From the NCBI GenBank assembly GCA_017510725.1, contig JAFWMD010000072.1:33123-97122 (forward strand): a stretch of 64,000 bases of DNA. The letters run 5' to 3'. The position numbers and the translations under genes were made by a program. Every line of letters starts with the position of its first letter. Position 1 is the stretch's first letter. The notes under the pieces are model-generated. The model worked only from the letters and a program-made list of their open reading frames with translations. It did not search any database and was not told the origin of the DNA. Positions 1-64,000 of the stretch are shown here, in pieces. This DNA comes from Mogibacterium sp. (lineage in GTDB: Bacteria > Bacillota > Clostridia > Peptostreptococcales > Anaerovoracaceae).

Positions 1-365
1 GACCAGTGAGACATGGACAGGTGCATCCTTCTCGCAAACGATACCGGCGCCATGCCATACAGGAACGGCACCGCATGACCGCTCATTGACATCCCGCAGA
101 ATGCCGTCAGCGCGAACGACAACAACAGCAGTATGTTGACTGCTGTTGTCACAATTCTGTACGGGCGGTACTTGCCTTTGAAAAGCGCAGCGTACCACTT
201 TCTGTTGAGGATCTGATGGCCGATCACAAGAACCGTCATCCCTATCCCGATCCATTCATGCAGCACCTCTCCTGTCACCTGATATGCCATCAGGAAGAGA
301 AGAAGGACAGACATGCACACATCTATGATCCTTTTGATCAAATTGTTATTATGCTTCTTCTGCAT
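1..365 (-). CDS. DUF4405-like membrane protein (partial, C-terminus cut by window edge)
   Basis: The frame opens at an ATG at 365 with a GGGAG ribosome site and runs off the window, so about 121 residues are visible. It starts with a basic stretch (MQKKHNN), then a transmembrane helix, an HEW motif, a conserved-looking VIGHQILNRKWY segment, and a second hydrophobic stretch from about residue 70. The histidines in and after the helices match the DUF4405 family of small cytochrome-b-like membrane proteins, which often sit beside flavodoxin genes. It follows the lipoprotein flavodoxin by 18 bases and is probably the last visible gene of the TetR-controlled redox operon. The function is unknown; membrane electron transfer is an inference from the family and the neighbours. 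Confidence 0.7.
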   Translation of the reverse strand, partial: MQKKHNNNLIKRIIDVCMSVLLLFLMAYQVTGEVLHEWIGIGMTVLVIGHQILNRKWYAALFKGKYRPYRIVTTAVNILLLLSFALTAFCGMSMSGHAVPFLYGMAPVSFARRMHLSMSHW

Positions 366-383
366 AAACTTAACTCCCGGTTT

Positions 384-1031
384 TTATTTCAGGCCATCAA
401 TCCATGCCTGAATCTCTTCTTCAGATGCACCTTCTCCGAAGCGCTCTCCGTCAAGCCAGTTGCCGCTGCCTGCATTGGATTCGAGATTCTTTCCGCTCAT
501 TCCGATTCCGCTGCTGCTTGATGTGCAGAACGGGATCATGGTTATTCCGTCAAAGTCGTAGCTCTCCACGAATGTATCCATGATGCGAGGCTCCTCGCCC
601 CACCAGATCGGGAATCCGATGTAAATGGTCGAATAGCCCTCAAGTGATGCAGGATCGCTACCTATTTCCGGACGGGCTGACTTGTCATTCTGCTCATGAG
701 TAGTACGGCTGTCTGAATCATTCCAGTCAAGATCAGCGCTTGTATACTCCTGGGCAGGTTTGATTTCGTAGATATCCGCGCCTGTGATCGATGCGATCTT
801 TTCAGCAACACCCTTCGTGTTTCCGGTCGCTGAAAAATACACGACCAGAACATCGCTTCCGTCCTGTGCACCAGTCGATGCGGTTTCGTCCGGTGCTGCT
901 TCCTGCTCTTCAGTCTGAGCAGTCTCAGTTTCTGCTGGCTCTTCAGCTGTGTCATTTGTTTTGCTGCAGCCTGCAAATACCAGTAATGAAAGGATCAGCA
1001 GCGCAGCAATAACTTTTATTCGTTTACTCAT
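384..1031 (-). CDS. Lipoprotein flavodoxin
   Basis: A 215-residue protein with a lipoprotein signal peptide: basic start, hydrophobic core, and lipobox FAGC with Cys22 as the lipidated residue. A low-complexity linker rich in Glu, Ala and Thr follows (about 23-59), then a flavodoxin domain whose FMN phosphate loop is SATGNT (67-72). The later IPFCTSSSSGIG segment also matches flavodoxin-like proteins. It should be an FMN electron carrier tethered to the outer face of the membrane. The ATG at 1031 has a GAGG site 8 bases upstream. It shares clear similarity with the cytoplasmic flavodoxin at 3686-4159, so the operon encodes a soluble and a surface version. The physiological partner is not known; the DUF4405 membrane protein directly downstream is a candidate. 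Confidence 0.85.
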   Translation of the reverse strand: MSKRIKVIAALLILSLLVFAGCSKTNDTAEEPAETETAQTEEQEAAPDETASTGAQDGSDVLVVYFSATGNTKGVAEKIASITGADIYEIKPAQEYTSADLDWNDSDSRTTHEQNDKSARPEIGSDPASLEGYSTIYIGFPIWWGEEPRIMDTFVESYDFDGITMIPFCTSSSSGIGMSGKNLESNAGSGNWLDGERFGEGASEEEIQAWIDGLK

Positions 1032-1064
1032 CTCAATATCCTCACTAAATCTTCGATTTGTATA

Positions 1065-2204
1065 CTAGAAGCTGTTCTCTGTCAGCCATTCAACTGCTTT
1101 CTTTACCATATCCGTGATGTCTCTGCCATCCTCAGTGAATACTCTCTGCTTTGACAGTCCGTCATGGAAGTCGACATGCTCCGCCTCTGCGAACGCATTC
1201 TTCAAGTAGTTATTATCATCCGAGAAACCCGGGTCCGGCTGGATCTGGCAAATACTGTAGGCCTGAAGTATAGCGCTGACCGGAACACCGTGGTACATGA
1301 TATCCTTGTACTGCTCGATCTCACTCTGTCTGATCGGTGCGCTTTCACGGTAAATGCGCATCGCTTCTGCAAGCACCCTGCGATCCTCATCCGTCAGTCT
1401 TTCAGCTGCGTTGCTCGTGGCCGTGTTGTCCTTCACCTGCTCAAGTTTGCTCATTCCTGAAAGGACTGCGATCACATCATCCAGATCAAGGCAGAAACGC
1501 ACGGACCAGGATGCTATCGACCAGTCAGGATGTGCTGCCTTCATCAGTTTCTCTGCTTCTTCCGGAAGTTTAGCAAGCCCGCCGCCTTTTACAGCTTCCA
1601 TGATGACCACCTTGCGTCCGTGCTTGCGGATCACATCGTAGCAGAGTCCTGCCTGCACGAGCTCACTGTCCCAGTCAATAGGGTTCAGAGCGATCTGTAC
1701 AAACTCTATCTCAGGATGTTCTGTCAGCACGCGGTCGAGCAGCTTTGCGGACGAATGGAATGAAATGCCGAGGTGGCGGATCTTTCCGTCCTCTTTCCAC
1801 TTTTTTGCATGGTCGAAAAGATGCGTCGTTTTTACGATACCGCCCTTTCCGTCATATCCGTCATAATAGACAGTCTGAATGTTATGAAGGAGGTAATAAT
1901 CCACATAATCCACTCCGAGGTGCTCAAGCTGACTCTGGAAAATCTCCTCGATCTTTTCCTCCGGAATCATCATGAATGTCGGGAACTTCGTCGCGACAGT
2001 ATAGCTGTCTCTCGGATGACGCTCAACGAGCGCCTTACGGGTTGCCTCTTCACTTTTGCCGTCGTGATATACATAACTTGTATCAAAGTACGTATAGCCT
2101 GCTTCCAGAAAAGCATCTACCATATCATTCAGCTGATCATAGTCAAAATCAGTAGGACCGGAGATAACCGGAAGTCTCATCATACCGAAACCTAAATTCT
2201 TCAT
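1065..2204 (-). CDS. Aldo/keto reductase
   Basis: A 379-residue TIM-barrel oxidoreductase of the aldo/keto reductase superfamily. The catalytic tetrad is visible as Asp41 (YFDTSY), Tyr46, Lys73 (VATKFP) and His107 (YYLLHN). Proteins of this branch often end in a ferredoxin-like domain with CxxCxxCxxxC; this one has a long C-terminus but only an isolated Cys in YSICQI, so the Fe-S domain is missing or degenerate. I place the start at 2204 because an AGGAG site lies 8 bases before that ATG; an upstream in-frame codon at 2222 overlaps the ribosome site. It probably reduces carbonyl substrates with NAD(P)H inside the cell. Substrate unknown. Confidence 0.85.
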   Translation of the reverse strand: MKNLGFGMMRLPVISGPTDFDYDQLNDMVDAFLEAGYTYFDTSYVYHDGKSEEATRKALVERHPRDSYTVATKFPTFMMIPEEKIEEIFQSQLEHLGVDYVDYYLLHNIQTVYYDGYDGKGGIVKTTHLFDHAKKWKEDGKIRHLGISFHSSAKLLDRVLTEHPEIEFVQIALNPIDWDSELVQAGLCYDVIRKHGRKVVIMEAVKGGGLAKLPEEAEKLMKAAHPDWSIASWSVRFCLDLDDVIAVLSGMSKLEQVKDNTATSNAAERLTDEDRRVLAEAMRIYRESAPIRQSEIEQYKDIMYHGVPVSAILQAYSICQIQPDPGFSDDNNYLKNAFAEAEHVDFHDGLSKQRVFTEDGRDITDMVKKAVEWLTENSF

Positions 2205-2242
2205 GTAATCCACTCCTTTCACAATTAGAATTTATTTTACTT

Positions 2243-2566
2243 TTAGCTCCATACTTCCTTTGCAAGGCGAAATACTGCCCAGCCTTTTGGCCAGCCTACA
2301 TACATCGTAGCATGTGTGATGATGGCCGCGATCTCTTCTTTAGTCACGCCGTGTGCCTTGGCGTTCTGCAGATGATATGTAAGCGATGAATCCGTAATGC
2401 CTGATGCCATCAGCGATACGACAGTGATGATGCACTTTGTCTTCACGTCGATTGCTTCCTCATTCCAGACTTCGCCGAACAGCACATCATCATTCAGGTG
2501 CGCAAACATCGGTGCGAATTCTCCAAGCTGGTCTCTGCCTGCTGTCTGTACGATCTTTTCACTCAT
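2243..2566 (-). CDS. Carboxymuconolactone decarboxylase family protein
   Basis: A 107-residue all-helical protein of the carboxymuconolactone decarboxylase/AhpD-like fold, recognisable from KTKCIITVVSLMASG, the LTYHLQNAKAHGVTKEEI segment and HATMYVGWPKGW near the C-terminus. The CxxC redox pair of true AhpD peroxidase partners is absent, so peroxidase coupling is unlikely and a small-molecule role is more probable. Its GGGAGG ribosome site lies inside the stop region of the aldo/keto reductase upstream (6-base gap), so the two are almost certainly co-translated. This pairing with aldo/keto reductases and flavodoxins is common in anaerobic Firmicutes, but the reaction is undefined. Confidence 0.85.
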   Translation of the reverse strand: MSEKIVQTAGRDQLGEFAPMFAHLNDDVLFGEVWNEEAIDVKTKCIITVVSLMASGITDSSLTYHLQNAKAHGVTKEEIAAIITHATMYVGWPKGWAVFRLAKEVWS

Positions 2567-2572
2567 TTCTAT

Positions 2573-3619
2573 TTACCTCCCGATCTTCTGGTCTCCTGTC
2601 GACCACACATGTTTTTCCTTTGATGCCGCAGGCTTGTTCTGAGCCATTACCCCGGCAAGTGGATGAGGAACATAAGGCTCCTCAAGATATGCTGTTTCTT
2701 CGCCTGACAACTCAAGCCCGACTGCCTTTGCAGCACCTTCAATATGATGGAACTTTGTAGCTCCTACTACAGGTGATGTTACCTTTGTCAGCAGCCATGC
2801 CAGAGAGACCTCTGTCATGCTGACTCCATGCTTATCAGCGAGCTCCGCCACGCGGCTTATGATCACGTTGTCCTGATCAGCTGTCGCGTCGTATTTGAAC
2901 TTCGCATAGCTGTCTTCTTCAGCGCGCTTTGTGCCGCCTACTCCAGGAAGTCTCGAAAGTCTTCCGCTGGCCAGTGCGCTGTACGGAGTCAGAGCGATAT
3001 TCTCTTCATCACAGTAAGGCACCATCTCGCGTTCCTCCTCACGGAAGATCAGATTGTAGTGGCCCTGCACTGAGACGAACTTCGCAAATCCCTCTTTATC
3101 AGCCAGAGCATTTGCCTTTGCGAGCTGCCATGCAAAGCAGTTGGAGATACCTATGTATCTGGCCTTACCTGCTTTCACGACGTTGTTGAGGCCTTCCATG
3201 ATGTCATGGATCGGAGTATTCCAGTCCCACATGTGATAGATATACAGGTCAACATAGTCCATGCCGAGGTTCTTAAGGCTGGTGTTGATCATATTCTCTA
3301 TATGCTGCTGCCCGCTGATACCCTGCTCGATCTCTTCAGGAGTGCGCGGCAGGAATTTAGTCGCTACAACGACTTCGTCGCGCTTAGCAAAGTCGCGCAG
3401 AGCTCTTCCGACAAACTGCTCACTGGTACCGCTCTGGTATGCAATTGCTGTGTCATAGAAATTGACTCCGAGATCCAGTCCACGTCTGATGATCTCTCTT
3501 GAGTTTTCTTCATCGAGCGTCCAGCTGTGCTGGCCTCTTGCCGAATCGCCAAAGCCCATGCATCCCATGCAGATGCGGGATACGTTAAGATCTGAATTGC
3601 CAAGCTTTATATATTTCAT
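2573..3619 (-). CDS. Aldo/keto reductase
   Basis: A 348-residue aldo/keto reductase of the general-stress-protein-69/YhdN-like group. The tetrad is Asp56 (NFYDTA), Tyr61, Lys88 (VATKFL) and His129 (LYIYHMWD), and the barrel is complete through SPVVGATKFHHIEGA, the cofactor-phosphate-binding region near the C-terminus. An AGGAG site lies 10 bases before the ATG at 3619. It is not closely alike to the other aldo/keto reductase of the operon, so the two probably have different substrates. Expected to be a cytoplasmic NADPH-dependent carbonyl reductase; the substrate cannot be read from sequence. Confidence 0.88.
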   Translation of the reverse strand: MKYIKLGNSDLNVSRICMGCMGFGDSARGQHSWTLDEENSREIIRRGLDLGVNFYDTAIAYQSGTSEQFVGRALRDFAKRDEVVVATKFLPRTPEEIEQGISGQQHIENMINTSLKNLGMDYVDLYIYHMWDWNTPIHDIMEGLNNVVKAGKARYIGISNCFAWQLAKANALADKEGFAKFVSVQGHYNLIFREEEREMVPYCDEENIALTPYSALASGRLSRLPGVGGTKRAEEDSYAKFKYDATADQDNVIISRVAELADKHGVSMTEVSLAWLLTKVTSPVVGATKFHHIEGAAKAVGLELSGEETAYLEEPYVPHPLAGVMAQNKPAASKEKHVWSTGDQKIGR

Positions 3620-3685
3620 TTAACGTTCACTCCTGTCTTTTTAGTTTAATCCTTTAGTTTCTTCAGAAGCTCTTCAGGGCGGTTA

Positions 3686-4159
3686 CTATAGTGCCTTATC
3701 AAGCCAGTTTCTGATAGTGGTTTCGTTCGGCCGGTTGATCTGAACGCCTTTACCCCACTTCACATTGCCGCTGACGTTTTTGTGAAGCTCTGTGTCGCTT
3801 CTGCCGACTCCGCTTCCGCCTGATGTGCAGAACGGGATGATCGTCTTTCCGGAGAAATCGTAGCTCTCCAGGAATGTTTCAATGATCCTCGGCGCTACGC
3901 CCCACCAGATCGGGAATCCGATTATTACGGTATCGTAGGAATCCATATCGCTTACTCTGCCTGCGATTGCCGGTCTTGCTGACGGGTCGTTCATCTCTAC
4001 GCTGCTGCGGCTCCTGCTGTTCATATAGTTAAGGTCGGCATTTGTATATTTCTCTGCCGGGACGATCTCAAAGAAATCGCCGCCGCTTACCCTTGCGATC
4101 TCCTCGCCTACGCGCTTAGTAACTCCGCTTGCCGAGAATACTGCTACTAACGTCTTCAT
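3686..4159 (-). CDS. Flavodoxin
   Basis: A 157-residue soluble flavodoxin. The phosphate loop SASGVT is at residues 9-14, FPIWWGVAPR forms the isoalloxazine-side loop, and IIPFCTSGGSGVGRS matches the third FMN loop of short-chain flavodoxin-like proteins. The ATG has an AGGAGG site and overlaps the TetR gene by four bases (ATGA), so it is translationally coupled to the regulator. It lacks a signal peptide, unlike the lipoprotein homologue at 384-1031. Likely an electron carrier or quinone/nitro reductase partner for the oxidoreductases of this operon. Confidence 0.88.
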   Translation of the reverse strand: MKTLVAVFSASGVTKRVGEEIARVSGGDFFEIVPAEKYTNADLNYMNSRSRSSVEMNDPSARPAIAGRVSDMDSYDTVIIGFPIWWGVAPRIIETFLESYDFSGKTIIPFCTSGGSGVGRSDTELHKNVSGNVKWGKGVQINRPNETTIRNWLDKAL

Positions 4160-4797
4160 TTTCTAAGTTCCTCCTGATTCTTAAGTAACTGTATAAGGCA
4201 GTTATATGTGATTTCATAGATTGTCTGATATTTATAATCAATTTCCGCTTCCTTCATGGCCTCTTTCTGCTTTGCTGTTACCTCAGCATAAGGATAGATG
4301 CCGAACATGAACGGAAAGAATACGTATAGGATCTGATCAGCTTCCGGCTGGGAGAGCCCGGAACAATGCTTATCAAGTATCATCCTGAAATTCCTGATTG
4401 ATCGTCCGTATGCCCTCTTGAATGATGTCAGAAGCTCGCCTCTGCTGTTTTCTTCCATGTCGAAGTTGTTCATTGAAAGAAGTCTCAGAAGCTGCGCCCT
4501 TCTCTCAAGAGACTTAGCAATCAGATCAGCCAGCTGATCTCCGGAGTATTCCTGATCACTGTTCAGGATCATTTCAAGATCAGTGTTCCATCTGTCATAT
4601 TCACGCTCAAATAACGCAAGGAATATTTCTTCTTTACTTTGGAAGTAGTTATATATCGTAGGTCGCGAAAAGGATGTGACTTTACCGATTTCCTTCAGGG
4701 TAATGTCCCTGAAGCTCATCGTCTGATACAGCTGCTCGCATGCATTAACGATCTCTTCCCTTCGCTGTGCGATGATATCAGGTGTTCCTTTGAACAT
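4156..4797 (-). CDS. TetR family transcriptional regulator
   Basis: A 213-residue regulator. The N-terminal TetR helix-turn-helix covers about residues 10-55, with TLKEIGKVTSFSRPTIYNYF as its core; the remainder is a helical ligand-binding domain of the size usual for the family. An AAAGGAG site precedes the ATG. The gene is first in a seven-gene operon running down to the left edge of the window, and its promoter lies inside two 17-bp palindromes at 4819-4871, so autorepression is strongly suggested. The inducer is unknown; the redox content of the operon suggests an electrophile, quinone or other reducible compound, which is inference. Confidence 0.9.
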   Translation of the reverse strand: MFKGTPDIIAQRREEIVNACEQLYQTMSFRDITLKEIGKVTSFSRPTIYNYFQSKEEIFLALFEREYDRWNTDLEMILNSDQEYSGDQLADLIAKSLERRAQLLRLLSMNNFDMEENSRGELLTSFKRAYGRSIRNFRMILDKHCSGLSQPEADQILYVFFPFMFGIYPYAEVTAKQKEAMKEAEIDYKYQTIYEITYNCLIQLLKNQEELRK

Positions 4798-4818
4798 GAT
4801 TTTTTCTCCTTTCAGTCG

Positions 4819-4871
4819 GTTGACACTGTGTCAACAATTGAATTGTAGCACCCCGTTGACACCGTGTCAAC
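4819..4871 (-). promoter_or_regulatory. TetR-operon promoter with two 17-bp operators
   Basis: Two near-identical palindromes, GTTGACACTGTGTCAAC (4819-4835) and GTTGACACCGTGTCAAC (4855-4871), each perfect apart from the central base, lie 36 bp apart centre to centre. On the minus strand the upstream copy supplies a -35 TTGACA (4870-4865), followed after exactly 17 bases by a -10 TACAAT (4847-4842). The second palindrome covers the expected transcription start. A dimer on either site would block RNA polymerase. The natural ligand of these sites is most likely the adjacent TetR protein. Confidence 0.88.
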
Positions 4872-4905
4872 CATCTTTTTTGGAAGTTTTTTGCATTTTA
4901 TATAC

Positions 4906-4933
4906 TCAAAAAAAGGGCTTTTCAGCCCTTTTG
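4906..4933 (-). terminator. Intrinsic terminator after the serine hydrolase gene
   Basis: The minus strand reads a stem AAGGGCT/AGCCCTT with a four-base loop, followed by a run of seven T (4914-4908). It lies 43 bases past the stop codon of the serine hydrolase and just upstream of the TetR promoter, isolating the two operons. Confidence 0.85.
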
Positions 4934-4975
4934 TAAATGTATTAGTACTAAAAAAATCAATGTACTTCAATCAGT

Positions 4976-6400
4976 CTATACACGTTTGAACATTTCCGGT
5001 TTGATTCCCGGGGTGCCTTCCATTACCACAGCAAGACCGGCAATCTCCCCGTCCTCATAAACGAACTCTGCAGGAACTGCTGTCCCGAGTACAGGAAGCA
5101 TCAGGTCGAACGTATCATAATTGTAATGTATCAGCATAGCCGGCAGTCCGTTCCAGGTTCCTGCGAGTCCCTGCTCTGTCATGGCAAATTCCATCGTTCC
5201 GAATCCCGGATGCTCGTATTTACCGGCATATTCTTCGATTGCTTTGGCCGGTGTCGTATCAGGAACTTTCGCCTCTTCCTTTGCCTGCATTCCCGCCATC
5301 ATGCCGTTCATCAGGTTCGCAAACACTTCGTTGAATCTTGCCGACCAGTCAGGAATATCCGCTACTCCCAGAACTTCATCTGAAGCATAGTGACCAAGTG
5401 CATTGACAGAGAAGCTGGATGTCGCATTGGACAGTGCAACTATGGCAAATTTTTCATCAGGTATGAGAGTCATCTGAGCGGAGAACCCATTGGTGTTGCC
5501 ACCGTGGTTGATCAGCTTCTTTCCTCTGTAGATATCTGTGAACCAACCGAGTCCGTATTCTGCTTTCTCTGTCTCAGGGAAATCCCAGAAGTACGGGGTT
5601 CCGTTCATCTGAGGGCTGTGCATCTCGGTCATCATTGCCTCACTGACCAGACGCCTGCCTTCCCATGTTCCATCTCCCAGCTGGAACATTGCGAATTTCG
5701 CCATGTCTTCTGCAGTCGAAACGATTGCTCCGGATGGCGAAAACGCTCCAAGGTGCATATATGGAGGTTCCATGAATGACTCACCCGTGAACACATATCC
5801 CTTTGATGTTTTTTCGTATTTTGCAAGCGATTCCACTTCGAAGTCGCTCGATGTCATACCGAGCGGTGCAAAGATCCTCTCTCTGACGAAATCTTCATAT
5901 GTTTTTCCGGACAGAATGTCGACGAGATATCCTGCCAGTGAGACCATCTGATTCGAGTACATGAATGCGGTGCGGAAAGGCGCGAATGTCTGCAGGTATT
6001 CGAGGGACCTGACCATCTTTTCCTTGTCGTCTGTTGCTGCGTAAATCGCCTGAAGATCATACTTTGGTGTGCCTGTGCGGTGGCACATGAGATCCCTGGC
6101 GGTGACATTTTCCGTAAGCTCCTGGTTGTTCAGCTTAAGCCATGGTATGTATTTGATTACAGGTGTGTCCCAGTCCAGCTTCCCTTCATCGGCAAGCATT
6201 GCCAGAGCCAGCGAAGTGAATGTCTTTGTGATCGAACCGATCGGGAGCACGGTGTCCCCTGTCATCGGCAGGTCTTCTTCGACATTCCTTTTTCCGTAGC
6301 CTTCAACACATACCAGTTCACCGCCCTTAATAAGGGCAACGCTCATACCTGCTACGTTATAATCTTCCATTAGTTTTGTGATAATCTTTTCCATCCTCAT
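4976..6400 (-). CDS. Serine hydrolase, beta-lactamase/class C fold
   Basis: A 474-residue penicillin-recognising serine hydrolase. The SxxK nucleophile motif is SITK (Ser56, Lys59), YSN near residue 150 is the second motif, and HGG (NHGGNTNGF, about 305) replaces KTG, as in class C-like D-aminopeptidases and esterases. A C-terminal domain of about 130 residues follows, resembling the beta-barrel domain seen in such proteins. No signal peptide is present, so it is probably cytoplasmic. I choose the ATG at 6400, which shares its A with the TGA of the epimerase gene and follows an AAGGAG site; a longer start at 6442 would run back into that gene. Coupling to a dipeptide epimerase suggests hydrolysis of a peptide or D-amino-acid amide. 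Confidence 0.85.
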   Translation of the reverse strand: MRMEKIITKLMEDYNVAGMSVALIKGGELVCVEGYGKRNVEEDLPMTGDTVLPIGSITKTFTSLALAMLADEGKLDWDTPVIKYIPWLKLNNQELTENVTARDLMCHRTGTPKYDLQAIYAATDDKEKMVRSLEYLQTFAPFRTAFMYSNQMVSLAGYLVDILSGKTYEDFVRERIFAPLGMTSSDFEVESLAKYEKTSKGYVFTGESFMEPPYMHLGAFSPSGAIVSTAEDMAKFAMFQLGDGTWEGRRLVSEAMMTEMHSPQMNGTPYFWDFPETEKAEYGLGWFTDIYRGKKLINHGGNTNGFSAQMTLIPDEKFAIVALSNATSSFSVNALGHYASDEVLGVADIPDWSARFNEVFANLMNGMMAGMQAKEEAKVPDTTPAKAIEEYAGKYEHPGFGTMEFAMTEQGLAGTWNGLPAMLIHYNYDTFDLMLPVLGTAVPAEFVYEDGEIAGLAVVMEGTPGIKPEMFKRV

Positions 6401-7476
6401 CAGTCTCCTTTCACAATACACCCTATTCCCGGAGCATCCCACAACGTGACATGTCCTCCACTGTGGTCGAATCCACCGTAAACGTCCTCCTGCTTCAATA
6501 TGTATACGGAATCAAGATCAACGTCCTTTATGTTGTCCGTTGCAGCTGCAAGGTGCATGCCTGCAAGGTTGCCGAGCGTGCTCTCACCCATGCAGCCTAT
6601 CATACACGGAATTCCGGCTCCTTCGCATATAGCCGCTATCTTGATCGCATTGTATATCCCTCCGCATTTCATGAGCTTGATGTTTACCACATCCACCGCG
6701 CGCATGGCTGCCAGCCTGGATGCATCATATACCGAGTGGCAGCTCTCATCCGCCGCGATCATCACATCCGTACTGTTCTTTATTTCCCGGAGGCCTTCGA
6801 AATCAAAGTCCTTTACCGGCTGCTCAATGAGGTCTACTCCGAGCTCTTCAAGCCTGCGGCTTATAACGACTGTGTCCTTTACCGACCATCCCTGATTGGC
6901 GTCGATCCTTATCTTTATGTCGCTCCCGACCGCTTCGCGTATCTCCTTAATTCTTTCCGCGTCAGTCGCTATGTCTTCACCCAGTTTCACCTTGATGATC
7001 CCGAAACCTTTGTCAACCCAGGACTTTGCGTCTGCAGCCATTGCGGCAGGCTCATTTATGCCTATCGTCACGTCTGAATGGATATGTGGATCGTCACCGC
7101 CGAGGTACTTGTAAAGCGGCACTTCCGCTGACTTTGCAGCTATGTCGTAGCATGCGATATCTATCCCGGCCTTAATCGCTCCATTACCAGCATACATGCT
7201 GTCCATTACGCGGTGAATCGAACCAATCGCACGCGGATCCATGCCGATAAGCGCTTTTTTAAGATCATTTCCCACAGAAATCACGGTCTCAAGATTATCG
7301 CCCGTGACATAAGAAAAAGGCGCTGCCTCACCAAAGCCCGTTATACCTTCATCCGTAGTCATTTTAACTATACATGTCTCCATGTCTACGATTGTGGCAA
7401 ACGCGACTTTCATCGGTTCTTCGAACCTGAAGCTGCGCACTTCAAACTGAATATCTTTTATTATCATATTACTCAC
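6400..7476 (-). CDS. Enolase-superfamily dipeptide epimerase (L-Ala-D/L-Glu epimerase-like)
   Basis: A member of the muconate-lactonizing/dipeptide epimerase branch of the enolase superfamily, 358 residues. The KVKLG pair of lysines on strand 2, the metal ligand in RIDANQGW, a following Glu in LIEQPV, the Asp in AADES, and NIKLMKCGG are all present. Such enzymes invert the alpha carbon of dipeptides such as L-Ala-D-Glu derived from murein. The frame starts with GTG at 7476; an ATG at 7467 behind GGTGAG is an alternative. It has its own promoter and overlaps the serine hydrolase start by one base, so the pair forms a two-gene operon. Peptide recycling is the likely role. Confidence 0.85.
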   Translation of the reverse strand: MSNMIIKDIQFEVRSFRFEEPMKVAFATIVDMETCIVKMTTDEGITGFGEAAPFSYVTGDNLETVISVGNDLKKALIGMDPRAIGSIHRVMDSMYAGNGAIKAGIDIACYDIAAKSAEVPLYKYLGGDDPHIHSDVTIGINEPAAMAADAKSWVDKGFGIIKVKLGEDIATDAERIKEIREAVGSDIKIRIDANQGWSVKDTVVISRRLEELGVDLIEQPVKDFDFEGLREIKNSTDVMIAADESCHSVYDASRLAAMRAVDVVNIKLMKCGGIYNAIKIAAICEGAGIPCMIGCMGESTLGNLAGMHLAAATDNIKDVDLDSVYILKQEDVYGGFDHSGGHVTLWDAPGIGCIVKGD

Positions 7477-7501
7477 CCGTCCAAAGCATATCCTTTGTCA
7501 T

Positions 7502-7553
7502 ATTATATTTGACGGGTTGACAATTATCAACCGAGTATAAATCAACCGGTTGA
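7502..7553 (-). promoter_or_regulatory. Promoter of the epimerase operon with palindromic operators
   Basis: On the minus strand a -35 TTGATA (7530-7525) is followed after 17 bases by a consensus -10 TATAAT (7507-7502). The -35 lies in an inverted repeat GGTTGA..TCAACC (7515-7532), and a perfect 12-bp palindrome TCAACCGGTTGA lies just upstream (7542-7553). The GTTGA/TCAAC half-sites resemble those of the TetR operators at 4819-4871 although the spacing differs, so the same or a related regulator may bind. Confidence 0.7.
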
Positions 7554-7584
7554 CATATGGAGACAGGGAGTATTCTGCTATCTG

Positions 7585-8253
7585 TCATAAATCTGATCTG
7601 AGACACATAATTATTGCGGCAATCATCCATGCTGTCCCACCTGCTGTGACTAACTTGTTTGCAAGTTTATCCGCGTAAAACCAGCCGAGACAGAATCCTC
7701 TCTTTGATGGATAAAGCAGCCTCACCGATCTCTTATTCATTATGTCGAGCAGAACGTGTGAGGCGAACGCTATCACGAATGGTACGGTCACCGCCGGGAA
7801 TATCAGCCACAGGCATATAGTCTCCAGCGCCATTGCCAGCAGAGAGTGTGAGAAGCCGCGGTGGCCGGATCCACTGGCAAAAACGCACGTGATAACAAAG
7901 CCTGCAAGTCCCGCAAACCACAGATACGTCCCTATCTGTCCCGATGCGCCTGACAAAGCATCGCGATTCTGCCCAAGCAGGTCCATTAGATAGTTGCCGC
8001 TGTATCCGAGTGACCTCCACATTCCCGCGTCCAGCAGATAATCTTCAATCAGAGCGGCTGTGGCCACCAGCACCATCACGACCCTCCAGTGTGAGGAGTC
8101 GCTCTTTTCAGATTTGTTCTCGCAGTCAAGGTCACAGATGAGACAGCCCAAAGCTCCGCCTGCGATAACAGGCAGAGCCTCGGCGACCGTCCCGGGTCTC
8201 ACTATAGAAAATGCCGCAGCCATTCCGACTGCAATATGAGCCTTTGCTAACAT
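7585..8253 (-). CDS. Membrane-bound metal-dependent hydrolase, YdjM/LexA-regulated-type family
   Basis: A 222-residue membrane protein. Several hydrophobic helices alternate with conserved His/Asp motifs: KAHIAVG near the start, LICDLDCE, GHRGFSHSLLA, and SHVLLDIMNKRSVRLLYP towards the end. This pattern is that of the YdjM family of putative membrane-embedded metal-dependent hydrolases, whose substrate is not established. The ATG at 8253 lies one base after the stop of the 28-codon ORF at 8255-8341 and has no good ribosome site of its own, so translation probably depends on coupling to that small ORF. A TTG at 8292 in frame is possible but also lacks a ribosome site. Confidence 0.78.
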   Translation of the reverse strand: MLAKAHIAVGMAAAFSIVRPGTVAEALPVIAGGALGCLICDLDCENKSEKSDSSHWRVVMVLVATAALIEDYLLDAGMWRSLGYSGNYLMDLLGQNRDALSGASGQIGTYLWFAGLAGFVITCVFASGSGHRGFSHSLLAMALETICLWLIFPAVTVPFVIAFASHVLLDIMNKRSVRLLYPSKRGFCLGWFYADKLANKLVTAGGTAWMIAAIIMCLRSDL

Positions 8254-8254
8254 G

Positions 8255-8341
8255 TTAGATATTGCAGCTTGCAAGGAGAAAGATAGCTGCAAATACTGTT
8301 ATTATTGTAGTCAGGTGTCTTGTAAGGTTATAGGTTTTCAT
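8255..8341 (-). CDS. 28-residue mini-lipoprotein or leader peptide
   Basis: An ATG at 8341 follows a perfect AGGAGG (8355-8350) at 8-base spacing. The frame encodes MKTYNLTRHL, a hydrophobic core, and then the lipobox LLASC, followed by only two residues and a TAA. If processed as a lipoprotein, the mature product would be a lipidated Cys-Asn-Ile tripeptide plus a released signal peptide. The stop codon is one base before the ATG of the YdjM-like gene, so the ORF may serve as a translation-coupling leader. Comparable tiny secreted peptides can be pheromone precursors. No homologue is recognised; function unknown. Confidence 0.6.
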   Translation of the reverse strand: MKTYNLTRHLTTIITVFAAIFLLASCNI

Positions 8342-8493
8342 CTCATGGACCTCCTTATTTTACTGCATCCTCTCTTTCTGTTTGCTTAAGTGTGTTTTGA
8401 CATCTACAGTGTAGCGCACTACATGTCCAAAAAAGAGGACAGCAAGAGGCCGGAAATGCGATGCACATATTTAATAATTCATAACAGCGCTCT

Positions 8494-8927
8494 GACTTCC
8501 GTCTTTTATACCCGTTTTCAGCGTTTTGGACGGAAGTTTCCCTCACTGTACACTTGCTGACTTCCGTCCTTTTTGCCCGTTTTCGACATTTTGGACGGAA
8601 GTTTCTCCCCCTGCACGCCTGCAGACTTCCGTCCTTTTTACCCGTTTTCGACATTTTGGACGGAAGTTTCCCTCACTGTACGCTTGCTGACTTCCGTCCT
8701 TTTTGCCCGTTTTCGACATTTTGGACGGAAGTTTCTCCCCATGCACGCCTGCTGACTTCCGTCCTTTTTGCCCGTTTTCAGTGTTTTGGACGGAAGTTTC
8801 TTTCACTGCATGCTTGCGGACTTCCGTCCTTTATGCCCGTTTTCAGCGTTTTGGACGGAAGTTTCCCTCACTGCACGCTTGCGGACTTCCGTCTTTTATA
8901 CCCTTTTTCAGCGTTTTGGACGGAAGC
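8494..8927. repeat. Seven 65-bp tandem repeats with internal inverted repeats
   Basis: Units begin at 8494, 8559, 8624, 8689, 8754, 8819 and 8884, an exact 65-bp period; the last is cut at about 44 bp. Each unit starts with GACTTCCGTCC and contains GGACGGAAGT about 34 bases further on, so every unit can form a 10-bp stem around a 24-base loop. The remaining 21 bases vary between two main versions (TTCTCCCC... and TTCCCTCACTG...). As 65 is not a multiple of three, open frames through the array shift frame at each unit and are not credible genes. The stretch 8342-8493 upstream of it holds no gene that I can see. Confidence 0.9.
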
Positions 8928-9035
8928 TCATTTCTTGATTGCCTGTCAATATCACAGAAAACAGTCGCGTACACCGTTGCCTATCCATGGAGCTTATGAT
9001 GTGATTAACGCTTTCTTTTCAAAGCATAATTAATA

Positions 9036-9061
9036 GGATGTTCAGTGTCAGCTGAACATCC
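9036..9061. terminator. Hairpin, possible terminator
   Basis: A perfect 10-bp inverted repeat GGATGTTCAG/CTGAACATCC encloses a six-base loop. On the plus strand a run of six T follows 11 bases later; on the minus strand there is no T-run, so it is a weak terminator for the nitroreductase gene, which ends at 9206. The remaining sequence from 8928 to 9205 holds no gene that I can recognise. Confidence 0.45.
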
Positions 9062-9205
9062 CTCGTAAATCTTTTTTCTATTATCCGTTATCCCGTTATC
9101 TGCATTTGATTATCTCAGTCTCCAGATTTTGGTAGAATCCGCCTTTTATTTGTTTAAGTTTATCAGTAATCTGCCCCTGCCTGGGCTTTATGTTTTTCAA
9201 ATTGC

Positions 9206-9868
9206 TTAAGCTTTCACCTTTTTGCCGCTTGCTGCTTCGAAGTGATATGCCGCAATGCCCAGATCCACCTTGGTATATGTGCCGAGTCCTTTAACTCTTA
9301 CAGACGGCTCATCGTTTTCAAGCATGAAGCAGAACTTCTGCTGGTTCACGGCGGTCGGCGCCTTGAGAGCTGCCTCTACTCCGGCAACGAACCACTCCGG
9401 CATTCCACCTTCTACGTCTATTACGTCGTACATGCTCTTGCCCTTGTGCGGATGGCCCTGTGTTTCGCCATATCCGAGCGCAATTACCATGCAAAGCTTT
9501 TCGCCTGCCGGGACCAGCTCCTTCACCTTCTTCTTGTTAAAAGTGAGTGCTGTCCAGCAGGTGTTGAGTCCGAGCTGCTGTGCCTTCAGGACTATCTTCT
9601 CGCCGTAGTATCCGCACACGAAATCAAAATCCGAGCGCTTGCTGCCCTTCAGAATGATGTAATTATTTACATTGCTGAAACTGCCGTAATGCGCCAGTCT
9701 TGAATCAAATCCCTCAGGATCGTCATATGCAACTGTGATGTTGAGCCCTGACTCCTTGTTGCATTCGCTGACGAATGCGTCAAGCTGTTCGCGTACATCA
9801 TGCGGTATTGGTGTATCCTTGTATGCACGAACCGAATGCCTGGCATCGATTGCTTCCATTAATGTCAT
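9206..9868 (-). CDS. Nitroreductase family protein
   Basis: A 220-residue FMN-dependent nitroreductase-fold protein. The N-terminal IDARHSVRAYKD is the FMN phosphate-binding RhSxR motif; GLNTCWTALTFNKK and VIALGYGE mark the second half of the fold. It probably dimerises and reduces nitro, quinone or enone compounds with NAD(P)H, or acts as a flavin reductase. An AGGAGG site precedes the ATG at 9868. It stands 54 bases before the end of the HAD phosphatase gene and may be cotranscribed with it. The natural substrate is unknown. Confidence 0.88.
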   Translation of the reverse strand: MTLMEAIDARHSVRAYKDTPIPHDVREQLDAFVSECNKESGLNITVAYDDPEGFDSRLAHYGSFSNVNNYIILKGSKRSDFDFVCGYYGEKIVLKAQQLGLNTCWTALTFNKKKVKELVPAGEKLCMVIALGYGETQGHPHKGKSMYDVIDVEGGMPEWFVAGVEAALKAPTAVNQQKFCFMLENDEPSVRVKGLGTYTKVDLGIAAYHFEAASGKKVKA

Positions 9869-9922
9869 CTCAGGTCCTCCTTTTTCACAACTCCGGCTGT
9901 AATCTCCTTACCCACGGCCGGC

Positions 9923-10597
9923 TTACTTTTCCTCAGCTTTGTGTATTCCCGCCAGGCCCGGTATCTCCGCTGCACTGTCGATTATTATATCTGCGCCATA
10001 TTCTTCGAGCTCTGTTCTCGGCCTGAATCCCCATGTTACTCCTACTGCAGTGACTCCGGCATTCCGGGCAGTCAGCATGTCGGTATTGGTGTCACCGAAA
10101 TACAGGCACTCGTTTTTCTCAGCTCCAAAGATTTCCAGGATCTCATACACTCCGCTTGGATCCGGCTTGATTGGGATCTTGTCGGTCTGTCCCTGTATGT
10201 GATCAAAGCAACCCTGACCGAAAATTGTCTCAACTACGCTGATGGCACTTTCATGCGGTTTGTTGCTGAAAACAGCTATCTTTATGCCATGACTTTTGAG
10301 TTCTTCAAGCGCCCATACCATGTGATCATAAGGCACTACGTGGTATGCAGGATCCTCCTGCATCCATGCACGGCACTTCGGCAGTCCCTCCTCGAGATGT
10401 GAAGCCGCAGTATCCCCAGCGGCGATCAGTGCCCTTTTCAGCGCATTTTTGATGCCATCCCCGGCAAAGTAATTAAAAGCTTCAACAGGCTGCTCAGGGA
10501 GGCCATAAAGCGCCAGAGTCATGTTCACAGGTCTTGCGATAGACTCCTGTGTAGCTGCAAGAGTTCCATCCAGATCGAAGATGCAGATTTTAATCAC
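9923..10597 (-). CDS. HAD-family phosphatase, phosphoglycolate phosphatase-like
   Basis: A 224-residue haloacid-dehalogenase-type hydrolase. Motif I is FDLDGTL (nucleophile Asp8), motif II is the Ser in AVFSNKP, the motif III Lys is in IPIKPDP, and motif IV is YFGDTNTDM. A helical cap lies between motifs I and II, the C1 arrangement of Gph/PGPase-like enzymes. The start is GTG at 10597 behind a GGAAA site. It should dephosphorylate a small metabolite such as phosphoglycolate, but family members vary widely in substrate. Confidence 0.85.
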   Translation of the reverse strand: MIKICIFDLDGTLAATQESIARPVNMTLALYGLPEQPVEAFNYFAGDGIKNALKRALIAAGDTAASHLEEGLPKCRAWMQEDPAYHVVPYDHMVWALEELKSHGIKIAVFSNKPHESAISVVETIFGQGCFDHIQGQTDKIPIKPDPSGVYEILEIFGAEKNECLYFGDTNTDMLTARNAGVTAVGVTWGFRPRTELEEYGADIIIDSAAEIPGLAGIHKAEEK

Positions 10598-10629
10598 AAC
10601 TAACGTTTCCTTTCATTTTTCAAGTAATT

Positions 10630-11292
10630 CTACGCCAGCATGGTCAGACTGAATGCGATCAGCAGCTGACCGGCGTAGTACAGCGATATATTGGTATTAC
10701 GCAGGCTCTGCCTGAACTCGCTTCCAAACGTGTTCAGTATGAGAACGATGTCGCTTACCAGGAAGAGTACAGCTCCTATTGCAAACACTATGTTGAACGG
10801 TGACCTGACCGCAATTACGTTGCCTATTGCGACGCAGTTGAGCAGCATTATGGCACCGATATATACAACGCCAAAGATTTTAAAAGCCGGCTTTGCCGTG
10901 ATGCGCCGGAATATCCATACCATGAGCAGTGCGGTCAACACCAGCCCGGCTATGATGCAGGCCAGCTTGTAAGAACAGAGCGGCAGAACAGCAGCCAGAT
11001 ACATGATATGCCCTGTCAGGAACACCAGAATTCCTATCAGGAATATCAGCTGGCCCTTCTCTTTGAACACCATTCTCAGGTTCAGCATTACATCAGCTAT
11101 ACATCCAATAATGAGTCCAGCAACTATCATCGTGGCGACGTGGTTCCCCGGACTGCAGATCAGGCCTATTGCTACGAAGCAGAGCGACGCCAGACCTTTC
11201 AGGATCACAGCCTTTACATACTTTTCTTTGCTCTCCGCCCGCAGGAATACGCCCGCAAGAACTGCGCATAGAATAATCAGAAAATACAACAT
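10630..11292 (-). CDS. YhhN family membrane protein (putative lysoplasmalogenase)
   Basis: A 220-residue integral membrane protein with about seven or eight helices. The GCIADVMLNL and LFLVSDIVLILN segments carry the two conserved Asp of the YhhN/TMEM86 family, whose characterised members cleave the vinyl-ether bond of lysoplasmalogens. An AAGGGG site precedes the ATG at 11292. A second YhhN family gene lies at 13142-13810, and a lipid kinase and a desaturase-like enzyme follow, so the region may be devoted to ether lipids. Activity is inferred from the family only. Confidence 0.78.
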   Translation of the reverse strand: MLYFLIILCAVLAGVFLRAESKEKYVKAVILKGLASLCFVAIGLICSPGNHVATMIVAGLIIGCIADVMLNLRMVFKEKGQLIFLIGILVFLTGHIMYLAAVLPLCSYKLACIIAGLVLTALLMVWIFRRITAKPAFKIFGVVYIGAIMLLNCVAIGNVIAVRSPFNIVFAIGAVLFLVSDIVLILNTFGSEFRQSLRNTNISLYYAGQLLIAFSLTMLA

Positions 11293-11308
11293 TTCCAGCC
11301 CCTTTCTT

Positions 11309-11827
11309 TCATCCCAGTATTCCGCCTTGATAGAGCAGGCCCGACGGAAAGAGGTACAGATACGGTGCAGTGATGATCGCCAGTCTGAGGGCTGATTGCT
11401 TCACCTGCTCCGTATCGAGCCCCGCCTTGCGCAGGATCCGCTTATCTATGAGATATATGCATACTGCCGATATTGCAATACATGCTGCCACTATGAGAAA
11501 TCCCGGCAGGCTTGAAAATGGATTAAACATTACAGCGTGCCCAATGTCATAAAGTTTTTCACTGTGCTCTCCGGAATACATGGATATTGCCAGCATGATC
11601 GCTGCTCCCACGAAGTCGCTGAAAAAGCCCGCGAGGCATATCTTCCATGTGTGCTTCCGGCAGAAGAAACCTTTATCAGGCATATCTTTCAGGCTCCACT
11701 TCAGAACCACCCTGTCGATAAGGTAGTTGAGCGGGATCAGCACAAGCCAGAGATATGACGGCAGAAAGATTATCAGCCACAGCGGGAGCAGAATATTGTA
11801 GAGTTTTACACTATTGCTTTTTTTCAA
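11309..11827 (-). CDS. Hypothetical membrane protein
   Basis: I do not recognise this 172-residue protein. It has about four hydrophobic segments: two near the N-terminus around LLPLWLIIFLPSYLWLVLI, one after the basic stretch FFCRKHTWK, and two in the C-terminal half. A charged segment DRVVLKWSLKDMPDKG separates the first pair from the rest. The gene lies in tight order between the CPBP remnant and the YhhN gene (16-base gap to the latter) and is likely cotranscribed. No catalytic motif is visible. Confidence 0.65.
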   Translation of the reverse strand: MKKSNSVKLYNILLPLWLIIFLPSYLWLVLIPLNYLIDRVVLKWSLKDMPDKGFFCRKHTWKICLAGFFSDFVGAAIMLAISMYSGEHSEKLYDIGHAVMFNPFSSLPGFLIVAACIAISAVCIYLIDKRILRKAGLDTEQVKQSALRLAIITAPYLYLFPSGLLYQGGILG

Positions 11828-11837
11828 ATGATTGTCC

Positions 11838-12137
11838 CTATTGTTGTAATTGGCTGGAAGTTACCTCACCTGCTGCCTTCCCTCTCAGGACAAGCACGAA
11901 TGCATAAACTGCCTCAACTGCGAGCAGCGCCAGGAAGGCAATTATTAACGTAGTTGGCGTAGTGCTTGCCGCCCCGAATACATGGTTGGTTATATCTATC
12001 GCGGCATGAGCGATCATGACTGAGAAAAGGTCGCCTGTTCTAATATAAATTGCACCAAATCCAAGCGCCAGCACAAATGCAGCGATGATAAGAACTATTT
12101 CAAAAATGATTGGTGATTTAGCTGCAAGCTTTTTCAT
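11838..12137 (-). pseudogene. Internally shortened CPBP-type membrane protease
   Basis: The 99-residue product starts like a CPBP intramembrane protease (MKKLAAKSPIIFEIVL, one helix) but passes straight into the family's C-terminal part, GAIYIRTGDLFSVMIAHAAIDITNH, which carries the HxxxN-like motif. The central part with the EExxxR catalytic motif is missing, so the protein cannot be an active CPBP protease. It appears to have lost 100 or more internal residues in frame, or to be a minimal derivative. An in-frame GTG at 12167 overlapping the stop of the hydrolase gene is an alternative start. Confidence 0.6.
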
Positions 12138-12166
12138 CTGATTTAATCCCCTTCTGCTGGATTTCA

Positions 12167-13108
12167 CTAATCATATCTCTGCGCGTGGATGAACTCCGCG
12201 ATGTCTGTTATCACGTTCTCACCAATATGGCGTTCAACACTGTACTCCTTTGTCGCCCTGAGGATGTCATCGGAGATCGCGGTGACGAAGCAGTGGTTCA
12301 GCTCCGGATAGAGTTTGTACTCGACATTGTCCCTGCCTGCGAGCTGCTCCTTGAACGCCTTGAAATCATCGTCCGCCAGAACCTGGAAGTCTCTGCCGCC
12401 CTGCATGATGAGCGCGGGCTTGCTGCTTTCGCGCAGATAATCCGCAGCTGTCTTCTGCCCCATCTCCTTGAAGTAGTAGAGCGAAACATTGCCTGCAAAC
12501 TTCTTCTTTTTCGCTTCCTCATCACTCAGTTCATAAAGGCCGCTGAATCTATTCGCAAAATACTTGCATTCCAGTCCTGTTACAAATCTGAGAACTGGAT
12601 TGCTTCCGCCTTTCCGGCTCTGATTCAGCTGCCGGATCACGATTTCCTCGAGGCGGTGCGGTGTTCCGGCCATCATTATGAGGCCTTTAGCGCTGCCTCC
12701 TTCGGCGTCTATCCTTGGTGCGAGCATGGCGCCCATGCTATGACCTAATATGAATATGTTATCGCTGTCGATCCGTCTGTCATTTCTCAGCATTTCGATC
12801 GCCAGTATGGCATCTTCGATAGTCTCCTCACGGACGGTCATGCCGGCTCCATTGGCTTTTACCATCTTACGCCCGTGCACAAAGGTGCGCTTGTCGTACC
12901 TGACCGAAGCTATACCGTGTGCGGCAAGCCCTTCTGCCAGATCCTTAAACGGCGTCAGCTTAATGACCTTTTCATCCATGTTGCTCGCGCCAGAACCATG
13001 TACCATAACGACTGCAGGCACAGGTCCGGTCATGCCATCCGGGATAGTCAGCAAACCGTTAAGCGGATATTCTGTTCCCTCACCTATGATCACTTTTTCT
13101 GTGTACAT
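12167..13108 (-). CDS. Alpha/beta hydrolase
   Basis: A 313-residue serine hydrolase of the alpha/beta fold. The oxyanion-region motif VMVHGSGASN, nucleophile elbow GHSMGA, acid GGRDFQV and catalytic His in ELNHCF are all visible and in order. An insertion rich in basic residues between strands 6 and 7 probably forms a lid. No signal peptide is present. It resembles dienelactone-hydrolase/acyl-peptidase-like esterases. The position among membrane and lipid genes makes an acyl ester substrate plausible but unproven. Confidence 0.85.
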   Translation of the reverse strand: MYTEKVIIGEGTEYPLNGLLTIPDGMTGPVPAVVMVHGSGASNMDEKVIKLTPFKDLAEGLAAHGIASVRYDKRTFVHGRKMVKANGAGMTVREETIEDAILAIEMLRNDRRIDSDNIFILGHSMGAMLAPRIDAEGGSAKGLIMMAGTPHRLEEIVIRQLNQSRKGGSNPVLRFVTGLECKYFANRFSGLYELSDEEAKKKKFAGNVSLYYFKEMGQKTAADYLRESSKPALIMQGGRDFQVLADDDFKAFKEQLAGRDNVEYKLYPELNHCFVTAISDDILRATKEYSVERHIGENVITDIAEFIHAQRYD

Positions 13109-13141
13109 CTGATACCTCCCAGCCGGTGTTATCAGGGTTCT

Positions 13142-13810
13142 CTATACATATACAGTGCTCAGCACTATCAGGAGCAAACCGACAAAATACGTAAGACTGT
13201 TGAACCTGATAAGCCATTTGTTATTGTTGAATATGTATCTGTACATATTCAGATCGATATCCGAGATCATGAACAGGAATGATCCGAGGCCCAGTATCGC
13301 GTAATTCGTACCAGGCATCATTGTCATCAGCGCGAGTCCCGTGATACCGTGCATGAAAATTGACGACAGATAGAAAATCATCGGCCAGCGCATCTTGCCC
13401 ATTTTGATCTTTTCAGGCCAGCGGCCGGTAGCGAATATCACTATGATAAGCATCAGACCTGCAACTACGAATGTCCATCCAAAGTTTCTGAAACTATAGC
13501 CTCCCTTGTCTACCAGCACGATCTGCTCATACAAAGTGAAACAGACGTTGCCCGCGAGGAAGAAGTCCCCTCCGCGGCCAAAGTCGAAAACAAGGAATAT
13601 GTCGCCAAGCCATGCGAAAATAAGGGCCGCCATCAGAAGTGTCTGATAACTCGCAAACTCGTACTTATTTACGAAAGTCACGATGGCAAGCGTCAGGTAC
13701 ATTGTTGCCATGATGTACTTGTTGATGGCTCTGTGTTTGATGTTGTCTGACGTTCTGGTCTTAAAGTAGCAGCACAGAGCAATCAGATAAATAGCTATGA
13801 ATATGATCAT
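13142..13810 (-). CDS. YhhN family membrane protein (second copy)
   Basis: A 222-residue polytopic protein with the YhhN/TMEM86 signature: AWLGDIFLVFD in the first half and LGSFLFMISDIDLNMYRY in the second, each giving one of the two conserved Asp. Roughly eight hydrophobic helices are visible. It differs strongly from the copy at 10630-11292, so the two are not a recent duplication. Known relatives hydrolyse lysoplasmalogen, releasing an aldehyde. It lies directly downstream of the ferredoxin-reductase gene, with a 32-base gap. Confidence 0.75.
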   Translation of the reverse strand: MIIFIAIYLIALCCYFKTRTSDNIKHRAINKYIMATMYLTLAIVTFVNKYEFASYQTLLMAALIFAWLGDIFLVFDFGRGGDFFLAGNVCFTLYEQIVLVDKGGYSFRNFGWTFVVAGLMLIIVIFATGRWPEKIKMGKMRWPMIFYLSSIFMHGITGLALMTMMPGTNYAILGLGSFLFMISDIDLNMYRYIFNNNKWLIRFNSLTYFVGLLLIVLSTVYV

Positions 13811-13842
13811 TTTCTCTTTCCTTGCTAAAACGCTATAAACTG

Positions 13843-14997
13843 CTATGGATTCATTATCGGGATATCAATCTCCATGTCTGACTCCGGATATGTGGAGCAC
13901 GGATGGATGTAATTGAACTTTTTATCCGCTGAACGCCGGAAATCATTCTCTTTGGCGATAAAATATTCTCCGTTAAGCACCCTGCTGTGGCAGAATCCGC
14001 ATACTCCATTGCGGCATCTGACTACTGCCGGTATGCCTGCGCGCTCCAGAGCTGTGATCAGAGTCTCATTATTGGCCGCATCCAGCTCATAAACCGAATC
14101 GCGAATGTGCACTTTAAGCCTGAACACCTTGATTCCGCTGACCTCACGGTCTCCGACCGAATTTCTCTCCTGACGGATCTTCGTTTCGTCGAATCCCAGT
14201 CCTTTCAGCTCCTTACGGACGAACCTGTACATTGCTTCAGGTCCGCACATGAAAACGCTGGTGTCATCATCGATGTATTCCTCCAGAAGATCTGCAGTGA
14301 TGAAACCATGGCGGTAGCCTTCAGTCTCCTCTTCAGAGAGAACTACGACGGCTTCAATCCCATCAGCTTTAAATTCTTCAGGAGTGAACGGTATGTGTGC
14401 CCTGGTCCTGGCTCCGTATATCAGCGTCAGTCTGCAGTCTTCGCTGCCCTCGCGGATCGCCTTCATCATTGAGAGGAACGGTGTTACTCCGCTTCCGCCT
14501 GCTATTGCGACTATGTGTTTTCTGTCGCGGATGCTGTCGAAGCAGAAGTCGCCGGATGGCTCGCCCATCCACAGCTCAGTGCCTGCAGGAGCTTCATCTA
14601 TCAGGAAGCCTGAGAATACTCCCTTTCTCTGCACCATTATCTCCAGCATGCCTGCAAGGGCTTCCTTTGGCGACGAGATGATTGAATACGGGCGGCTCAG
14701 GAACGAGTCGCCGGCCCTGCAGCTCAGTGTTATGAACTGGCCGGCCCTGAAATACGGGAACTCTCCGCCGCCCGCCGGCTCAAAGCTGATCTTCCAGCAG
14801 TCGGCGCTGCATGGAGCCTTATCTGTGATCACGGCCTTTACAAATCCCGGATGCAGTGCCTTTGCAAGGCGGTTCACTCCGTACTCATAAACCAGAGGTG
14901 CAGCAGGTGTTTCGTCTATCAGCTGACGGCGTCTGGCCGTCATTTCCATGGCGAGCCTGATATCTTCGCCCGGAACATTACTTCTTCTGAAAGCCAT
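13843..14997 (-). CDS. Flavin/2Fe-2S ferredoxin-NAD(P) reductase
   Basis: A 384-residue modular reductase. A short N-terminal segment is followed by an FAD domain with RPYSIISSP, an NAD(P) domain with GGSGVTPFLSM and VFMCGPEAMYRF, and a plant-type ferredoxin domain at the C-terminus with CRNGVCGFC binding a 2Fe-2S cluster. It should pass electrons from NAD(P)H to a partner. The chosen ATG at 14997 follows GGAGGG and lies one base after the stop of the desaturase-like gene, so the two proteins are made together and this reductase is probably its dedicated electron donor. Confidence 0.88.
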   Translation of the reverse strand: MAFRRSNVPGEDIRLAMEMTARRRQLIDETPAAPLVYEYGVNRLAKALHPGFVKAVITDKAPCSADCWKISFEPAGGGEFPYFRAGQFITLSCRAGDSFLSRPYSIISSPKEALAGMLEIMVQRKGVFSGFLIDEAPAGTELWMGEPSGDFCFDSIRDRKHIVAIAGGSGVTPFLSMMKAIREGSEDCRLTLIYGARTRAHIPFTPEEFKADGIEAVVVLSEEETEGYRHGFITADLLEEYIDDDTSVFMCGPEAMYRFVRKELKGLGFDETKIRQERNSVGDREVSGIKVFRLKVHIRDSVYELDAANNETLITALERAGIPAVVRCRNGVCGFCHSRVLNGEYFIAKENDFRRSADKKFNYIHPCSTYPESDMEIDIPIMNP

Positions 14998-14998
14998 T

Positions 14999-16531
14999 CT
15001 ACCTGCCCTCCTTTTCCATGTCTCTAAGGGTGCGGCTGGCTTCATTAACGCCGGACTTGTAGCTGCTCGGGAATCCAAGCAGTCTTTCTCCGTAGCCTCC
15101 GCCTATCCTGAGTCCGGGCACGAATCTGTCTTCCTCGACCATCTGTATCCTGTTCATCAGGCCATCGTAGTACTGTGATTCGTAACCGTAAACAGTGCCC
15201 TGCGGATGCCCGCAGTATCTGGCATACGTCTCAGGGGTAGCAATAGCGATCTCTTCTATATAGTCGTGGATGTTGGTTCCCGCAGCCTTCTCAAATCTTT
15301 CGATCATGCTCGCGGCCACTTTGTTCTTTACCCTGAAATAATCTTCTTTATTTACGGAACTCCATGCGTCGTCCGTGAACAGCGTGGTCATATATATGAT
15401 GCAGGTGCCTTCCGGCGAGCAGTCCGGATCCGCATTGTTGAGGCATACTGTCGCCTGTGCGGCGGTATTGCCTATAGTCTTCATGGATTCATACTGCTTC
15501 ACGCTGTCTGCAGTGTCGTATACAAAGTAGTTATGATCCCTGAGCCCCAGTTCTTCGGCGGACTTGCTGATGCCAAGGAATACCGTGAATCCCCTGCCCG
15601 CAAGCTTTCTGAAGTTTGTAAGCCTGAGGGCTCTTTCCGGAACTGCGCTGCTGTCGAGCAGCTTGCCGTAAACAACATGCGGTGAGCAGTTGGCGATGAC
15701 ATGCCTGCTCTCTATCTCCCTTCCGTCTTTCAGCCTTATGCCGCAGACGTGTCCCTCTTCATCAGTAAGTATCTTAACGACCTCGCTGTTGAACCATATG
15801 TCGCCTCCGAGCTCGTGAATGCGCTCCTCGAACGCCAGTGAGAGCTCATGCGAGCGGTACTTCGGGATCGCAGCTCCTTTTGAGAAGTAGCTGTATATCA
15901 TGTTGGCGTAGTGCAGGAAGCTGAGGTTGTTTCCATCCGCTCCGAGGTAGCACCAGTAGGTGTTGAGGTTGTCGACTATCTCTTTCGGGTATCCCAGCGC
16001 CTCAAATGCTTCGTTGACCGAGTACGAGCCGCACGCAAGGTAATCCGGATACTTCTCCATCATTACCTTAGGATCAGGCCGTCCCTTCATTTCACCGATG
16101 TAGGCCATCGCATCCCTTATCTGTTTACACAGCGCGAAGAACCCCTTTATGTACTTCTCGCCGTCCGGGTGGATCTGATTATTTGCCTTTGCAAATGCCT
16201 CCAGGCCGAAAGGCATCACGTAATCATAGCCTTCCGCCTCAGAGATCAGATGATAGGCATCTTTCAGCTGTATCCATTCGATCTTGTCCGCAACGCCCAG
16301 CTGCTCAAACATAATTCGCGTGCTTCCCGGGTCTTCGGGCGTGCCTATGCCGTTGAATTCGTGAAGCGAAGCCTCAAACTCGAACCTGCCCCGCACGAAA
16401 CTCGTGGCAAAGCCGCCCGGTATGTTGTGCTTTTCGCACACCAGGCAGGTCTTCCCTGCATTGAGGACCCGGCATGCTGCTCCGAGGCCGCCATTCCCGG
16501 CTCCTATAACAATTACATCATACTTATCCAT
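14999..16531 (-). CDS. Phytoene-desaturase/retinol-saturase-like FAD oxidoreductase
   Basis: A 510-residue flavoprotein with an N-terminal dinucleotide-binding motif VIGAGNGGLGAA and the GGFATSF element, followed by a substrate domain and a C-terminal FAD-contacting RIGGGYGERLLGFPSS. This is the layout of the CrtI/RetSat amine-oxidase-like family, which adds or removes hydrogens at isolated or conjugated double bonds of lipids and isoprenoids. No carotenoid synthesis genes are in the window, so reduction of an unsaturated lipid, sterol or polyprenyl compound is more likely than carotenoid desaturation. It is tightly linked to the 2Fe-2S reductase downstream. Confidence 0.82.
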   Translation of the reverse strand: MDKYDVIVIGAGNGGLGAACRVLNAGKTCLVCEKHNIPGGFATSFVRGRFEFEASLHEFNGIGTPEDPGSTRIMFEQLGVADKIEWIQLKDAYHLISEAEGYDYVMPFGLEAFAKANNQIHPDGEKYIKGFFALCKQIRDAMAYIGEMKGRPDPKVMMEKYPDYLACGSYSVNEAFEALGYPKEIVDNLNTYWCYLGADGNNLSFLHYANMIYSYFSKGAAIPKYRSHELSLAFEERIHELGGDIWFNSEVVKILTDEEGHVCGIRLKDGREIESRHVIANCSPHVVYGKLLDSSAVPERALRLTNFRKLAGRGFTVFLGISKSAEELGLRDHNYFVYDTADSVKQYESMKTIGNTAAQATVCLNNADPDCSPEGTCIIYMTTLFTDDAWSSVNKEDYFRVKNKVAASMIERFEKAAGTNIHDYIEEIAIATPETYARYCGHPQGTVYGYESQYYDGLMNRIQMVEEDRFVPGLRIGGGYGERLLGFPSSYKSGVNEASRTLRDMEKEGR

Positions 16532-16543
16532 GGCGCGCTCCTG

Positions 16544-17395
16544 CTACACGTCTGTCTCTACTGTGTAAGTCAGAACATCCTCGATAACATCTCCGTCTAT
16601 CTGCAGAGCGCATGGCTGATCGAACGTCACCGTTACCTTCTTTCCTGTCTGTACCGTTACCCAGTCCTTCTTCAGCACATGTTCGCCCTTATTGAGCGAA
16701 GGGAATCTCATCAGAGTAACGAGCCTGTTCCTTTTGTACAGTGCAACCACTGATACAGTACCTTCCTCGTTGAAGCGGTCCTGCGCCGGAGCTACCATCA
16801 TGCCTCCGCCATAGAAACGACCCTTCATTGTGGAAGCCATCCAGACATTCTCGAATTTACTTACCTTGCCGTCGACTTCAACGGTCGCCTTCCTGAGCTT
16901 ATAGCTGCCCAGAAGGAGCTTTATGGCTATCTTCGAGTAGCTGACAGGCTTATCGGATGTAGCTCTCTGGATGTCTCCTATCCGGCATGTTTCTCCGTCG
17001 ATGCCGTATCCGATACCGTTTACGAATCTCCTCTGTATACCCTTGACTGTGACCAAAGGCAGGTTCTTAAGGAACGGTCTGAGATCGATTTTTCCGTTTA
17101 CAGCGTATTTTTCATTGTCACGGTAAAAGTCATTGCCGCTGCCGCATTTTACGTAATAAACGGGAATTCTGAGCTCGCAGCCGTATACGTCGTTAGCAAA
17201 GCGGTTCATTGTGCCGTCTCCGCCCGTCAGGATTACTTCGTCATCATCGTTCAGTCCTTCAAAGAAAGCTTTCATGTCACTGATGTCAAGCAGGCTCGTG
17301 AATTCGCATTCAACGTTATTGCCCTCAGCCCACTGCCTGGCATCCTGCTCGCCTTTGGAATTATTGGCTAACGGATTGTAAAGCAGATAAGTCAT
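16544..17395 (-). CDS. Diacylglycerol/lipid kinase family protein
   Basis: A 283-residue lipid kinase of the DagK/sphingosine-kinase-like fold. The nucleotide-binding GGDGTMNRF motif and the preceding YNPLAN start are diagnostic, and KCGSGNDFYRD and GYGIDGETC follow at the expected places. It should transfer phosphate from ATP to diacylglycerol or a related lipid at the membrane. It lies 12 bases upstream of the oxidoreductase gene. It appears to be the first gene of the lipid-related operon, as the M29 aminopeptidase upstream is closed by a terminator. Confidence 0.85.
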   Translation of the reverse strand: MTYLLYNPLANNSKGEQDARQWAEGNNVECEFTSLLDISDMKAFFEGLNDDDEVILTGGDGTMNRFANDVYGCELRIPVYYVKCGSGNDFYRDNEKYAVNGKIDLRPFLKNLPLVTVKGIQRRFVNGIGYGIDGETCRIGDIQRATSDKPVSYSKIAIKLLLGSYKLRKATVEVDGKVSKFENVWMASTMKGRFYGGGMMVAPAQDRFNEEGTVSVVALYKRNRLVTLMRFPSLNKGEHVLKKDWVTVQTGKKVTVTFDQPCALQIDGDVIEDVLTYTVETDV

Positions 17396-17477
17396 GATCC
17401 TCTACCCCCTTTTAAGAAAAAGTCCTCTAATTCTCTTGTTAACAATTGTATCACATGTGCATATCAGAGAATACAGA

Positions 17478-17510
17478 AAAGCCCCTGACCGCCATGGTCA
17501 GAGGCTCTGC
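17478..17510 (-). terminator. Intrinsic terminator after the M29 aminopeptidase
   Basis: A 10-bp stem formed by GCCCCTGACC (17481-17490) and GGTCAGAGGC (17496-17505), with one wobble pair in the minus transcript, encloses five bases and is followed on the minus strand by TTTTCTGT. It lies just past the aminopeptidase stop at 17520. The flanking AGAAAAGC/GCTTTTCT arms extend the stem and could make it bidirectional. Confidence 0.8.
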
Positions 17511-17519
17511 TTTTCTGTT

Positions 17520-18752
17520 TTAGAATGCGAAGTTTCCGTTTACGAATACCGGGATCTCCTTGCCGTCATGTGTGATGCCGATGATCTCAAGATCTTCGGA
17601 ACCGACCATGAAATCGACATGGGTCATCGAGGTGTTAGCGCCAAGTGCCTTCAGCTCTTCCTTAGTCATATTCTCAGCACCCTTTATAAGCGGGTATGCC
17701 TCGCCGAATGCGAAATGGCATGAAGCATTTTCGTCAAACAGTGTGTTGAAGAAAAGCACGCCGCTGTTTGAGATCGGTGAATCGTATGGGACGAGTGCTA
17801 CCTCTCCGAAATACGAAGCGCCTTCGTCTACCGAAATCGCATCCTTCAGGATCTCTTCTCCCTTGTCCGCGTGAGCTTCAACGATCTTTCCGTTCTCGAC
17901 TCTGAAGACGATGCCTTCGATGACAGTTCCGTTGTGGCTGAGAGGCTTTGTGGAAACGATGGTGCCGTTCATGCTGTTTCTGTCAGGAAGCGTGAAGACT
18001 TCTTCGGTAGGCATGTTAGGCGAGAAGATCACTCCCGTGCCTGACTTCTCCGAACCGCCTTCCCAGTAGTGGCCTTCCGGAAGATCGACTGTAACATCGG
18101 TGCCGGCGGAATTCTTATATCTCAGCGTCCTGAAGTTATAGTCATTCAGGATGTCGACATGCTTCTTGAGCTCATCAATGTGATCCTGCCAGCTTCTGAT
18201 CGCGTCGCCGCTGCCGATCCTGCAGCATGCGAGGATCTCTTCCCACATCCTTGCGATGGCTTCTTCTTCGCTTAGTTCCGGGAACACCAGGCGCGACCAT
18301 GCCCTGGATGGTATCGAGCAGATGCTCCATGGAACAGCGCTGCTCATCATTTTTTCGCGATAGTACTCGAGAGCCTTACCGCTGCTGATCTGTGCTCTTC
18401 TGATACGGTCAGGATCGACTCCCTTAAGGCTCTCAGGATCTTCAGCATAGATAGTAAGGAAAGCACAGCCCTCATCGACCAGGCTGTTGGCACGGTCTAC
18501 GACCCACTGGTCGACGCTGTCAAACACATCATCGGCTGCTTTCAGATATTTCATGCGGGTCAGCTCGTCGTCGGTCCAGCGGAACAGGACTTCCCTGCAT
18601 CCTGCTTCATATGCTGCCTCTGCGCAAAGCCTTGCAAAGTCCGCGCATTCTATTTCGCTAGTGATCTGTAATCTCTGTCCCTTCTGAATATTTACACCTG
18701 ATCTGATAACCAGTTCTGCATAATCCCTTTTAAGTTTTTCAAGATCTGCCAT
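17520..18752 (-). CDS. M29 family aminopeptidase
   Basis: A 410-residue metallo-aminopeptidase of the thermophilic aminopeptidase T/AmpS family (M29), full length. Recognisable segments include RWTDDELTRMKY, the glutamates in the VEGIVFRVENGKIVEA region, the SNSGVLFFNTLFDENASCHFAFG block and MTHVDFMVGS near the C-terminus, which together hold the two-metal site. It removes N-terminal residues from short peptides in the cytoplasm. It is monocistronic, framed by its own terminator downstream and a terminator of the small gene at 18878-19255 upstream. Confidence 0.9.
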   Translation of the reverse strand: MADLEKLKRDYAELVIRSGVNIQKGQRLQITSEIECADFARLCAEAAYEAGCREVLFRWTDDELTRMKYLKAADDVFDSVDQWVVDRANSLVDEGCAFLTIYAEDPESLKGVDPDRIRRAQISSGKALEYYREKMMSSAVPWSICSIPSRAWSRLVFPELSEEEAIARMWEEILACCRIGSGDAIRSWQDHIDELKKHVDILNDYNFRTLRYKNSAGTDVTVDLPEGHYWEGGSEKSGTGVIFSPNMPTEEVFTLPDRNSMNGTIVSTKPLSHNGTVIEGIVFRVENGKIVEAHADKGEEILKDAISVDEGASYFGEVALVPYDSPISNSGVLFFNTLFDENASCHFAFGEAYPLIKGAENMTKEELKALGANTSMTHVDFMVGSEDLEIIGITHDGKEIPVFVNGNFAF

Positions 18753-18800
18753 TCTTATTAATGACTCCTTTCAGTGATAGTTGTTATTGCTGTTTCAGCA

Positions 18801-18833
18801 TAAAAAGCGTCCCCGGTTCAGGTGACCGGAGAC
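18801..18833 (-). terminator. Intrinsic terminator after the 125-residue unknown gene
   Basis: Stem GTCCCCGGT (18809-18817) and ACCGGAGAC (18825-18833), nine pairs with one G-T, encloses a seven-base loop; the minus transcript then reads GCTTTTTAT. It lies 45 bases past the stop codon at 18878. Confidence 0.82.
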
Positions 18834-18877
18834 CCTGTCTGAATCCGCATTGATGTTATACTAACGGAGCTGCAGTG

Positions 18878-19255
18878 TCAATCCCACGATTCCGGCTTGA
18901 ACTTGCGGTTCTTCATGTCCTCGAGATATTTTCTGTACGCCTCGGTATCCGATATCCTGATCCTGTTTTTAATAGCCTCTTCAAGGGCTGCAAGCTTGGC
19001 AGGATCATACCTGTCGCCTACGCGCCACTGATATGAATGCGGATACGCGTCATCCTTGTCGAGAACTGTAGGATCCCTGAAGATCATCCTCTCATAATCA
19101 TGATACAGAAGCTCATACTCTGCATTAGGATCCGCAGCGCCTTCAGCTCCCGCTTTCGGTTTTCTGAATTCATTGACGTCAGGTCCTGTGTAGCTGGCGT
19201 CCATAACGATCGTATATTCAAAATCTTTTTCGTTGAAAGTCTTTTTCTTATCCAT
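18878..19255 (-). CDS. Hypothetical protein
   Basis: I do not recognise this 125-residue soluble protein. It is charged, with an early YTIVMDASYTGPD, a central acidic and aromatic stretch (ELLYHDYERMIFRDP), then DDAYPHSYQWRVGDRYDP and a helical basic C-terminus. No membrane segment or cofactor motif is present. The ATG at 19255 lies 8 bases after GAGGG; a TTG two codons upstream is in frame. It sits between a YcxB-like membrane protein and a terminator, probably in the same transcript as the former. Confidence 0.65.
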   Translation of the reverse strand: MDKKKTFNEKDFEYTIVMDASYTGPDVNEFRKPKAGAEGAADPNAEYELLYHDYERMIFRDPTVLDKDDAYPHSYQWRVGDRYDPAKLAALEEAIKNRIRISDTEAYRKYLEDMKNRKFKPESWD

Positions 19256-19316
19256 TTTCAAAACCCTCTTTATATATTCAAACGTGCCCTGCGCACCGTA
19301 CTGTTTCTCTTTATAA

Positions 19317-19850
19317 TTACTTTATTACTGTTACGTTGATGTCGCTGTTTTTGAGATAGTCCATGATCTCCCTTTTGTAATCGTTTGTCACGGAGAGGAC
19401 GATCCCGCTCAGATCCTTTGAGAAGAAGCATGTGGATTCGACAAATGATCTTACAAACGCCACATTGTCCCATGCGAGTCTTACAGCCTGCGCTCCGGTC
19501 TTCTCTATTCCGACTCCGTTCTCATCGATCGTGACTACGGACGGACGGTCATCAGCAAGAAATCCGTCAACCATTTTATACATTCTGAAAAGGATCACGG
19601 CTGTAGCGGCAGCTGCCACTCCTGCAAACACGGCTGTTATTATCCTCGTCGCACTAAATGACACAGTGATGCCGCCGTATACGCTCATGATGCAGATCAG
19701 CAGCATTGCGATCGTAAGAAAGATGTATCTTTTGAAGTTGTCTTTCAGTTTATCCTGAGGTCTGTAAAGCAGCTGTCTGTACTGTGTCAGCACATTAACG
19801 ACCTCTTTATAAAACTGTTTTGTACCTCTCTCTTTTATCTCAATCGTCAT
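19317..19850 (-). CDS. YcxB-like two-helix membrane protein
   Basis: A 177-residue protein with a cytoplasmic N-terminal helix (KQFYKEVVNVLTQYRQLLY), two membrane helices (about 45-65 and 72-92), and a C-terminal beta-rich domain of about 75 residues with VVTIDENGVGIEKT and WDNVAFVRS. This pattern matches the YcxB-like family, whose C-terminal domain resembles a PH fold; the function is unknown. A GGAGGG site precedes the ATG. A possible promoter on the minus strand has -35 TTGAAT (19938-19933) and -10 TATCAT (19916-19911) at 16-base spacing. Confidence 0.7.
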   Translation of the reverse strand: MTIEIKERGTKQFYKEVVNVLTQYRQLLYRPQDKLKDNFKRYIFLTIAMLLICIMSVYGGITVSFSATRIITAVFAGVAAAATAVILFRMYKMVDGFLADDRPSVVTIDENGVGIEKTGAQAVRLAWDNVAFVRSFVESTCFFSKDLSGIVLSVTNDYKREIMDYLKNSDINVTVIK

Positions 19851-20042
19851 TTAAATACCCTCCGCTCAGAGACTGCGTTTCAGTGATGACTGCAGTTCTT
19901 TCAAAGTCCAATGATAACACTTTTCGCGCATGATTCAACCGTCCCTTACAGTTTATTATTATACTTCATGATGCGCTTCAGTATGCGTTCAAATGGTGAA
20001 TATGTACGGTATCTCTGAGAACAGTTTTTTCATTGTATGATG

Positions 20043-20513
20043 TCAGATCGATCTGAGTTCTGCGGTGAATGTTCCGTTTTCGATGTTGAGTACTGCGTAG
20101 CCCGGATAATAACCGTAACCGACTGTTCCCGGATTCAGCAGCGTAATGCCGTCCTTTTCGGACAGATGCTGATAATGCGTATGTCCGAAAAGAGCGATGT
20201 CCGCTCCGGCTTCCTTCGCCTGATAAGTCAGTGTCCTTAAATCATCCTCGTATTTTACGTTGGACAGATGGCCGTGAGTGGCAAATATGATGACGCCTTC
20301 AACGTTGCAGAGTATCAGTCTCTGCAAATCTGAACTGAAGTCGCAGTTGCCTCTTACCGCATAAAACGGAAGATCCGGATAGTGTTCTTCTAGCCTCGCC
20401 AGATCCCTTTCACCGTCTCCGAGGAAGAAGCAGATATCCGGCTTTTCCTGGTCTATCGCAGTTATCATATGACCGACAAGGCCGTGTGAATCAGAAAATA
20501 CACATGCTTTCAT
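20043..20513 (-). CDS. YfcE/MJ0936-type metallophosphoesterase
   Basis: A 156-residue calcineurin-like phosphoesterase. The metal ligands are visible in FSDSHG, GDGE, GNCD, THGH and GHTH, all in the order of the YfcE family, which hydrolyses phosphodiesters with two metal ions. I choose ATG at 20513; a TTG three codons upstream would overlap the AAGGA site. It lies 21 bases after the stop of the Cof-type phosphatase and is probably cotranscribed. The substrate is not known. A second, longer family member is at 29037-29693. Confidence 0.85.
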   Translation of the reverse strand: MKACVFSDSHGLVGHMITAIDQEKPDICFFLGDGERDLARLEEHYPDLPFYAVRGNCDFSSDLQRLILCNVEGVIIFATHGHLSNVKYEDDLRTLTYQAKEAGADIALFGHTHYQHLSEKDGITLLNPGTVGYGYYPGYAVLNIENGTFTAELRSI

Positions 20514-20534
20514 AAGTTGCAAATTCCTTTTTGT

Positions 20535-21362
20535 TTAATCAATGAGCCCGAGTTTTCTGAAAGCCCATTCGATACCGTCGTTATCCGTAGACGGGCAGAT
20601 GATGTCGCTGCGCTCCTTGAGAAAATCGCTTCCGTTCTCCATGCAGACGCTTGTGCCAACGGCTTCTATCATTTCTATGTCGATGTTGCTGTCGCCGAAT
20701 CCGATAGTGTCTGCCATGTCAAAGCCCAGAGCGTCCGCTACCACGCGCACGGCTCTGCCCTTATCGAACTTACGGTTGATTATCTCGCCGAACAGGCAGC
20801 CCGGTTCCGAGAAGGTATGCACTATGAACTGGAGCTCATCTTCCAGTGCTGCTCTTGCAGGACCTATCTGATCCTCGCTCGAGCAGGTAAACACTACCTT
20901 GTAAAGCGGACATCCGTCATATTCTGATAACGGCCTTGGACCGAGCCCTACCCATACGGCTTCTATCATGCTGATCAGGTAGTAATTTCTGTTTCCACTC
21001 TGATCAAGATAGTCCTTAGCACGTTCATCGCTAAAAGCGAAATCTTTTCCTTCTATCGACAGGAATACGCCTTCGTTTGTCATCAGGGTGATCAGCTTAT
21101 CCTGCTGCTCTTCCGTCAGCGGACAGTTATACAAGACCTTATCGCCGGCATAAACATAACCGCCGCAGCTCGCAATGCCGCCGTCAAATCCGTATTTGTG
21201 CAGCGGCTCCAGCATGCCGTAGTTGCGTCCGGAGCACAGAAACACCTTATGCCCCAGCTCGCGGGCTCTTCTGACTGCCCTGACTGCGCTGTCAGGCGGT
21301 ACGTATCCGCCCGGCGGTGTCAGCGTCCCGTCGACATCAAGAAAAATCAATTTACGATCCAT
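20535..21362 (-). CDS. Cof-type HAD-IIB phosphatase
   Basis: A 275-residue HAD phosphatase of the IIB/Cof type. Motif I is FLDVDGTLTPP, motif II is the Ser/Gly of LCSGRNYGM, motif III Lys is in NRKFDKGRAV, and motif IV is GFGDSNIDIEMI. The C2 cap lies between motifs II and III. Members dephosphorylate sugar phosphates or pyridoxal/flavin phosphates. AGAGG precedes the ATG at 21362. It lies 13 bases after the SpoIIE-like phosphatase gene. Confidence 0.87.
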   Translation of the reverse strand: MDRKLIFLDVDGTLTPPGGYVPPDSAVRAVRRARELGHKVFLCSGRNYGMLEPLHKYGFDGGIASCGGYVYAGDKVLYNCPLTEEQQDKLITLMTNEGVFLSIEGKDFAFSDERAKDYLDQSGNRNYYLISMIEAVWVGLGPRPLSEYDGCPLYKVVFTCSSEDQIGPARAALEDELQFIVHTFSEPGCLFGEIINRKFDKGRAVRVVADALGFDMADTIGFGDSNIDIEMIEAVGTSVCMENGSDFLKERSDIICPSTDNDGIEWAFRKLGLID

Positions 21363-21375
21363 TATTTACCTCTTT

Positions 21376-23028
21376 TTATTTATCATCCGGCTTCTCTGAT
21401 AACTCAGGACCTCTGTACTCCAGACACATCATGGTCAGATCATCAAACGGTTCTGCGTCTCCGACAAATTCATCAACCGCCTTTCTGACATTCTTAAGTA
21501 TCTGCTCCGGACCTGCCGCCGGTTCAATGTTGAGCGCATCTGCCATTCTGTCTGTTCCGAACATATTATCGTCCTTATCGGTCGCTTCAGGCACTCCGTC
21601 AGTGTAAAGGAACAGCTTATCGCCCTTGTTGAGCTGCATTTCGAAGTTTTTGTACCTGACACCTTCCATGCCGCCAACAACAAATCCATGTTTTTCTTTC
21701 ACGATCTCAAAGACCTTGTTGTTTCTGTATACTGTATGATCCTCATGACCCGCGTTGGCATAGATAAGATGTCCTGTAGAGACCTCCAGAATGCCAAGCC
21801 AAACAGTCACGAACATCTCCGCCTTATTGTGTTCACAGTGCCGCTCATTTACAAAGCTCAGTATCTCTGCCGGCGTGCCGCCGATCTTTGTCCTTTCTGT
21901 AATCAGTATGTTTGTTACCATCATGAACAAAGCGCCAGGTATGCCCTTGCCGGATACATCAGCCATCACCAGAGCAAGGTGGTCATCGTCAATAAAGAAG
22001 AAGTTGTAGAAGTCTCCGCCGACTCCTCTGGCCGGATCCATTGAAGCATAGATGTCAAATTCGTGACGATCAGGGAACGGCGGAAAGACCGCAGGCAAGG
22101 CATCATTCTGTATCTGTGCAGCGATCGAGATCTCTGCTCCAATCCTCTCCTTCTCTGCTGTAACGGCAGTCAGGTTTTTGATGTAGCTGGTCATCTCAGT
22201 TTCCATGAAGTCTATGGATCCTGCAAGATTCTTCAGTACTTCATACCTGCTTATCTCACCCAGCGGCTCACTTTTGGTATTCTCCTTCGCAAAGCGTGAT
22301 GCCTCTTTTGAAACCTTTTCAACAGGGTTGATGATCGATTTATTGATAAACCTTGTTGCAAGAATGCATACCAGTATCTCTATCAGGGCAACACCGACAA
22401 AGATCATCATCAGATATGGCAAAAGGGCCTGTATCATTTCCCTTATCGGACGCTGTATGCAGAGCAGCGCCGTTACCGTTCCTTCTGAATCTTTAACAGG
22501 AACCATTGTCGTCATATGCGGATGCGATCCGTCGCCGGGATCCGTACGAAAAACAGTTTCACATTCCGAATGCTGCTCATATATCGCTTTGTACTTGTCA
22601 CGGTACTCATCGTTCGTGGTATCCCTTTTATGTCCGACTTCCCATTCAGTGTATTCTTAGTCATCCACGCTGTTGTTTACGGAATTGAAGACGGATTCAA
22701 AGCTGCCGTAATCACTCGTATCGACTTTTATCACGTAAATCAGGGAAACATTCATCCTCTGACATGTGACATCCATTCTCCTTTTGGCAGCATCATACTC
22801 TTCCTGCTCCTCGCCGGCGAGATACTCATCGATATGATCACCGTTCACAATTGCCGCTGCCGAATCAGCCATATGATGCGTAACCGAAGTATATTCTTCC
22901 TTGAATGCATCGGTAAAGATATTGTATCCAATGACATAGACAACAGTCGCAAACATCAGGATCAGGAAGATCAGACCACCGATGATATCTGCTTTCATAT
23001 TGGAACGCAGCTTTTTTATGCTTTTCAT
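21376..23028 (-). pseudogene. Membrane SpoIIE/RsbU-type PP2C phosphatase interrupted by an in-frame TAA
   Basis: One frame from ATG 23028 (with an AGGAGA site) to 21376 encodes a 550-codon sensor phosphatase: helix about 15-37, an outer sensor domain, a second helix, a HAMP region (RFINKSIINPVEKVS), a coiled coil and a PP2C-type domain (PARGVGGDFYNFFFIDD, VMADVSGKGIPGALFM, GDKLFLYTDGVPEA, FDDLTMMCLEY). A single TAA at 22659-22657, after VNNSVDD, splits it; the frame on both sides is otherwise open and the sensor continues directly beyond it (EYTEWEVGHKRDT). The phosphatase half (from ATG 22515) lacks the first helix. It may be a recent nonsense mutation, a sequencing error or readthrough. Confidence 0.85.
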
Positions 23029-23073
23029 AGGTTCTCCTGTATTGCTGAATACGGCAGCGGTGCTTAGGGCAGT

Positions 23074-23715
23074 TTAATTAATCTCTGAATCAGAACAGCT
23101 GACCCGGCAGTTAAGCTTTTCCTTAGGCGGAAAGGCTTTGTCAAACTCTTCGACATCAGTATCTTCCACGTAGTATCCCTGTGGCGTCTGATAAATGCCG
23201 GTAATATCATCAAGATATCCCGGGATCAGTTCCCTGCACAGGAAGAATGAATCATCAGCGTCTTCAGGCAGGTCGTGATACCTGATGCCGAACTTCCGTG
23301 CATATCCGAATCCGCTCTTTCCGTAGAAGTCTATGTTGCCTTCAAACAGAACAGCGCCGAAGCCCAGCTCTGCAGCTTTTTCCAGCGAATAGTCAAGCAG
23401 CCTCTTTCCGTAACCTTTGCGTTTTAACTCCGGTGTGATGCATATAGGCCCCATCGTAAGGACCTCAACATCTCTGCCGTCATCAGCATTGATCACGGTC
23501 TTCATGAACATGTTCTGGCCTATCAGTACACCATCTTTTTCCATCACGAAATCGAGCTCCTTCACAAACGCCGGATCATCACGCAGCACATGAATAACAT
23601 AGTGCTCGCTGCAGCCCGGACGATAAACGTTCCAGAACGACTCTCTTATAAGGTTCTCGACCTCTCTGTATTCGCCTTTATTTTCAAAACGTATGATAAC
23701 GTCGTTTCTATTCAT
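23074..23715 (-). CDS. GNAT family N-acetyltransferase
   Basis: A 213-residue acetyltransferase. The acetyl-CoA site is recognisable as VLTMGPICITPELKRKGYGKRLLDYSLEKA, with the pyrophosphate loop R/KRKGYGK, and the fold runs on through GFGAVLFEGNIDFYGKSGF. It resembles the YhbS-like branch. I choose ATG 23715, which follows a perfect AGGAGG; the frame is open further upstream to 23865 but that part overlaps a strong hairpin. The acceptor substrate is unknown. Confidence 0.85.
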   Translation of the reverse strand: MNRNDVIIRFENKGEYREVENLIRESFWNVYRPGCSEHYVIHVLRDDPAFVKELDFVMEKDGVLIGQNMFMKTVINADDGRDVEVLTMGPICITPELKRKGYGKRLLDYSLEKAAELGFGAVLFEGNIDFYGKSGFGYARKFGIRYHDLPEDADDSFFLCRELIPGYLDDITGIYQTPQGYYVEDTDVEEFDKAFPPKEKLNCRVSCSDSEIN

Positions 23716-23740
23716 TGTTTTACCTCCTGAAAATTGTCGA

Positions 23741-23800
23741 CTGCAATTGCCTTTCAGCGGGAGGTTTGTAAGATCGCCTGCAAACCTCCCGGTCAGCTGA
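23741..23800 (-). promoter_or_regulatory. Hairpin leader upstream of the GNAT gene
   Basis: An 11-bp perfect stem CGGGAGGTTTG/CAAACCTCCCG with a 12-base loop lies between a TATAAT-rich promoter region (about 23850-23875) and the GNAT ribosome site. Outer arms ATTGTC and GACAAT flank it and could extend the structure. No T-run follows, so it is not a classic terminator. An AAAAGGAG lies 5' of it and could start a short leader peptide from TTG. Leader control of the GNAT gene is an inference. Confidence 0.45.
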
Positions 23801-23883
23801 CAATCTCCAGTGTGTAGTTCTTTCTCAAAAAGCACTCTCCTTTTAAGTAAAACATTATATTGCAATTATAGCATTTTAATCTG

Positions 23884-24864
23884 TTATTGCAGTTTTTTCC
23901 GCAGTTCGGCGGAGATTTTTTTGTAAAGCGGCAGGCTTACGCCGTACTTCTCCCCCATTCTCACGACTTCATAGATCAGACCTTCTATCTCAGAGTCTTT
24001 CCCTGCAGCTATGTCGCGCTGCAGTGATGTAGTCATATCGGGTGAAAGACCGGCTGTTATGTCCAGATTTACAGGGACTATATCCTCTTCGAACCCGATA
24101 CCCATGGCCTCAGCCAGATCGGATATCTCTCTGATAAGTCCGGCAAAGCAGTTTCTTATTTCTCCTGGCTGCTGAACTGCTCCTACAGGCACATCGTAGT
24201 AAAGACCACACGCTCCCTGCGGAGATACATATGAGAACTTCCTCAGGCAGTCTCTTTCTATGTTGTCTGATAGGATGCCCTCAATGCGGCTGCTGCAAAG
24301 ATCGTCACGTATACTCTCCATGAGAGGTCTGAGCTTTTCATCGAGATGCTTCTGGTCTTTACGCAAGCCGAATACAACTCTCATGATGGTGCCTTTCATC
24401 AGGATGTGCCCTGGCTCCGTTATCTCTGATGCAACATAAATACAGCCATCGGTCACAGTCACGTCTGTCAGGCTCTTCTGCATATGTGAGCCGGTACCGA
24501 AAATATTAAGGATCGGTATAACCAATGTCTCCGGGCATGCGGCTGCCTTTATGAAAGGAATCGTATCATCCACGGAATAGCCTTTGACACATACAAAAAT
24601 CACATCCGGTGCGGAGTATTCTCCGGCCAGCTTTGCCGCTTCGGCTCTTTCGAGGTATTCCTCTGTTGTGAATGTGCTGACAGGATCTACGACGAATTCA
24701 CCGTCAGGACGGCTCACTCTGAGGCCGTTTTCTCTCATAGCAGCAAGATGCCGCCCTCTCGCAATGAATGTGACATCATGTCCGGCATGAGCCATGTGTG
24801 AGCCTATCGCTCCGCCGGTGCCGCCGGCGCCTATTACCAGATACCTGAGTCTTTCTTTTTTCAT
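23884..24864 (-). CDS. Ketopantoate reductase family protein
   Basis: A 326-residue NADP-dependent oxidoreductase of the PanE/ApbA family. The Rossmann motif is VIGAGGTGGAIGSHMA, the DVIFVCVKGY segment contains the catalytic-site Lys, and the C-terminal helical domain includes YYDVPVG and the SLQRDIAAGKDSEI motif typical of the family. It may make pantoate for coenzyme A, but no other pantothenate genes are near and many family members have other substrates. The ATG at 24864 has an AAGGA site. Confidence 0.8.
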   Translation of the reverse strand: MKKERLRYLVIGAGGTGGAIGSHMAHAGHDVTFIARGRHLAAMRENGLRVSRPDGEFVVDPVSTFTTEEYLERAEAAKLAGEYSAPDVIFVCVKGYSVDDTIPFIKAAACPETLVIPILNIFGTGSHMQKSLTDVTVTDGCIYVASEITEPGHILMKGTIMRVVFGLRKDQKHLDEKLRPLMESIRDDLCSSRIEGILSDNIERDCLRKFSYVSPQGACGLYYDVPVGAVQQPGEIRNCFAGLIREISDLAEAMGIGFEEDIVPVNLDITAGLSPDMTTSLQRDIAAGKDSEIEGLIYEVVRMGEKYGVSLPLYKKISAELRKKLQ

Positions 24865-24908
24865 CTGTATCCTTATCCCTTTTTTTATTTATAAGTATTA
24901 TGCGTGCT

Positions 24909-25790
24909 TTATGATTTTACATTCTGATGCCATTTCAGTATGGCCATGGCAATTATGATTATATATCCGCAGACACTCAGTGCATCCGGCATTTCGCCAA
25001 ATGCGATCAGCCCCCATGTTGCCGTAAACAGTATGTTTGTGTAGTCATATACGGAAATCTCTTTGGCCGGAGCAAAAGTATATGCGGCTGTTATCGTCAG
25101 CTGCCCTCCCATCGCCGACATTCCTGCTCCGAGCAGTATAAGGAACTGCGTCATAGTCATCGGATGATAGTCGAACACCATGAAAGGAAGGCATACGATG
25201 CATGAGAACAGCGAAAAAACCATTATTATGACCGGACCTCGTTCTCCGCTTATGCCAAGCTTGCGCACGTATGTGTAAGCCGCTCCGGCTCCAAAGCCCG
25301 ACAGCAGGCCTGCAAATGACGGGATGCTTGCGATTCCTGCAGTAGGCTTGATCACAAGCACGGCGCCGAAGAACGCAGCTGCTACGATCGCCCATTCCTT
25401 CTTCGTCGCTTTCTCCTTAAGAATGATTGCCGACATTATAATTGCAAAGAATGGCGACATCTTATTAAGCACACTTGCGTCAGCTATTGTTATATGATCT
25501 ATTGCCCAGAAGTTAAGGATGACGCCCATTGTGCCGTACAGCGACCGGCGTATGAGATCCGGCCAGCTCTCTTTTCTGATATAGAACTTCTCCGGCGTAC
25601 GTGAAAGTATGACGATGGCAAACATGGCTGCTATCGCATTCCTGAAGAAGGCTTTCTCCATCGTCGGAAGGTCCCCTGCCATTCTTACAAACAGGGACAT
25701 CAGCGAAAAGAAAAAAGCCGATGCTATTATGCAGATTATTCCCTTGGTTTTATTGTTCAATCTCTGTCCTGTGTTTACTGATCCATTCAC
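24909..25790 (-). CDS. EamA/DMT family transporter
   Basis: A 293-residue membrane protein with ten helices in two EamA repeats. The early segment FFRNAIAAMFAIVIL, the half-ending motif MSPFFAIIMSAIILKEKATKKEW, and the second repeat ending ILFTATWGLIAFGEMPDALS are diagnostic of drug/metabolite exporters. The start is GTG at 25790, overlapping the stop of the HD-domain gene (GTGA), so the two are coupled. The substrate is unknown. Confidence 0.87.
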   Translation of the reverse strand: MNGSVNTGQRLNNKTKGIICIIASAFFFSLMSLFVRMAGDLPTMEKAFFRNAIAAMFAIVILSRTPEKFYIRKESWPDLIRRSLYGTMGVILNFWAIDHITIADASVLNKMSPFFAIIMSAIILKEKATKKEWAIVAAAFFGAVLVIKPTAGIASIPSFAGLLSGFGAGAAYTYVRKLGISGERGPVIIMVFSLFSCIVCLPFMVFDYHPMTMTQFLILLGAGMSAMGGQLTITAAYTFAPAKEISVYDYTNILFTATWGLIAFGEMPDALSVCGYIIIIAMAILKWHQNVKS

Positions 25791-26248
25791 ATGCCAAATT
25801 CACCGCAGAGCATGTCGAAACGCTTCTGCTCTTTCTCTTTTATGGATTTTGACAGATCGTTCATGCAGTGATGTATGACGTCCGCATCTTTAAGGACCTC
25901 ATCCATTGGTCCATCTGTAACAAGCTTATCATCATGATGATAGATGGCGGAGCAAATAGTCTCAGTCTCTTCCTCATCCGTCAGGTTCAGCTCGCCAAGA
26001 ATCTCTCTTGCCAGATCAGCTCCCTTATGTGCATGGTCATCATATGATCCGCTCTTATACGCGTAAAGATCATGCAGCATGGCTGCCATTGAAGCGATTT
26101 CCCAGTCGAGTCCGCGTTTTTTTGCTATCATAGTCGCCGCAAGTGAAACGCCATAAAGATGCACGATTGCGCTGTTCCGCTTATCTTCGTTTTCCATTTT
26201 ATTCAGTTCAGCATTTACATATGCCCGAAGTTCTTTCAGCCTTCCCAT
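25787..26248 (-). CDS. HD-domain phosphohydrolase
   Basis: A 153-residue helical protein with an HD metal site: His in IVHLYGVS, the HD pair in AAMLHDLYAY, HAHKGADLARE, and Asp in KDADVIHHCM, the usual H..HD..D order. It probably hydrolyses a nucleotide or phosphoester. I choose ATG 26248, which follows GGGAGG; an upstream start at 26272 lies before that ribosome site. It is coupled to the EamA transporter and follows the cyclase-family gene by 27 bases. Confidence 0.8.
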   Translation of the reverse strand: MGRLKELRAYVNAELNKMENEDKRNSAIVHLYGVSLAATMIAKKRGLDWEIASMAAMLHDLYAYKSGSYDDHAHKGADLAREILGELNLTDEEETETICSAIYHHDDKLVTDGPMDEVLKDADVIHHCMNDLSKSIKEKEQKRFDMLCGEFGM

Positions 26249-26275
26249 GTTGGTAACCTCCCTTTGTTTCACTAT

Positions 26276-26875
26276 TTACATCTCAGCAGCTATCAGTACA
26301 GCTCTGCATGGCGAACCGTCCGCACCGGACAGATTCAGCGGTGCTGCATTTAAAAGATAAACACCTTCTGAAACATCTTCCAGGCGGATTCCTTCAAGCA
26401 ATATGACATCTGCACTTAAGAGTATGGTATGTACTTCCATCGGAGCGTCTTCAGGTCCGAAAGTCTGTGATTCATTGCCAAGCAATAATATTTCTGAGGA
26501 GGCAAATACTTTTGCCGCTTCCGAAGAGACTTCGGCTTTTCCCTTTATAAGAATTCTCTTTGACGCTTCAGGGTTCTGTTCTTTAGCTTTTTTAAGCATT
26601 TCCAGGGCATCATTTCCTGAGACGATCCCCTGATGCTCCGTAACATAAGCCATTCCCACGAACGCGTCTAAACATATTTCATCCACAGTTTTCCCGTCCC
26701 TTATAAAGTGAAACGGAGCATCTATATGCGTGCCGTTGTGAGCGCACATGCTGAATGCCGTCAGGTTATATAAGTCGCCTTTTTCAATTGAACTAAGCAC
26801 CTGTTTTTCCGGAGCAGGGTCGCCTGTATATACCTGACAGCTGAAAACTTCCTGAGAAATATCGTAGATTTTCAT
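26276..26875 (-). CDS. Cyclase/kynurenine formamidase-like metal hydrolase
   Basis: A 199-residue protein of the cyclase (PF04199-type) family. The signature HNGTHIDAPFHF carries the metal-binding residues HxGTHxDxPxH. Characterised relatives are metal-dependent amidohydrolases such as arylformamidase. GGAGG precedes the ATG at 26875. It heads a likely three-gene unit with the HD protein and the transporter. With no tryptophan catabolism genes nearby the substrate remains open. Confidence 0.85.
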   Translation of the reverse strand: MKIYDISQEVFSCQVYTGDPAPEKQVLSSIEKGDLYNLTAFSMCAHNGTHIDAPFHFIRDGKTVDEICLDAFVGMAYVTEHQGIVSGNDALEMLKKAKEQNPEASKRILIKGKAEVSSEAAKVFASSEILLLGNESQTFGPEDAPMEVHTILLSADVILLEGIRLEDVSEGVYLLNAAPLNLSGADGSPCRAVLIAAEM

Positions 26876-26971
26876 TGCATTTCCTCCACTGCAAACCGGG
26901 ACCGGCTATGCCGCTGCTAGTTGTGCTGCCTATATGATACCACATATTGAAATATCAAAAGGTCCCTTAAA

Positions 26972-27009
26972 GAGCAAAAGACGGCAATCCTTTTTCGGGG
27001 TTGCCGCCG
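26972..27009 (-). terminator. Intrinsic terminator downstream of the LRR-tail protein
   Basis: On the minus strand CGGCAACC and GATTGCCG form a stem around a nine-base loop and are followed by TCTTTTGCTCTTT. It lies about 50 bases past the stop at 27058. Confidence 0.7.
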
Positions 27010-27057
27010 CTTAGTTTACTATTACTATTCTTCCGAAAACCGGTTCTGAAAACTGCA

Positions 27058-27432
27058 CTACTTTACTTTTGCTTTCTTTCCGGCATTCTTCTTTGTGAAA
27101 ATCTTCTTATATTTCTTCACATATTTCTTGTTCTGTGACTTCTTGCCTACCTTGACCTTTACTGACTTGACCCTGGAGCCCTTCAGGCATCCTTTGACTG
27201 TTGCCTTCTTTAGCAGTTTGGTCTTGACGATCAGTTTCTCAGCCTTAGACCCTGCAAATGCATCAGAATCGATCTTAAAGTATGTGACACCATCGACTTC
27301 ATATGTGTCCTGGATCGGTGCCGGTTCATCGTCTGCAAAGGCGCACTGCAAATCAAAAGCGCAAAATGACAATACCAGAGTGAACACCAGTGAAAGGCTC
27401 AGTAGTTTATGTGCTATTCCTTTCTTTTACAT
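27058..27432 (-). pseudogene. Secreted LRR-tail protein with TAA as second codon
   Basis: An ATG at 27432 sits behind a strong AAAGGAG site, but the next codon is TAA (27429-27427). The same frame then runs open: KKGIAHK, a hydrophobic signal core, and a cleavage region QCAFADD, followed by about 75 residues rich in Lys (AFAGSKAEKLIVKTK, KVGKKSQNKKYVKKYKK). That tail matches the C-terminus of BspA-like leucine-rich-repeat surface proteins of Clostridia; the repeats themselves are absent. A change of AAA to TAA at codon 2 is the simplest reading. Reinitiation at GTG 27387 would lose the basic part of the signal peptide. Alternatively ATG-TAA is a minimal start-stop regulatory element. Confidence 0.65.
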
Positions 27433-27545
27433 ATTTATCTCCTTTAACTCTCCTTCTATGCCGTTACGTCTGTTTCAGCGGTCTGCTGTGTCAGCCATGA
27501 TTGTTAACTTTTATATTATAAAAATCATATAAGTCTACTTACCAT

Positions 27546-27583
27546 CTTGTCAAAATCCTGAAAACTTGTCAAAATCCTGAAAA
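27546..27583. repeat. Two tandem 19-bp repeats
   Basis: CTTGTCAAAATCCTGAAAA occurs twice head to tail (27546-27564 and 27565-27583) in the 175-base gap between two genes. Function unknown. Nothing else stands out in the gap. Confidence 0.85.
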
Positions 27584-27607
27584 TCGTACTTATGCAAACC
27601 TGATTTG

Positions 27608-28240
27608 TTAATCGGTTGCTGATACGAGCATCACTACATATCTGCTCAGGGTCTTATCATAGACACTCCAGCAGCATGATCCATACCATTCATGTCCGTC
27701 GTCAAAAAAATCTGACCAGTCTGTTGTCCATTCATATATGTCAAGCGCATCTGTACCGTCTGGAAACAGAACTTCGTTCACTTTTTTGAAGTCTTCAGGC
27801 TTGTTTCTTCTGCCGTGCACCGGTTCCATGACAGCATACCAGTAAGGGACTGTAGTTCCAAAGTTCTCGTCATTTGGTTCCCACTCGGCATCATACCAGA
27901 CGTTGCCATAATAATCAGTCTTTACGATATTCGGACAGTAGAAAAACACCCGTGGATCCATCGGAGAAAGCTGCGCCCTGTCGATGTCATAAACCAAAGG
28001 GCACAATCGATCTGCAAGGTCGTCACCAAACATCATCCGGGCGCTTTCTTTATCTTCTATGCTTTGTTCCACCAGCCCTTCAAAGACAAAATGCAATGCT
28101 TCCTTATGAGATTTCATCCCCTCATAAGGTTTATCATCACATAACAAATGATAGTCAACCTCACCGACAAAATGATACCTGCTATCCGGATCATATTTTT
28201 TTATAAATTCGTAGAAAGAATCATTATCTATTCTTTTCAT
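27608..28240 (-). CDS. Hypothetical protein
   Basis: I do not recognise this 210-residue acidic cytoplasmic protein. It is rich in Asp, Trp and Tyr, with the stretches KYDPDSRYHFVGEVDYHLL, MDPRVFFYCPNIVKTDYYGNVW and YEWTTDWSDFFDDGHEWYG, and a hydrophobic C-terminal strand RYVVMLVSATD. There is no membrane segment, signal peptide or catalytic motif. The composition is like that of small immunity-type proteins, but this is only an impression. The ribosome site is weak. Confidence 0.6.
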   Translation of the reverse strand: MKRIDNDSFYEFIKKYDPDSRYHFVGEVDYHLLCDDKPYEGMKSHKEALHFVFEGLVEQSIEDKESARMMFGDDLADRLCPLVYDIDRAQLSPMDPRVFFYCPNIVKTDYYGNVWYDAEWEPNDENFGTTVPYWYAVMEPVHGRRNKPEDFKKVNEVLFPDGTDALDIYEWTTDWSDFFDDGHEWYGSCCWSVYDKTLSRYVVMLVSATD

Positions 28241-28293
28241 AATTCATACCCGCAAACAGCCAATAATTTGAGTCCCCTGATTCCTGCTGCAAT

Positions 28294-29031
28294 CTATCTG
28301 CTCAGAGACTTTTCCAGCTCCTCCATCCTCTGCCTGTAGTGTTCGAGCATCTCGTTCATCCTTTCTCTTCTCGGCAGGCTCATGAAGAACCGGATCTTAT
28401 CCTTCTGCTCTTTGCGCTTCTCATATGTTATACGCTTGAACTCTTCATACTTGACAACAATTTTCTTTTCATCAGCAAATTCCCTGATCCGTGTTACCAG
28501 GTTGATGGAATAGGCGACATCTATTGAAAACACTCCGAAGAAAACGCCTATAAAGAAAGAAAATGCAAGGTTGGACGCCAGCCACGCAAGTGCCTCAAGT
28601 ATATGTGGATGGATCAGGTAATAGTACATCACGCCAAGCAATGTCCAGAACAGAGTAAACAGAGGACAGATCAGCCCATTCACATTTCCCCACATCATAC
28701 TGTAATCCCACAGCCTGACATTTGCTGCCTTGAGGAGAAATATACCTGCTATGTACTCAAGAAGCGTGAGTTCCGAAGCTATGAGAATGAGAGCAAGTGC
28801 ATGCTGCGCAACGCCGGTGATATCCAGGCGTTCTATAATGCTTGCCATGAAATACAATATGCATAGTCCGAATCCATACAGAGGGACATAAGGACCGACA
28901 CAGAACCCTGGATTTATCCATCTGTGCTCGGGATTAGCCCTTGAAAACCAGTGCCTGAATATGAGTTCCAGTCCCCATCCGAACAATGAGCCTATGAAAA
29001 AAAGAAATGCATATATCAGAAAAATATTCAT
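28294..29031 (-). CDS. Putative ABC-transporter-permease-like membrane protein (PF06541 type)
   Basis: A 245-residue protein with about five or six membrane helices and a basic, coiled C-terminal tail (about 190-245, rich in Glu, Lys, Arg). GSLFGWGLELIFRHW, RWINPGFCVGPYVPLYGFG and LWDYSMMWGNVNGLICP are characteristic of the COG4905/CmpB-type family, annotated as putative ABC permeases without a known transporter partner. It starts 5 bases after the stop of the phosphoesterase gene and is likely cotranslated with it. Confidence 0.75.
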   Translation of the reverse strand: MNIFLIYAFLFFIGSLFGWGLELIFRHWFSRANPEHRWINPGFCVGPYVPLYGFGLCILYFMASIIERLDITGVAQHALALILIASELTLLEYIAGIFLLKAANVRLWDYSMMWGNVNGLICPLFTLFWTLLGVMYYYLIHPHILEALAWLASNLAFSFFIGVFFGVFSIDVAYSINLVTRIREFADEKKIVVKYEEFKRITYEKRKEQKDKIRFFMSLPRRERMNEMLEHYRQRMEELEKSLSR

Positions 29032-29036
29032 TACTC

Positions 29037-29693
29037 TCAGTACCCCATTTTTGTCATTATTCCATCGGAATCAACTCCCGGATGTGTTAGATAAAGTCTG
29101 ACGATCTTCTCTGTCATCTGATAGTCAAGTCCGTATTTTTTTGATATTTCTGAAGGGCTTTTTCCCTTCTGAGTATCCCTTATTATGATCCCGATTTGTT
29201 TCTTCAAGTCGGCTGTGCCTGTCTTAGTAAGTGATTCTTTCTGCTTTTGCGGAATATCCACGCGAGTAATCACGATCTCATTTTCGCGCAGTTCAGCAGT
29301 CGCCATGGTAATAGCCTGATGGAATCTTCTGGGTCCACAGCTTCCCGGGTTAAGCAAAACCGTATTCCCATAGGAAGACTCCTCATACTTATGAGAATGA
29401 CCGTAGATCACAAGATCATACTTACTCAGGTCTTCAGGCAGATCGCTCTTCTTATGAGTCATGTACACATGCTTCCCGGCAAGATCAAAATCCAGGGAGT
29501 ACGGAATATGCTCCGCCCAGTCCTTGTCATTATTGCCGCGCACAACATATACAGGTGCGATTCTCTCAAGGTCGTCTATGATCTCCTGCCTGTTTATATC
29601 CCCACCGTGAAGGATCACTTCACATCCCTGCAGAGCATCTATTACTTCCGGTCTTAGCAGACCATGTGTATCCGAGACGATTCCTATCTTCAT
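29037..29693 (-). CDS. YfcE-type metallophosphoesterase with C-terminal extension
   Basis: A 218-residue protein. Residues 1-155 are a calcineurin-like phosphoesterase with ligands in SDTHG, HGGD, GNND, THKK and YGHSH. The rest is a 65-residue helical extension, SPSEISKKYGLDYQMTEKIVRLYL, which looks like a helix-turn-helix fold and is not usual in YfcE proteins. The THGH ligand of most relatives is THKK here, so one metal ligand may be changed. It lies downstream of the YqfO-like gene with a 17-base gap. Confidence 0.8.
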   Translation of the reverse strand: MKIGIVSDTHGLLRPEVIDALQGCEVILHGGDINRQEIIDDLERIAPVYVVRGNNDKDWAEHIPYSLDFDLAGKHVYMTHKKSDLPEDLSKYDLVIYGHSHKYEESSYGNTVLLNPGSCGPRRFHQAITMATAELRENEIVITRVDIPQKQKESLTKTGTADLKKQIGIIIRDTQKGKSPSEISKKYGLDYQMTEKIVRLYLTHPGVDSDGIMTKMGY

Positions 29694-29710
29694 ATCTCCA
29701 GTTATGTCCT

Positions 29711-30040
29711 CTATATTCCAGTCCTGTATAATTCGAACACATTAATCACCGGCTCTTCATACGGATGGACTTCTTTTATTGCAGCAATAGTCTCATCAAG
29801 GCGATTGCCATTTACAGTTACTTCTACTTTGAGTTCCTCTTCCTCGCTGATCACGCCTTCATTTCCGATAAAAGGATCTGTACCCGGAAGAGGTCTCCAG
29901 GTACTGATAACCCTGCTGTATGAGAGACAGGAATCGTAATTGCCTATGTGTCCTGCGTCTACGCTTTGAAGAACTTTTCTCAATTCTGCAAAATGTGTTT
30001 CAGGAATAAATATCTCAAGTTTGAAATACCTGTTGTCCAT
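29711..30040 (-). CDS. YqfO/NIF3-insert-like small protein
   Basis: A 109-residue protein matching the CutA-like domain found inserted in NIF3-family YqfO proteins and also as a stand-alone protein. FKLEIFIPETHFAELRKVL, DAGHIGNYDSCLSYS, GTDPFIG and VHPYEEPVINVFEL are its hallmark segments. Its role is unknown; a metal- or small-molecule-binding trimer is suggested by the fold. Its ATG directly abuts the TAA of the GNAT gene upstream, so it is co-translated. Confidence 0.8.
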   Translation of the reverse strand: MDNRYFKLEIFIPETHFAELRKVLQSVDAGHIGNYDSCLSYSRVISTWRPLPGTDPFIGNEGVISEEEELKVEVTVNGNRLDETIAAIKEVHPYEEPVINVFELYRTGI

Positions 30041-30853
30041 TTAAGTCACCTTTATCTGTATTTCGGTATATATTTCTCCTTCTGTCGCCCTGACTGCACC
30101 CAGACAATGGATCCTTACTACATCGTTATTATCAGTTTGTGATAATTGCTGCAGCTGTGCTAAATAAGGCACTACATAATCCGGCCTTCGTTTGCCGAGA
30201 ACACGAAACATCTCCGGTGCTTCCGCAGGATAAGCAAGCCCCATCTCGCCAAGGAGCCAGAGCGCCTTTGCCTTTATCTTTACAGATTCATGGTTGAGAA
30301 GAGACGAAACATACGGGATTTTTTCTTTCCACTTGCTTCTGTCTTTCGTCAGTGCTCCAAGATCTTTATACAGACCCGATTCACTCAGCAAGTCACATAC
30401 CATAATGTATTCATCGTCGTTTTCCAGAATCGTTCGGAATCCTGCCCGTTCATACATACGCACTGCATAATTCGCTTTCTGTACTGACAGCGATATCCTT
30501 TTATATCCTTTTTCACTCAAAAGACAGATTAATTCCTGAATGAGATGAGTACCTATACCCTGGCCACGATGATCTTTCAGCACAGACATCGCAAGTGAAG
30601 GCGTTTCGTCATCAATATGTCCGTAATCATTCATGATACGTGTCCATGCCGCGCCGGCAACAAGGCCATTATCATCAGCTACTACACAATAATCAGCCGC
30701 ACCTTTCCCAAAGTCATCGTAGTACAAGGCAAGCTCCGGCAGCTCTATTATGGATTGTTCCGGTGGCGTTTCCCCTTCCGGAATAAAGATCGCTTCATAA
30801 AGAAAGATCTTCAGTAAATCATATTCATCTGTCCTCAGTTCTCTGAAAATCAC
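30041..30853 (-). CDS. GNAT acetyltransferase with HEAT-like C-terminal domain
   Basis: A 270-residue two-domain protein. Residues 1-155 form a GNAT fold with the acetyl-CoA loop DHRGQGIGTHLI and the end strand YERAGFRTILEND. The last 100 residues are helical with HEAT-like pairs (ESVKIKAKALWLLGEMGL and DVVRIHCLGAVRAT), suggesting a protein-binding platform. The start is GTG at 30853. The fusion is uncommon. The 466-base gap upstream to the MATE gene contains the tRNA-tail segment and no credible gene. Confidence 0.75.
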   Translation of the reverse strand: MIFRELRTDEYDLLKIFLYEAIFIPEGETPPEQSIIELPELALYYDDFGKGAADYCVVADDNGLVAGAAWTRIMNDYGHIDDETPSLAMSVLKDHRGQGIGTHLIQELICLLSEKGYKRISLSVQKANYAVRMYERAGFRTILENDDEYIMVCDLLSESGLYKDLGALTKDRSKWKEKIPYVSSLLNHESVKIKAKALWLLGEMGLAYPAEAPEMFRVLGKRRPDYVVPYLAQLQQLSQTDNNDVVRIHCLGAVRATEGEIYTEIQIKVT

Positions 30854-31091
30854 ACTTCACACCTATATATTTGAATCTGTCTCAGATTCGTCACTATGTA
30901 CTGCGATATCATAAATATATCATATTTGATGTAGCCCTGTGACTGCCTTACCTCTGCCTGTCTCGACCGGACGTTCAAAATCCCGATTCGTCATGCACAT
31001 GGGAATATTAGCTATGGGATACGAATTTCTTCATACCCCTTGTGTATTTATAGGCATAGAAGCACGAATCAGGAGCAAAGCTGAGCAAAGC

Positions 31092-31275
31092 AAAAAGGCT
31101 CTCAGAATTTCTGAAAGCCTTGCAATTACTTGGTTGCGGGGACGGGACGTGTTAATATCTGCATCTCAGTGTTTCCAAGGTTCACAGCGTTCTCCTTCAA
31201 AAGCACCCCCCTGTTCCCTCTTCAAATATGTATGTTTCAGCATGGTTCGTGTTGGTTTAAAATTGTATCGATTGT
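31092..31275 (-). other. tRNA-tail segment A with terminator
   Basis: Read on the minus strand, this region ends in CCCCGCAACCA (3' end at 31131), the same as the last bases of the initiator tRNA at 38091, and is followed by a terminator hairpin (31097-31119) and a T-run. The 145 bases before it are clearly related to those of segment B at 32718-32890: both carry AAACCAA, TGAAAC, a GAAGgAgAACGcTGT core and an AACAC.TC.CGT.CCCG.AACCA end. No tRNA body is present. Partial translations share KP[TI]RT[MI]LK. It may be an attachment-site relic with adjacent element sequence or a decayed gene end. Confidence 0.6.
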
Positions 31276-31312
31276 ACCGTATCTCAGCAAAGTAATAAAA
31301 TAGAGGCGGAGG
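31272..31312 (+). promoter_or_regulatory. Promoter and ribosome site of the MATE gene
   Basis: TTGTAC (31272-31277) and TAAAAT (31296-31301) are spaced by 18 bases, and GGAGG (31308-31312) lies 7 bases before the TTG start codon. The distance from the -10 to the ribosome site is short, so the transcript leader would be only about ten bases. Confidence 0.5.
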
Positions 31313-31319
31313 AAATAAA

Positions 31320-32678
31320 TTGAAAAGCAGAAAGAACATAACGGATTTTACATCGGGAAATGTGCCCAGACAGCTGGTGATTTTCGCCACACCGCTGTTT
31401 CTTTCGAGCCTGCTGCAGCTTATTTACAACATGGTAGATATGATCATAGTTGGGCAGAAGCTGGGCAAGGTAGGTCTTTCCGCGGTCTCGGTCGGCGGCG
31501 ATGTCACGAATTTTCTTACGTTCATCGCAATGGGCTTCGGAAATGCCGGGCAGATAATCATTTCTCAGTATATCGGCTCAGGCCAGAAAGACAAGATAAG
31601 CCGCTTCATCGGCACGATGATGTGCTTCCTTATGAGCTGCGCTGTAATCGTCAGTATCGTATGCCTGTCGTTGAAAACGCAAATGCTCTCGCTTATGAAC
31701 ACCCCGCCGGAAGCATTCTCCGAAGCAGTCAGCTATGCAACTGTCACGATGTCCGGTCTTGTATTCATATACGGATATAATGCAATGAGTGCTGTTTTAC
31801 GAGGCATGGGTGACTCGGTCAGACCGTTCATTTTTATCGCTGTCGCGGCTGTCGGAAATATAGTGATGGACATACTGTTCGTGCTCATGATGGGCATGGG
31901 AAGCGCAGGTGCGGCTCTTGCAACGGTGCTCAGCCAGGCATTCTCGTTCATCGGCTGTGCGGTCTACATCTTCAGAAACAAAGAAAAATACGAGCTTACT
32001 CTGGCGAGAAGTGAACTTCTCTGTATCGACAGAAGCATGCTCGCAAATCTCGTTAAACTTGGCATCCCTATGGCTATAAAAACAGCTTCGATCCATCTGT
32101 CGAAGCTGTTCGTGAATTCTTATGTAAACTCTTATGGTGTTGCTGTCTCGGCATTCGCAGGTATTGCCAACAAGATGTCAGGTGTTGTGAACACCCTGTC
32201 TAACGCGTTCAACACCTCGGGAGCATCTATGGTGGGTCAGAACATCGGAGCCGGCAACTACGACAGAGTCGGAAAAGTGATGAAGTCTGTTTACGCGATC
32301 ACTACTACTCTCGCGGCTGCCTTCTCGCTTCTTATCTGCCTCTTTCCGAAGCAGATCTACGGGCTGTTCACTAATGAGCCCGACGTAATAGCTATCGGCA
32401 TAAAGTTTGTGCCGATAGCGTGTGTACTGTTTTTCGGAAGCGCTGCAAGGTCGGGTATGAACGCGCTGATCAACGGAAGCGGCAATTACAAGGTCAACTT
32501 TGCAACGGCTATTCTGGATGGTATCGTCATGAGAATAGGCCTTGCTCTCCTCTTCGGTCTTACCCTCGGAATGAAGCATTACGGCTTCTGGCTGGACGAT
32601 GCTCTTGCAGGATTCACCCCGCTGTGGATCGGTCTTGTTTTCTATTGCTCAGGCAAGTGGAAAGAGAGCAGTGTCTGA
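31320..32678 (+). CDS. MATE family efflux transporter
   Basis: A 452-residue protein with twelve membrane helices in two bundles, typical of the DinF/NorM-like MATE family. FTSGNVPRQLVIFATPLFLSSLL at the start, YNMVDMIIVGQKLG, and the matching second-half segment FVNSYVNSYGVAVSAFAG are diagnostic. It should export drugs or toxic cations using a sodium or proton gradient. The start is TTG at 31320 behind GGAGG. It is one of three plus-strand genes here and is bracketed by the two tRNA-tail segments, suggesting it came in as a cargo gene. Confidence 0.9.
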   Translation: MKSRKNITDFTSGNVPRQLVIFATPLFLSSLLQLIYNMVDMIIVGQKLGKVGLSAVSVGGDVTNFLTFIAMGFGNAGQIIISQYIGSGQKDKISRFIGTMMCFLMSCAVIVSIVCLSLKTQMLSLMNTPPEAFSEAVSYATVTMSGLVFIYGYNAMSAVLRGMGDSVRPFIFIAVAAVGNIVMDILFVLMMGMGSAGAALATVLSQAFSFIGCAVYIFRNKEKYELTLARSELLCIDRSMLANLVKLGIPMAIKTASIHLSKLFVNSYVNSYGVAVSAFAGIANKMSGVVNTLSNAFNTSGASMVGQNIGAGNYDRVGKVMKSVYAITTTLAAAFSLLICLFPKQIYGLFTNEPDVIAIGIKFVPIACVLFFGSAARSGMNALINGSGNYKVNFATAILDGIVMRIGLALLFGLTLGMKHYGFWLDDALAGFTPLWIGLVFYCSGKWKESSV

Positions 32679-32717
32679 TATCGAAGGCCGGGATCGTTAC
32701 TGCCTCTGTCCGACATA

Positions 32718-32890
32718 AAAAAGGACCTTGCGTTAGCAAGGTCAATTGGTTACGGGAACGAGATGTGTTTATTTCTGAGTTTCAATTATCTCAAGCATTA
32801 CAACGTTTTCTTCAAATTCATCCCCTCTTTTTTCTCCAAATCCTTAGGTTTCAATATAGTTCGAATTGGTTTATATGCTAACCGAAATCA
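32718..32890 (-). other. tRNA-tail segment B with terminator
   Basis: The minus strand reads a 140-base stretch related to segment A, ending in CCGTAACCA (3' end at 32747), then a perfect 8-bp terminator stem GACCTTGC/GCAAGGTC (32724-32743) and a run of six T. It follows the DUF3800 stop codon by a few bases and would serve as its transcript end. The tail differs from the initiator-tRNA end in two or three bases. With segment A and the tRNA it makes three CC-GCAACCA-plus-terminator modules within 7 kb. Confidence 0.6.
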
Positions 32891-32895
32891 ACGAG

Positions 32896-33570
32896 CTACA
32901 TTTCTTTTTCTTTTACTGGTTTTATGTAGTTCTTATATAGGGTTCTCTCGTTGTTAAAGAAATGGATCTCAGAATTAGATAGGTTTTTAGCCTCTCGCTT
33001 ATGATTTATAAGTTCTATGGTGCATATCAAATCAGCAACTTGAAACAACCTATACGATGAAGGTAAAACCCGTCTAAACTCAACATGGTCAAGAAGCGAA
33101 TTAAATACTGAAGCAAGTATTTTGTTTACTTCTGTTTGGCCATTATCATAATAAATCTTAACAGTATCAAATGAGATAAAGAACTCCAGATTATCTCTAA
33201 TAAACCTTGCAATTTGCTTACTTAGTAATGCTACCGCTTCCAAGGAATCATTTGTTTTGCGTTTTTCGATATAGCATGATTTATATCTGACATTAACGTT
33301 TCGGGTAAATGTCATCATTCTTTTCATGATTTTCTGCCTTACCGAAATATCCACATATCGATACTCCTGCTCACCTCGTATGATTGGTCCTGTGTGTACG
33401 CAATGATTTGGATATCCAAGCGCTGAGAGTTCTGATTCCAGATGTTCTAATTCTTCCTCAATATCATATGCCTGATTATGCATTACCAATGTAATGATAT
33501 AGTAAGGAGCATGCTTTTCATACTCTCCGAAGTCACCAGATTCATCAACAAAAATGCTTAATTCTGTCAT
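32896..33570 (-). CDS. DUF3800 family protein
   Basis: A 224-residue protein of the DUF3800 family, thought to have an RNase H-like nuclease fold. The start FVDESGDF (7-14) gives the first acidic pair, IYYDNGQTEV in the middle the second, and LFQVADLICTIE near the C-terminus the third. The ATG at 33570 follows an AAGGAG site. Directly upstream is an intrinsic terminator, a structured leader and a consensus promoter. The gene is AT-rich relative to its surroundings. DUF3800 genes are frequent on mobile elements and near defence genes; function unproven. Confidence 0.88.
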   Translation of the reverse strand: MTELSIFVDESGDFGEYEKHAPYYIITLVMHNQAYDIEEELEHLESELSALGYPNHCVHTGPIIRGEQEYRYVDISVRQKIMKRMMTFTRNVNVRYKSCYIEKRKTNDSLEAVALLSKQIARFIRDNLEFFISFDTVKIYYDNGQTEVNKILASVFNSLLDHVEFRRVLPSSYRLFQVADLICTIELINHKREAKNLSNSEIHFFNNERTLYKNYIKPVKEKEM

Positions 33571-33582
33571 TTGTTCTCCTTG

Positions 33583-33658
33583 AAAAAAAGTGGCGGGTGT
33601 CTTACCCGCCAATATGTGGACCCGGGTCTTACGACCAGCCCAATAATCTCTTGATTAC
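33583..33658 (-). ncRNA. Structured leader RNA with terminator upstream of DUF3800
   Basis: From the expected start near 33658 the transcript can form TAATC/GATTA, GGTC/GACC with a GTAA loop, a GACCCGGGTC palindrome, and finally the stem GGCGGGT/ACCCGCC followed by ACTTTTTTT (33590-33584). The T-run directly precedes the AGGAG site of the DUF3800 gene. GTAAGAC occurs in two successive hairpin loops. This can release a 75-nt RNA or act as an attenuator. Structured RNAs upstream of DUF3800 genes have been described as families (the DUF3800 RNA motifs); whether this matches one of them I cannot test. Confidence 0.7.
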
Positions 33659-33664
33659 AACTTG

Positions 33665-33693
33665 ATTATATGTGAAAAAGCAACCCATGTCAA
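33665..33693 (-). promoter_or_regulatory. Consensus promoter of the DUF3800 RNA/gene
   Basis: On the minus strand TTGACA (33693-33688) is followed by exactly 17 bases and TATAAT (33670-33665), a perfect sigma-A consensus and among the strongest promoters in the window. It lies 30 bases after the stop codon of the helicase gene. Confidence 0.9.
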
Positions 33694-33722
33694 TCAGAGC
33701 CATACTCACATTCAGCTGCTAA

Positions 33723-36719
33723 TCAGACAAGCTCGTGCTGACCATTCTCATAATCCCAGCTTTCCCATCTGTCATCACCAAGGGATAGCTCCAACAGTTC
33801 TGCCGCTACTATCGGAGACTTGATTCTAATGAGATTATCCCAGATGTCATCACTTCCAAGAAGATTTACGCCTCCGTGCCATACTATTTCATCATCAATA
33901 ACTGCGAAATGTTCCAACACCTCTTCTCTCGGAATAACGTTGATTCCATTGTTTGTCATAGTATTGATGAGTTCCATATAATAATCTGACGAACTATCAA
34001 GCACTCGATCCGGATTTGTTGTGATTACAGTGATCTTTACTCCGGCTTCTTGTCGGCTGCGAACAATATATATGAATCGATTCACCTTTTCACGAAGAAG
34101 TACCGGGCTTGAAATCACAATAGCCCTATCTGCTTCTATAACATCCTGTTCAAATGTATCAGAATAGTTGCCTGCATCATAGATGGCATTAGCCTGTTGT
34201 TTTTCGGGTGTTGCCCACCCTATCACGCTGAAGCCGATCTTTTTGTACAGATTCAGTCTCTTGGCATACATATTATTGAAGTAGCGTATATGTGAATCAA
34301 CATAATCATAGACTACGATTTCCTTTTTTCCTTCATAGTCTCTGTTGAGCCGCCCTACGTATTGTTCAAGATTAGACCCTGAAGAAGATACAGGAGAAGC
34401 AAGCATCAGTGTATCAAGCCGTGGCATGTCAAAGCCTTCACCGATCTTCTGCCCGGTAGCCACAAGTATCATGGATTCATCATCCGGAATTCCTTTCATT
34501 TCAGTTCTGGCTGCGCTGTTTTCTTTATCTGAATTGTCTCCATATATAAGAAATACATGATCAGCCTCTTCTCTCAGGTTATCGTAGAGATATTTTGCAT
34601 GTTCTTTGTATCTTGTCAGGATGACAGGTGTTTTATCATCAGATATTGACTGCTTAACATCTGAGATTATCATCTGGTTACGATCAACACTTTTGCTTAT
34701 AAGTGTAAACGCCTGATTAATATCGCTACGGCTTTCAATAGTATCAATAGTCCTCGTGAATCGTGGAAATACATAGTGTTCGATCCCTTGAGAGACAGCT
34801 CTCTGCTTTGATGTATAACTGTGACGCATAGGTCCGATCAGCATTGGAATCATCTTCTCAAGTTCGTCACTTCTTTTTATGGTTGCTGATACGCCATAAA
34901 CATACCTTGCATTAACTTTTTGAAGCACCTCAACAGCTGTACTTGCTGCCGCATGATGACATTCATCCATGATAACCATACCATATGAGTTGATCAGCTC
35001 ATTGAATTTGCCCTTTGCATACACAGAACCAACCATAGCTACATCTACTATTCCCGTAAGCGCTTTCTTCGATCCATGCAAAACTCCAATTACACTGTCT
35101 CTCTTTTTTACTCTTCCGGTTTTGGTTGTGTATTCCGGTGGATCCTCATCTATATCCAGAAATTTTTCGAGTTCATCTACCCATTGATCCAAAAGGTCTT
35201 TGCTTTGTAGCAGAATCAGACAATTGACTTTTCTCTCTGCAATAAGGTAACTGCAGACAACAGTTTTTCCGAAAGCAGTTGCCGCACTGAGCACTCCGTT
35301 GTCATATTCCAACATCTTCTGCGCTGCAAGATCCTGTTGTTGTTTAAGGGAACCATTGAATTTGACCCTTATCGGTCTTCCTTTTTCCCTATGATCCGTA
35401 GTGTCATAGTATATTCCTGCTTTGTCACATGCTGTCTCTAATTCTTCCAGCACGCCTCTTGGCATACGAATATATCCGTCAATATCTTTTCCGAGATATA
35501 ATGCGCTGAAATTATAATAATTTGAAAACCCAAGTCGTTTATTCTGAAAATACTTCGGATTGTCGAATGCTGTCATGCATCTTATCTGATTCTGCAATCT
35601 TGGCATAAGATTCAAGGTATCTACATAAACACCATCCGCCAACACAATATGCAACTTACCTATTACATCAGCCTTATTCAGGCGGTCAGTCTTTCTCCAT
35701 GGTTTTGGTCTTGAGCCAGAGAATAAATCTGTGGCATTCACAACATTAGGATCCAATTCACTTGACCATTTGACCATGAGTTGCTCGATTTCCCTTTGAG
35801 AATACCTTGGTGTTCGGTTCACAAGAACATCCCACTGGTCAGTATATGCATTCCAGTTTTTATCGACAAAGGCACTATTACCATTATTCAATGCCCAGCC
35901 CTGGAGTGGTAAAGCAATAAGATTTCCCAGCCTGCTTGCCGTGTCCTGTGATGGATACATTCTGTCGTAATAATGGAAAGACTTCATATTAACTGAAGCT
36001 GCTCCCCTGTCCAGAAGCATGAATCCAAAGTTCCTTGCAAGTGATGCCTGTATCGGCTTGTCAAAGAAGATCCAGACATGAGCGCCACGTCCCGATCTTG
36101 ATCTTTCAACAAGAGGAATCACGCCGTTCTTTTCGCACATTTTTCTGAGTGCATCTACCTCTTCATGCCAGGCTTCATCTTCATTTGCATAGTCGTTGGT
36201 TTCCGCGCCTTTTACATGATTATCAAAATCGAACACGAGGAATCTGCATGTACCATCCGGAAACAATGGGTACACTCCAATCACATCTGTACCATCTTCC
36301 TTGTAGCCAATCAGATGCTGCATTACAGTTTCAGGTGTAAGCTTTATCCATTGATTGAACGCACACTCATCGCAGAACTGCTTTTCGCCATGCTGCTTGG
36401 GGCAAACATAATTATTCCACCTGTTAGCACACTGTGGGAAATAGCCACCCTTGCGTCCCCGTTTTGCATAAACGTCCTGACGTCCCCAGAACATTTTGAA
36501 AAATGCCTGTGCATGCTCCCTTGTAATAAACGGTCTGTATATTCTTGCACCCTGATCAGGATCATATTCTTCGTACTCTTCTATTCTGTCTGAAAAATAG
36601 TCCTGCTCGTTATAGGCCGCTCCGACCTGTCGCAGTTGCGCCTTAAGACTTTTATTCTCTTCCTGCAATCCTCTGATTATCTTACGCAGGGAATCCAAAT
36701 CATATGCTTCGATGTTCAT
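33723..36719 (-). CDS. TOTE-type primase-helicase-PLD nuclease protein
   Basis: A 998-residue protein. A coiled start (1-35) leads to a Cys cluster (Cys97, 106, 116, 119), then an archaeo-eukaryotic primase domain with DFD (164-166) and SRSGRGAHVW (207-216, His214), as in the TOTE conflict-system primases. A superfamily 2 helicase follows: Walker A AATAFGKT (479-486), DECHH (585-589), SAT (611-613), and motif VI QYVGRLNR (786-793). The C-terminus is a phospholipase-D-like nuclease domain with HFAVID (937-942) and GGVNLL; the lysine of the HxK motif is not in its usual place. The family is tied to mobile elements and phage conflict. The gene is AT-rich and adjacent to DUF3800 and a transposase. 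Confidence 0.85.
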   Translation of the reverse strand: MNIEAYDLDSLRKIIRGLQEENKSLKAQLRQVGAAYNEQDYFSDRIEEYEEYDPDQGARIYRPFITREHAQAFFKMFWGRQDVYAKRGRKGGYFPQCANRWNNYVCPKQHGEKQFCDECAFNQWIKLTPETVMQHLIGYKEDGTDVIGVYPLFPDGTCRFLVFDFDNHVKGAETNDYANEDEAWHEEVDALRKMCEKNGVIPLVERSRSGRGAHVWIFFDKPIQASLARNFGFMLLDRGAASVNMKSFHYYDRMYPSQDTASRLGNLIALPLQGWALNNGNSAFVDKNWNAYTDQWDVLVNRTPRYSQREIEQLMVKWSSELDPNVVNATDLFSGSRPKPWRKTDRLNKADVIGKLHIVLADGVYVDTLNLMPRLQNQIRCMTAFDNPKYFQNKRLGFSNYYNFSALYLGKDIDGYIRMPRGVLEELETACDKAGIYYDTTDHREKGRPIRVKFNGSLKQQQDLAAQKMLEYDNGVLSAATAFGKTVVCSYLIAERKVNCLILLQSKDLLDQWVDELEKFLDIDEDPPEYTTKTGRVKKRDSVIGVLHGSKKALTGIVDVAMVGSVYAKGKFNELINSYGMVIMDECHHAAASTAVEVLQKVNARYVYGVSATIKRSDELEKMIPMLIGPMRHSYTSKQRAVSQGIEHYVFPRFTRTIDTIESRSDINQAFTLISKSVDRNQMIISDVKQSISDDKTPVILTRYKEHAKYLYDNLREEADHVFLIYGDNSDKENSAARTEMKGIPDDESMILVATGQKIGEGFDMPRLDTLMLASPVSSSGSNLEQYVGRLNRDYEGKKEIVVYDYVDSHIRYFNNMYAKRLNLYKKIGFSVIGWATPEKQQANAIYDAGNYSDTFEQDVIEADRAIVISSPVLLREKVNRFIYIVRSRQEAGVKITVITTNPDRVLDSSSDYYMELINTMTNNGINVIPREEVLEHFAVIDDEIVWHGGVNLLGSDDIWDNLIRIKSPIVAAELLELSLGDDRWESWDYENGQHELV

Positions 36720-36796
36720 ATCATATTTCCTCGTTCACTTGACATGGATCATATAATGCTCTTTGTTGTTTTTTATATTATCACAAGGAGGTTAAT

Positions 36797-37933
36797 ATGC
36801 ACTCAAAGCTTAACGATTCTCAAATCCTGTCAATACGCTCTGCATACTGGAGCGGAACACCGGTAAAAGAGATCTGCAAAATATATGGTATTTCGGAATC
36901 AACAGCATATTTCTGGATTGCCCCTAACCAATACAAGGAATATGCAGCGGATCTTGGAATGGAAATAATGATACATAAAGAGTTCTGTGATACACAACGC
37001 AGTATGCAAAAGCTAAGAAAGATCGTAGGTATTCTCAATGACGCAAACTGTAACAGTGAATCGCCGCTCGAAGAAAAACTAAGTGAATTCGTGAGATTAA
37101 GTCCAATTTACGGAATCAACGTGACACTTGAGGCTCTTCATATTTCAAAAGGGACTTATCATAACAGGATAATCTGTAAACATAACCCGACTTGTTATGA
37201 GCTGCATCACAAGGAGATCAGCGAAGCAGTTCAGCACATTTTTGATGAAAGCGAGCAATGCTATGGTTCAGATAAGATTTTGGCCGTTCTTAAGAGACGT
37301 GGATATCGCACGTCAAAGAGGTATGTGCTTAACATAATGCATGAACTTGGCCTCGAAAGCATAAGAATTCATTCAAAAAAGGATTACTACGCCCTGCATC
37401 GGAAGAACAAAGTCAAAAGGCAGTTTGATGTTTCTGCACCAAATACTGTATGGGTCAGTGATATTACCAAATTCAAGATAAAAGGTATTTATTATCATGT
37501 ATGTGTTGTTATGGATCTCTTTTCGAGAAAAGTCGTCGGCTATAAAATCTCTCCGAACGCTTCAACACAGATAGTAACCGCTTCTTTCAAAATGGCTTTC
37601 AAAGAAAGAGGCTATCCAGTTAATCTATTATTCCACAGCGACCAAGGATGTCAGTATACTTCCAAGGCTTTCCGCAAACTTCTTACAGGCTGCTCTGTGG
37701 ATCAATCATTCTCACATACGGGTACACCCATTGATAATGCGGTAAGTGAGTCTTTCTTTTCGAATCTGAAGAAAGAAGAAATGTATAGGCATGACTATCG
37801 CTCAGAGCGCGAATTCAAAACCAGAATATCCAGGTATATCGCGCACTATAATCAGAATCGCCCGCACAGCTATAACAATTACAGATCACCTGATGAAAAG
37901 GAAACTCAGTATTATACACATATGGCGAAATAA
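36797..37933 (+). mobile_element. IS3-family transposase, single fused frame
   Basis: The 378-residue product has an N-terminal helix-turn-helix (SGTPVKEICKIYGISESTAYFW), a HTH_21-like middle, and an integrase-type core with Asp in WVSDITKF, Asp in FHSDQGCQY and Glu in VSESFFSNLKKEE. IS3 elements normally use two overlapping frames joined by frameshifting; here both parts are in one frame. AAGGAGG precedes the ATG. I could not find clear terminal inverted repeats or a target duplication on either side, so the element ends are unknown and the copy may be immobile. Confidence 0.85.
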
Positions 37934-38044
37934 GCGGTTCAGGATAGAACACCGATTCAAATCTTTGAACAGGTGATTTCAAATGTTTGTAATCAGGCAC
38001 AATTCTTAAGAATGACTGAAAGTATTGATATTGTTGCAATAAAG

Positions 38045-38079
38045 AAAAAAGTCGGAATTCCGTGGTTCAGAATTTCGAC
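38045..38079 (-). terminator. Terminator of the tRNA operon
   Basis: Stem GTCGAAATTC/GAATTCCGAC with one mismatch and a nine-base loop, followed by TTTTTTC on the minus strand, 12 bases past the CCA end of the initiator tRNA. Confidence 0.85.
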
Positions 38080-38090
38080 TCCTTTTCAAT

Positions 38091-38166
<76 letters not shown>

Positions 38167-38190
38167 TCATCGTATTAAGTTTTTGGAAGG

Positions 38191-38279
38191 TGGTACCGGA
38201 GACCGGACTCGAACCGGTACGAGAATCACTTCTCATAGGATTTTAAGTCCCAGGTGTCTACCAATTCCACCACTCCGGC
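38191..38279 (-). tRNA. tRNA-Leu (TAA)
   Basis: A class II tRNA of 89 bases with a long variable arm, anticodon TAA in loop CTTAAAA, A73 and encoded CCA. The acceptor stem GCCGGAG/CTCCGGT begins with a G-T pair. It lies between the Asn and initiator tRNAs. Confidence 0.93.
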
Positions 38280-38294
38280 TTAATTTGTATAAAA

Positions 38295-38369
38295 TGGCTC
38301 CGAGGGTGGGGCTCGAACCCACAACCTACCGGTTAACAGCCGGTTGCTCTGCCATTGAGCTACCTCGGA
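38295..38369 (-). tRNA. tRNA-Asn (GTT)
   Basis: A 75-base tRNA with acceptor stem TCCGAGG/CCTCGGA, G73, encoded CCA and anticodon GTT in CTGTTAA. It is first in the operon, 27 bases after the -10 element. Confidence 0.93.
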
Positions 38370-38396
38370 ACGTCTGTCGCTTTATGCGACTTGATT

Positions 38397-38426
38397 ATTA
38401 TAGTTTACACAGCGTTCTGTGTCAAC
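38397..38426 (-). promoter_or_regulatory. tRNA operon promoter with embedded palindrome
   Basis: TTGACA (38425-38420) and TATAAT (38402-38397) are spaced by 17 bases, a perfect consensus. The spacer and -35 are covered by two 10-base arms, GTTTACACAG and CTGTGTCAAC, that are inverted repeats at 9 of 10 positions around CGTT (38403-38426). Confidence 0.9.
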
Positions 38427-38428
38427 AC

Positions 38429-39433
38429 CTAAATTAAGGTTTTTTCGCTGTTTCCTATCACATCTTTTATGATTCTGTGGAAATTGCCGTATGCGATCTT
38501 TTCTAATTCATCCTCGCGCATGCCCCTTTGCCTGAGAATATCCAAAAATGCAGGTATCTTTGATGGATCTTCGAGTCCCGTTATGGCTCCGTCTGAAAAA
38601 TCCGACCCTGCCTGATCGCCCGTATTCGTGATGTAGCCGCAGAAGTCAAATCCACAGCCTACATGATTGATGCCCATAACATCTATCATATGCTCACAGT
38701 GATCGGCAAGTCTGTTTATGTTTGCCTTGGCACGCTCCGGGTCAACAAACTCGTTCCATGTGTTGAGTCCGACGCAGCCGTTTGCGTCCCTGATTGCCCT
38801 GAGCTGGTCGTCAGTAAGGTTGCGTGGGTGGTCGCTGAACACTTTGCAATTGGAATGGGAAGCGATAAAAGGTCTTCCGTCCATTATGCGTGCGATGTCC
38901 CAGAAGCCTGCTTCGTTGAGGTGTGAGGTGTCTACTATCATCTTCTTTTCGATCATATGTAGCACTGCCCTCTTGCCGAGTTCACTGAGGCCTTCAGTAC
39001 TGCCTGATGCCGCGCTGTGGCCAAAGCCGTTCTTTTCGTTCCAGGTAAGCATGCCGTGTCTTGCACCGAAATCATAGTACTCGTCAAGTCTTGCAAGCGA
39101 CGGGTCATATGAAGCATAAGACATGCCCTCTACGCCTATAAAGATATAGAACATGCCCTCTTCCCTGGCCTTCAGCATCTCATCGTACGTCCTTACAATG
39201 CGGAAGTCAGCCGTCTCTGCTATCTCATCGTTCACGCAGCGGAAGATATCATGAGTCCTTTTTTCTATATCCTCCGTGCCGTATGTATCGACCCAGATAA
39301 CTAAAACAGAGCCTTCCACTCCGCCCCTTCTGATGTTTTCAGAATGGTGGTTGTGGAAGACGTTTGTTTCTCCCCTCATTCTTTTGTTAGTTACATCTGC
39401 CCAGATGTCGCTGTGAGCGTCAAAACAATTCAT
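38429..39433 (-). CDS. M19 membrane-dipeptidase-family dipeptidase
   Basis: A 334-residue zinc dipeptidase of the renal dipeptidase family. Metal ligands are visible as HxD in FDAHSD, Glu in IGVEGMSY, His in VDTSHLNE and His in IASHSNCK, and GCGFDFCGY marks the substrate side. Relatives cut dipeptides, often with a D-residue at the C-terminal side. No signal peptide is visible, so it is cytoplasmic. It ends three bases before the tRNA operon promoter region. The ribosome site is weak. Confidence 0.88.
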   Translation of the reverse strand: MNCFDAHSDIWADVTNKRMRGETNVFHNHHSENIRRGGVEGSVLVIWVDTYGTEDIEKRTHDIFRCVNDEIAETADFRIVRTYDEMLKAREEGMFYIFIGVEGMSYASYDPSLARLDEYYDFGARHGMLTWNEKNGFGHSAASGSTEGLSELGKRAVLHMIEKKMIVDTSHLNEAGFWDIARIMDGRPFIASHSNCKVFSDHPRNLTDDQLRAIRDANGCVGLNTWNEFVDPERAKANINRLADHCEHMIDVMGINHVGCGFDFCGYITNTGDQAGSDFSDGAITGLEDPSKIPAFLDILRQRGMREDELEKIAYGNFHRIIKDVIGNSEKTLI

Positions 39434-39457
39434 GTTTTAATTCAAAAAATGCCCCTG

Positions 39458-40519
39458 TCAGTTGTAAAGATTGTCCGCTTTCTCTTCTTCAAGGTTTTTC
39501 TTTATTATGCCGATCTTGGTTCTGTACTTCGCCGCATTGACGGTATCACCAATAGCCTCATAAAGATGCACCAGTTCGTCCATAGCGTCAACGTTACTAG
39601 GCGAAAGCCTGAGAACTCTCCTGAAGGCTTCGATCGCAGCATCGGGGTTGGCAAGCGAGGACTCAGCGATGCCGAGGTAGTACCAAAGCGGCCACCACTC
39701 GGAGTATCTGCCCTCCTTGAATCGTGCCAGCGTGTCCCTTCCGCCTGCAAAATCGCCGCCCATGATCCTGTTGCAGCCCAGTTCTATTTCAACCGGCTCC
39801 TCGAGTTCTTCAACGCGTGCCGAGATCTCCTCCCTGAGCGATGCCAGCAGGTTGTCATCCATCTCATAGGTCTCCATCTCGCTGCCTGCAGAATGCTTGA
39901 GAAAATCCTGCCAGGTGAGCTTTGCCTTGAGGTACAGGCCCATGTTGAGGTAAGCATAGCCCAGGAAGTAATAGCCCATCGCGAAATCCGGGTGGATCAT
40001 CGTCAGGAGCTCAAAGGTTTCGGAAGACTCGGCCTTGAACAGGCCTGTCTTTTCCTCATCACCAAGACCGTCCTGTGCTTCCTCCTCATATATCTCCTTA
40101 CAGACTCTGGCATAAAGGTATAGAGCCTCTTTCGACTTAGGCTCGATACGCAGGGCTCCCCTCAAAAGTATGCACGCATCCTCAAAGTCGCCCATATCAG
40201 CAGAATGAGCGCCTTCGGACACCAGCATCGGAGCAGCGTTGTCGCCTGTCGCATGTTTTATGAACTCAACATATTTTTCTGCAAACACAAAGTACGGATC
40301 GCCCCCAATCACCCTGCCCATGTTCAGCACGATATTTTTGAGGTCTATCTCTCCCTTTGCGTCGCTGCCTTCTATACCTACCGGAACCGGTATTCCCGAG
40401 AGTATCTCAAGAGACCCCGTTCTCGAAAGGTAGTCAGGCGAAAGCTCCGCGAACATCATGTTCTGAATTCGCGGAGAGAGGTATTTGCTTATTCTGTCTT
40501 CGTTTTTGCCTTCGCTCAA
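39458..40519 (-). CDS. Tetratricopeptide-repeat protein
   Basis: A 353-residue soluble protein with several TPR units: around ADMGDFEDACILLRGALRIEP, YYFLGYAYLNMGLYLKAKL, WPLWYYLGIAESSLANPDAAIEAFRRVLRLSP and MDELVHLYEAIGDTVNAAKY. The first 80 residues (SPRIQNMMFAELSP, LEILSGIPVP) are not TPR. It overlaps the stop of the radical-SAM-fold gene by four bases (ATGA) and is thus made with it; it may be its partner protein. Function unknown. Confidence 0.8.
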   Translation of the reverse strand: MSEGKNEDRISKYLSPRIQNMMFAELSPDYLSRTGSLEILSGIPVPVGIEGSDAKGEIDLKNIVLNMGRVIGGDPYFVFAEKYVEFIKHATGDNAAPMLVSEGAHSADMGDFEDACILLRGALRIEPKSKEALYLYARVCKEIYEEEAQDGLGDEEKTGLFKAESSETFELLTMIHPDFAMGYYFLGYAYLNMGLYLKAKLTWQDFLKHSAGSEMETYEMDDNLLASLREEISARVEELEEPVEIELGCNRIMGGDFAGGRDTLARFKEGRYSEWWPLWYYLGIAESSLANPDAAIEAFRRVLRLSPSNVDAMDELVHLYEAIGDTVNAAKYRTKIGIIKKNLEEEKADNLYN

Positions 40520-42036
40520 TCTAAATCCCAGCCTTTTCTGTCAAATTTCTTAATTGCATCCTCACCGATCATTGTTTCAAGATCTGCATAGATGACGTCT
40601 TTAAGGATCTCATGCTTCACGGAGTCTGCGAGGTCCTCGTAGAGTCCGTCTGTGTATGCGTAAAGAATGCGTGCCAGATGCTCTTTTTTGCGGGTCTTTC
40701 CTGCGAGATCGTTCTTGTTTATGTAAGAAGTCAGCCTGCTGAAAAAATCGTAAGGCTTGAGGCCTGTGTCGTTGAGCACCCGCGGGATCGACTTTTTGAA
40801 ACCGCCGTCTCCGATATAACTCTCAACGGTACGGGCTAAGGCTCTTATGCGCAGGAGCTCGTCTGACGTCATATTGCCCGTAGCAATGACTTCATAAGGA
40901 GCATACGCGGCATAAATATAGCCGAAATCATGTGCCTTTGCCCTCAGCATGGTGCCCTTGCTCATGAATATATTGTCTATATGCAGAGGCATGCCTTCAG
41001 CCAGGCCGTACGCCTTGTTGAAGGAACGCGCAAACATCGCCTCTGTCTCGAGAGGGAGACCGGCCTTTATATGGATCTCAGTGCGCACCTTTCCGCTCTG
41101 GAGCAGCTTTGTGGTGTTGTACATCAGGCGATAGATGTTCTCGCCCCTGCCGCATGCGGCGAGCACCTCTGCATTCGTGCTGGCGATATCCAGGTTGAAA
41201 ATGATCTGGCCTTCCCTGGCTTCTGAAAGCAGCCTTATCGTTTCTTCATCAAGCTCATCACCGTCTATGCTGAACTCAAACGATGTAATGCCGTTGTCAT
41301 TATTGATGATGTACTCGAAGATCCTGTATGCCCTCTCGCTGTTGAAGTTAAACCATTTGTCAAGGAATACGACACGATCTACTTCGTTGGCGAGGAAGTA
41401 TCTCAGCTCGGTGCATATCCTGCTGAGGCTGAGTGATCTGACTCTGGCGTTAGGCAGAAACTGCGAGTATACAGTCCTGTCGGATGTTCCTCTGATGGAC
41501 TCATAGTAAACCGTGCCCTTGCCCGATTCAAATCTCTCATACGGGAAAGGCAGTGACTCCATTTCTACCGGAGCGTCATACGGGTTGACTACCACCTGAT
41601 CACCTTCCCTGTAAGCCAGGCCGGCGATGTTTTCGAAATCGAACTCGTAATCAAGCACTGACTTGAGGAAGTTGAAGAGCACACTCTCGCCTTCTCCCCT
41701 GACGACGTAGTCTACAAAATCGTTCTGCTTCATGAAGAGGCGCGTCTCGAAGGACACCTCCATGCCGCCGAATATTACGGCAATGCTCGGGATGGCCTTC
41801 TTGACCATATCCGCCACGCGGCACAGCTGTCTGATATTGGAGCTGTTTGCATGGAAGTAGACTATGTTGTACTGTCCGGTCGCGATTTTCTCGAAGATGT
41901 CGGTGTAGAGATCATTGCGTCCAAAAGTCTTCAGATGCATGTCCAGCGGAGAGTCGGCAAGGACGCTGTAGATGGACTTAAGCTCCAGATCAGAGCTTTT
42001 GCAGTCTGATTTGATTGTAGTTAACAATAATTTCAT
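40516..42036 (-). CDS. B12-binding/radical-SAM-fold protein lacking cluster cysteines
   Basis: A 506-residue protein with the layout of the cobalamin-binding radical SAM family that carries a DUF4080-type C-terminus: a Rossmann-like start, FGGMEVSFETRLFMKQNDFVDYVVRGEGE (about 89-117), then the barrel. The usual CxxxCxxC after the ESIRG segment reads Thr184, Thr188, Ser191, so no 4Fe-4S cluster can be held there. The cobalamin-ligand His region near residues 8-20 (IKSDCKSSDLELK) also lacks His. The rest of the fold is intact, so it is probably a pseudoenzyme rather than a dead gene. ATG 42036 follows GAGGTG. It is coupled to the TPR gene and lies beside argS. Confidence 0.78.
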   Translation of the reverse strand: MKLLLTTIKSDCKSSDLELKSIYSVLADSPLDMHLKTFGRNDLYTDIFEKIATGQYNIVYFHANSSNIRQLCRVADMVKKAIPSIAVIFGGMEVSFETRLFMKQNDFVDYVVRGEGESVLFNFLKSVLDYEFDFENIAGLAYREGDQVVVNPYDAPVEMESLPFPYERFESGKGTVYYESIRGTSDRTVYSQFLPNARVRSLSLSRICTELRYFLANEVDRVVFLDKWFNFNSERAYRIFEYIINNDNGITSFEFSIDGDELDEETIRLLSEAREGQIIFNLDIASTNAEVLAACGRGENIYRLMYNTTKLLQSGKVRTEIHIKAGLPLETEAMFARSFNKAYGLAEGMPLHIDNIFMSKGTMLRAKAHDFGYIYAAYAPYEVIATGNMTSDELLRIRALARTVESYIGDGGFKKSIPRVLNDTGLKPYDFFSRLTSYINKNDLAGKTRKKEHLARILYAYTDGLYEDLADSVKHEILKDVIYADLETMIGEDAIKKFDRKGWDLD

Positions 42037-42124
42037 ATCAGTACACCTCGCTTTTGCTTTGTCAGAGGAGTTGCTTATCAAATGATTCTATCGGAGGAGC
42101 CCAGCCTCCGGAGATCAAGCATTT

Positions 42125-43852
42125 CTACATTCTTTCAGGTGCAGCTATGCCAAGCAGGCCCAGACAGTTTGCAATTACTGTCTTTGACGCCTTTACGAGA
42201 GCCAGTTTTGCATTCCTTTCAGCTTCATCATCGACCAGGATGTGCTCATCGTGATAGAACTTGTTGAACGACTGTGCTATGTCTACCAGGTGACGTGTCA
42301 GTATGGACGGCTCGTACTTTTCGGCTGCCTCAACAACAACCTCAGGAACTCTGTAGATAAGCTTTGCGAGCGTGTATGCGCTGTCGCTTCCGAGGTTTTC
42401 CGTGTCGATGCTTCCGAGGTTTTCGACGTTAACGCCGGCTGCCTCCGCCTTGCGGAGAACGCTCGATGCTCTCGCATGAGTGTACTGAACGTACGGTCCT
42501 GTCTCACCGTCAAAGTTGAGGACCTTGTCCCATGAGAACACGTAATCCTTGATTTTGTTATTGGAGAGCTCCTGGAAAATAACGGCTCCGATGCCGACTT
42601 CCCTGGATACCTGGTCTATGTCTACGCCCTGTGCGTCCTTCTCCCGCATGATTTCTGCCGTCTTGGCGACTGCTGTGTTGAGGACGTCTTCGAGGAATAC
42701 GACTCTGCCTTCACGAGTAGACATCATCTTTATATCATCTCCGTCGGAGAGGCTGACCAGTCCGAACGGAACGTGTATGCAGTCTTTCTCCCACTCATAA
42801 CCCATGAGCTGAAGGACCTTCTTCCACTGCTTGAAGTGGAGATTCTGCTGAGATGCCACGACGTAAATGCACTTGTAGAAGTCGTAATGCTCCTTGCGGT
42901 AAACCGCAGCTGCAATGTCTCTTGTTACGTAGAGGCTGGAGCCGTCGGATTTTGTGATCATGGCTGCACCGAGTCCGTATGGCTCGAGGTCTACGATCTG
43001 AGCGCCCTGGGATTCGATAAGGAGACCTTTGTCCCTGAGCTCCTGAATGAATCTTGGCATCTTGTCAGAGTAGAAGCTCTCACCTGCATAGGAATCGAAT
43101 GTGATGCCCAACATGTCGTAAACGCGGTTGAACTCCTCGAGGCTCAGTGTTCTGAACTTCTCCCAGAGTTCGAGCTCGGCAGGCTCACCGGCCTCGAGCT
43201 TTACGAATGTCTCCCTTGCCTCGTCTTCGAGTTCAGGATGCTCTTTTGCCTCTTCATGGAACTTCGTATAGTAGCCGAGGAGTGCCTTGATAGGCTCTTT
43301 TGCGAGCTCTTCTTCGCTTCCCCACTTGCGGTATGCCACGATCATCTTGCCGAACTGCGTGCCGTAGTCGCCAAGGTGATTAATACGCACAACATCGAAA
43401 CCGACTGCATCGTAAAGCTTGTAAAGTGCGTTTCCGATGACAGTACTTCTGATGTGTCCGATGTGGAACGGCTTTGCGATATTAGGCGAAGAATATTCTA
43501 CGATGACCTTGCGGCCTGCCCCGCCGTCTGATTTTCCGTAGTCCGCACCGCGCTTTTCTACTTCTTCGATGACTTCTCCGGCAAAGAACGCTCTGTCAAT
43601 GAAAAAATTGACGTAAGCATTTACGTTCTCAACTTTGGCAAATGCTTCAGCATCGCCGGCCTTGGCGGCGATGTCCGCAGCGATAAGCTGCGGGGCCTTG
43701 CGAAGTGCCTTCGCAAGCCTGAAGCATGGGAACGCGTAATCTCCCATCTTCTCGTCGGCAGGGATCTCGATCATGTTCATGATCTCATCCTTAGTCAGTC
43801 CGAGTTCTTCGCTGTAAATCGCATCAGCTATAATTTCTTTGAAATCTACCAT
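42125..43852 (-). CDS. argS: Arginyl-tRNA synthetase
   Basis: A 575-residue class I synthetase, full length. The N-terminal Add1-type domain is followed by HIGH as PFHIGHIRST, the KMSKS loop in degenerate form MMSTREG as in many ArgRS, and the C-terminal DALR anticodon domain with YVQYTHARASSVLRKA. It charges tRNA-Arg. The ATG shares its A with the TAA of the DUF523 gene, so the two are coupled. Confidence 0.95.
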   Translation of the reverse strand: MVDFKEIIADAIYSEELGLTKDEIMNMIEIPADEKMGDYAFPCFRLAKALRKAPQLIAADIAAKAGDAEAFAKVENVNAYVNFFIDRAFFAGEVIEEVEKRGADYGKSDGGAGRKVIVEYSSPNIAKPFHIGHIRSTVIGNALYKLYDAVGFDVVRINHLGDYGTQFGKMIVAYRKWGSEEELAKEPIKALLGYYTKFHEEAKEHPELEDEARETFVKLEAGEPAELELWEKFRTLSLEEFNRVYDMLGITFDSYAGESFYSDKMPRFIQELRDKGLLIESQGAQIVDLEPYGLGAAMITKSDGSSLYVTRDIAAAVYRKEHYDFYKCIYVVASQQNLHFKQWKKVLQLMGYEWEKDCIHVPFGLVSLSDGDDIKMMSTREGRVVFLEDVLNTAVAKTAEIMREKDAQGVDIDQVSREVGIGAVIFQELSNNKIKDYVFSWDKVLNFDGETGPYVQYTHARASSVLRKAEAAGVNVENLGSIDTENLGSDSAYTLAKLIYRVPEVVVEAAEKYEPSILTRHLVDIAQSFNKFYHDEHILVDDEAERNAKLALVKASKTVIANCLGLLGIAAPERM

Positions 43853-44385
43853 TATTTTTTACCAAACACTTTCATGAAATGATTTTCGTCACAGATCCTG
43901 AAATCATCTGCGAACACTCTGTTATCTGCTTCTATATCCGGGTTTGCCCTCTCCCCGAGGCAGGCATCGATCAGCTTGTCGGTGAACATGCCGTTTCCGC
44001 CTGTCAGCTTACCGCTGAACGTTCCGTCATAGATGACACCCGATCCGCAGGAAGGGCTGTTTGCCTTCAGAATGGCTCCCTCTACCTTACAGGTTCCGTG
44101 CTTCCTCGATCCATGCTCAACGAGCACTGAATTGAGTGACAGCTGCGAACCCTCATCGAATGCCCTTGTAAGATCGTTACCTGACTTATCAAGCACCTTA
44201 AAGTACTCATCATCTATCGGAACGATCTCAGCCGGTTCACGCGGCACAGACAATCCTGCGGCTGTCTCAGGGCATATTGTAACATAATCATGAGTTCTGC
44301 AGAACTCTATGACATCATCATTTTTGTTATTGCCGCCATTGTATTTGCAGTCAAATCCGAGGAGGCATCTGCTTACTATATACAT
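43852..44385 (-). CDS. DUF523 family protein
   Basis: A 177-residue protein. The start VSRCLLGFDCKYNGGNNKN, the central ICPETAAGLSVPREPAEI and LKANSPSCGSGVIYDG are the family signature, with several conserved Cys that suggest a metal or Fe-S site. The last 30 residues form a small extension. Function unknown; the family is widespread in bacteria. It lies between mutS2 and argS and is coupled to argS. Confidence 0.87.
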   Translation of the reverse strand: MYIVSRCLLGFDCKYNGGNNKNDDVIEFCRTHDYVTICPETAAGLSVPREPAEIVPIDDEYFKVLDKSGNDLTRAFDEGSQLSLNSVLVEHGSRKHGTCKVEGAILKANSPSCGSGVIYDGTFSGKLTGGNGMFTDKLIDACLGERANPDIEADNRVFADDFRICDENHFMKVFGKK

Positions 44386-44420
44386 TTTGCTTTTACTCTT
44401 TTCCTTCTGTAGTTGTTCTC

Positions 44421-46832
44421 TTAGGTGCGGTCAACTAGTGTAACTATGGTATTACCCTCTCCGCCCTGATCGTACGGCGCGGACCTGTAAGACTCAACAT
44501 GCTTGTTGAGTCTTAACTCTGCCCTGAGTCCCTTTCTGAGAATGCCGGAGCCCCTGCCGTGTATTATATTCACAGTCTTAAGGCCTGCCAGGAAAGCGTC
44601 ATCGATGTATTTGTTCATCCTGTCCGTGGCATCATCGAGGTTCATGCCTATGAGGTTGATCTCGGTGCTGACAGTCTTTGTTTTGCCGAATGACATGTTG
44701 CCATACTTTGACCTTTTTCTGTCCTTGTTGCCCTGAGGTTCAGACTCGGCGATAACAACATCTTTGACGTTTACGGTCATGTGTATCGATCCCAGTCTGA
44801 TCCTGAAGTTGCCCCGGGAATCCGGAACGCTCTCCACATCACCTGTCTGATCGAGCTTCGTGTACTTGACCCTCATGCCGACCTTAAGATCTTCAGGATC
44901 CGGCATCTTGCCGGTCTGTATGGTCTCGACCTTAGGCGCCTCAGCAGGTTTGAGAGCGGATTCTGCCTGTCTGAGCTTTCTACGGCCTTCAGCAGCTCCC
45001 CCTGCTATGTGACCCTCATTGAATCCTGCGTTCTTCTTTCTGTGCTGTATGTCTCTGAGTTCACTGGCGATCTCGTCGATCGTTCCCTGAGCGTCTCTCA
45101 GCATAACACCGGCCTTCCTGCGGGCGTCTTCAACGATTTTTGCTGCCTCGGCCCTCGCTTTCGCGAGCTCCTTTTCAGCTTCGCTCATGGCCTCCTGCGC
45201 AGCTTCCCTTTCTCTGCCGGCCTCCGCCAGCCTCGCTTCAGCTGCAGCCTGATCGGCCTCCACCCTGCTCACAGCCTCTTCGAACTCGAGCTGCTCCTCG
45301 CCCATGAGTTCCGCCGCCCGCTCGATAATTGACTTATCAAGTCCGAGCTTTTCGGATATCTCGAAGGCGTTGGATTTGCCGGGGAGCCCGACTCTGAGCC
45401 TGTATGTCGGCGAAAGGGTCTCCACGTTGAATTCCATCGAAGCGTTCTCGACTCCCGGAGTCGAAAGTGCGTATTTTTTGAGTTCCGTATAGTGCGTCGT
45501 TGCCGCAACGAGAGCACCGGCTTCCTTGAGCCTTTCGAGCTCTGCTATTCCGAGTGCCGCTCCCTCAAGAGGGTCCGTACCCGCTCCCAGCTCATCGAGG
45601 AGCACCAGGCTTCCTTCTCCCGCGTTCCTGAAGATCTCTATGATATTCTTCATGTGCGATGAGAATGTGCTGAGACTCTGCTCTATGCTCTGCTCGTCGC
45701 CTATGTCGGCGAATATCTCCCTGAGCACCGGCAGGCTGGTCCTCTCATCTGCAGGAACATGCAGACCGCTCTGCGCCATGAGGCACAGAAGGCCTATGGT
45801 CTTGAGCGTTACCGTTTTGCCTCCCGTGTTAGGTCCGGTTATCAGGAGAGTCGTCCAGTCACGGCCGAGCTCTATGTTTGTAGGCACCACCTTGTCCGCC
45901 GGGATGAGCGGATGACGCCCTGTCTTTATGTCTATTATATTCTCCTCGTTCAGCTGTGGCTCGGCACCGTCCATCATCACCGAGAGCTTTCCCTTGGCAT
46001 TGATGAAGTCAAGCTCGGCCATCAGTCTCTGATCGTTGATCAGGCTGTTGTGATGCTCGCCGACCCTGCTGCTGAAGAGCTCGAGTATCCTGACTATCTC
46101 TGCCTGCTCATCCAGTTCCAGCTGTCTGAGTTCATTGTTGAGAGTCACCACTGCCTGAGGTTCCACGAAAAGAGTGGCTCCCGTGGATGACTGGTCATGC
46201 ACCATGCCCGGGAACAGGCTGATATACTCCCTCTTGACCGGTATGACATACCTGCCGTTGCGCATCGTGACTATTGCATCCTGAAGATGCGATTTCGCAG
46301 AAGATGAACTGACCATCTTCTGCAGACGCGATTTAATGAGATCGTTTTTATTACGCATGTCGCGCCTTATCGATCTCAGCACAGGCGATGCATTGTCCGA
46401 CATCTCGTCTTCGCTGATTATCGCATCGTAGATGTCATGCTCGAGTTTTACCTGCGGATCCAGAAGGGCCGCTATCTCGGGTATGATGTTCAGACCGTCC
46501 GGCATGTCTTCCTTAAGGAAAGCCTTTACCTGACGCGACGAGGCTATGCTCGCGCGTACCTGCAGCAGCTCTCTCATGGTAAGGCATCTGCCCCTTCTGG
46601 CCATCGATACGGTACCGCTGATGTCTCCGATCTCCCCTACCGGAATGGTTCCCTTATGAACAATAACGGAAACCGCTTCTGTAGTTTCCGTTAGTGCATC
46701 CTTTGCCATGCGCAGATTGGTCATCGGCTCAAGCTGCGCTATTCTTTCCTTAGCAAGTCCCGAGCCTGCCTGATCGCGCAGGAGGTCAAGTATTTTATTG
46801 AATTCGAGGAGTGTCAGTATCTTAGAATTCAT
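44421..46832 (-). CDS. mutS2: MutS2 endonuclease/ribosome-rescue factor
   Basis: An 803-residue MutS2. The core MutS domain is followed by the ATPase with Walker A GPNTGGKTVTLKT, LDELGAGTDP (Walker B) and ATTHYTELK; then a long coiled coil rich in Glu, Ala and Arg (about 530-620), a KOW-like region (KVGMRVKYTKLDQTG) and a C-terminal Smr domain with IHGRGSGILRKGLR. MutS2 suppresses recombination and in Bacillus acts on collided ribosomes. It overlaps the end of zapA by 11 bases. Confidence 0.95.
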   Translation of the reverse strand: MNSKILTLLEFNKILDLLRDQAGSGLAKERIAQLEPMTNLRMAKDALTETTEAVSVIVHKGTIPVGEIGDISGTVSMARRGRCLTMRELLQVRASIASSRQVKAFLKEDMPDGLNIIPEIAALLDPQVKLEHDIYDAIISEDEMSDNASPVLRSIRRDMRNKNDLIKSRLQKMVSSSSAKSHLQDAIVTMRNGRYVIPVKREYISLFPGMVHDQSSTGATLFVEPQAVVTLNNELRQLELDEQAEIVRILELFSSRVGEHHNSLINDQRLMAELDFINAKGKLSVMMDGAEPQLNEENIIDIKTGRHPLIPADKVVPTNIELGRDWTTLLITGPNTGGKTVTLKTIGLLCLMAQSGLHVPADERTSLPVLREIFADIGDEQSIEQSLSTFSSHMKNIIEIFRNAGEGSLVLLDELGAGTDPLEGAALGIAELERLKEAGALVAATTHYTELKKYALSTPGVENASMEFNVETLSPTYRLRVGLPGKSNAFEISEKLGLDKSIIERAAELMGEEQLEFEEAVSRVEADQAAAEARLAEAGREREAAQEAMSEAEKELAKARAEAAKIVEDARRKAGVMLRDAQGTIDEIASELRDIQHRKKNAGFNEGHIAGGAAEGRRKLRQAESALKPAEAPKVETIQTGKMPDPEDLKVGMRVKYTKLDQTGDVESVPDSRGNFRIRLGSIHMTVNVKDVVIAESEPQGNKDRKRSKYGNMSFGKTKTVSTEINLIGMNLDDATDRMNKYIDDAFLAGLKTVNIIHGRGSGILRKGLRAELRLNKHVESYRSAPYDQGGEGNTIVTLVDRT

Positions 46833-47304
46833 CTTCGCTGTTCAGTCTCTTGATCGATTTCAGCTCGTTCTTAAGATTGACGTTTTCCATCTGAAGGTCG
46901 AAGTATGCATTCTCCATTTCCACGAGCTTCTCCTGAAGCTTCTTCTGGTCTTCGGAGTTCTGTGTCTGTCTGTCAAATTCAGAAGACATCTTGTCCTTGA
47001 GATCGGTGACCTGCTTCTTCGACTGCTCCCACATCTGGATGTAGTGCTTTACGTCGTTGTCGAGCTGATAGTTCTCTGTCTGGAGCTTGAGCGTCATGTC
47101 TGTGTTATCCATGAGCTTCTCTGCGATATTAAGTGCTGTCAGTACCGCAGCCTTGTAATTAGGATTGACATTGAGCGCCTTGCTTACTGCTCTGAGCTCC
47201 TCATCCACCATCTTAGCGATATCCTTGATGCGCTCCTCGCTCTTGTCGCTGGAGAGCACATAATTGGTTCCGCAAATGATTACATCGGCTCTGTTCTTTT
47301 CCAT
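46822..47304 (-). CDS. zapA: Cell division protein ZapA
   Basis: A 160-residue ZapA. Residues 1-85 are the ZapA fold (VIICGTNYVLSSDKSEERIKDIA, and the helix ending TALNIAEKLM), and the remainder is a long coiled coil, longer than in the typical 90-110 residue proteins. It cross-links FtsZ filaments at the division site. It lies two genes downstream of ftsZ and overlaps mutS2. Confidence 0.88.
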   Translation of the reverse strand: MEKNRADVIICGTNYVLSSDKSEERIKDIAKMVDEELRAVSKALNVNPNYKAAVLTALNIAEKLMDNTDMTLKLQTENYQLDNDVKHYIQMWEQSKKQVTDLKDKMSSEFDRQTQNSEDQKKLQEKLVEMENAYFDLQMENVNLKNELKSIKRLNSEDEF

Positions 47305-47330
47305 TTCTTACCTCGCATTGATATTTCTTG

Positions 47331-48128
47331 TTATCTGCCGCGGACAGCCTCATACATGAGTATGGCCGCCGCAACAGCCGCGTTTAGAGATTCGATCCTT
47401 CCGCGCATCGGAAGCGTTACCTTCACATCTGCCATTTCTATCATGGCTTCGGATACACCGCTTCCCTCATTGCCTATAATAAGGGCTATGCCCTTGCTGA
47501 GATCCTCTTCGTAATAAGGCACGCCTCCGTCTACTGCAGTAACGGCAATGCGCCTGCCCGATTTTCTGAGGATGTCTCTGAGCCTGTCTTCGCCCGTAAC
47601 ATATATCACCGGGATCTCGAAGATCATTCCCGCAGTCGCTCTGAGCACCTTCGGAGAATAGATATCCACCGTTCCGCTCATGGCGATTATGGCCTTGTAG
47701 CCTGCAGCGACCGCAGTTCTTATCAGGGTGCCCATGTTACCCGGGTCCTGGATACGGTCGAGGACCAGCAGATTGTCTTCTGCATCGAAGCTGTCAATCA
47801 GTTCAGGGCCGCATGCCTGCTGCTTTACCACAGCCAGCATGCCTATGCCTCCGACTGCATCCGTCAGAGACGAAAACTCGCGCTCCGGGATCTCGCAGAC
47901 GGTCATGTCCTGAGACTTTATGCAGTCCTTAATGAAGTCCGGCGCGTCACCCGACGTTCCCTCAGGAATCATTATGAAATCGACATCAAGGCCTCTCTCA
48001 AGCACCTCGCTGACGAGATTTCTGCCTTCGACTGCAAAGCGCCCCTCAGTATTGCGCCCCTTGCGCGTACTGAGCTTCCTTACGAGCCTGATCCTGCTGT
48101 TGTCACCTGATGTTATCCTGATCAGCAT
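47331..48128 (-). CDS. SpoU/TrmH-family RNA 2'-O-methyltransferase
   Basis: A 265-residue methyltransferase with an N-terminal substrate domain (RKLSTRKGRNTEGRFAVEGRN) and a knotted SPOUT domain: VLDRIQDPGNMGTLIRTAVAAG, ALIIGNEGSGVS and LPMRGRIESLNAAVAAAILMYE. These are motifs 1-3 of the TrmH family. It probably methylates ribose in 23S rRNA or a tRNA. It lies between ftsZ and zapA with gaps of about 30 bases. Confidence 0.9.
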   Translation of the reverse strand: MLIRITSGDNSRIRLVRKLSTRKGRNTEGRFAVEGRNLVSEVLERGLDVDFIMIPEGTSGDAPDFIKDCIKSQDMTVCEIPEREFSSLTDAVGGIGMLAVVKQQACGPELIDSFDAEDNLLVLDRIQDPGNMGTLIRTAVAAGYKAIIAMSGTVDIYSPKVLRATAGMIFEIPVIYVTGEDRLRDILRKSGRRIAVTAVDGGVPYYEEDLSKGIALIIGNEGSGVSEAMIEMADVKVTLPMRGRIESLNAAVAAAILMYEAVRGR

Positions 48129-48158
48129 AGCCTGGCGTACGGATCGATTTCTTCCGGT

Positions 48159-49301
48159 TTACTTAAGGAATTCCGGTATGTCGAAGTCGTCTGAGCTGTG
48201 CGGCGAAGCAACGTCGTTGTCGTCGAAGAGCTTGTCGAGCTCTACTTCAACAGCATCGAGTCCATCGACTGTGATCCTCTTTGCAGTTGCAAGAGTATCC
48301 TTCTCAGCAGGTGTAATTGTAATTCCGTCCATTCCGGCTGTGTTGCCGAAGTCGGTAGCGATGATGGTGACGGAGATCTTGTCTGTCATCTCTTCGCTGA
48401 TAGTAGCACCGAAGATGATGTTGGCATCTGCATCTGCTTCGCTCTGTACTCTGTCTGCGATAGTGTTGATGTCGAGCATTCCCATGTCATATCCGCCCGT
48501 AACGTAGAGCAGGATGGACTTGGCGCCTGAAATCGATGTCTCGAGCAGCGGGCTGTGAACTGCGTTCTGGATCGCATCTTCGATCCTGTTTTCGCCCTCG
48601 CCCATGCCAACGCCCATGTGAGCGATTCCGCGGCCTTCCATGATCGTTCTGACATCAGCAAAGTCAACGTTAACGAGTCCGTATTCAGAGATAAGATCTG
48701 AGATGCCCTGTACGCCCTTTCTGAGAACGTCATCTGCCATTGCGAACGCTTCAAGCATCGATGTATTCTTATCGCTCGAATCGATGAGCTTGTCGTTAGG
48801 GATAACAACGAGTGAGTCAACGAAGTTGCTGAGATACTGTATGCCCTTTGCGGCACGGTTCCAGCGCTTCTTTCCCTCGAATGTGAATGGCTTTGTTACT
48901 ACAGCTACTGTAAGAGCTCCGCAGTCCATCGATGCCTTTGCGATGATAGGAGCTGCTCCTGTACCTGTACCGCCGCCCATTCCTGCAGTAATGAATACCA
49001 TGTCGGCATCCTGGATGTTGGAAATGATCTCGTCGATGCTCTCCTCAGCAGCCTTCTGGCCTACCTCAGGGTTAGCTCCGGCACCACGGCCTCCTGTGAT
49101 CTTTTCGCCAAGCTGAACCTTGATCTCAGCTTTACATCTCGAAAGTGCCTGTCTGTCTGTATTCACACCAATAAAGGTCACGCCCTGCAGTCCGGCGTCG
49201 ACCATGCGGTTGATCGCATTGCATCCGCCGCCGCCGATACCGACGACCTTGATGATTGCGGCATTGTCCGGTTCGGAAACAAAATCGGAAACGAATTCCA
49301 T
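48159..49301 (-). CDS. ftsZ: Cell division GTPase FtsZ
   Basis: A 380-residue FtsZ of normal length. The GTP-binding tubulin signature is [23 protein letters not shown] is at the start, and [11 protein letters not shown] is the T7-region synergy loop. The C-terminal linker is short and ends in the conserved tail [10 protein letters not shown] that binds membrane anchors. GAGGAGG precedes the ATG. ftsA is not adjacent, so the anchor must be encoded elsewhere (ftsA or sepF). Confidence 0.97.
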
Positions 49302-49441
49302 AGTGAAGTCCTCCTCAAATAAATATACTTATAAACATATATGGTAATAGTAACATATGAAAACCCCGAATGCATTAGTTTTTTGGCAAAAAACACAACA
49401 TTTAGGGGGTATTTGCTTGACAGCACACAATTACTTGTAAA

Positions 49442-50818
49442 CTAGAATATCGGCATGAACGATGCTGATCCATCTTCAAGGAACGTGATCGTGCCCCTTT
49501 CTATTTTGTCTGCGAACAGCTGCTCCACCACCAGATGGAGTTTTCCGTTCTCCATGTTGGTCATCAAAGTGTCGTAATCCGCCTTCACGACCAGCGTATC
49601 GTAAATGTATGCCTTTACGCTTTTCTCTTTCGATATGTCGACCTTTACATAATAAAGGTCTGACTTGATCATGGTCTTGATGAGATCAAGAGCCTTATCC
49701 ATCAGCTTGCTGTTTTCAGTGCCGATCTTCTCACCCAGCTTTATCTTGCTGACAACTATGCCCTGGATGACGGTGGTCTGAGGCTTGTTCCTCGTTTTCT
49801 TCAGAAGTATGCCGTCCTCATCCATTACGAGATAGTCATCATCATATTTGAACGCCAGACGCTCCTGTCTCTCGGATACTTTTATCACCAGTGTCGACGG
49901 CAGTCTGCGCCTTACCTCTGCATGCTTTATATACGGGTTGTTCTCGAGATATTCCCTTGTCTCCTTGATGTTGGCCTTATATATGATGTTGTGGCCAGGC
50001 GATGCATGACCCATGTTGATGATCTCTTCAGCCGTGTAATGCGAATTGCCCTGCACCACTATCGAATCTATGATAAAAAGTCCTGAATTCGAAATAACGA
50101 GCCAGACTATCAGGAGTACGATAGAAGTCATCAGTACATAGAAGCGCGTTCTGAAGCGGTTTTTCTTTCTCTGCTTGTATAGCCTGCGGGCTTCCTGCTT
50201 CTGGGCAAGCTCGCCTACCTCAGGATGATCCAGGGGCAGTCCGTAGCGGGTCTTCTTTCCGCCGGAGCCACCTTCGCTGCTCCGCTTACGCTCCATGACC
50301 TTCGTTTCTGCAGAAAGGATCTCTGCGTTGGCCTGCTCAGCAGCAGCGGCCTCAGCGGCGGCTGCCCTTCTTGCCTTCTCAGCTTCCTTTGCCGCCTGCT
50401 CTTCCTCCGGATCAGGCTCTTTGTATACCTCTCCTTTTGGAACGACGAACGTATAGACTATGTCATCATCTTCCGGAAGCCCGGTCGGGGCATACACGGG
50501 AGGTTCTATATCAGGAGTTCTGCCTGTCCGTCCTGCTGCCTTATACGATTCAAAAGCCTCATTTACCTCACCGGTAAAATGCTTGCGGTCAGCCACGATG
50601 GTCTTTGCAGGTTCCGGCTCCGCCATAACGGGGTCAGGTGCAGCCTCAGGCTCCTCCTGATCTTCTTCCGGTTCTTTGAAGACTTCGCCTTTCGGTACAA
50701 CAAAAGTGTAGATGATGTCATCATCCGCTGCACTTTCAGCTGCCGGCTTACTCTCCTCTGCCTTTTCGCTGATGTCTTCTCCTGTATTCTGTACGATATC
50801 TTCCTTGTTATCTTCCAA
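49442..50818 (-). CDS. ftsQ: Cell division protein FtsQ/DivIB with repeated N-terminal motif
   Basis: A 458-residue divisome protein. A cytoplasmic N-terminus of about 220 residues is far longer than usual and contains the segment D-D-D-I-[IV]-Y-T-F-V-V-P-K-G-E-V-[FY]-K-E-P twice (about 32-50 and 117-135), set in acidic Ala/Glu/Pro-rich linkers. One membrane helix follows (about 222-245), then the POTRA domain (IDSIVVQGNSHYTAEEI) and the FtsQ beta domain. The start is TTG at 50818 behind AGGTAAGG, 5 bases after the murG stop. It links FtsW/FtsI/FtsL in the septal complex. Confidence 0.85.
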   Translation of the reverse strand: MEDNKEDIVQNTGEDISEKAEESKPAAESAADDDIIYTFVVPKGEVFKEPEEDQEEPEAAPDPVMAEPEPAKTIVADRKHFTGEVNEAFESYKAAGRTGRTPDIEPPVYAPTGLPEDDDIVYTFVVPKGEVYKEPDPEEEQAAKEAEKARRAAAAEAAAAEQANAEILSAETKVMERKRSSEGGSGGKKTRYGLPLDHPEVGELAQKQEARRLYKQRKKNRFRTRFYVLMTSIVLLIVWLVISNSGLFIIDSIVVQGNSHYTAEEIINMGHASPGHNIIYKANIKETREYLENNPYIKHAEVRRRLPSTLVIKVSERQERLAFKYDDDYLVMDEDGILLKKTRNKPQTTVIQGIVVSKIKLGEKIGTENSKLMDKALDLIKTMIKSDLYYVKVDISKEKSVKAYIYDTLVVKADYDTLMTNMENGKLHLVVEQLFADKIERGTITFLEDGSASFMPIF

Positions 50819-50823
50819 ATACC

Positions 50824-51924
50824 TTACCTGTAAGTCTGTATGACTGTGTTGTATATGATGTCTGTAGCGTCTACCGGCGCAATGCTGCGGCTGGCCTTAT
50901 TCATGGCTTCGAGCCTTGGCCTGTCTGCATCGAGCCTGCGGACTTCTTCCATTACCTTGTCCGCAGTATCCGCGTTCTCTCTTACTATTATTGCCCCGCC
51001 GGCATCAGCCACAGCCTTGGCGTTGTAGTACTGGTGATCGGCCGTTACGTTCGGTGACGGGATGAATATGGCTGCCCTTCCGGCCATGGTGACCTCAGCT
51101 ACTGAGAGCGCCCCGCTCCTGCTGATCGTGAGGTCGCATGCCGAAAGCTGTGCAGGCATGTCATTTATGTATGCGCTGATCCTGACATTCGACGGACTGA
51201 ATCCCTCTTCTGCCAGGCGCTTGCTGATCGCATCGTAGTATTCCCTGCCGGTACCCCAGATCACGGTGTATCCGTCCCTGCCGGCATACTCTCTTGCGAT
51301 AGCCTCTCCTATGCTGTTGGTTGTCTCGGATCCGAGGCTGCCGCCGAATACCATTATGACGAAATCGTCCTCCGGGATACCGAGTTCCTTTCTGTCAGCT
51401 GAGCGGTCCCTGCCGTCAAATTCGGATCTTACGGGATTGCCGCTGTAGATTATATTGTCTTTGTTCCTGAAGTGCTCGCGTGCGGATTCAAATCCCAGGA
51501 ACACCTTTCTTGCATTGCGGGCCGCGAGTCTGTTTGAAACACCCGGGAACCCGTTCTGCTCGTGCAGATATACCGGCACTCCGAGCTTTCTTGCTGCAAG
51601 CACTACCGGTACGCTCACGAAGCTTCCCGTGCTTATAACGGCATCAGGCCTGAACTTTTTCATGAGTTTTATGGCGTCGCGCCTTCCGTTCAGCGTCCTT
51701 CTGATCGTGGTCGCGAGTCTTACCGGATTGCTGCGGTCGAACCATGTGGAATCGACCTCGTAAAGCTCATAGCCGTGAGCCGGGATTATCTGGCGCTCGA
51801 GGTCTTCGCCCTTAGCGATGTAAATGACCTCGCCGGACGGGTCCTCCGCCCTGAATTTATCGCCTATGGCCAGCGCCGGGTAAATATGGCCGCCTGTGCA
51901 GCCTCCTGTCAGAACGATCTTCAT
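50824..51924 (-). CDS. murG: UDP-GlcNAc transferase MurG
   Basis: A 366-residue GT-B glycosyltransferase. GGCTGGHIYPALAIG is the first glycine-rich loop, MVFGGSLGSETTN the second, and SACDLTISRSGALSVAEV the UDP-GlcNAc site. It makes lipid II from lipid I at the inner membrane face. The ATG overlaps the ftsW stop by four bases (ATGA). Confidence 0.95.
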   Translation of the reverse strand: MKIVLTGGCTGGHIYPALAIGDKFRAEDPSGEVIYIAKGEDLERQIIPAHGYELYEVDSTWFDRSNPVRLATTIRRTLNGRRDAIKLMKKFRPDAVISTGSFVSVPVVLAARKLGVPVYLHEQNGFPGVSNRLAARNARKVFLGFESAREHFRNKDNIIYSGNPVRSEFDGRDRSADRKELGIPEDDFVIMVFGGSLGSETTNSIGEAIAREYAGRDGYTVIWGTGREYYDAISKRLAEEGFSPSNVRISAYINDMPAQLSACDLTISRSGALSVAEVTMAGRAAIFIPSPNVTADHQYYNAKAVADAGGAIIVRENADTADKVMEEVRRLDADRPRLEAMNKASRSIAPVDATDIIYNTVIQTYR

Positions 51925-53192
51925 GCTGCGGCCTCCGCTTTTTTCTTTATCTTGGTTTTGGGTACCCGTCTTTTGGATACATTAAGCACTATGCCCATGG
52001 CTATCATGAATGACCAGATCGATGTTCCTCCATAGCTTATGAACGGCAGTGTGATACCTGTCGCAGGCATTGACGATGTAACGACCGCCACGTTGATAAC
52101 AACCTGAAGTCCGAGCATGACGCCTACTCCGGTGGCAAGGAAGAATCCGAGTCTGTCTCTGGCCTTTAAAGCAACCATAAAGATCCTGAAGAGCAGGATT
52201 ATGTATACGAGCATCAGAATGGCAAATCCGATGTATCCGAGCTCCTCGCCTATTACCGCAAGGATGAAGTCATTCTGAGGCTCAGGCAGGTAGAGGTTTT
52301 TAGCGATACTGCGGCCGAAGCCAAGTCCCCTGAGACCTCCGTTGCCAAGAGCTATGAGTCCCTGCGAAACCTGATATCCGCTTCCCTGGAAGTCCGCGAA
52401 AGGATCACGGAAGCTCGTTATTCTCTGATACCAGTGAGCCGGTGTCTTTGCCGCCATTATGTACATGTATCCGGCAATTGCGCCGCCTGCCGGGATCGCG
52501 AGGAACAGAAAATTAAGTCCGGCTACCAGCATGATCGCTATCATGATGGCTACGATTACGATAGCCGTTGATAAGTTAGGCTGTTTTACGATCAGGTAGA
52601 AGTGGATACCCATTATCGCTACAAGTACCAGCAATCCCTTAGGTGTTCTTATGTTGCTCGGGTCCTTTATGAGATAGCATGAGGTGAACACGATCATGGC
52701 TACCTTGGAGAACTCACTCGGCGTTACACCGATGCCTCGTATTCCTCTCTGGGCTCCGCCGACCGTGGAACTCGTCAGAATTACGAGCACAAGCAATCCA
52801 ATTGATGCGAGCACTATCAGATAACTCAGTTTCATGTAAGCGTGGTAGTCGATGTTGGCGACTATCAGCATTACGAAGAGCCCGGTGCCTACCCAGAGCA
52901 TCTGCCTGAACAGGTAGTATGTTGGGTCAGGATGAGCCGTGTTGATAGTCTGGTAATATCCGGCACTGAATACCATCGCTACTCCGAAGAGCGACAGCAC
53001 GATAACAAGCACGACTACTCCGAAATCGTAGCCGCTCACAACCCTGCTGAGACCGCGTCCGAAATCCCTTGCTTCATCAACAGCGCTTGGCTTATTGTCT
53101 GTGCCTCGCCTTTCGCGCCTGATCGCCCTGCGGGTCGCGGCCTTCTCAGCCCTGGTCTTTTTATTCTCTATTTCAGCATCTCGTTTATGCAT
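51921..53192 (-). CDS. ftsW: SEDS peptidoglycan polymerase FtsW
   Basis: A 423-residue SEDS protein with ten membrane helices. A basic cytoplasmic N-terminus of about 55 residues precedes the first helix. GIGVTPSEFSKVAMIVF, LPEPQNDFILAVIGEELG and the final LPFISYGGTSIWSFMIAMG are the family motifs; the Asp in QNDFI is the key catalytic region. It polymerises septal glycan with the PBP encoded upstream. The start at 53192 lies inside the end of murD (25-base overlap). Confidence 0.93.
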   Translation of the reverse strand: MHKRDAEIENKKTRAEKAATRRAIRRERRGTDNKPSAVDEARDFGRGLSRVVSGYDFGVVVLVIVLSLFGVAMVFSAGYYQTINTAHPDPTYYLFRQMLWVGTGLFVMLIVANIDYHAYMKLSYLIVLASIGLLVLVILTSSTVGGAQRGIRGIGVTPSEFSKVAMIVFTSCYLIKDPSNIRTPKGLLVLVAIMGIHFYLIVKQPNLSTAIVIVAIMIAIMLVAGLNFLFLAIPAGGAIAGYMYIMAAKTPAHWYQRITSFRDPFADFQGSGYQVSQGLIALGNGGLRGLGFGRSIAKNLYLPEPQNDFILAVIGEELGYIGFAILMLVYIILLFRIFMVALKARDRLGFFLATGVGVMLGLQVVINVAVVTSSMPATGITLPFISYGGTSIWSFMIAMGIVLNVSKRRVPKTKIKKKAEAAA

Positions 53193-54556
53193 TGTTTGAA
53201 GTGTCTGCCTCTTTGTTCAAAATTAGCGTACATGTCCCAGCTTGCGCATGCAGGCGACAGGAGAACTTTCTCGCCGGATCTTGCGAGTTCCGCTGCCTTG
53301 CGTACACACTCAGGCATGTCCTTGCAGTTATAAATGTTGGTGAAGCCTGCTTTTCTGGCGGCTTCTTCTATGATAGGCGCATCCCTTCCGAGAAGGATAA
53401 GCGCTTCAACGGCTCCGTCAAAGTGTTCAGCGAGCTCGTCGAATTCCTGTCCCTTACCATCTCCGCCGGCGATGAGGATTATTCCATCCTTAAGCGCCTT
53501 TATGGCGATGACTGCGGCATCTACATTAGTGCCCTTTGAGTCGTTGTAGTAATCTACCTCGTCTACTCTTCCGCAGAATTCGATGCGGTGCTCCACTCCC
53601 GGGAACTCCTTTATCACAGCGCTGATCACCTCAGGATCAATGCCTGCAAAGAAGGTTATCGCTGCTGCGGCAAGCACGTTTTCTACGTTGTGGTCACCTA
53701 TGATGCGCAGGTCAGACCTGTCGCAGATAAAGTGTTCCGTCCCATCAAAGTCCTTAACGATAATCTTTGTACCGTCAAGATATGCTCCGAAGTTAGGTTT
53801 TTCCTGTCTGCTGAACGGAACAACCGTAGCCTTTGTATCTTTTGAGAGTCCGAACGCCTGCTTGTCGTCAAGATTGATGACAAGGAACTCGTTTTCTGAC
53901 TGATTTGCGGCAACACGCGCCTTTGCAGCCCCGTACGCCTCCATCGTTCCGTGTCTGTTAAGATGATCCGGTGTGAGGTTGAGGATCGCTGATACCACCG
54001 GTCTGAAATCTACGGCTGTCTCAAGCTGGAATGACGATACTTCAGTTACGAGCCAGTCTTTTTCAGTGCTGTCCATCGCCTGGGTAACTACCGGGTTCCC
54101 GATATTGCCCACAACGGCCGTATTACGCCCTGAGGCCTTGAAAATCTCGCCTACCAGTGTAGTTGTCGTTGTCTTGCCGTTGGTGCCTGTAATGGCCACA
54201 AAATTGCCTTCTCCGAGTCTGTAGGCGAGTTCCAGCTCACCGATGATCTCGATGCCGGCATCCCTTGCTTCCTGGATGTAGCCAAGCGAAGTCGGCACTC
54301 CCGGGCTCAGCACCAGCATGTCGTACGCTGTCATGTCTTCCGGAACGCTGCCCAGATATGACCTGATTTCTTCATTCTGCATGTACTGGAGGAACTGTGT
54401 GTCCAGCTTGTCAGGTGTCTTGGAGTCCTGAATGGTAACTACGGCCCCGGCCTCATTGAGAGCCTTTGCAGCAGCCTTTCCGGACTTGCCCAGACCTACT
54501 ACTAGCACATTGCGTCCTCTGAGTATCTGTTTATATGTTATTCCCCTTTTCATCAT
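53168..54556 (-). CDS. murD: UDP-MurNAc-Ala--D-Glu ligase MurD
   Basis: A 462-residue Mur ligase. The ATP loop is AITGTNGKTTTTT, the carbamylated-Lys region and central domain follow (SAILNLTPDHLNRHGTMEAYGAAK), and the C-terminal domain has YNDSKGTNVDAAVIAIK and LLSPACASWDMYANFEQRG. It adds D-Glu to the wall precursor. GGAGAAATAC precedes the ATG pair at 54556. Confidence 0.95.
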   Translation of the reverse strand: MMKRGITYKQILRGRNVLVVGLGKSGKAAAKALNEAGAVVTIQDSKTPDKLDTQFLQYMQNEEIRSYLGSVPEDMTAYDMLVLSPGVPTSLGYIQEARDAGIEIIGELELAYRLGEGNFVAITGTNGKTTTTTLVGEIFKASGRNTAVVGNIGNPVVTQAMDSTEKDWLVTEVSSFQLETAVDFRPVVSAILNLTPDHLNRHGTMEAYGAAKARVAANQSENEFLVINLDDKQAFGLSKDTKATVVPFSRQEKPNFGAYLDGTKIIVKDFDGTEHFICDRSDLRIIGDHNVENVLAAAAITFFAGIDPEVISAVIKEFPGVEHRIEFCGRVDEVDYYNDSKGTNVDAAVIAIKALKDGIILIAGGDGKGQEFDELAEHFDGAVEALILLGRDAPIIEEAARKAGFTNIYNCKDMPECVRKAAELARSGEKVLLSPACASWDMYANFEQRGRHFKQCINEMLK

Positions 54557-54574
54557 GTATTTCTCCTCTTTTTA

Positions 54575-55561
54575 TCAGCGCACTGACAAGTATGCGATAA
54601 CGCAGCAAACGAGAGTGAATATGCAGAATACGCGCACCACTTTGGTCTCATGCCAGCCGCCGAGCTCGAAGTGATGATGTATAGGAGCCATTCTGAACAC
54701 TCGCTTACCGCCTGTTTTCTTGAAGTATGTTACCTGTATGATAACGGACAGTGCCTCGATGACGTAGATGAGGCCTGCTATAGGCAGGAGCCATTCCATG
54801 TGGCCCACGATAGCCATTGCTGAAAGCACTCCGCCCAGAGCCATCGAACCCGTGTCACCCATGAATATCTTTGCCGGATAGTGGTTATAAAGCAGGAAGC
54901 CCACGAGTGCGCCGAAAACAGCCTGTCCGGCAACGGCCATCGGCTCGTTGCCGCCGTGCACGGTCATGCCCACGATGGCAAACGTGCAGGCCACGATCGA
55001 CGAAGTGCTCGAAGCCAGGCCGTCAAGCCCGTCAGTGAGATTGACAGCATTGGCCATGGCCACCTCTATGAAAACCACGAAAGGAATATACATTATCCCG
55101 AAATCGACAGTCTTGCCGAAGAACGGGAGAAGCATGGTGGTTCCCTCCTTCTTCATCATGAAGATGGCGAGCGCAAGTCCGAACACAAGCTGAAGCACCA
55201 GCTTCTGCTTCGGAGTAAGACCTTCGTTCTGTTTCTTGGCTACCTTGTTGTAGTCATCGATAAAACCGATTGCTCCGAAAGCGAGCATGCTGAGAAGTAT
55301 TGCGATCTTTCCGGTCGCGTCACCGCCCTTCATGAACATGCTTGCCAATATCGCTACCGTAATGCCTATGATGAACGCTATTCCGCCCATGGTAGGCGTT
55401 CCTGCCTTGCTGAGATGGGCCTGAGGACCTTCTTCCCTGATGAACTGTCCGAACTGCCTGTGCTTCATCAGCGGTATCAGCCTCGCTGTCACCAGCATCG
55501 TTACCGCAAACGCAATCGCAGCAATAAGTCCATATTCCTTTGTTACATGATCCATAATCAT
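54575..55561 (-). CDS. mraY: Phospho-MurNAc-pentapeptide translocase MraY
   Basis: A 328-residue polytopic transferase. GTPTMGGIAFIIG, GFIDDYNKVAKKQNEGLTPKQK, NAVNLTDGLDGLA with the catalytic Asp pair, GDTGSMALGG and the C-terminal MAPIHHHFELGGW are the family motifs. It makes lipid I. I choose ATG 55561; the frame extends to a TTG at 55615 that overlaps the upstream PBP gene. There is no murF between it and the PBP. Confidence 0.95.
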   Translation of the reverse strand: MIMDHVTKEYGLIAAIAFAVTMLVTARLIPLMKHRQFGQFIREEGPQAHLSKAGTPTMGGIAFIIGITVAILASMFMKGGDATGKIAILLSMLAFGAIGFIDDYNKVAKKQNEGLTPKQKLVLQLVFGLALAIFMMKKEGTTMLLPFFGKTVDFGIMYIPFVVFIEVAMANAVNLTDGLDGLASSTSSIVACTFAIVGMTVHGGNEPMAVAGQAVFGALVGFLLYNHYPAKIFMGDTGSMALGGVLSAMAIVGHMEWLLPIAGLIYVIEALSVIIQVTYFKKTGGKRVFRMAPIHHHFELGGWHETKVVRVFCIFTLVCCVIAYLSVR

Positions 55562-55592
55562 TTGATTTATTCTTTCTCCGTTCTGTTTTACA

Positions 55593-57653
55593 TCACTCGC
55601 TGTAGATATATACAACCGAATCTTTCTCTACTCTTGTGCCTGCCTTCGGATACTGGTCTATTACTACGAATGACTGATTGCTGTGATCATCCGGAATGAC
55701 CGAATATTTAAGGTTATAGAGCTTGATATTGCGGATGGCGTCCTTGCTGTCCATTCCGGTAACATCAGGCACTTCCACTGTGTTCTTCTGTGCTTCCTTT
55801 TTCTCTTCCTTGGTAAGCTTGCGCTCTACTCCGAGGTATTCAAGGGATTTTTCAGTGATCTCCTTGACGATAGGACCGGCAGTGTAAGCACCGTACTGGA
55901 TCTTTTTAGGGTTGTAAACGATGCATATCATCGATATCAGCGGATCGTCCATAGGTGCCATTGCCACGAAGGATGTATTGGTCTCTTCGCTGTATTTCTT
56001 ATTCGCGACACGGTTAGCCGTACCGGTCTTGCCGCCTACCCTGTAGCCCGGAATATATGCAGTGGTTCCGCCGGCATCTGATACGTAGTATTCCATGATG
56101 TCGCACATCTGCGCTGCTGTTTCCTCGGATATTACCTGCCTGACTTCAGTGTCAGGGACCTCCTCAACCGTCTTGCCGTCTTTATCCACTATTCTGTCCA
56201 CGATCTTAGGCTTCATGAGCACTCCGCCGTTGCCCATGCTGTTTACTGCACAGAGCACCTGTAACGGCGTTATGGCGATACCCTGACCATATCCTGTTGT
56301 AGCAAGGTCTACGTCGCTCATAGTTGCCGGATCCTTTACTATGGACAGTCCTTCACCCGGAAGGTCGACTCCTGTCAGGTCGTTGAATCCGAAGAGATCG
56401 ATGTAGTTATAGAAGGTGTCAGCGCCCATGTCGAGGGCAACCTTGGCCAGCGCCGGGTTGCAGGAGTTACCTACAGCCTCCTTCAGTGACTGATTTCCGT
56501 GTGTGTGCAGGCAGTGGAGGTAATAACCGCCTACCTTGATCGCGCCCGTACACTTGTATCTCGATTTTTCGTTTGCGCTTCCGGAGTCCAGTGCTGCCGC
56601 CGCCGCAATAAGCTTGAATGTGGAGCCCGGCTCGTAGACGTCGCTCACAGCGGTGATCTTCCACATGTTGCTCAGATACTCAGTCTTCTCCTTATCGGTC
56701 ATCAGCTTGAATTTCGCTTTATCCTTCGGATCAGACGGCTCATCGGATTCATTCGGATCATATTCAGGAGTAGTTGCCATAGCAAGGATATCTCCGGTCT
56801 TAGGGTTCATCACTATGCATGTGATGGCATCAGCTCCGGTCTTGTCCATGCCGGTAACAAGAGCATCCTCTACAAAGTGCTGTATTACGGAATCTATGGT
56901 AGTCACTATGCCGTAACCATCCTGCGCCTTGTAGTATCTTGTTTTGCTGTTTGAAAGTGTATCGCCGTTGTTATCGGTAGTCCTTACCGTTCTTCCCTTT
57001 ATGCCGGCGAGCGTGGAGTTGTACTCATACTCGAGGCCCGAGCGTCCGACATTGTCCTTGTTTACTCCGCCGAGCACCTGTGCTGCAAAAGCACCGTTCG
57101 GATAATATCTTGCGGCACGGGTCTTTACTACAACGTCGCCTGCAAATTCATTCTCAGCAGCTTCAACCTGCTGCCTGGTGAGTCCTTCCCCGAGCAGTAC
57201 GAGGTTTTCTTCTCCTTCGAGAAGAGCCTTGACCTCAGCCACGTCCTTACCGGTGATGTGGGCAAGCCTCAGAATTCTCTTTGCCTTGTCATCTGCGCTG
57301 ATGCTTTCGTCTTTATAGATGTACTGCGTGTACGCATAGAGCTCATATTCCGTAACCGTTTCGGCCAATGTGTTCATGCGGGAGTCGTAGATCGCACCTC
57401 TGACCGGAGCGATCTCTGTATCTACCTTCTGCATGTCTGCAGCCATCACCTTAAGCTCATCGGATTTATATATCTGCCAATATCCCATTCGGAAGACAAG
57501 CGCAAAAAGAAGCAGCAAAATCACACCAAATCCGAACGCTAGGCGGTTACGGTTCCTGGATGTGATCAGATTGCTGTTATCTTCGAGAGCTTTCCTCCTG
57601 ATCTTTTCTCTTTTTTTGTCTGTCTTTTTAACTGTCTTCTTGTTTTTATCCAT
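55593..57653 (-). CDS. Class B penicillin-binding protein with PASTA domain (FtsI/SpoVD type)
   Basis: A 686-residue transpeptidase. A basic cytoplasmic start is followed by one membrane helix (about 32-54) and the PBP dimerisation domain (DTEIAPVRGAIYDSRMN). The catalytic motifs are STFK in EPGSTFKLIAA, SCN in VGNSCNPALAKVA and KTGT in VGGKTGTANRV. A single PASTA domain ends the protein (VEVPDVTGMDSKDAIRN). This layout matches septal PBP2b/SpoVD. The promoter and terminator just upstream suggest the PBP-murG block is transcribed separately from mraZ-rsmH-ftsL. Confidence 0.92.
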   Translation of the reverse strand: MDKNKKTVKKTDKKREKIRRKALEDNSNLITSRNRNRLAFGFGVILLLLFALVFRMGYWQIYKSDELKVMAADMQKVDTEIAPVRGAIYDSRMNTLAETVTEYELYAYTQYIYKDESISADDKAKRILRLAHITGKDVAEVKALLEGEENLVLLGEGLTRQQVEAAENEFAGDVVVKTRAARYYPNGAFAAQVLGGVNKDNVGRSGLEYEYNSTLAGIKGRTVRTTDNNGDTLSNSKTRYYKAQDGYGIVTTIDSVIQHFVEDALVTGMDKTGADAITCIVMNPKTGDILAMATTPEYDPNESDEPSDPKDKAKFKLMTDKEKTEYLSNMWKITAVSDVYEPGSTFKLIAAAAALDSGSANEKSRYKCTGAIKVGGYYLHCLHTHGNQSLKEAVGNSCNPALAKVALDMGADTFYNYIDLFGFNDLTGVDLPGEGLSIVKDPATMSDVDLATTGYGQGIAITPLQVLCAVNSMGNGGVLMKPKIVDRIVDKDGKTVEEVPDTEVRQVISEETAAQMCDIMEYYVSDAGGTTAYIPGYRVGGKTGTANRVANKKYSEETNTSFVAMAPMDDPLISMICIVYNPKKIQYGAYTAGPIVKEITEKSLEYLGVERKLTKEEKKEAQKNTVEVPDVTGMDSKDAIRNIKLYNLKYSVIPDDHSNQSFVVIDQYPKAGTRVEKDSVVYIYSE

Positions 57654-57685
57654 ACTTCTTCATTTGAGCATACATATACGGATAT

Positions 57686-57714
57686 ACTATACCACATATG
57701 GTATTCGATTTTAA
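57686..57714 (-). promoter_or_regulatory. Candidate promoter of the PBP-mraY-murD-ftsW-murG-ftsQ block
   Basis: The minus strand has an extended -10, TGGTATAGT (TATAGT at 57691-57686), with a weak -35 TTTAAA 18 bases upstream. It lies between the terminator at 57747-57782 and the PBP start codon. Confidence 0.5.
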
Positions 57715-57746
57715 AGGCCGATACTGCATTTAGAGCGGACCAAGTT

Positions 57747-57782
57747 TAAAAAAAGCCACCGAACCGTCGCCGGATCAGTGGC
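57747..57782 (-). terminator. Intrinsic terminator inside the division cluster
   Basis: An imperfect stem with outer arms GCCAC/GTGGC and inner CC/GG pairs around GGCGAC, followed by TTTTTTT on the minus strand, lies 22 bases past the ftsL stop. It should end or attenuate the mraZ-rsmH-ftsL transcript before the PBP gene. Confidence 0.75.
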
Positions 57783-57804
57783 ATCAAGATATCTGCTCTA
57801 TGCT

Positions 57805-58164
57805 TTAATTGTAGGCTTCACTCCTTATGGCAGCAGCAAGATTCTTCACCTCTGACTCAGCGTTGCCCAGTTTCACGACATTTGCGGCTGACGGATATAC
57901 CATGCCGAACTGCTGTGTCGCTACTTTTTCTATTCTGGTAACCCTGGTCTCGTCGACTATCTGGCTCTGCAATGAGTCGATTTCTGCCTGAATATATGCA
58001 TTTTCTCTTTCGAGAATGTTGTTTTCATGCTGTATGATCGCAGCGTATGATCTCATACCCACGAGTACGAATATACCGATCATTACTACAGTCAGGATCC
58101 TGACTGCGCTTTTTCTGTCAGCTCTTACTCTGTCTGCTTTTATTCTCTGTGCTCTGCTCTTCAT
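57805..58164 (-). CDS. ftsL: FtsL/DivIC-type septum formation protein
   Basis: A 119-residue bitopic protein: basic cytoplasmic start (RIKADRVRADRK), one membrane helix (about 25-45), then a coiled coil (ENNILERENAYIQAEIDSLQSQI) and a short C-terminal tail. Position between rsmH and the septal PBP is that of ftsL in Firmicutes, and small size and topology agree, although sequence conservation of this family is low. Confidence 0.8.
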   Translation of the reverse strand: MKSRAQRIKADRVRADRKSAVRILTVVMIGIFVLVGMRSYAAIIQHENNILERENAYIQAEIDSLQSQIVDETRVTRIEKVATQQFGMVYPSAANVVKLGNAESEVKNLAAAIRSEAYN

Positions 58165-58198
58165 GGTCGTATCTCTTTCGAAGTGTGTGTTATAGGTG

Positions 58199-59131
58199 TT
58201 ACAGCTTCTCGAGCACTCTGAGCTTGGCGCTCCTGGCCCTCGGGTTTGTCTCAGTCTCTTCTTCCGAAGGTGCTATCGGTTTTCTCGTTACCCTTTTTAC
58301 GTCGGCTACCTTGCCGCATACACATACCGGAAAGTCTTTAGGACATGTACACGGATCCAGTCTCCTCTCAAACTCCGTCTTTACTATCCTGTCCTCGAGT
58401 GAGTGGAAAGTGATTATCGCTATCCTTCCGCCGCTCTCCAGCAGATCCGGGAGTTTTTCGACCGCCTCTCTCAGGTGGCCGAGTTCATCATTGACTTCGA
58501 TCCTTATTGCCTGGAATGTCCTCTTTGCCGGATGCGGTCCCGTGCGCCTGGCCTTTGCCGGTATGGCGGCCTTTATGATCTCAGTCAGCCTTCCTGTTGA
58601 ATCTATCGGGGCTTCTGCCCTCTCCCTTACAATGAATTCGGCGATCCTGGATGCCCAGCGCTCTTCGCCGTATTCTCTTATCATTCTCGTGAGCTCGTCC
58701 CTGCTGTAGCCATTAACTATGTCGTAGGCCGTGAATCTGTCAGAATCGTCCATTCTCATGTCGAGAGGAGCGTCCTGCATATAGCTGAAGCCTCTTTCGG
58801 GATTGTCGAGCTGGTATGAGCTGACTCCCAGGTCGAGCAGTATGCCCTGAACCTTCTTGCCTGCGGCCTCCGCGATAGCTTCCACGTCGCTGTAGTTGGC
58901 GTGAACGAATCTCTTTCTGCAGCTGTACTCTTTGAGTCTGTTCTCCGCTGCGGCCAGAGCTTCGCGGTCTCTGTCCACCGCTATCAGCATGCCGTCCTCC
59001 GTGAGCCTCTGGCATATTCCTGATGAATGCCCTCCGCCGCCCACGGTGCCGTCGACATATATGCCGTCCGGTTTGATATCAAGGGCTTCCATCACTTCGT
59101 TAAACAGTACCGGTACGTGTTCGAATTCCAT
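58199..59131 (-). CDS. rsmH: 16S rRNA m4C1402 methyltransferase RsmH
   Basis: A 310-residue SAM methyltransferase, also called Mra[13 protein letters not shown] is the SAM loop, [21 protein letters not shown] the second conserved block, and [18 protein letters not shown] the third. It modifies C1402 of 16S rRNA. AAAGGGG precedes the ATG; the mraZ stop is 11 bases upstream. Confidence 0.95.
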
Positions 59132-59142
59132 GCGATGCCCCT

Positions 59143-59574
59143 TTAGATATTGAATTCTCTGAGTTTATCAGTGAACCTGCTGTCTTTCATCTTCTTTGCA
59201 AGGTCGAAGTCCGCTTTCGTCTCTGCGCTCCAGATCTCCACTTTGTCCATGGCTCCTGTTGTCACCAGGTCTTTCGTGATGTGAGCGTATTCCCTTAGGT
59301 TCTGCGGGATCTTTATTCTCCCCTGACCGTCGAGTTCGCAGAGTTCTGAATTTCCGAAGAAGTCTCTAATGAACTCGCGGAAGTCTGCATCCGACTGCGG
59401 CAGCGCCGCTATCTTTGCAGCCATCACTTCGAAATCCTCCATAGTGTAGATATAGAGGCATTCATCGAAGCCTTTAGTGAGCATGCACTTACCGCCCAGC
59501 TGGTCCCTGAACTTTGCAGGTACGGCCATCCGGTTCTTGTCGTCTATTTTGTTCGTGTAAGTGCCTAAGAACAT
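59143..59574 (-). CDS. mraZ: Transcriptional regulator MraZ
   Basis: A 143-residue protein with two AbrB-like MraZ repeats. [25 protein letters not shown] opens the first, and [21 protein letters not shown] is in the second. MraZ binds TGGGN repeats upstream of its own gene and represses the division operon. The ATG at 59574 lacks a strong ribosome site. Matching boxes are at 59648-59672. Confidence 0.95.
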
Positions 59575-59641
59575 ATTTTCGTTGAAATTTCAGTGCTTCT
59601 CAGCATTGTTTTGTATAGATATCGAAAGCTTTGATAGCTAG

Positions 59642-59677
59642 ATTTTACCCCACTTTTCCCCACTTTTCCAAATAAAA
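59642..59677 (-). promoter_or_regulatory. mraZ promoter with MraZ boxes
   Basis: On the minus strand TTTGG, TGGGG and TGGGG occur at exact 10-bp period (59672-59668, 59662-59658, 59652-59648), the 5-base boxes with 5-base spacers known for MraZ. They fill the space between a -35-like TTGGAA and a -10 TAAAAT (59647-59642) spaced by 18 bases. Binding would block transcription, giving autorepression. A fourth GTGGGG lies further up, near 59700. Confidence 0.8.
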
Positions 59678-59713
59678 ATCTTATTTTTTGTTATGATTTC
59701 CCCACTTTTTTGT

Positions 59714-59820
59714 GTAAAGTTGCCTTTACAAAGCTCATTTTTTAAAAAAAGAAAAAGCAGGCACAATATGTAGTGTCTGCTTTACGTTTTTGCACAATAT
59801 GTAGGTAAAGATATCTTTAC
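59714..59820. promoter_or_regulatory. Paired palindromes and direct repeats upstream of mraZ
   Basis: GTAAAGTTGCCTTTAC (59714-59729) and the perfect 16-bp palindrome GTAAAGATATCTTTAC (59805-59820) share the half-site GTAAAG. Between them GCACAATATGTAG occurs twice (59761-59773 and 59792-59804). This lies in the 325-base gap between mraZ and the small membrane protein gene; no gene is seen there. A regulator binding site is likely but unidentified. Confidence 0.55.
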
Positions 59821-59899
59821 ATTTTTTGAGATTGTGTCACCCTGCCAGGGATGCCACAAGATGTGGTTTTGCCTTTATAACCAGGCTCCTCCCGCAGCG

Positions 59900-60280
59900 T
59901 TATTCGCCTCCTTCAATGATTTTATCGATCTTATCCATGGCCTTTCCGGCGACTTCGCTTACGTCATTCATCTCAAACTTTCCGTCTCCGAGTGTGCTTG
60001 GCTTGCCGCCTGCAGCTATCCTCTCCTGCTCGAGTCTCTCCTTCTCGAGCCTGGCCTGTTCTTTTGCTTTCTCTTTCTTTGCTTTTCTGATGCTGTGTCT
60101 GATCATAAGAAAGAGGATCAGAAGTACTGCGATTATTACACCCGCCACCGTGAAGCCGAAGCTCGCTTCAGCCTTGAAGCGCCTCCAGTTGAGTCTTACG
60201 AACATGTAAGCTATCACTATCGCCAGCAGAGCAATGATGATCAGATAGGCTGTAGCATTGCCTTTCTTGTTGTTTTTCAT
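59900..60280 (-). CDS. Hypothetical two-helix membrane protein
   Basis: I do not recognise this 126-residue protein. It has two membrane helices (about 11-28 and 42-60), then a strongly charged helical tail (KAKKEKAKEQARLEKERLEQERI) and an acidic C-terminal helix (EMNDVSEVAGKAMDKIDKII). Its ATG overlaps the NhaC gene stop by four bases, so it is made with the antiporter and could be an accessory subunit. Confidence 0.7.
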   Translation of the reverse strand: MKNNKKGNATAYLIIIALLAIVIAYMFVRLNWRRFKAEASFGFTVAGVIIAVLLILFLMIRHSIRKAKKEKAKEQARLEKERLEQERIAAGGKPSTLGDGKFEMNDVSEVAGKAMDKIDKIIEGGE

Positions 60281-61719
60281 ACGAGTTCTCCTCTGTCGGC
60301 CTTCTCCTGCTCTTCCTTAGTCATGCTGGTAACTGTAATGCCCATGAACGCCATGACAAGACAGATGACAGGCATTGAATAGTTGAACACAGCCCAAGGA
60401 GCATATACAGCCCAGCCTACTCCGAGAGTCTTTGCGATAAACAGGCCGCATGTATTCCATGGTACCAGACATGAAGTAACAGTACCTGCAGATTCCAGTG
60501 CGTTCGACAGGCTCTTCGGATGGATCCCCCTCTCTCTGTAAGCCGGTGCGTACATTCTTCCCGGAACAAGAATGGAGATGTACTGTTCAGGCATGACCAC
60601 GTTCGAGAGTACACACGTTGCCTCTGTAGCAGCCACCATGCCGGCTCCGCTTCTGATACTTCTGGATACAGCATTGATGATGACTGCCAGCTGGCCGGAT
60701 CCCTCCATAATGCCGCCGAACATCATCGCGATCATTGTCATGAGTATGGAGCTGGCCATATTCATGAGGCCTCCGGTCGAGAGCAGATCGTTCAGTGATT
60801 CAATATCGCTTACCATCATGAATCCGTTGAGGGATACATCCAGGATTCCGCCGAGACTTACTCCGCTCTGCGAAAACGGAGCCATTATGGCTGCAGTCAG
60901 GAAGCCGAGTGTTATTCCCGGTATGGCCGGAACCTTTAGAGCGATCGACAGTATTACGACCAGAGGAGGCAGGAGCAGTATAGGGCTGACCCTGAAGGAA
61001 CTGCTTATACCGTCCATGATTATTGTCGCCTGTGATGTATCCACATTGCCGCCGGTAGCATGCATAAAGCCGTACACTCCGAAGAACAGCAGCGAAAGCA
61101 CATATGCCACCATTGTGGACTTAAGCATGTATTTTACATGCGTGAATACGTCCGTGCCTGCCATAGCAGGTGCAAGATTTGTGGTATCCGAGAGCGGTGA
61201 AAGCTTATCGCCGAAGTACGCTCCTGCAAGCACGGCTCCTGCAGTCGGACCTACAGGCATGCCGAGGCCCTGTCCTATGCCTATAAGAGCCAGACCCATC
61301 GTGCCCATTGTGCCCCATGACGTACCTGTAGCCAGCGACGTGATGGAACAGATGAGTACTGCCGCTACAAGAAAGATCTTAGGGCTGAGCAGCTTGAGTC
61401 CGTAATAAATCATTGTAGGGATGGTTCCGGAAATCAGCCAGGTACCGATCATCATTCCGACAATAGCCAGAATAAGAATGGACTGCATGGCCTTTGAGAT
61501 TCCGTCTACCATCATCTTCTCAATCTGTGACCAGTTGTATCCAAGATACATTGCCATAACTGCAGAAATTATTACTCCGATAAACATCGGTATATGAGGA
61601 TCGACCTCAAATACAATGATTCCGACAGCCATTACAGCTATCAGTCCGCCAAATGTTATCAGAGCATGTATCAGCTTAGGCTGACGTATCTCTCTCTCTT
61701 CAATAAAAATGTTCTTCAT
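60277..61719 (-). CDS. NhaC-type Na+/H+ antiporter
   Basis: A 480-residue membrane protein with about eleven helices. SLATGTSWGTMGTMGLALIG, AGAYFGDKLSPLSDTTNLA and the second-half VMPEQYISILVPGRMY match NhaC family antiporters; relatives also exchange malate or lactate. It uses the proton or sodium gradient to export Na+ or an anion. It is followed by a coupled small membrane protein and preceded by a good promoter. Confidence 0.88.
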   Translation of the reverse strand: MKNIFIEEREIRQPKLIHALITFGGLIAVMAVGIIVFEVDPHIPMFIGVIISAVMAMYLGYNWSQIEKMMVDGISKAMQSILILAIVGMMIGTWLISGTIPTMIYYGLKLLSPKIFLVAAVLICSITSLATGTSWGTMGTMGLALIGIGQGLGMPVGPTAGAVLAGAYFGDKLSPLSDTTNLAPAMAGTDVFTHVKYMLKSTMVAYVLSLLFFGVYGFMHATGGNVDTSQATIIMDGISSSFRVSPILLLPPLVVILSIALKVPAIPGITLGFLTAAIMAPFSQSGVSLGGILDVSLNGFMMVSDIESLNDLLSTGGLMNMASSILMTMIAMMFGGIMEGSGQLAVIINAVSRSIRSGAGMVAATEATCVLSNVVMPEQYISILVPGRMYAPAYRERGIHPKSLSNALESAGTVTSCLVPWNTCGLFIAKTLGVGWAVYAPWAVFNYSMPVICLVMAFMGITVTSMTKEEQEKADRGELV

Positions 61720-61757
61720 TTATCCTTTTTCCCCTTCTTTGAAATCTATAATGACAT

Positions 61758-61786
61758 ATAATACACAAAAGTGAGTATTTATGCAA
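61758..61786 (-). promoter_or_regulatory. Promoter of the nhaC-like gene
   Basis: The minus strand has TTGCAT (61786-61781) and TATTAT (61763-61758) with a 17-base spacer, about 40 bases before the start codon. Confidence 0.7.
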
Positions 61787-61824
61787 CATCTTGTATTAAT
61801 ATTAAAGATGCCTGATTAGTCCTT

Positions 61825-63309
61825 TCACTTGCGGGGTCCGATGAACTCCCTGAGTATGGCGTTGTCAGGAACGGCATCGGTAGATTCTATCTTGTCAAAG
61901 TACTTCATGAAAGTCAGTATCCTCTGAGCCTCTTCGTACTGCGGACTCGATTCAGGTATGGCTTCAAGCAGAGGTTCTGCGAAAGTCTTGAGCATGTTTG
62001 TCTCATAAACAGTACTCGAGTTGAACACAACATCTGCTGATGAGCTGTACGGGAATATGTTGACACTCTCTCCCGCCCTTACCTTCGGCCACATCTCAAG
62101 CGTAAGTTCAGCATTGTACCCTCTGAACTGATTGTCTCTTACCATGCGGCGCAGCAGTCTCGCGTCCGCAGTAGATATTCTGTTATGTCTGTCTATGCCT
62201 ATCTGCGTCAGCGGGCTGATGTAGATCTTGTATTTATCTTTCCTCGGGATGTTCTCTGTAAGCACGTCATTCAGGCTGTGGATACCCTCTATGACAAGAA
62301 CCTGATGATCCCCGAGAGAAGTGATACGCTTTCCGAACACCTTTGTGCCATTCAGGAAGTCAAACTCCGGAATGTCAACTTCTTTGCCTGCGAGCAGATC
62401 TTCCATCTGCTTATTGAAAAGCCTGAGGTCCAGACAATCAAGGCCTTCGAAATCCGGCTTGCCGTCAGGTCCGATCGGACTTTCCGACCTCTCCACGAAG
62501 TAGTCGTCAGTACCTAGATAAAGAGGATCCACTCCTGTAAGTCTTCCGATCTCAGCACATATTCTTTTGGCTGTCGTGGTCTTGCCGCTGCTCGATGGTC
62601 CTGCGATCAGAACGACCTTTTTATGCTCTTCCACTACTGCTTTTGCAAACTCCTCAAGCTGTCTGGACTGAAGCCATTCACTCTCGCGGATGATCTCGTC
62701 TGCGTTGCCTCCTCTGATTTCTCTGTTAATATCCGCCAGATAGCTTATGCCCGTGTATTTACGCATGCGCCTGCATTCCGCATATGCCTCGTACAGCTTG
62801 TCGTCATCCCTGTATGGAGGGATGGTGTGATTATGCAGCGCGTTAGGCAGCCTGAGCAGCAGGCCGTTTCTGTACGGCCTGATATCGAAAAGGTTTATGT
62901 ATCCCGAGGAAGGCAGCATTTTGCAGTACATGCAGTTCCGGTAATTATGCAGTTCAGCTATTTCCACATCCTCATCGGCAGGACGCCCCTCGAAAAGCCT
63001 TGCCTTCTCCGGATATCCCAGGGATCTCCACTTCCCGGCAGCTTCTGCAGCTGTGTAATGTTCGATCACGATTTCAGTGTCGTGATCGATGATTTTCTCC
63101 ATCTTGTCTCTTATCTTGTGAATATCTGAAGAGGTAAACTGCGCACCGTCCAGATTAACGTATGCGTAATACCCCTGATTCAGTGAATTTCCTATGGTAA
63201 CATCAGCATGCTCAAAGGCGCTTTTTACAGCCTTAAGGAATATAAGAATTGCTGTATTGTGGTAAGCGCGCTCTTCAGTGAATGTCGTTATTTTGAATTC
63301 CTTTGCCAT
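61825..63309 (-). CDS. Nucleoside (uridine) kinase with N-terminal synthetase-like domain
   Basis: A 494-residue protein. The first 190 residues resemble the editing-associated domain of threonyl/alanyl-tRNA synthetases (LDGAQFTSSDIHKIRDKMEKII, ELHNYRNCMYCKM). The second half is a P-loop kinase like uridine kinase: AGPSSSGKTTTAKRI, YLGTDDYFVER, VIEGIHSLND and RRMVRDNQFRGYNAELT. This fusion is common in Firmicutes and its real nucleoside substrate is not settled. Confidence 0.88.
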   Translation of the reverse strand: MAKEFKITTFTEERAYHNTAILIFLKAVKSAFEHADVTIGNSLNQGYYAYVNLDGAQFTSSDIHKIRDKMEKIIDHDTEIVIEHYTAAEAAGKWRSLGYPEKARLFEGRPADEDVEIAELHNYRNCMYCKMLPSSGYINLFDIRPYRNGLLLRLPNALHNHTIPPYRDDDKLYEAYAECRRMRKYTGISYLADINREIRGGNADEIIRESEWLQSRQLEEFAKAVVEEHKKVVLIAGPSSSGKTTTAKRICAEIGRLTGVDPLYLGTDDYFVERSESPIGPDGKPDFEGLDCLDLRLFNKQMEDLLAGKEVDIPEFDFLNGTKVFGKRITSLGDHQVLVIEGIHSLNDVLTENIPRKDKYKIYISPLTQIGIDRHNRISTADARLLRRMVRDNQFRGYNAELTLEMWPKVRAGESVNIFPYSSSADVVFNSSTVYETNMLKTFAEPLLEAIPESSPQYEEAQRILTFMKYFDKIESTDAVPDNAILREFIGPRK

Positions 63310-63365
63310 CTTGTTTTCTCCTGTTTTTCTCTTCTATCCCACCCCTGTATTTTACCACTATTCAA

Positions 63366-63394
63366 TTGACTAAAAACACCCCATGCTTTAAAAT
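63366..63394 (+). promoter_or_regulatory. Promoter of the flavin oxidoreductase gene
   Basis: TTGACT (63366-63371) and TAAAAT (63389-63394) are spaced by 17 bases on the plus strand. The leader to the ATG at 63491 would be about 90 bases and has no obvious hairpin. Confidence 0.7.
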
Positions 63395-63490
63395 GAAACT
63401 GATATTGGACATTCAGTTTTTTGATGTGCATTTTTATCAAATTGTTAACCAATTGAGGCCAACTATTTTATTCTTAGGGAGGGATAATAA

Positions 63491-64000
63491 ATGAAGAAGG
63501 AATATGAACCTCTATTCACCCCTTGGAAGATCGGCAATGTTGAGATCCCTAACAGGATCGTTCAGACATCCATGGGCGGAACTTCGCTCTTCGGATGGCT
63601 TGAGCCTTGCCACTTCGACAAGGAAGCTGCTCACCACATTCTCGGCCGTGCACAGGACGGTGTAGGTCTGGTACTTCCGGGCATGCAGTGTGTAAGAGAC
63701 ACAATGGGCAGAAGATGGCTCTATCAGAACAAGAAAATGTTCAAGGATCTCGCTGAGTGGATGCCTGAATTCCACAAGACAGGCTCCAAGCTGTTCATCC
63801 AGCTCGCCGGCGGATTCGGACGTTCGATGGCTATCAATGACATGTTCGTCAAGATGCTCGAGAACAAGGCATTCGGCGCTGTTTCCAAGCCTGTTGTTGA
63901 CATCGAATACTGCTGCGCTTCCGCAGGTGAAACTCCTAACAGATGGTATCCTTCGATCAAGTCGAGAATGATGACCATCCAGGAGATCCAGGAGATGGTA
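63491..64000 (+). CDS. Old-yellow-enzyme family NADH:flavin oxidoreductase (partial)
   Basis: The first 170 residues of a TIM-barrel flavin oxidoreductase are visible; the gene runs past the window end. LFTPWKIGNVEIPNRIVQTSMGG is the FMN-binding start, GRAQDGVGLVLPG and KLFIQLAGGFGRS match the second and third strands, with Gln in FIQLAGG at the flavin site. Relatives include 2,4-dienoyl-CoA reductases and BaiCD-like bile acid oxidoreductases, which add a C-terminal 4Fe-4S/NAD domain; that part is outside the window. GGAGGG precedes the ATG. Confidence 0.87.
   Translation, partial: MKKEYEPLFTPWKIGNVEIPNRIVQTSMGGTSLFGWLEPCHFDKEAAHHILGRAQDGVGLVLPGMQCVRDTMGRRWLYQNKKMFKDLAEWMPEFHKTGSKLFIQLAGGFGRSMAINDMFVKMLENKAFGAVSKPVVDIEYCCASAGETPNRWYPSIKSRMMTIQEIQEMV

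Follow-up and report, generated by a model that had tools for sequence, protein, structure and literature searches.

The window, the whole 64,000 nt stretch of DNA analysed here, carries on its minus strand a short structured RNA of the family DUF3800-XI directly in front of a gene for a DUF3800 protein. We put at roughly one in two the probability that this RNA acts in trans to restrain the predicted nuclease encoded behind it, in a layout like those of AbiF/RCd22 and ToxIN, with the copies of its hairpin found in phages as possible decoys. Membership of the curated RNA family and a layout of this known kind are not new. What seems to be new is the lopsided link between RNA and gene, the assignment of the two hairpins P3 and P1 to the RNA, and a hairpin that DUF3800-XI has in common with cow-rumen-3 and drum-linked phage RNAs.

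In reading order the locus consists of a promoter, three hairpins (P1, P2 and P3), a ribosome binding site and the DUF3800 gene. The promoter (33693-33665) has a -35 box TTGACA (33693-33688) and a -10 box TATAAT (33670-33665) separated by 17 nt; the first-pass annotation called it perfect, and it does match at 12/12 positions, the only such match in 32000-36000, where matches of at least 9/12 number 20 against 9.5 expected from shuffles. Judging by the -10 box, transcription would start near 33658, at the first letter of the 5' hairpin P1 (GTAATC-AAGA-GATTAT, 33658-33643), which was located by folding and differs in sequence among relatives. P2 (33642-33617) is the conserved core of DUF3800-XI and contains a 2-nt bulge. 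P3 (33611-33591) is an intrinsic terminator hairpin with an 8-pair stem, followed by C and a run of seven T (33589-33583) seen both in the sequence and in the terminator scan. The ribosome binding site AAGGAG (33581-33576, read directly) precedes the ATG at 33570, which lies 20 nt from the P3 stem; the frame (33570-32896, stop codon included) encodes 224 residues. The earlier description of a terminator with seven T directly before a DUF3800 gene is thus borne out; of the leader of about 75 nt with three or four hairpins, the length holds and the number of hairpins is three, the terminator being one of them. The 77 nt from 33658 to 33582 fold with -30.4 kcal/mol (z -4.05) and none of 200 dinucleotide shuffles is equally stable. 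The repeat tools find no tandem repeats and no direct repeat families in 33560-33720, and no direct or inverted repeat of at least 10 nt. A genome search detects one copy of the RNA in the source genome.

Directly upstream of the RNA promoter lies a gene with AEP-TOTE primase and helicase domains (33723-36719, minus strand; PF22548, E 1e-73). We considered it as a partner gene and rejected it; among the 129 matches listed below, a TOTE relative stands beside the RNA only in the window (L001) and in L124, whose leader differs from that of the window by one letter in the compared part, so we take the gene as a mere neighbour. It adjoins a transposase with an integrase core (36797-37933, plus strand; PF00665). 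Three tRNA genes in a row (38094-38369, minus strand) lie about 4.5 kb from the RNA.

The RNA matches Rfam RF02975 (DUF3800-XI) at 33642-33595 with 59.4 bits (E 1.3e-10; gathering score 37.8), as the search against the DUF3800 RNA motif families suggested by the first-pass annotation brought out. The annotation's statement that RNA motifs upstream of DUF3800 genes have been described without a function is correct, RF02975 being the curated case. That the leader is nothing more than a common promoter and a terminator, with no RNA of any function in between, is very improbable; terminator-class sites are no commoner here than by chance (4 in 4 kb against 2.9 expected), so the case for an RNA rests on the Rfam match, to which covariation and a spread with the gene over several phyla are added. 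The 48-nt Rfam model has pairs in P2 only and its 3' end lies inside P3; folded alone, this 48-nt part is unremarkable (z -0.68, 59 of 200 shuffles as stable). Beyond the model, the present analysis adds P1, P3 as a covarying helix, copies without the gene (orphans) and copies in viruses. The founding paper of DUF3800-XI is reportedly that of Weinberg and colleagues in 2017. It lay outside the scope of our literature search, which found no paper naming DUF3800-XI or cow-rumen-3, and may already mention virus copies.

Compensatory changes in homologous leaders, the lack of which the first-pass annotation had named as a refutation, are present. Among the matches listed, 70 gene-linked RNAs have standard pairs in 96.7% of pair cells, and 8/17 pairs have both sides changed (7/7 in P3, 1/10 in P2). 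The low count in P2 reflects the search pattern, which fixed most of its letters; letters fixed in this way look invariant for that reason, and those of P1 and P3 were not fixed. In a more diverse set of 49 RNAs, collected by model search and with virus copies among them, both sides are changed in 14/17 pairs (mean of 6.4 in shuffles, at most 9 in slid structures). P3 covaries, and so does P2 once diverged members are added. The alignments (A3 and A4) were fitted to a model, R1, built from the 70 RNAs, the first row being the window; the score of R1 on the window (74 bits) is therefore no independent test. A P1 hairpin of at least five pairs stands next to P2 in 66/81 gene-linked copies among the matches listed, against 0.32 in shuffles (mononucleotide, preserving base counts alone), and these 66 copies have 57 different P1 sequences. 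The repeated GTAAGAC pointed out earlier does occur in the window but is not conserved: among 81 related RNAs it occurs in P2 of 12, in P3 of 12 and in both places in only 4, so it is incidental. By eye, L066, L080, L119, L015 and L074 carry one hairpin more, located after P2 and ahead of the terminator. A tRNA-Ala acceptor stem has G-U at its third pair, followed by A, C and C. A reading of P2 as a mimic of this stem was dropped because diverged members have G-C, U-A, A-U or C-G at the third pair and the P2 region shows no conserved CCA end.

A degenerate P2 pattern matched at least 119 stretches in the collected genomes and 13 in the collected viruses. The former, with 10 loci from 297 genomes of the same order, make up 129 listed bacterial copies (two loci, L003/L041 and L002/L096, are counted twice) in stretches of at most 8 kb. 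Among these matches, 82/129 are followed on the same strand, at a distance of up to 400 nt, by DUF3800, or 82/116 if copies with less than 300 nt of downstream sequence are set aside; in the others it is elsewhere in the stretch (1), absent although 300 nt or more could be inspected (33) or not judgeable (13). The ToxIN-type layout proposed earlier is therefore real and recurrent as a layout; the tandem repeats and the ToxN match that would go with the name are missing. Of the 82 gene-linked loci listed, 76 have a T-tail before the gene, 57 have an intact frame by our filter and 19 have a short or late-starting frame ending inside the stretch, for which assembly errors are not excluded. In the 57 intact loci among these matches, the distance from the end of P3 to the chosen start codon is 16-91 nt (median 25).

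The link between the two partners is lopsided. In the order set (297 genomes) all five DUF3800 matches, four full and one a remnant, lie directly behind the RNA, and 5/10 RNAs have no DUF3800 gene. The class set (391 other-class genomes, window left out) contains 15 gene loci. The RNA is present at nine of these (L188-L192, L195, L196, L199, L202), among them all five with protein matches above 250 bits; at L196 and L202 it is detected by R1 alone (E 9.3e-6 and 3.5e-6) and at L199 it scores below the Rfam cut-off. Four weaker matches (L193, L194, L197, L200) have no such RNA, so the RNA is no general requirement of DUF3800, and at L198 and L201 the gene start is missing and the presence of the RNA cannot be judged. 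Other DUF3800 RNA families were considered at the four weaker loci and ruled out at the Rfam cut-off, where no Rfam family matches. Conversely, the 15 RNAs of the class set comprise seven with the gene (whole or broken), seven without it and one (L221) with a remnant; one genome that is 97% complete (G592) has three RNAs and no gene match at all.

Among 34 orphans in the matches listed, P3 is present in 32, a T-tail in 29, P1 in 25 and a promoter-like site in 21 (a raw count with no shuffled control). At 40/42 orphans, a search for remains of a lost DUF3800 gene, over 2.5 kb or to the end of the stretch, gave nothing, so the orphans may do something else, and two of them (L219 and L220, from two species of one genus) by eye occupy apparently the same place. 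These orphans speak for a quite unlikely alternative, in which P2-P3 has its own function, either as an independent RNA or as a place where a conserved host factor lands, and the DUF3800 protein behind it is a processing enzyme or regulator. It has to contend with the frequency of DUF3800 behind the bacterial copies, and with the lack of any other gene family that recurs beside orphans in more than 3/42 loci. The same short gene was noticed just upstream of three orphan RNAs (L010, L061, L064); the L010 copy resembles, by eye, a helix-turn-helix regulator. The lopsided presence as such, read from the sequences, fits a trans-acting RNA and also allows an RNA function apart from DUF3800.

The same distribution bears on the attenuator suggested by the first-pass annotation, in which the leader would be only a cis-acting control of DUF3800 expression. 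We consider this improbable, even though most loci have a terminator with its T-tail directly before the ribosome site. In 80/81 RNAs the best fold contains both P2 and P3, and a fold without P3 is less stable by at least 6.0 kcal/mol (median 13.6 in the 81 RNAs), so no competing anti-terminator fold is seen; moreover, orphan and virus copies have no DUF3800 gene to attenuate, which speaks against a purely cis role.

The DUF3800 protein matches PF12686 as its sole Pfam family (E 7.2e-11) and has no match in NCBIfam or PADLOC up to E 0.1; the best match among solved structures (E 0.26) is not credible. D9, E10, D142 and D180 are invariant in 50 relatives among the matches listed. A TPR-DUF3800 protein has been modelled with an RNase H fold, and some loci link DUF3800 with TPR to Cas12a2 (PMC10910872, consulted in part); by analogy with that protein, the window protein is predicted to be an RNase H-fold nuclease. 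In a tree of 50 intact members, proteins from Bacillota, Actinomycetota, Spirochaetota, Chloroflexota and Candidatus Saccharibacteria are intermixed, so the cassette moves between phyla. The plasmid records yielded one match to the protein (NZ_OY725717.1, 32.6% identity) and the isolated phage records one partial match (MT836742.1). The second letter of the P2 bulge tracks the protein tree, with 3 changes against 16.8 in shuffles (0/500 as low).

This agreement shows that RNA type and protein type travel together, as would be the case if DUF3800 were active as a ribonucleoprotein with the RNA as its cofactor or guide. RNA is used by other nucleases of the RNase H fold, and the linkage of DUF3800 to Cas12a2 and its modelled fold point the same way; phage copies would then compete with the cofactor, as RNA anti-CRISPRs do. 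We regard this as unlikely. Orphans in genomes without a protein match, such as the three RNAs of G592, would serve no protein, and besides P1, itself a self-paired hairpin, no variable guide stretch was noticed.

Closer models for a restraining RNA come from two known types of locus. AbiF/RCd22 of Clostridioides difficile has the same order of promoter, short RNA, terminator and protein gene, the toxin gene being reached by read-through, and contact between RCd22 and the toxic AbiF neutralises the protein whether the RNA is supplied in cis or in trans (PMC12373285, in the portion available). That system, as far as the same portion describes it, has an Abi_2 protein linked to Cas13 and two abiF motifs (RF03085) per RNA, unlike the window locus, which has DUF3800 and a single P2 and is known here from sequence alone; Rfam finds no RF03085 match in the window and the protein matches DUF3800 only in Pfam, not Abi_2. 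ToxIN and other type III toxin-antitoxin loci likewise have RNA, terminator and protein gene in this order. Membership of ToxIN itself was rejected: the window locus is without tandem repeats by the repeat tools, and its protein belongs to another family, DUF3800, with no match to ToxN/AbiQ. Phages carry mimics in comparable cases. One phage has an RNA antitoxin mimic, pseudo-ToxI, directed against ToxIN (PMC3475682, seen in excerpt), and viral RNA anti-CRISPRs (Racrs) mimic CRISPR repeats, the virus encoding one RNA unit of the defence system but none of its protein genes (PMC10651486, likewise in excerpt). The Racrs are CRISPR repeats with demonstrated inhibition according to that excerpt, unlike the phage copies of P2, which are known from their sequences. 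With AbiF/RCd22, the ToxIN mimic and the viral CRISPR-repeat mimics as precedents, in so far as the excerpts describe them, we favour a trans-acting inhibitor with phage decoys.

In this proposal the strong promoter would give mainly a short terminated RNA of about 75 nt, P1-P2-P3, and a minority of transcripts would continue past P3 to become DUF3800 mRNA; since only this minority reads through P3, the RNA would be in excess over the protein. Acting in trans, the RNA would bind the DUF3800 protein through P2, together with P3, and keep it from acting, much as the RNAs of type III toxin-antitoxin loci and RCd22 do with their toxins. Were the RNA lost, say in the course of a phage infection, a nuclease that may be toxic would be set free. 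For some large phages, RNAs with a P2, most of them encoded in tRNA arrays, would serve as decoys and so silence the protein.

Hairpins of this type are indeed found in viruses without the gene. When the P2 pattern was relaxed, the virus collection yielded 52 stretches. The inner stem forms in 39 copies that have no DUF3800 beside them; two more have RNA and DUF3800 (L170, L174) and 11 are stemless. The set of 39 contains L150, which was added by hand, and L161, which may be a chance match; L139 lies outside it. At 85% identity the 39 copies form 30 groups. A tRNA gene lies within 1 kb of 29/39 and within 300 nt of 22/39, and within 2 kb of 0/11 stemless matches; among the bacterial matches listed, 5/124 copies are within 1 kb of a tRNA gene (3/82 gene-linked, 2/42 orphans). 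Sixteen chosen virus records were searched whole. A single RF02975 match at E <= 0.001 is present in 14 of them (7 over the cut-off), cow-rumen-3 in 10 at the same E value (2 over the cut-off) and the DUF3800 protein in none, with a query that did match in bacterial genomes. The RNA was not matched in 50,697 phage records (isolated phages; short queries).

Several virus copies match R1 weakly, and the resemblance to the bacterial RNA can be close: P2-P3 of L134, which adjoins a terminase gene and a portal gene, equals that of the bacterial L056 in 49/50 letters, the weakest of 13 virus copies agreeing in 34/50. In these 13 copies P1 occurs once, a T-tail four times and a promoter-like site three times (again a raw count with no shuffled control); so few of these elements are expected if the RNA is cut from a longer array transcript.

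The hairpin is also joined to otherwise different RNAs. The cow-rumen-3 (RF03083) consensus ends 3' in a P2-like hairpin, and in L150, L162 and L172 the P2 found by the pattern forms the end of the cow-rumen-3 match. In L132, L136, L142 and L155 a drum RNA (RF02958) is followed directly by P2; on two unrelated virus contigs the end of drum is the start of P2 (L132:11384-11546, L155:2982-3134). Cow-rumen-3 and drum have the P2 hairpin in common with DUF3800-XI, and their other parts are absent from the bacterial RNA. No drum was found in 198 genomes of the order of the window, and control genomes gave no match either. A hairpin combined with such different partners could be a landing or processing site working apart from DUF3800; the phage records searched mostly have one copy each, unlike a repeated processing signal, and we continue to prefer a decoy for a trans-acting restraint.

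Other features were observed on these virus contigs. L155 bears ROOL, drum and P2 together, as well as a phage protein with DUF2828 and DUF7788 (L155:10045-11676, minus strand) that PHROGs describes as an RNA-binding protein; ROOL RNA near phage tRNA islands is already known (PMC12286853, in the section available). L132, a phage contig, encodes a match to an RNA-dependent RNA polymerase (L132:5029-6594, plus strand; PF05183, E 8.6e-17). Group I introns lie on two P2-bearing contigs (L139:5113-5430, L177:2341-2526), and a cow-rumen-4 RNA (L172:8247-8307, minus strand) shares its contig with cow-rumen-3 and a tRNA array.

The RNAs in front of DUF3800 genes have so far been catalogued without a function, and the lopsided presence and the virus copies make a function testable. 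If the trans-acting restraint is correct, a new protein family would join the RNA-restrained toxins. A wider proposal, which we offer tentatively and hold to be possible rather than probable, is that DUF3800-XI is an anti-phage system with an RNA-restrained nuclease, and that large phages carry the inhibitory hairpin as a counter-defence, which sits in their tRNA arrays and also forms the 3' domain of the otherwise unrelated cow-rumen-3 and drum-linked RNAs. If this were true, three Rfam families without a known function would belong to a single arms race fought with RNA, and phage tRNA-array RNAs, often considered only alongside the tRNAs, would have a role in counter-defence.
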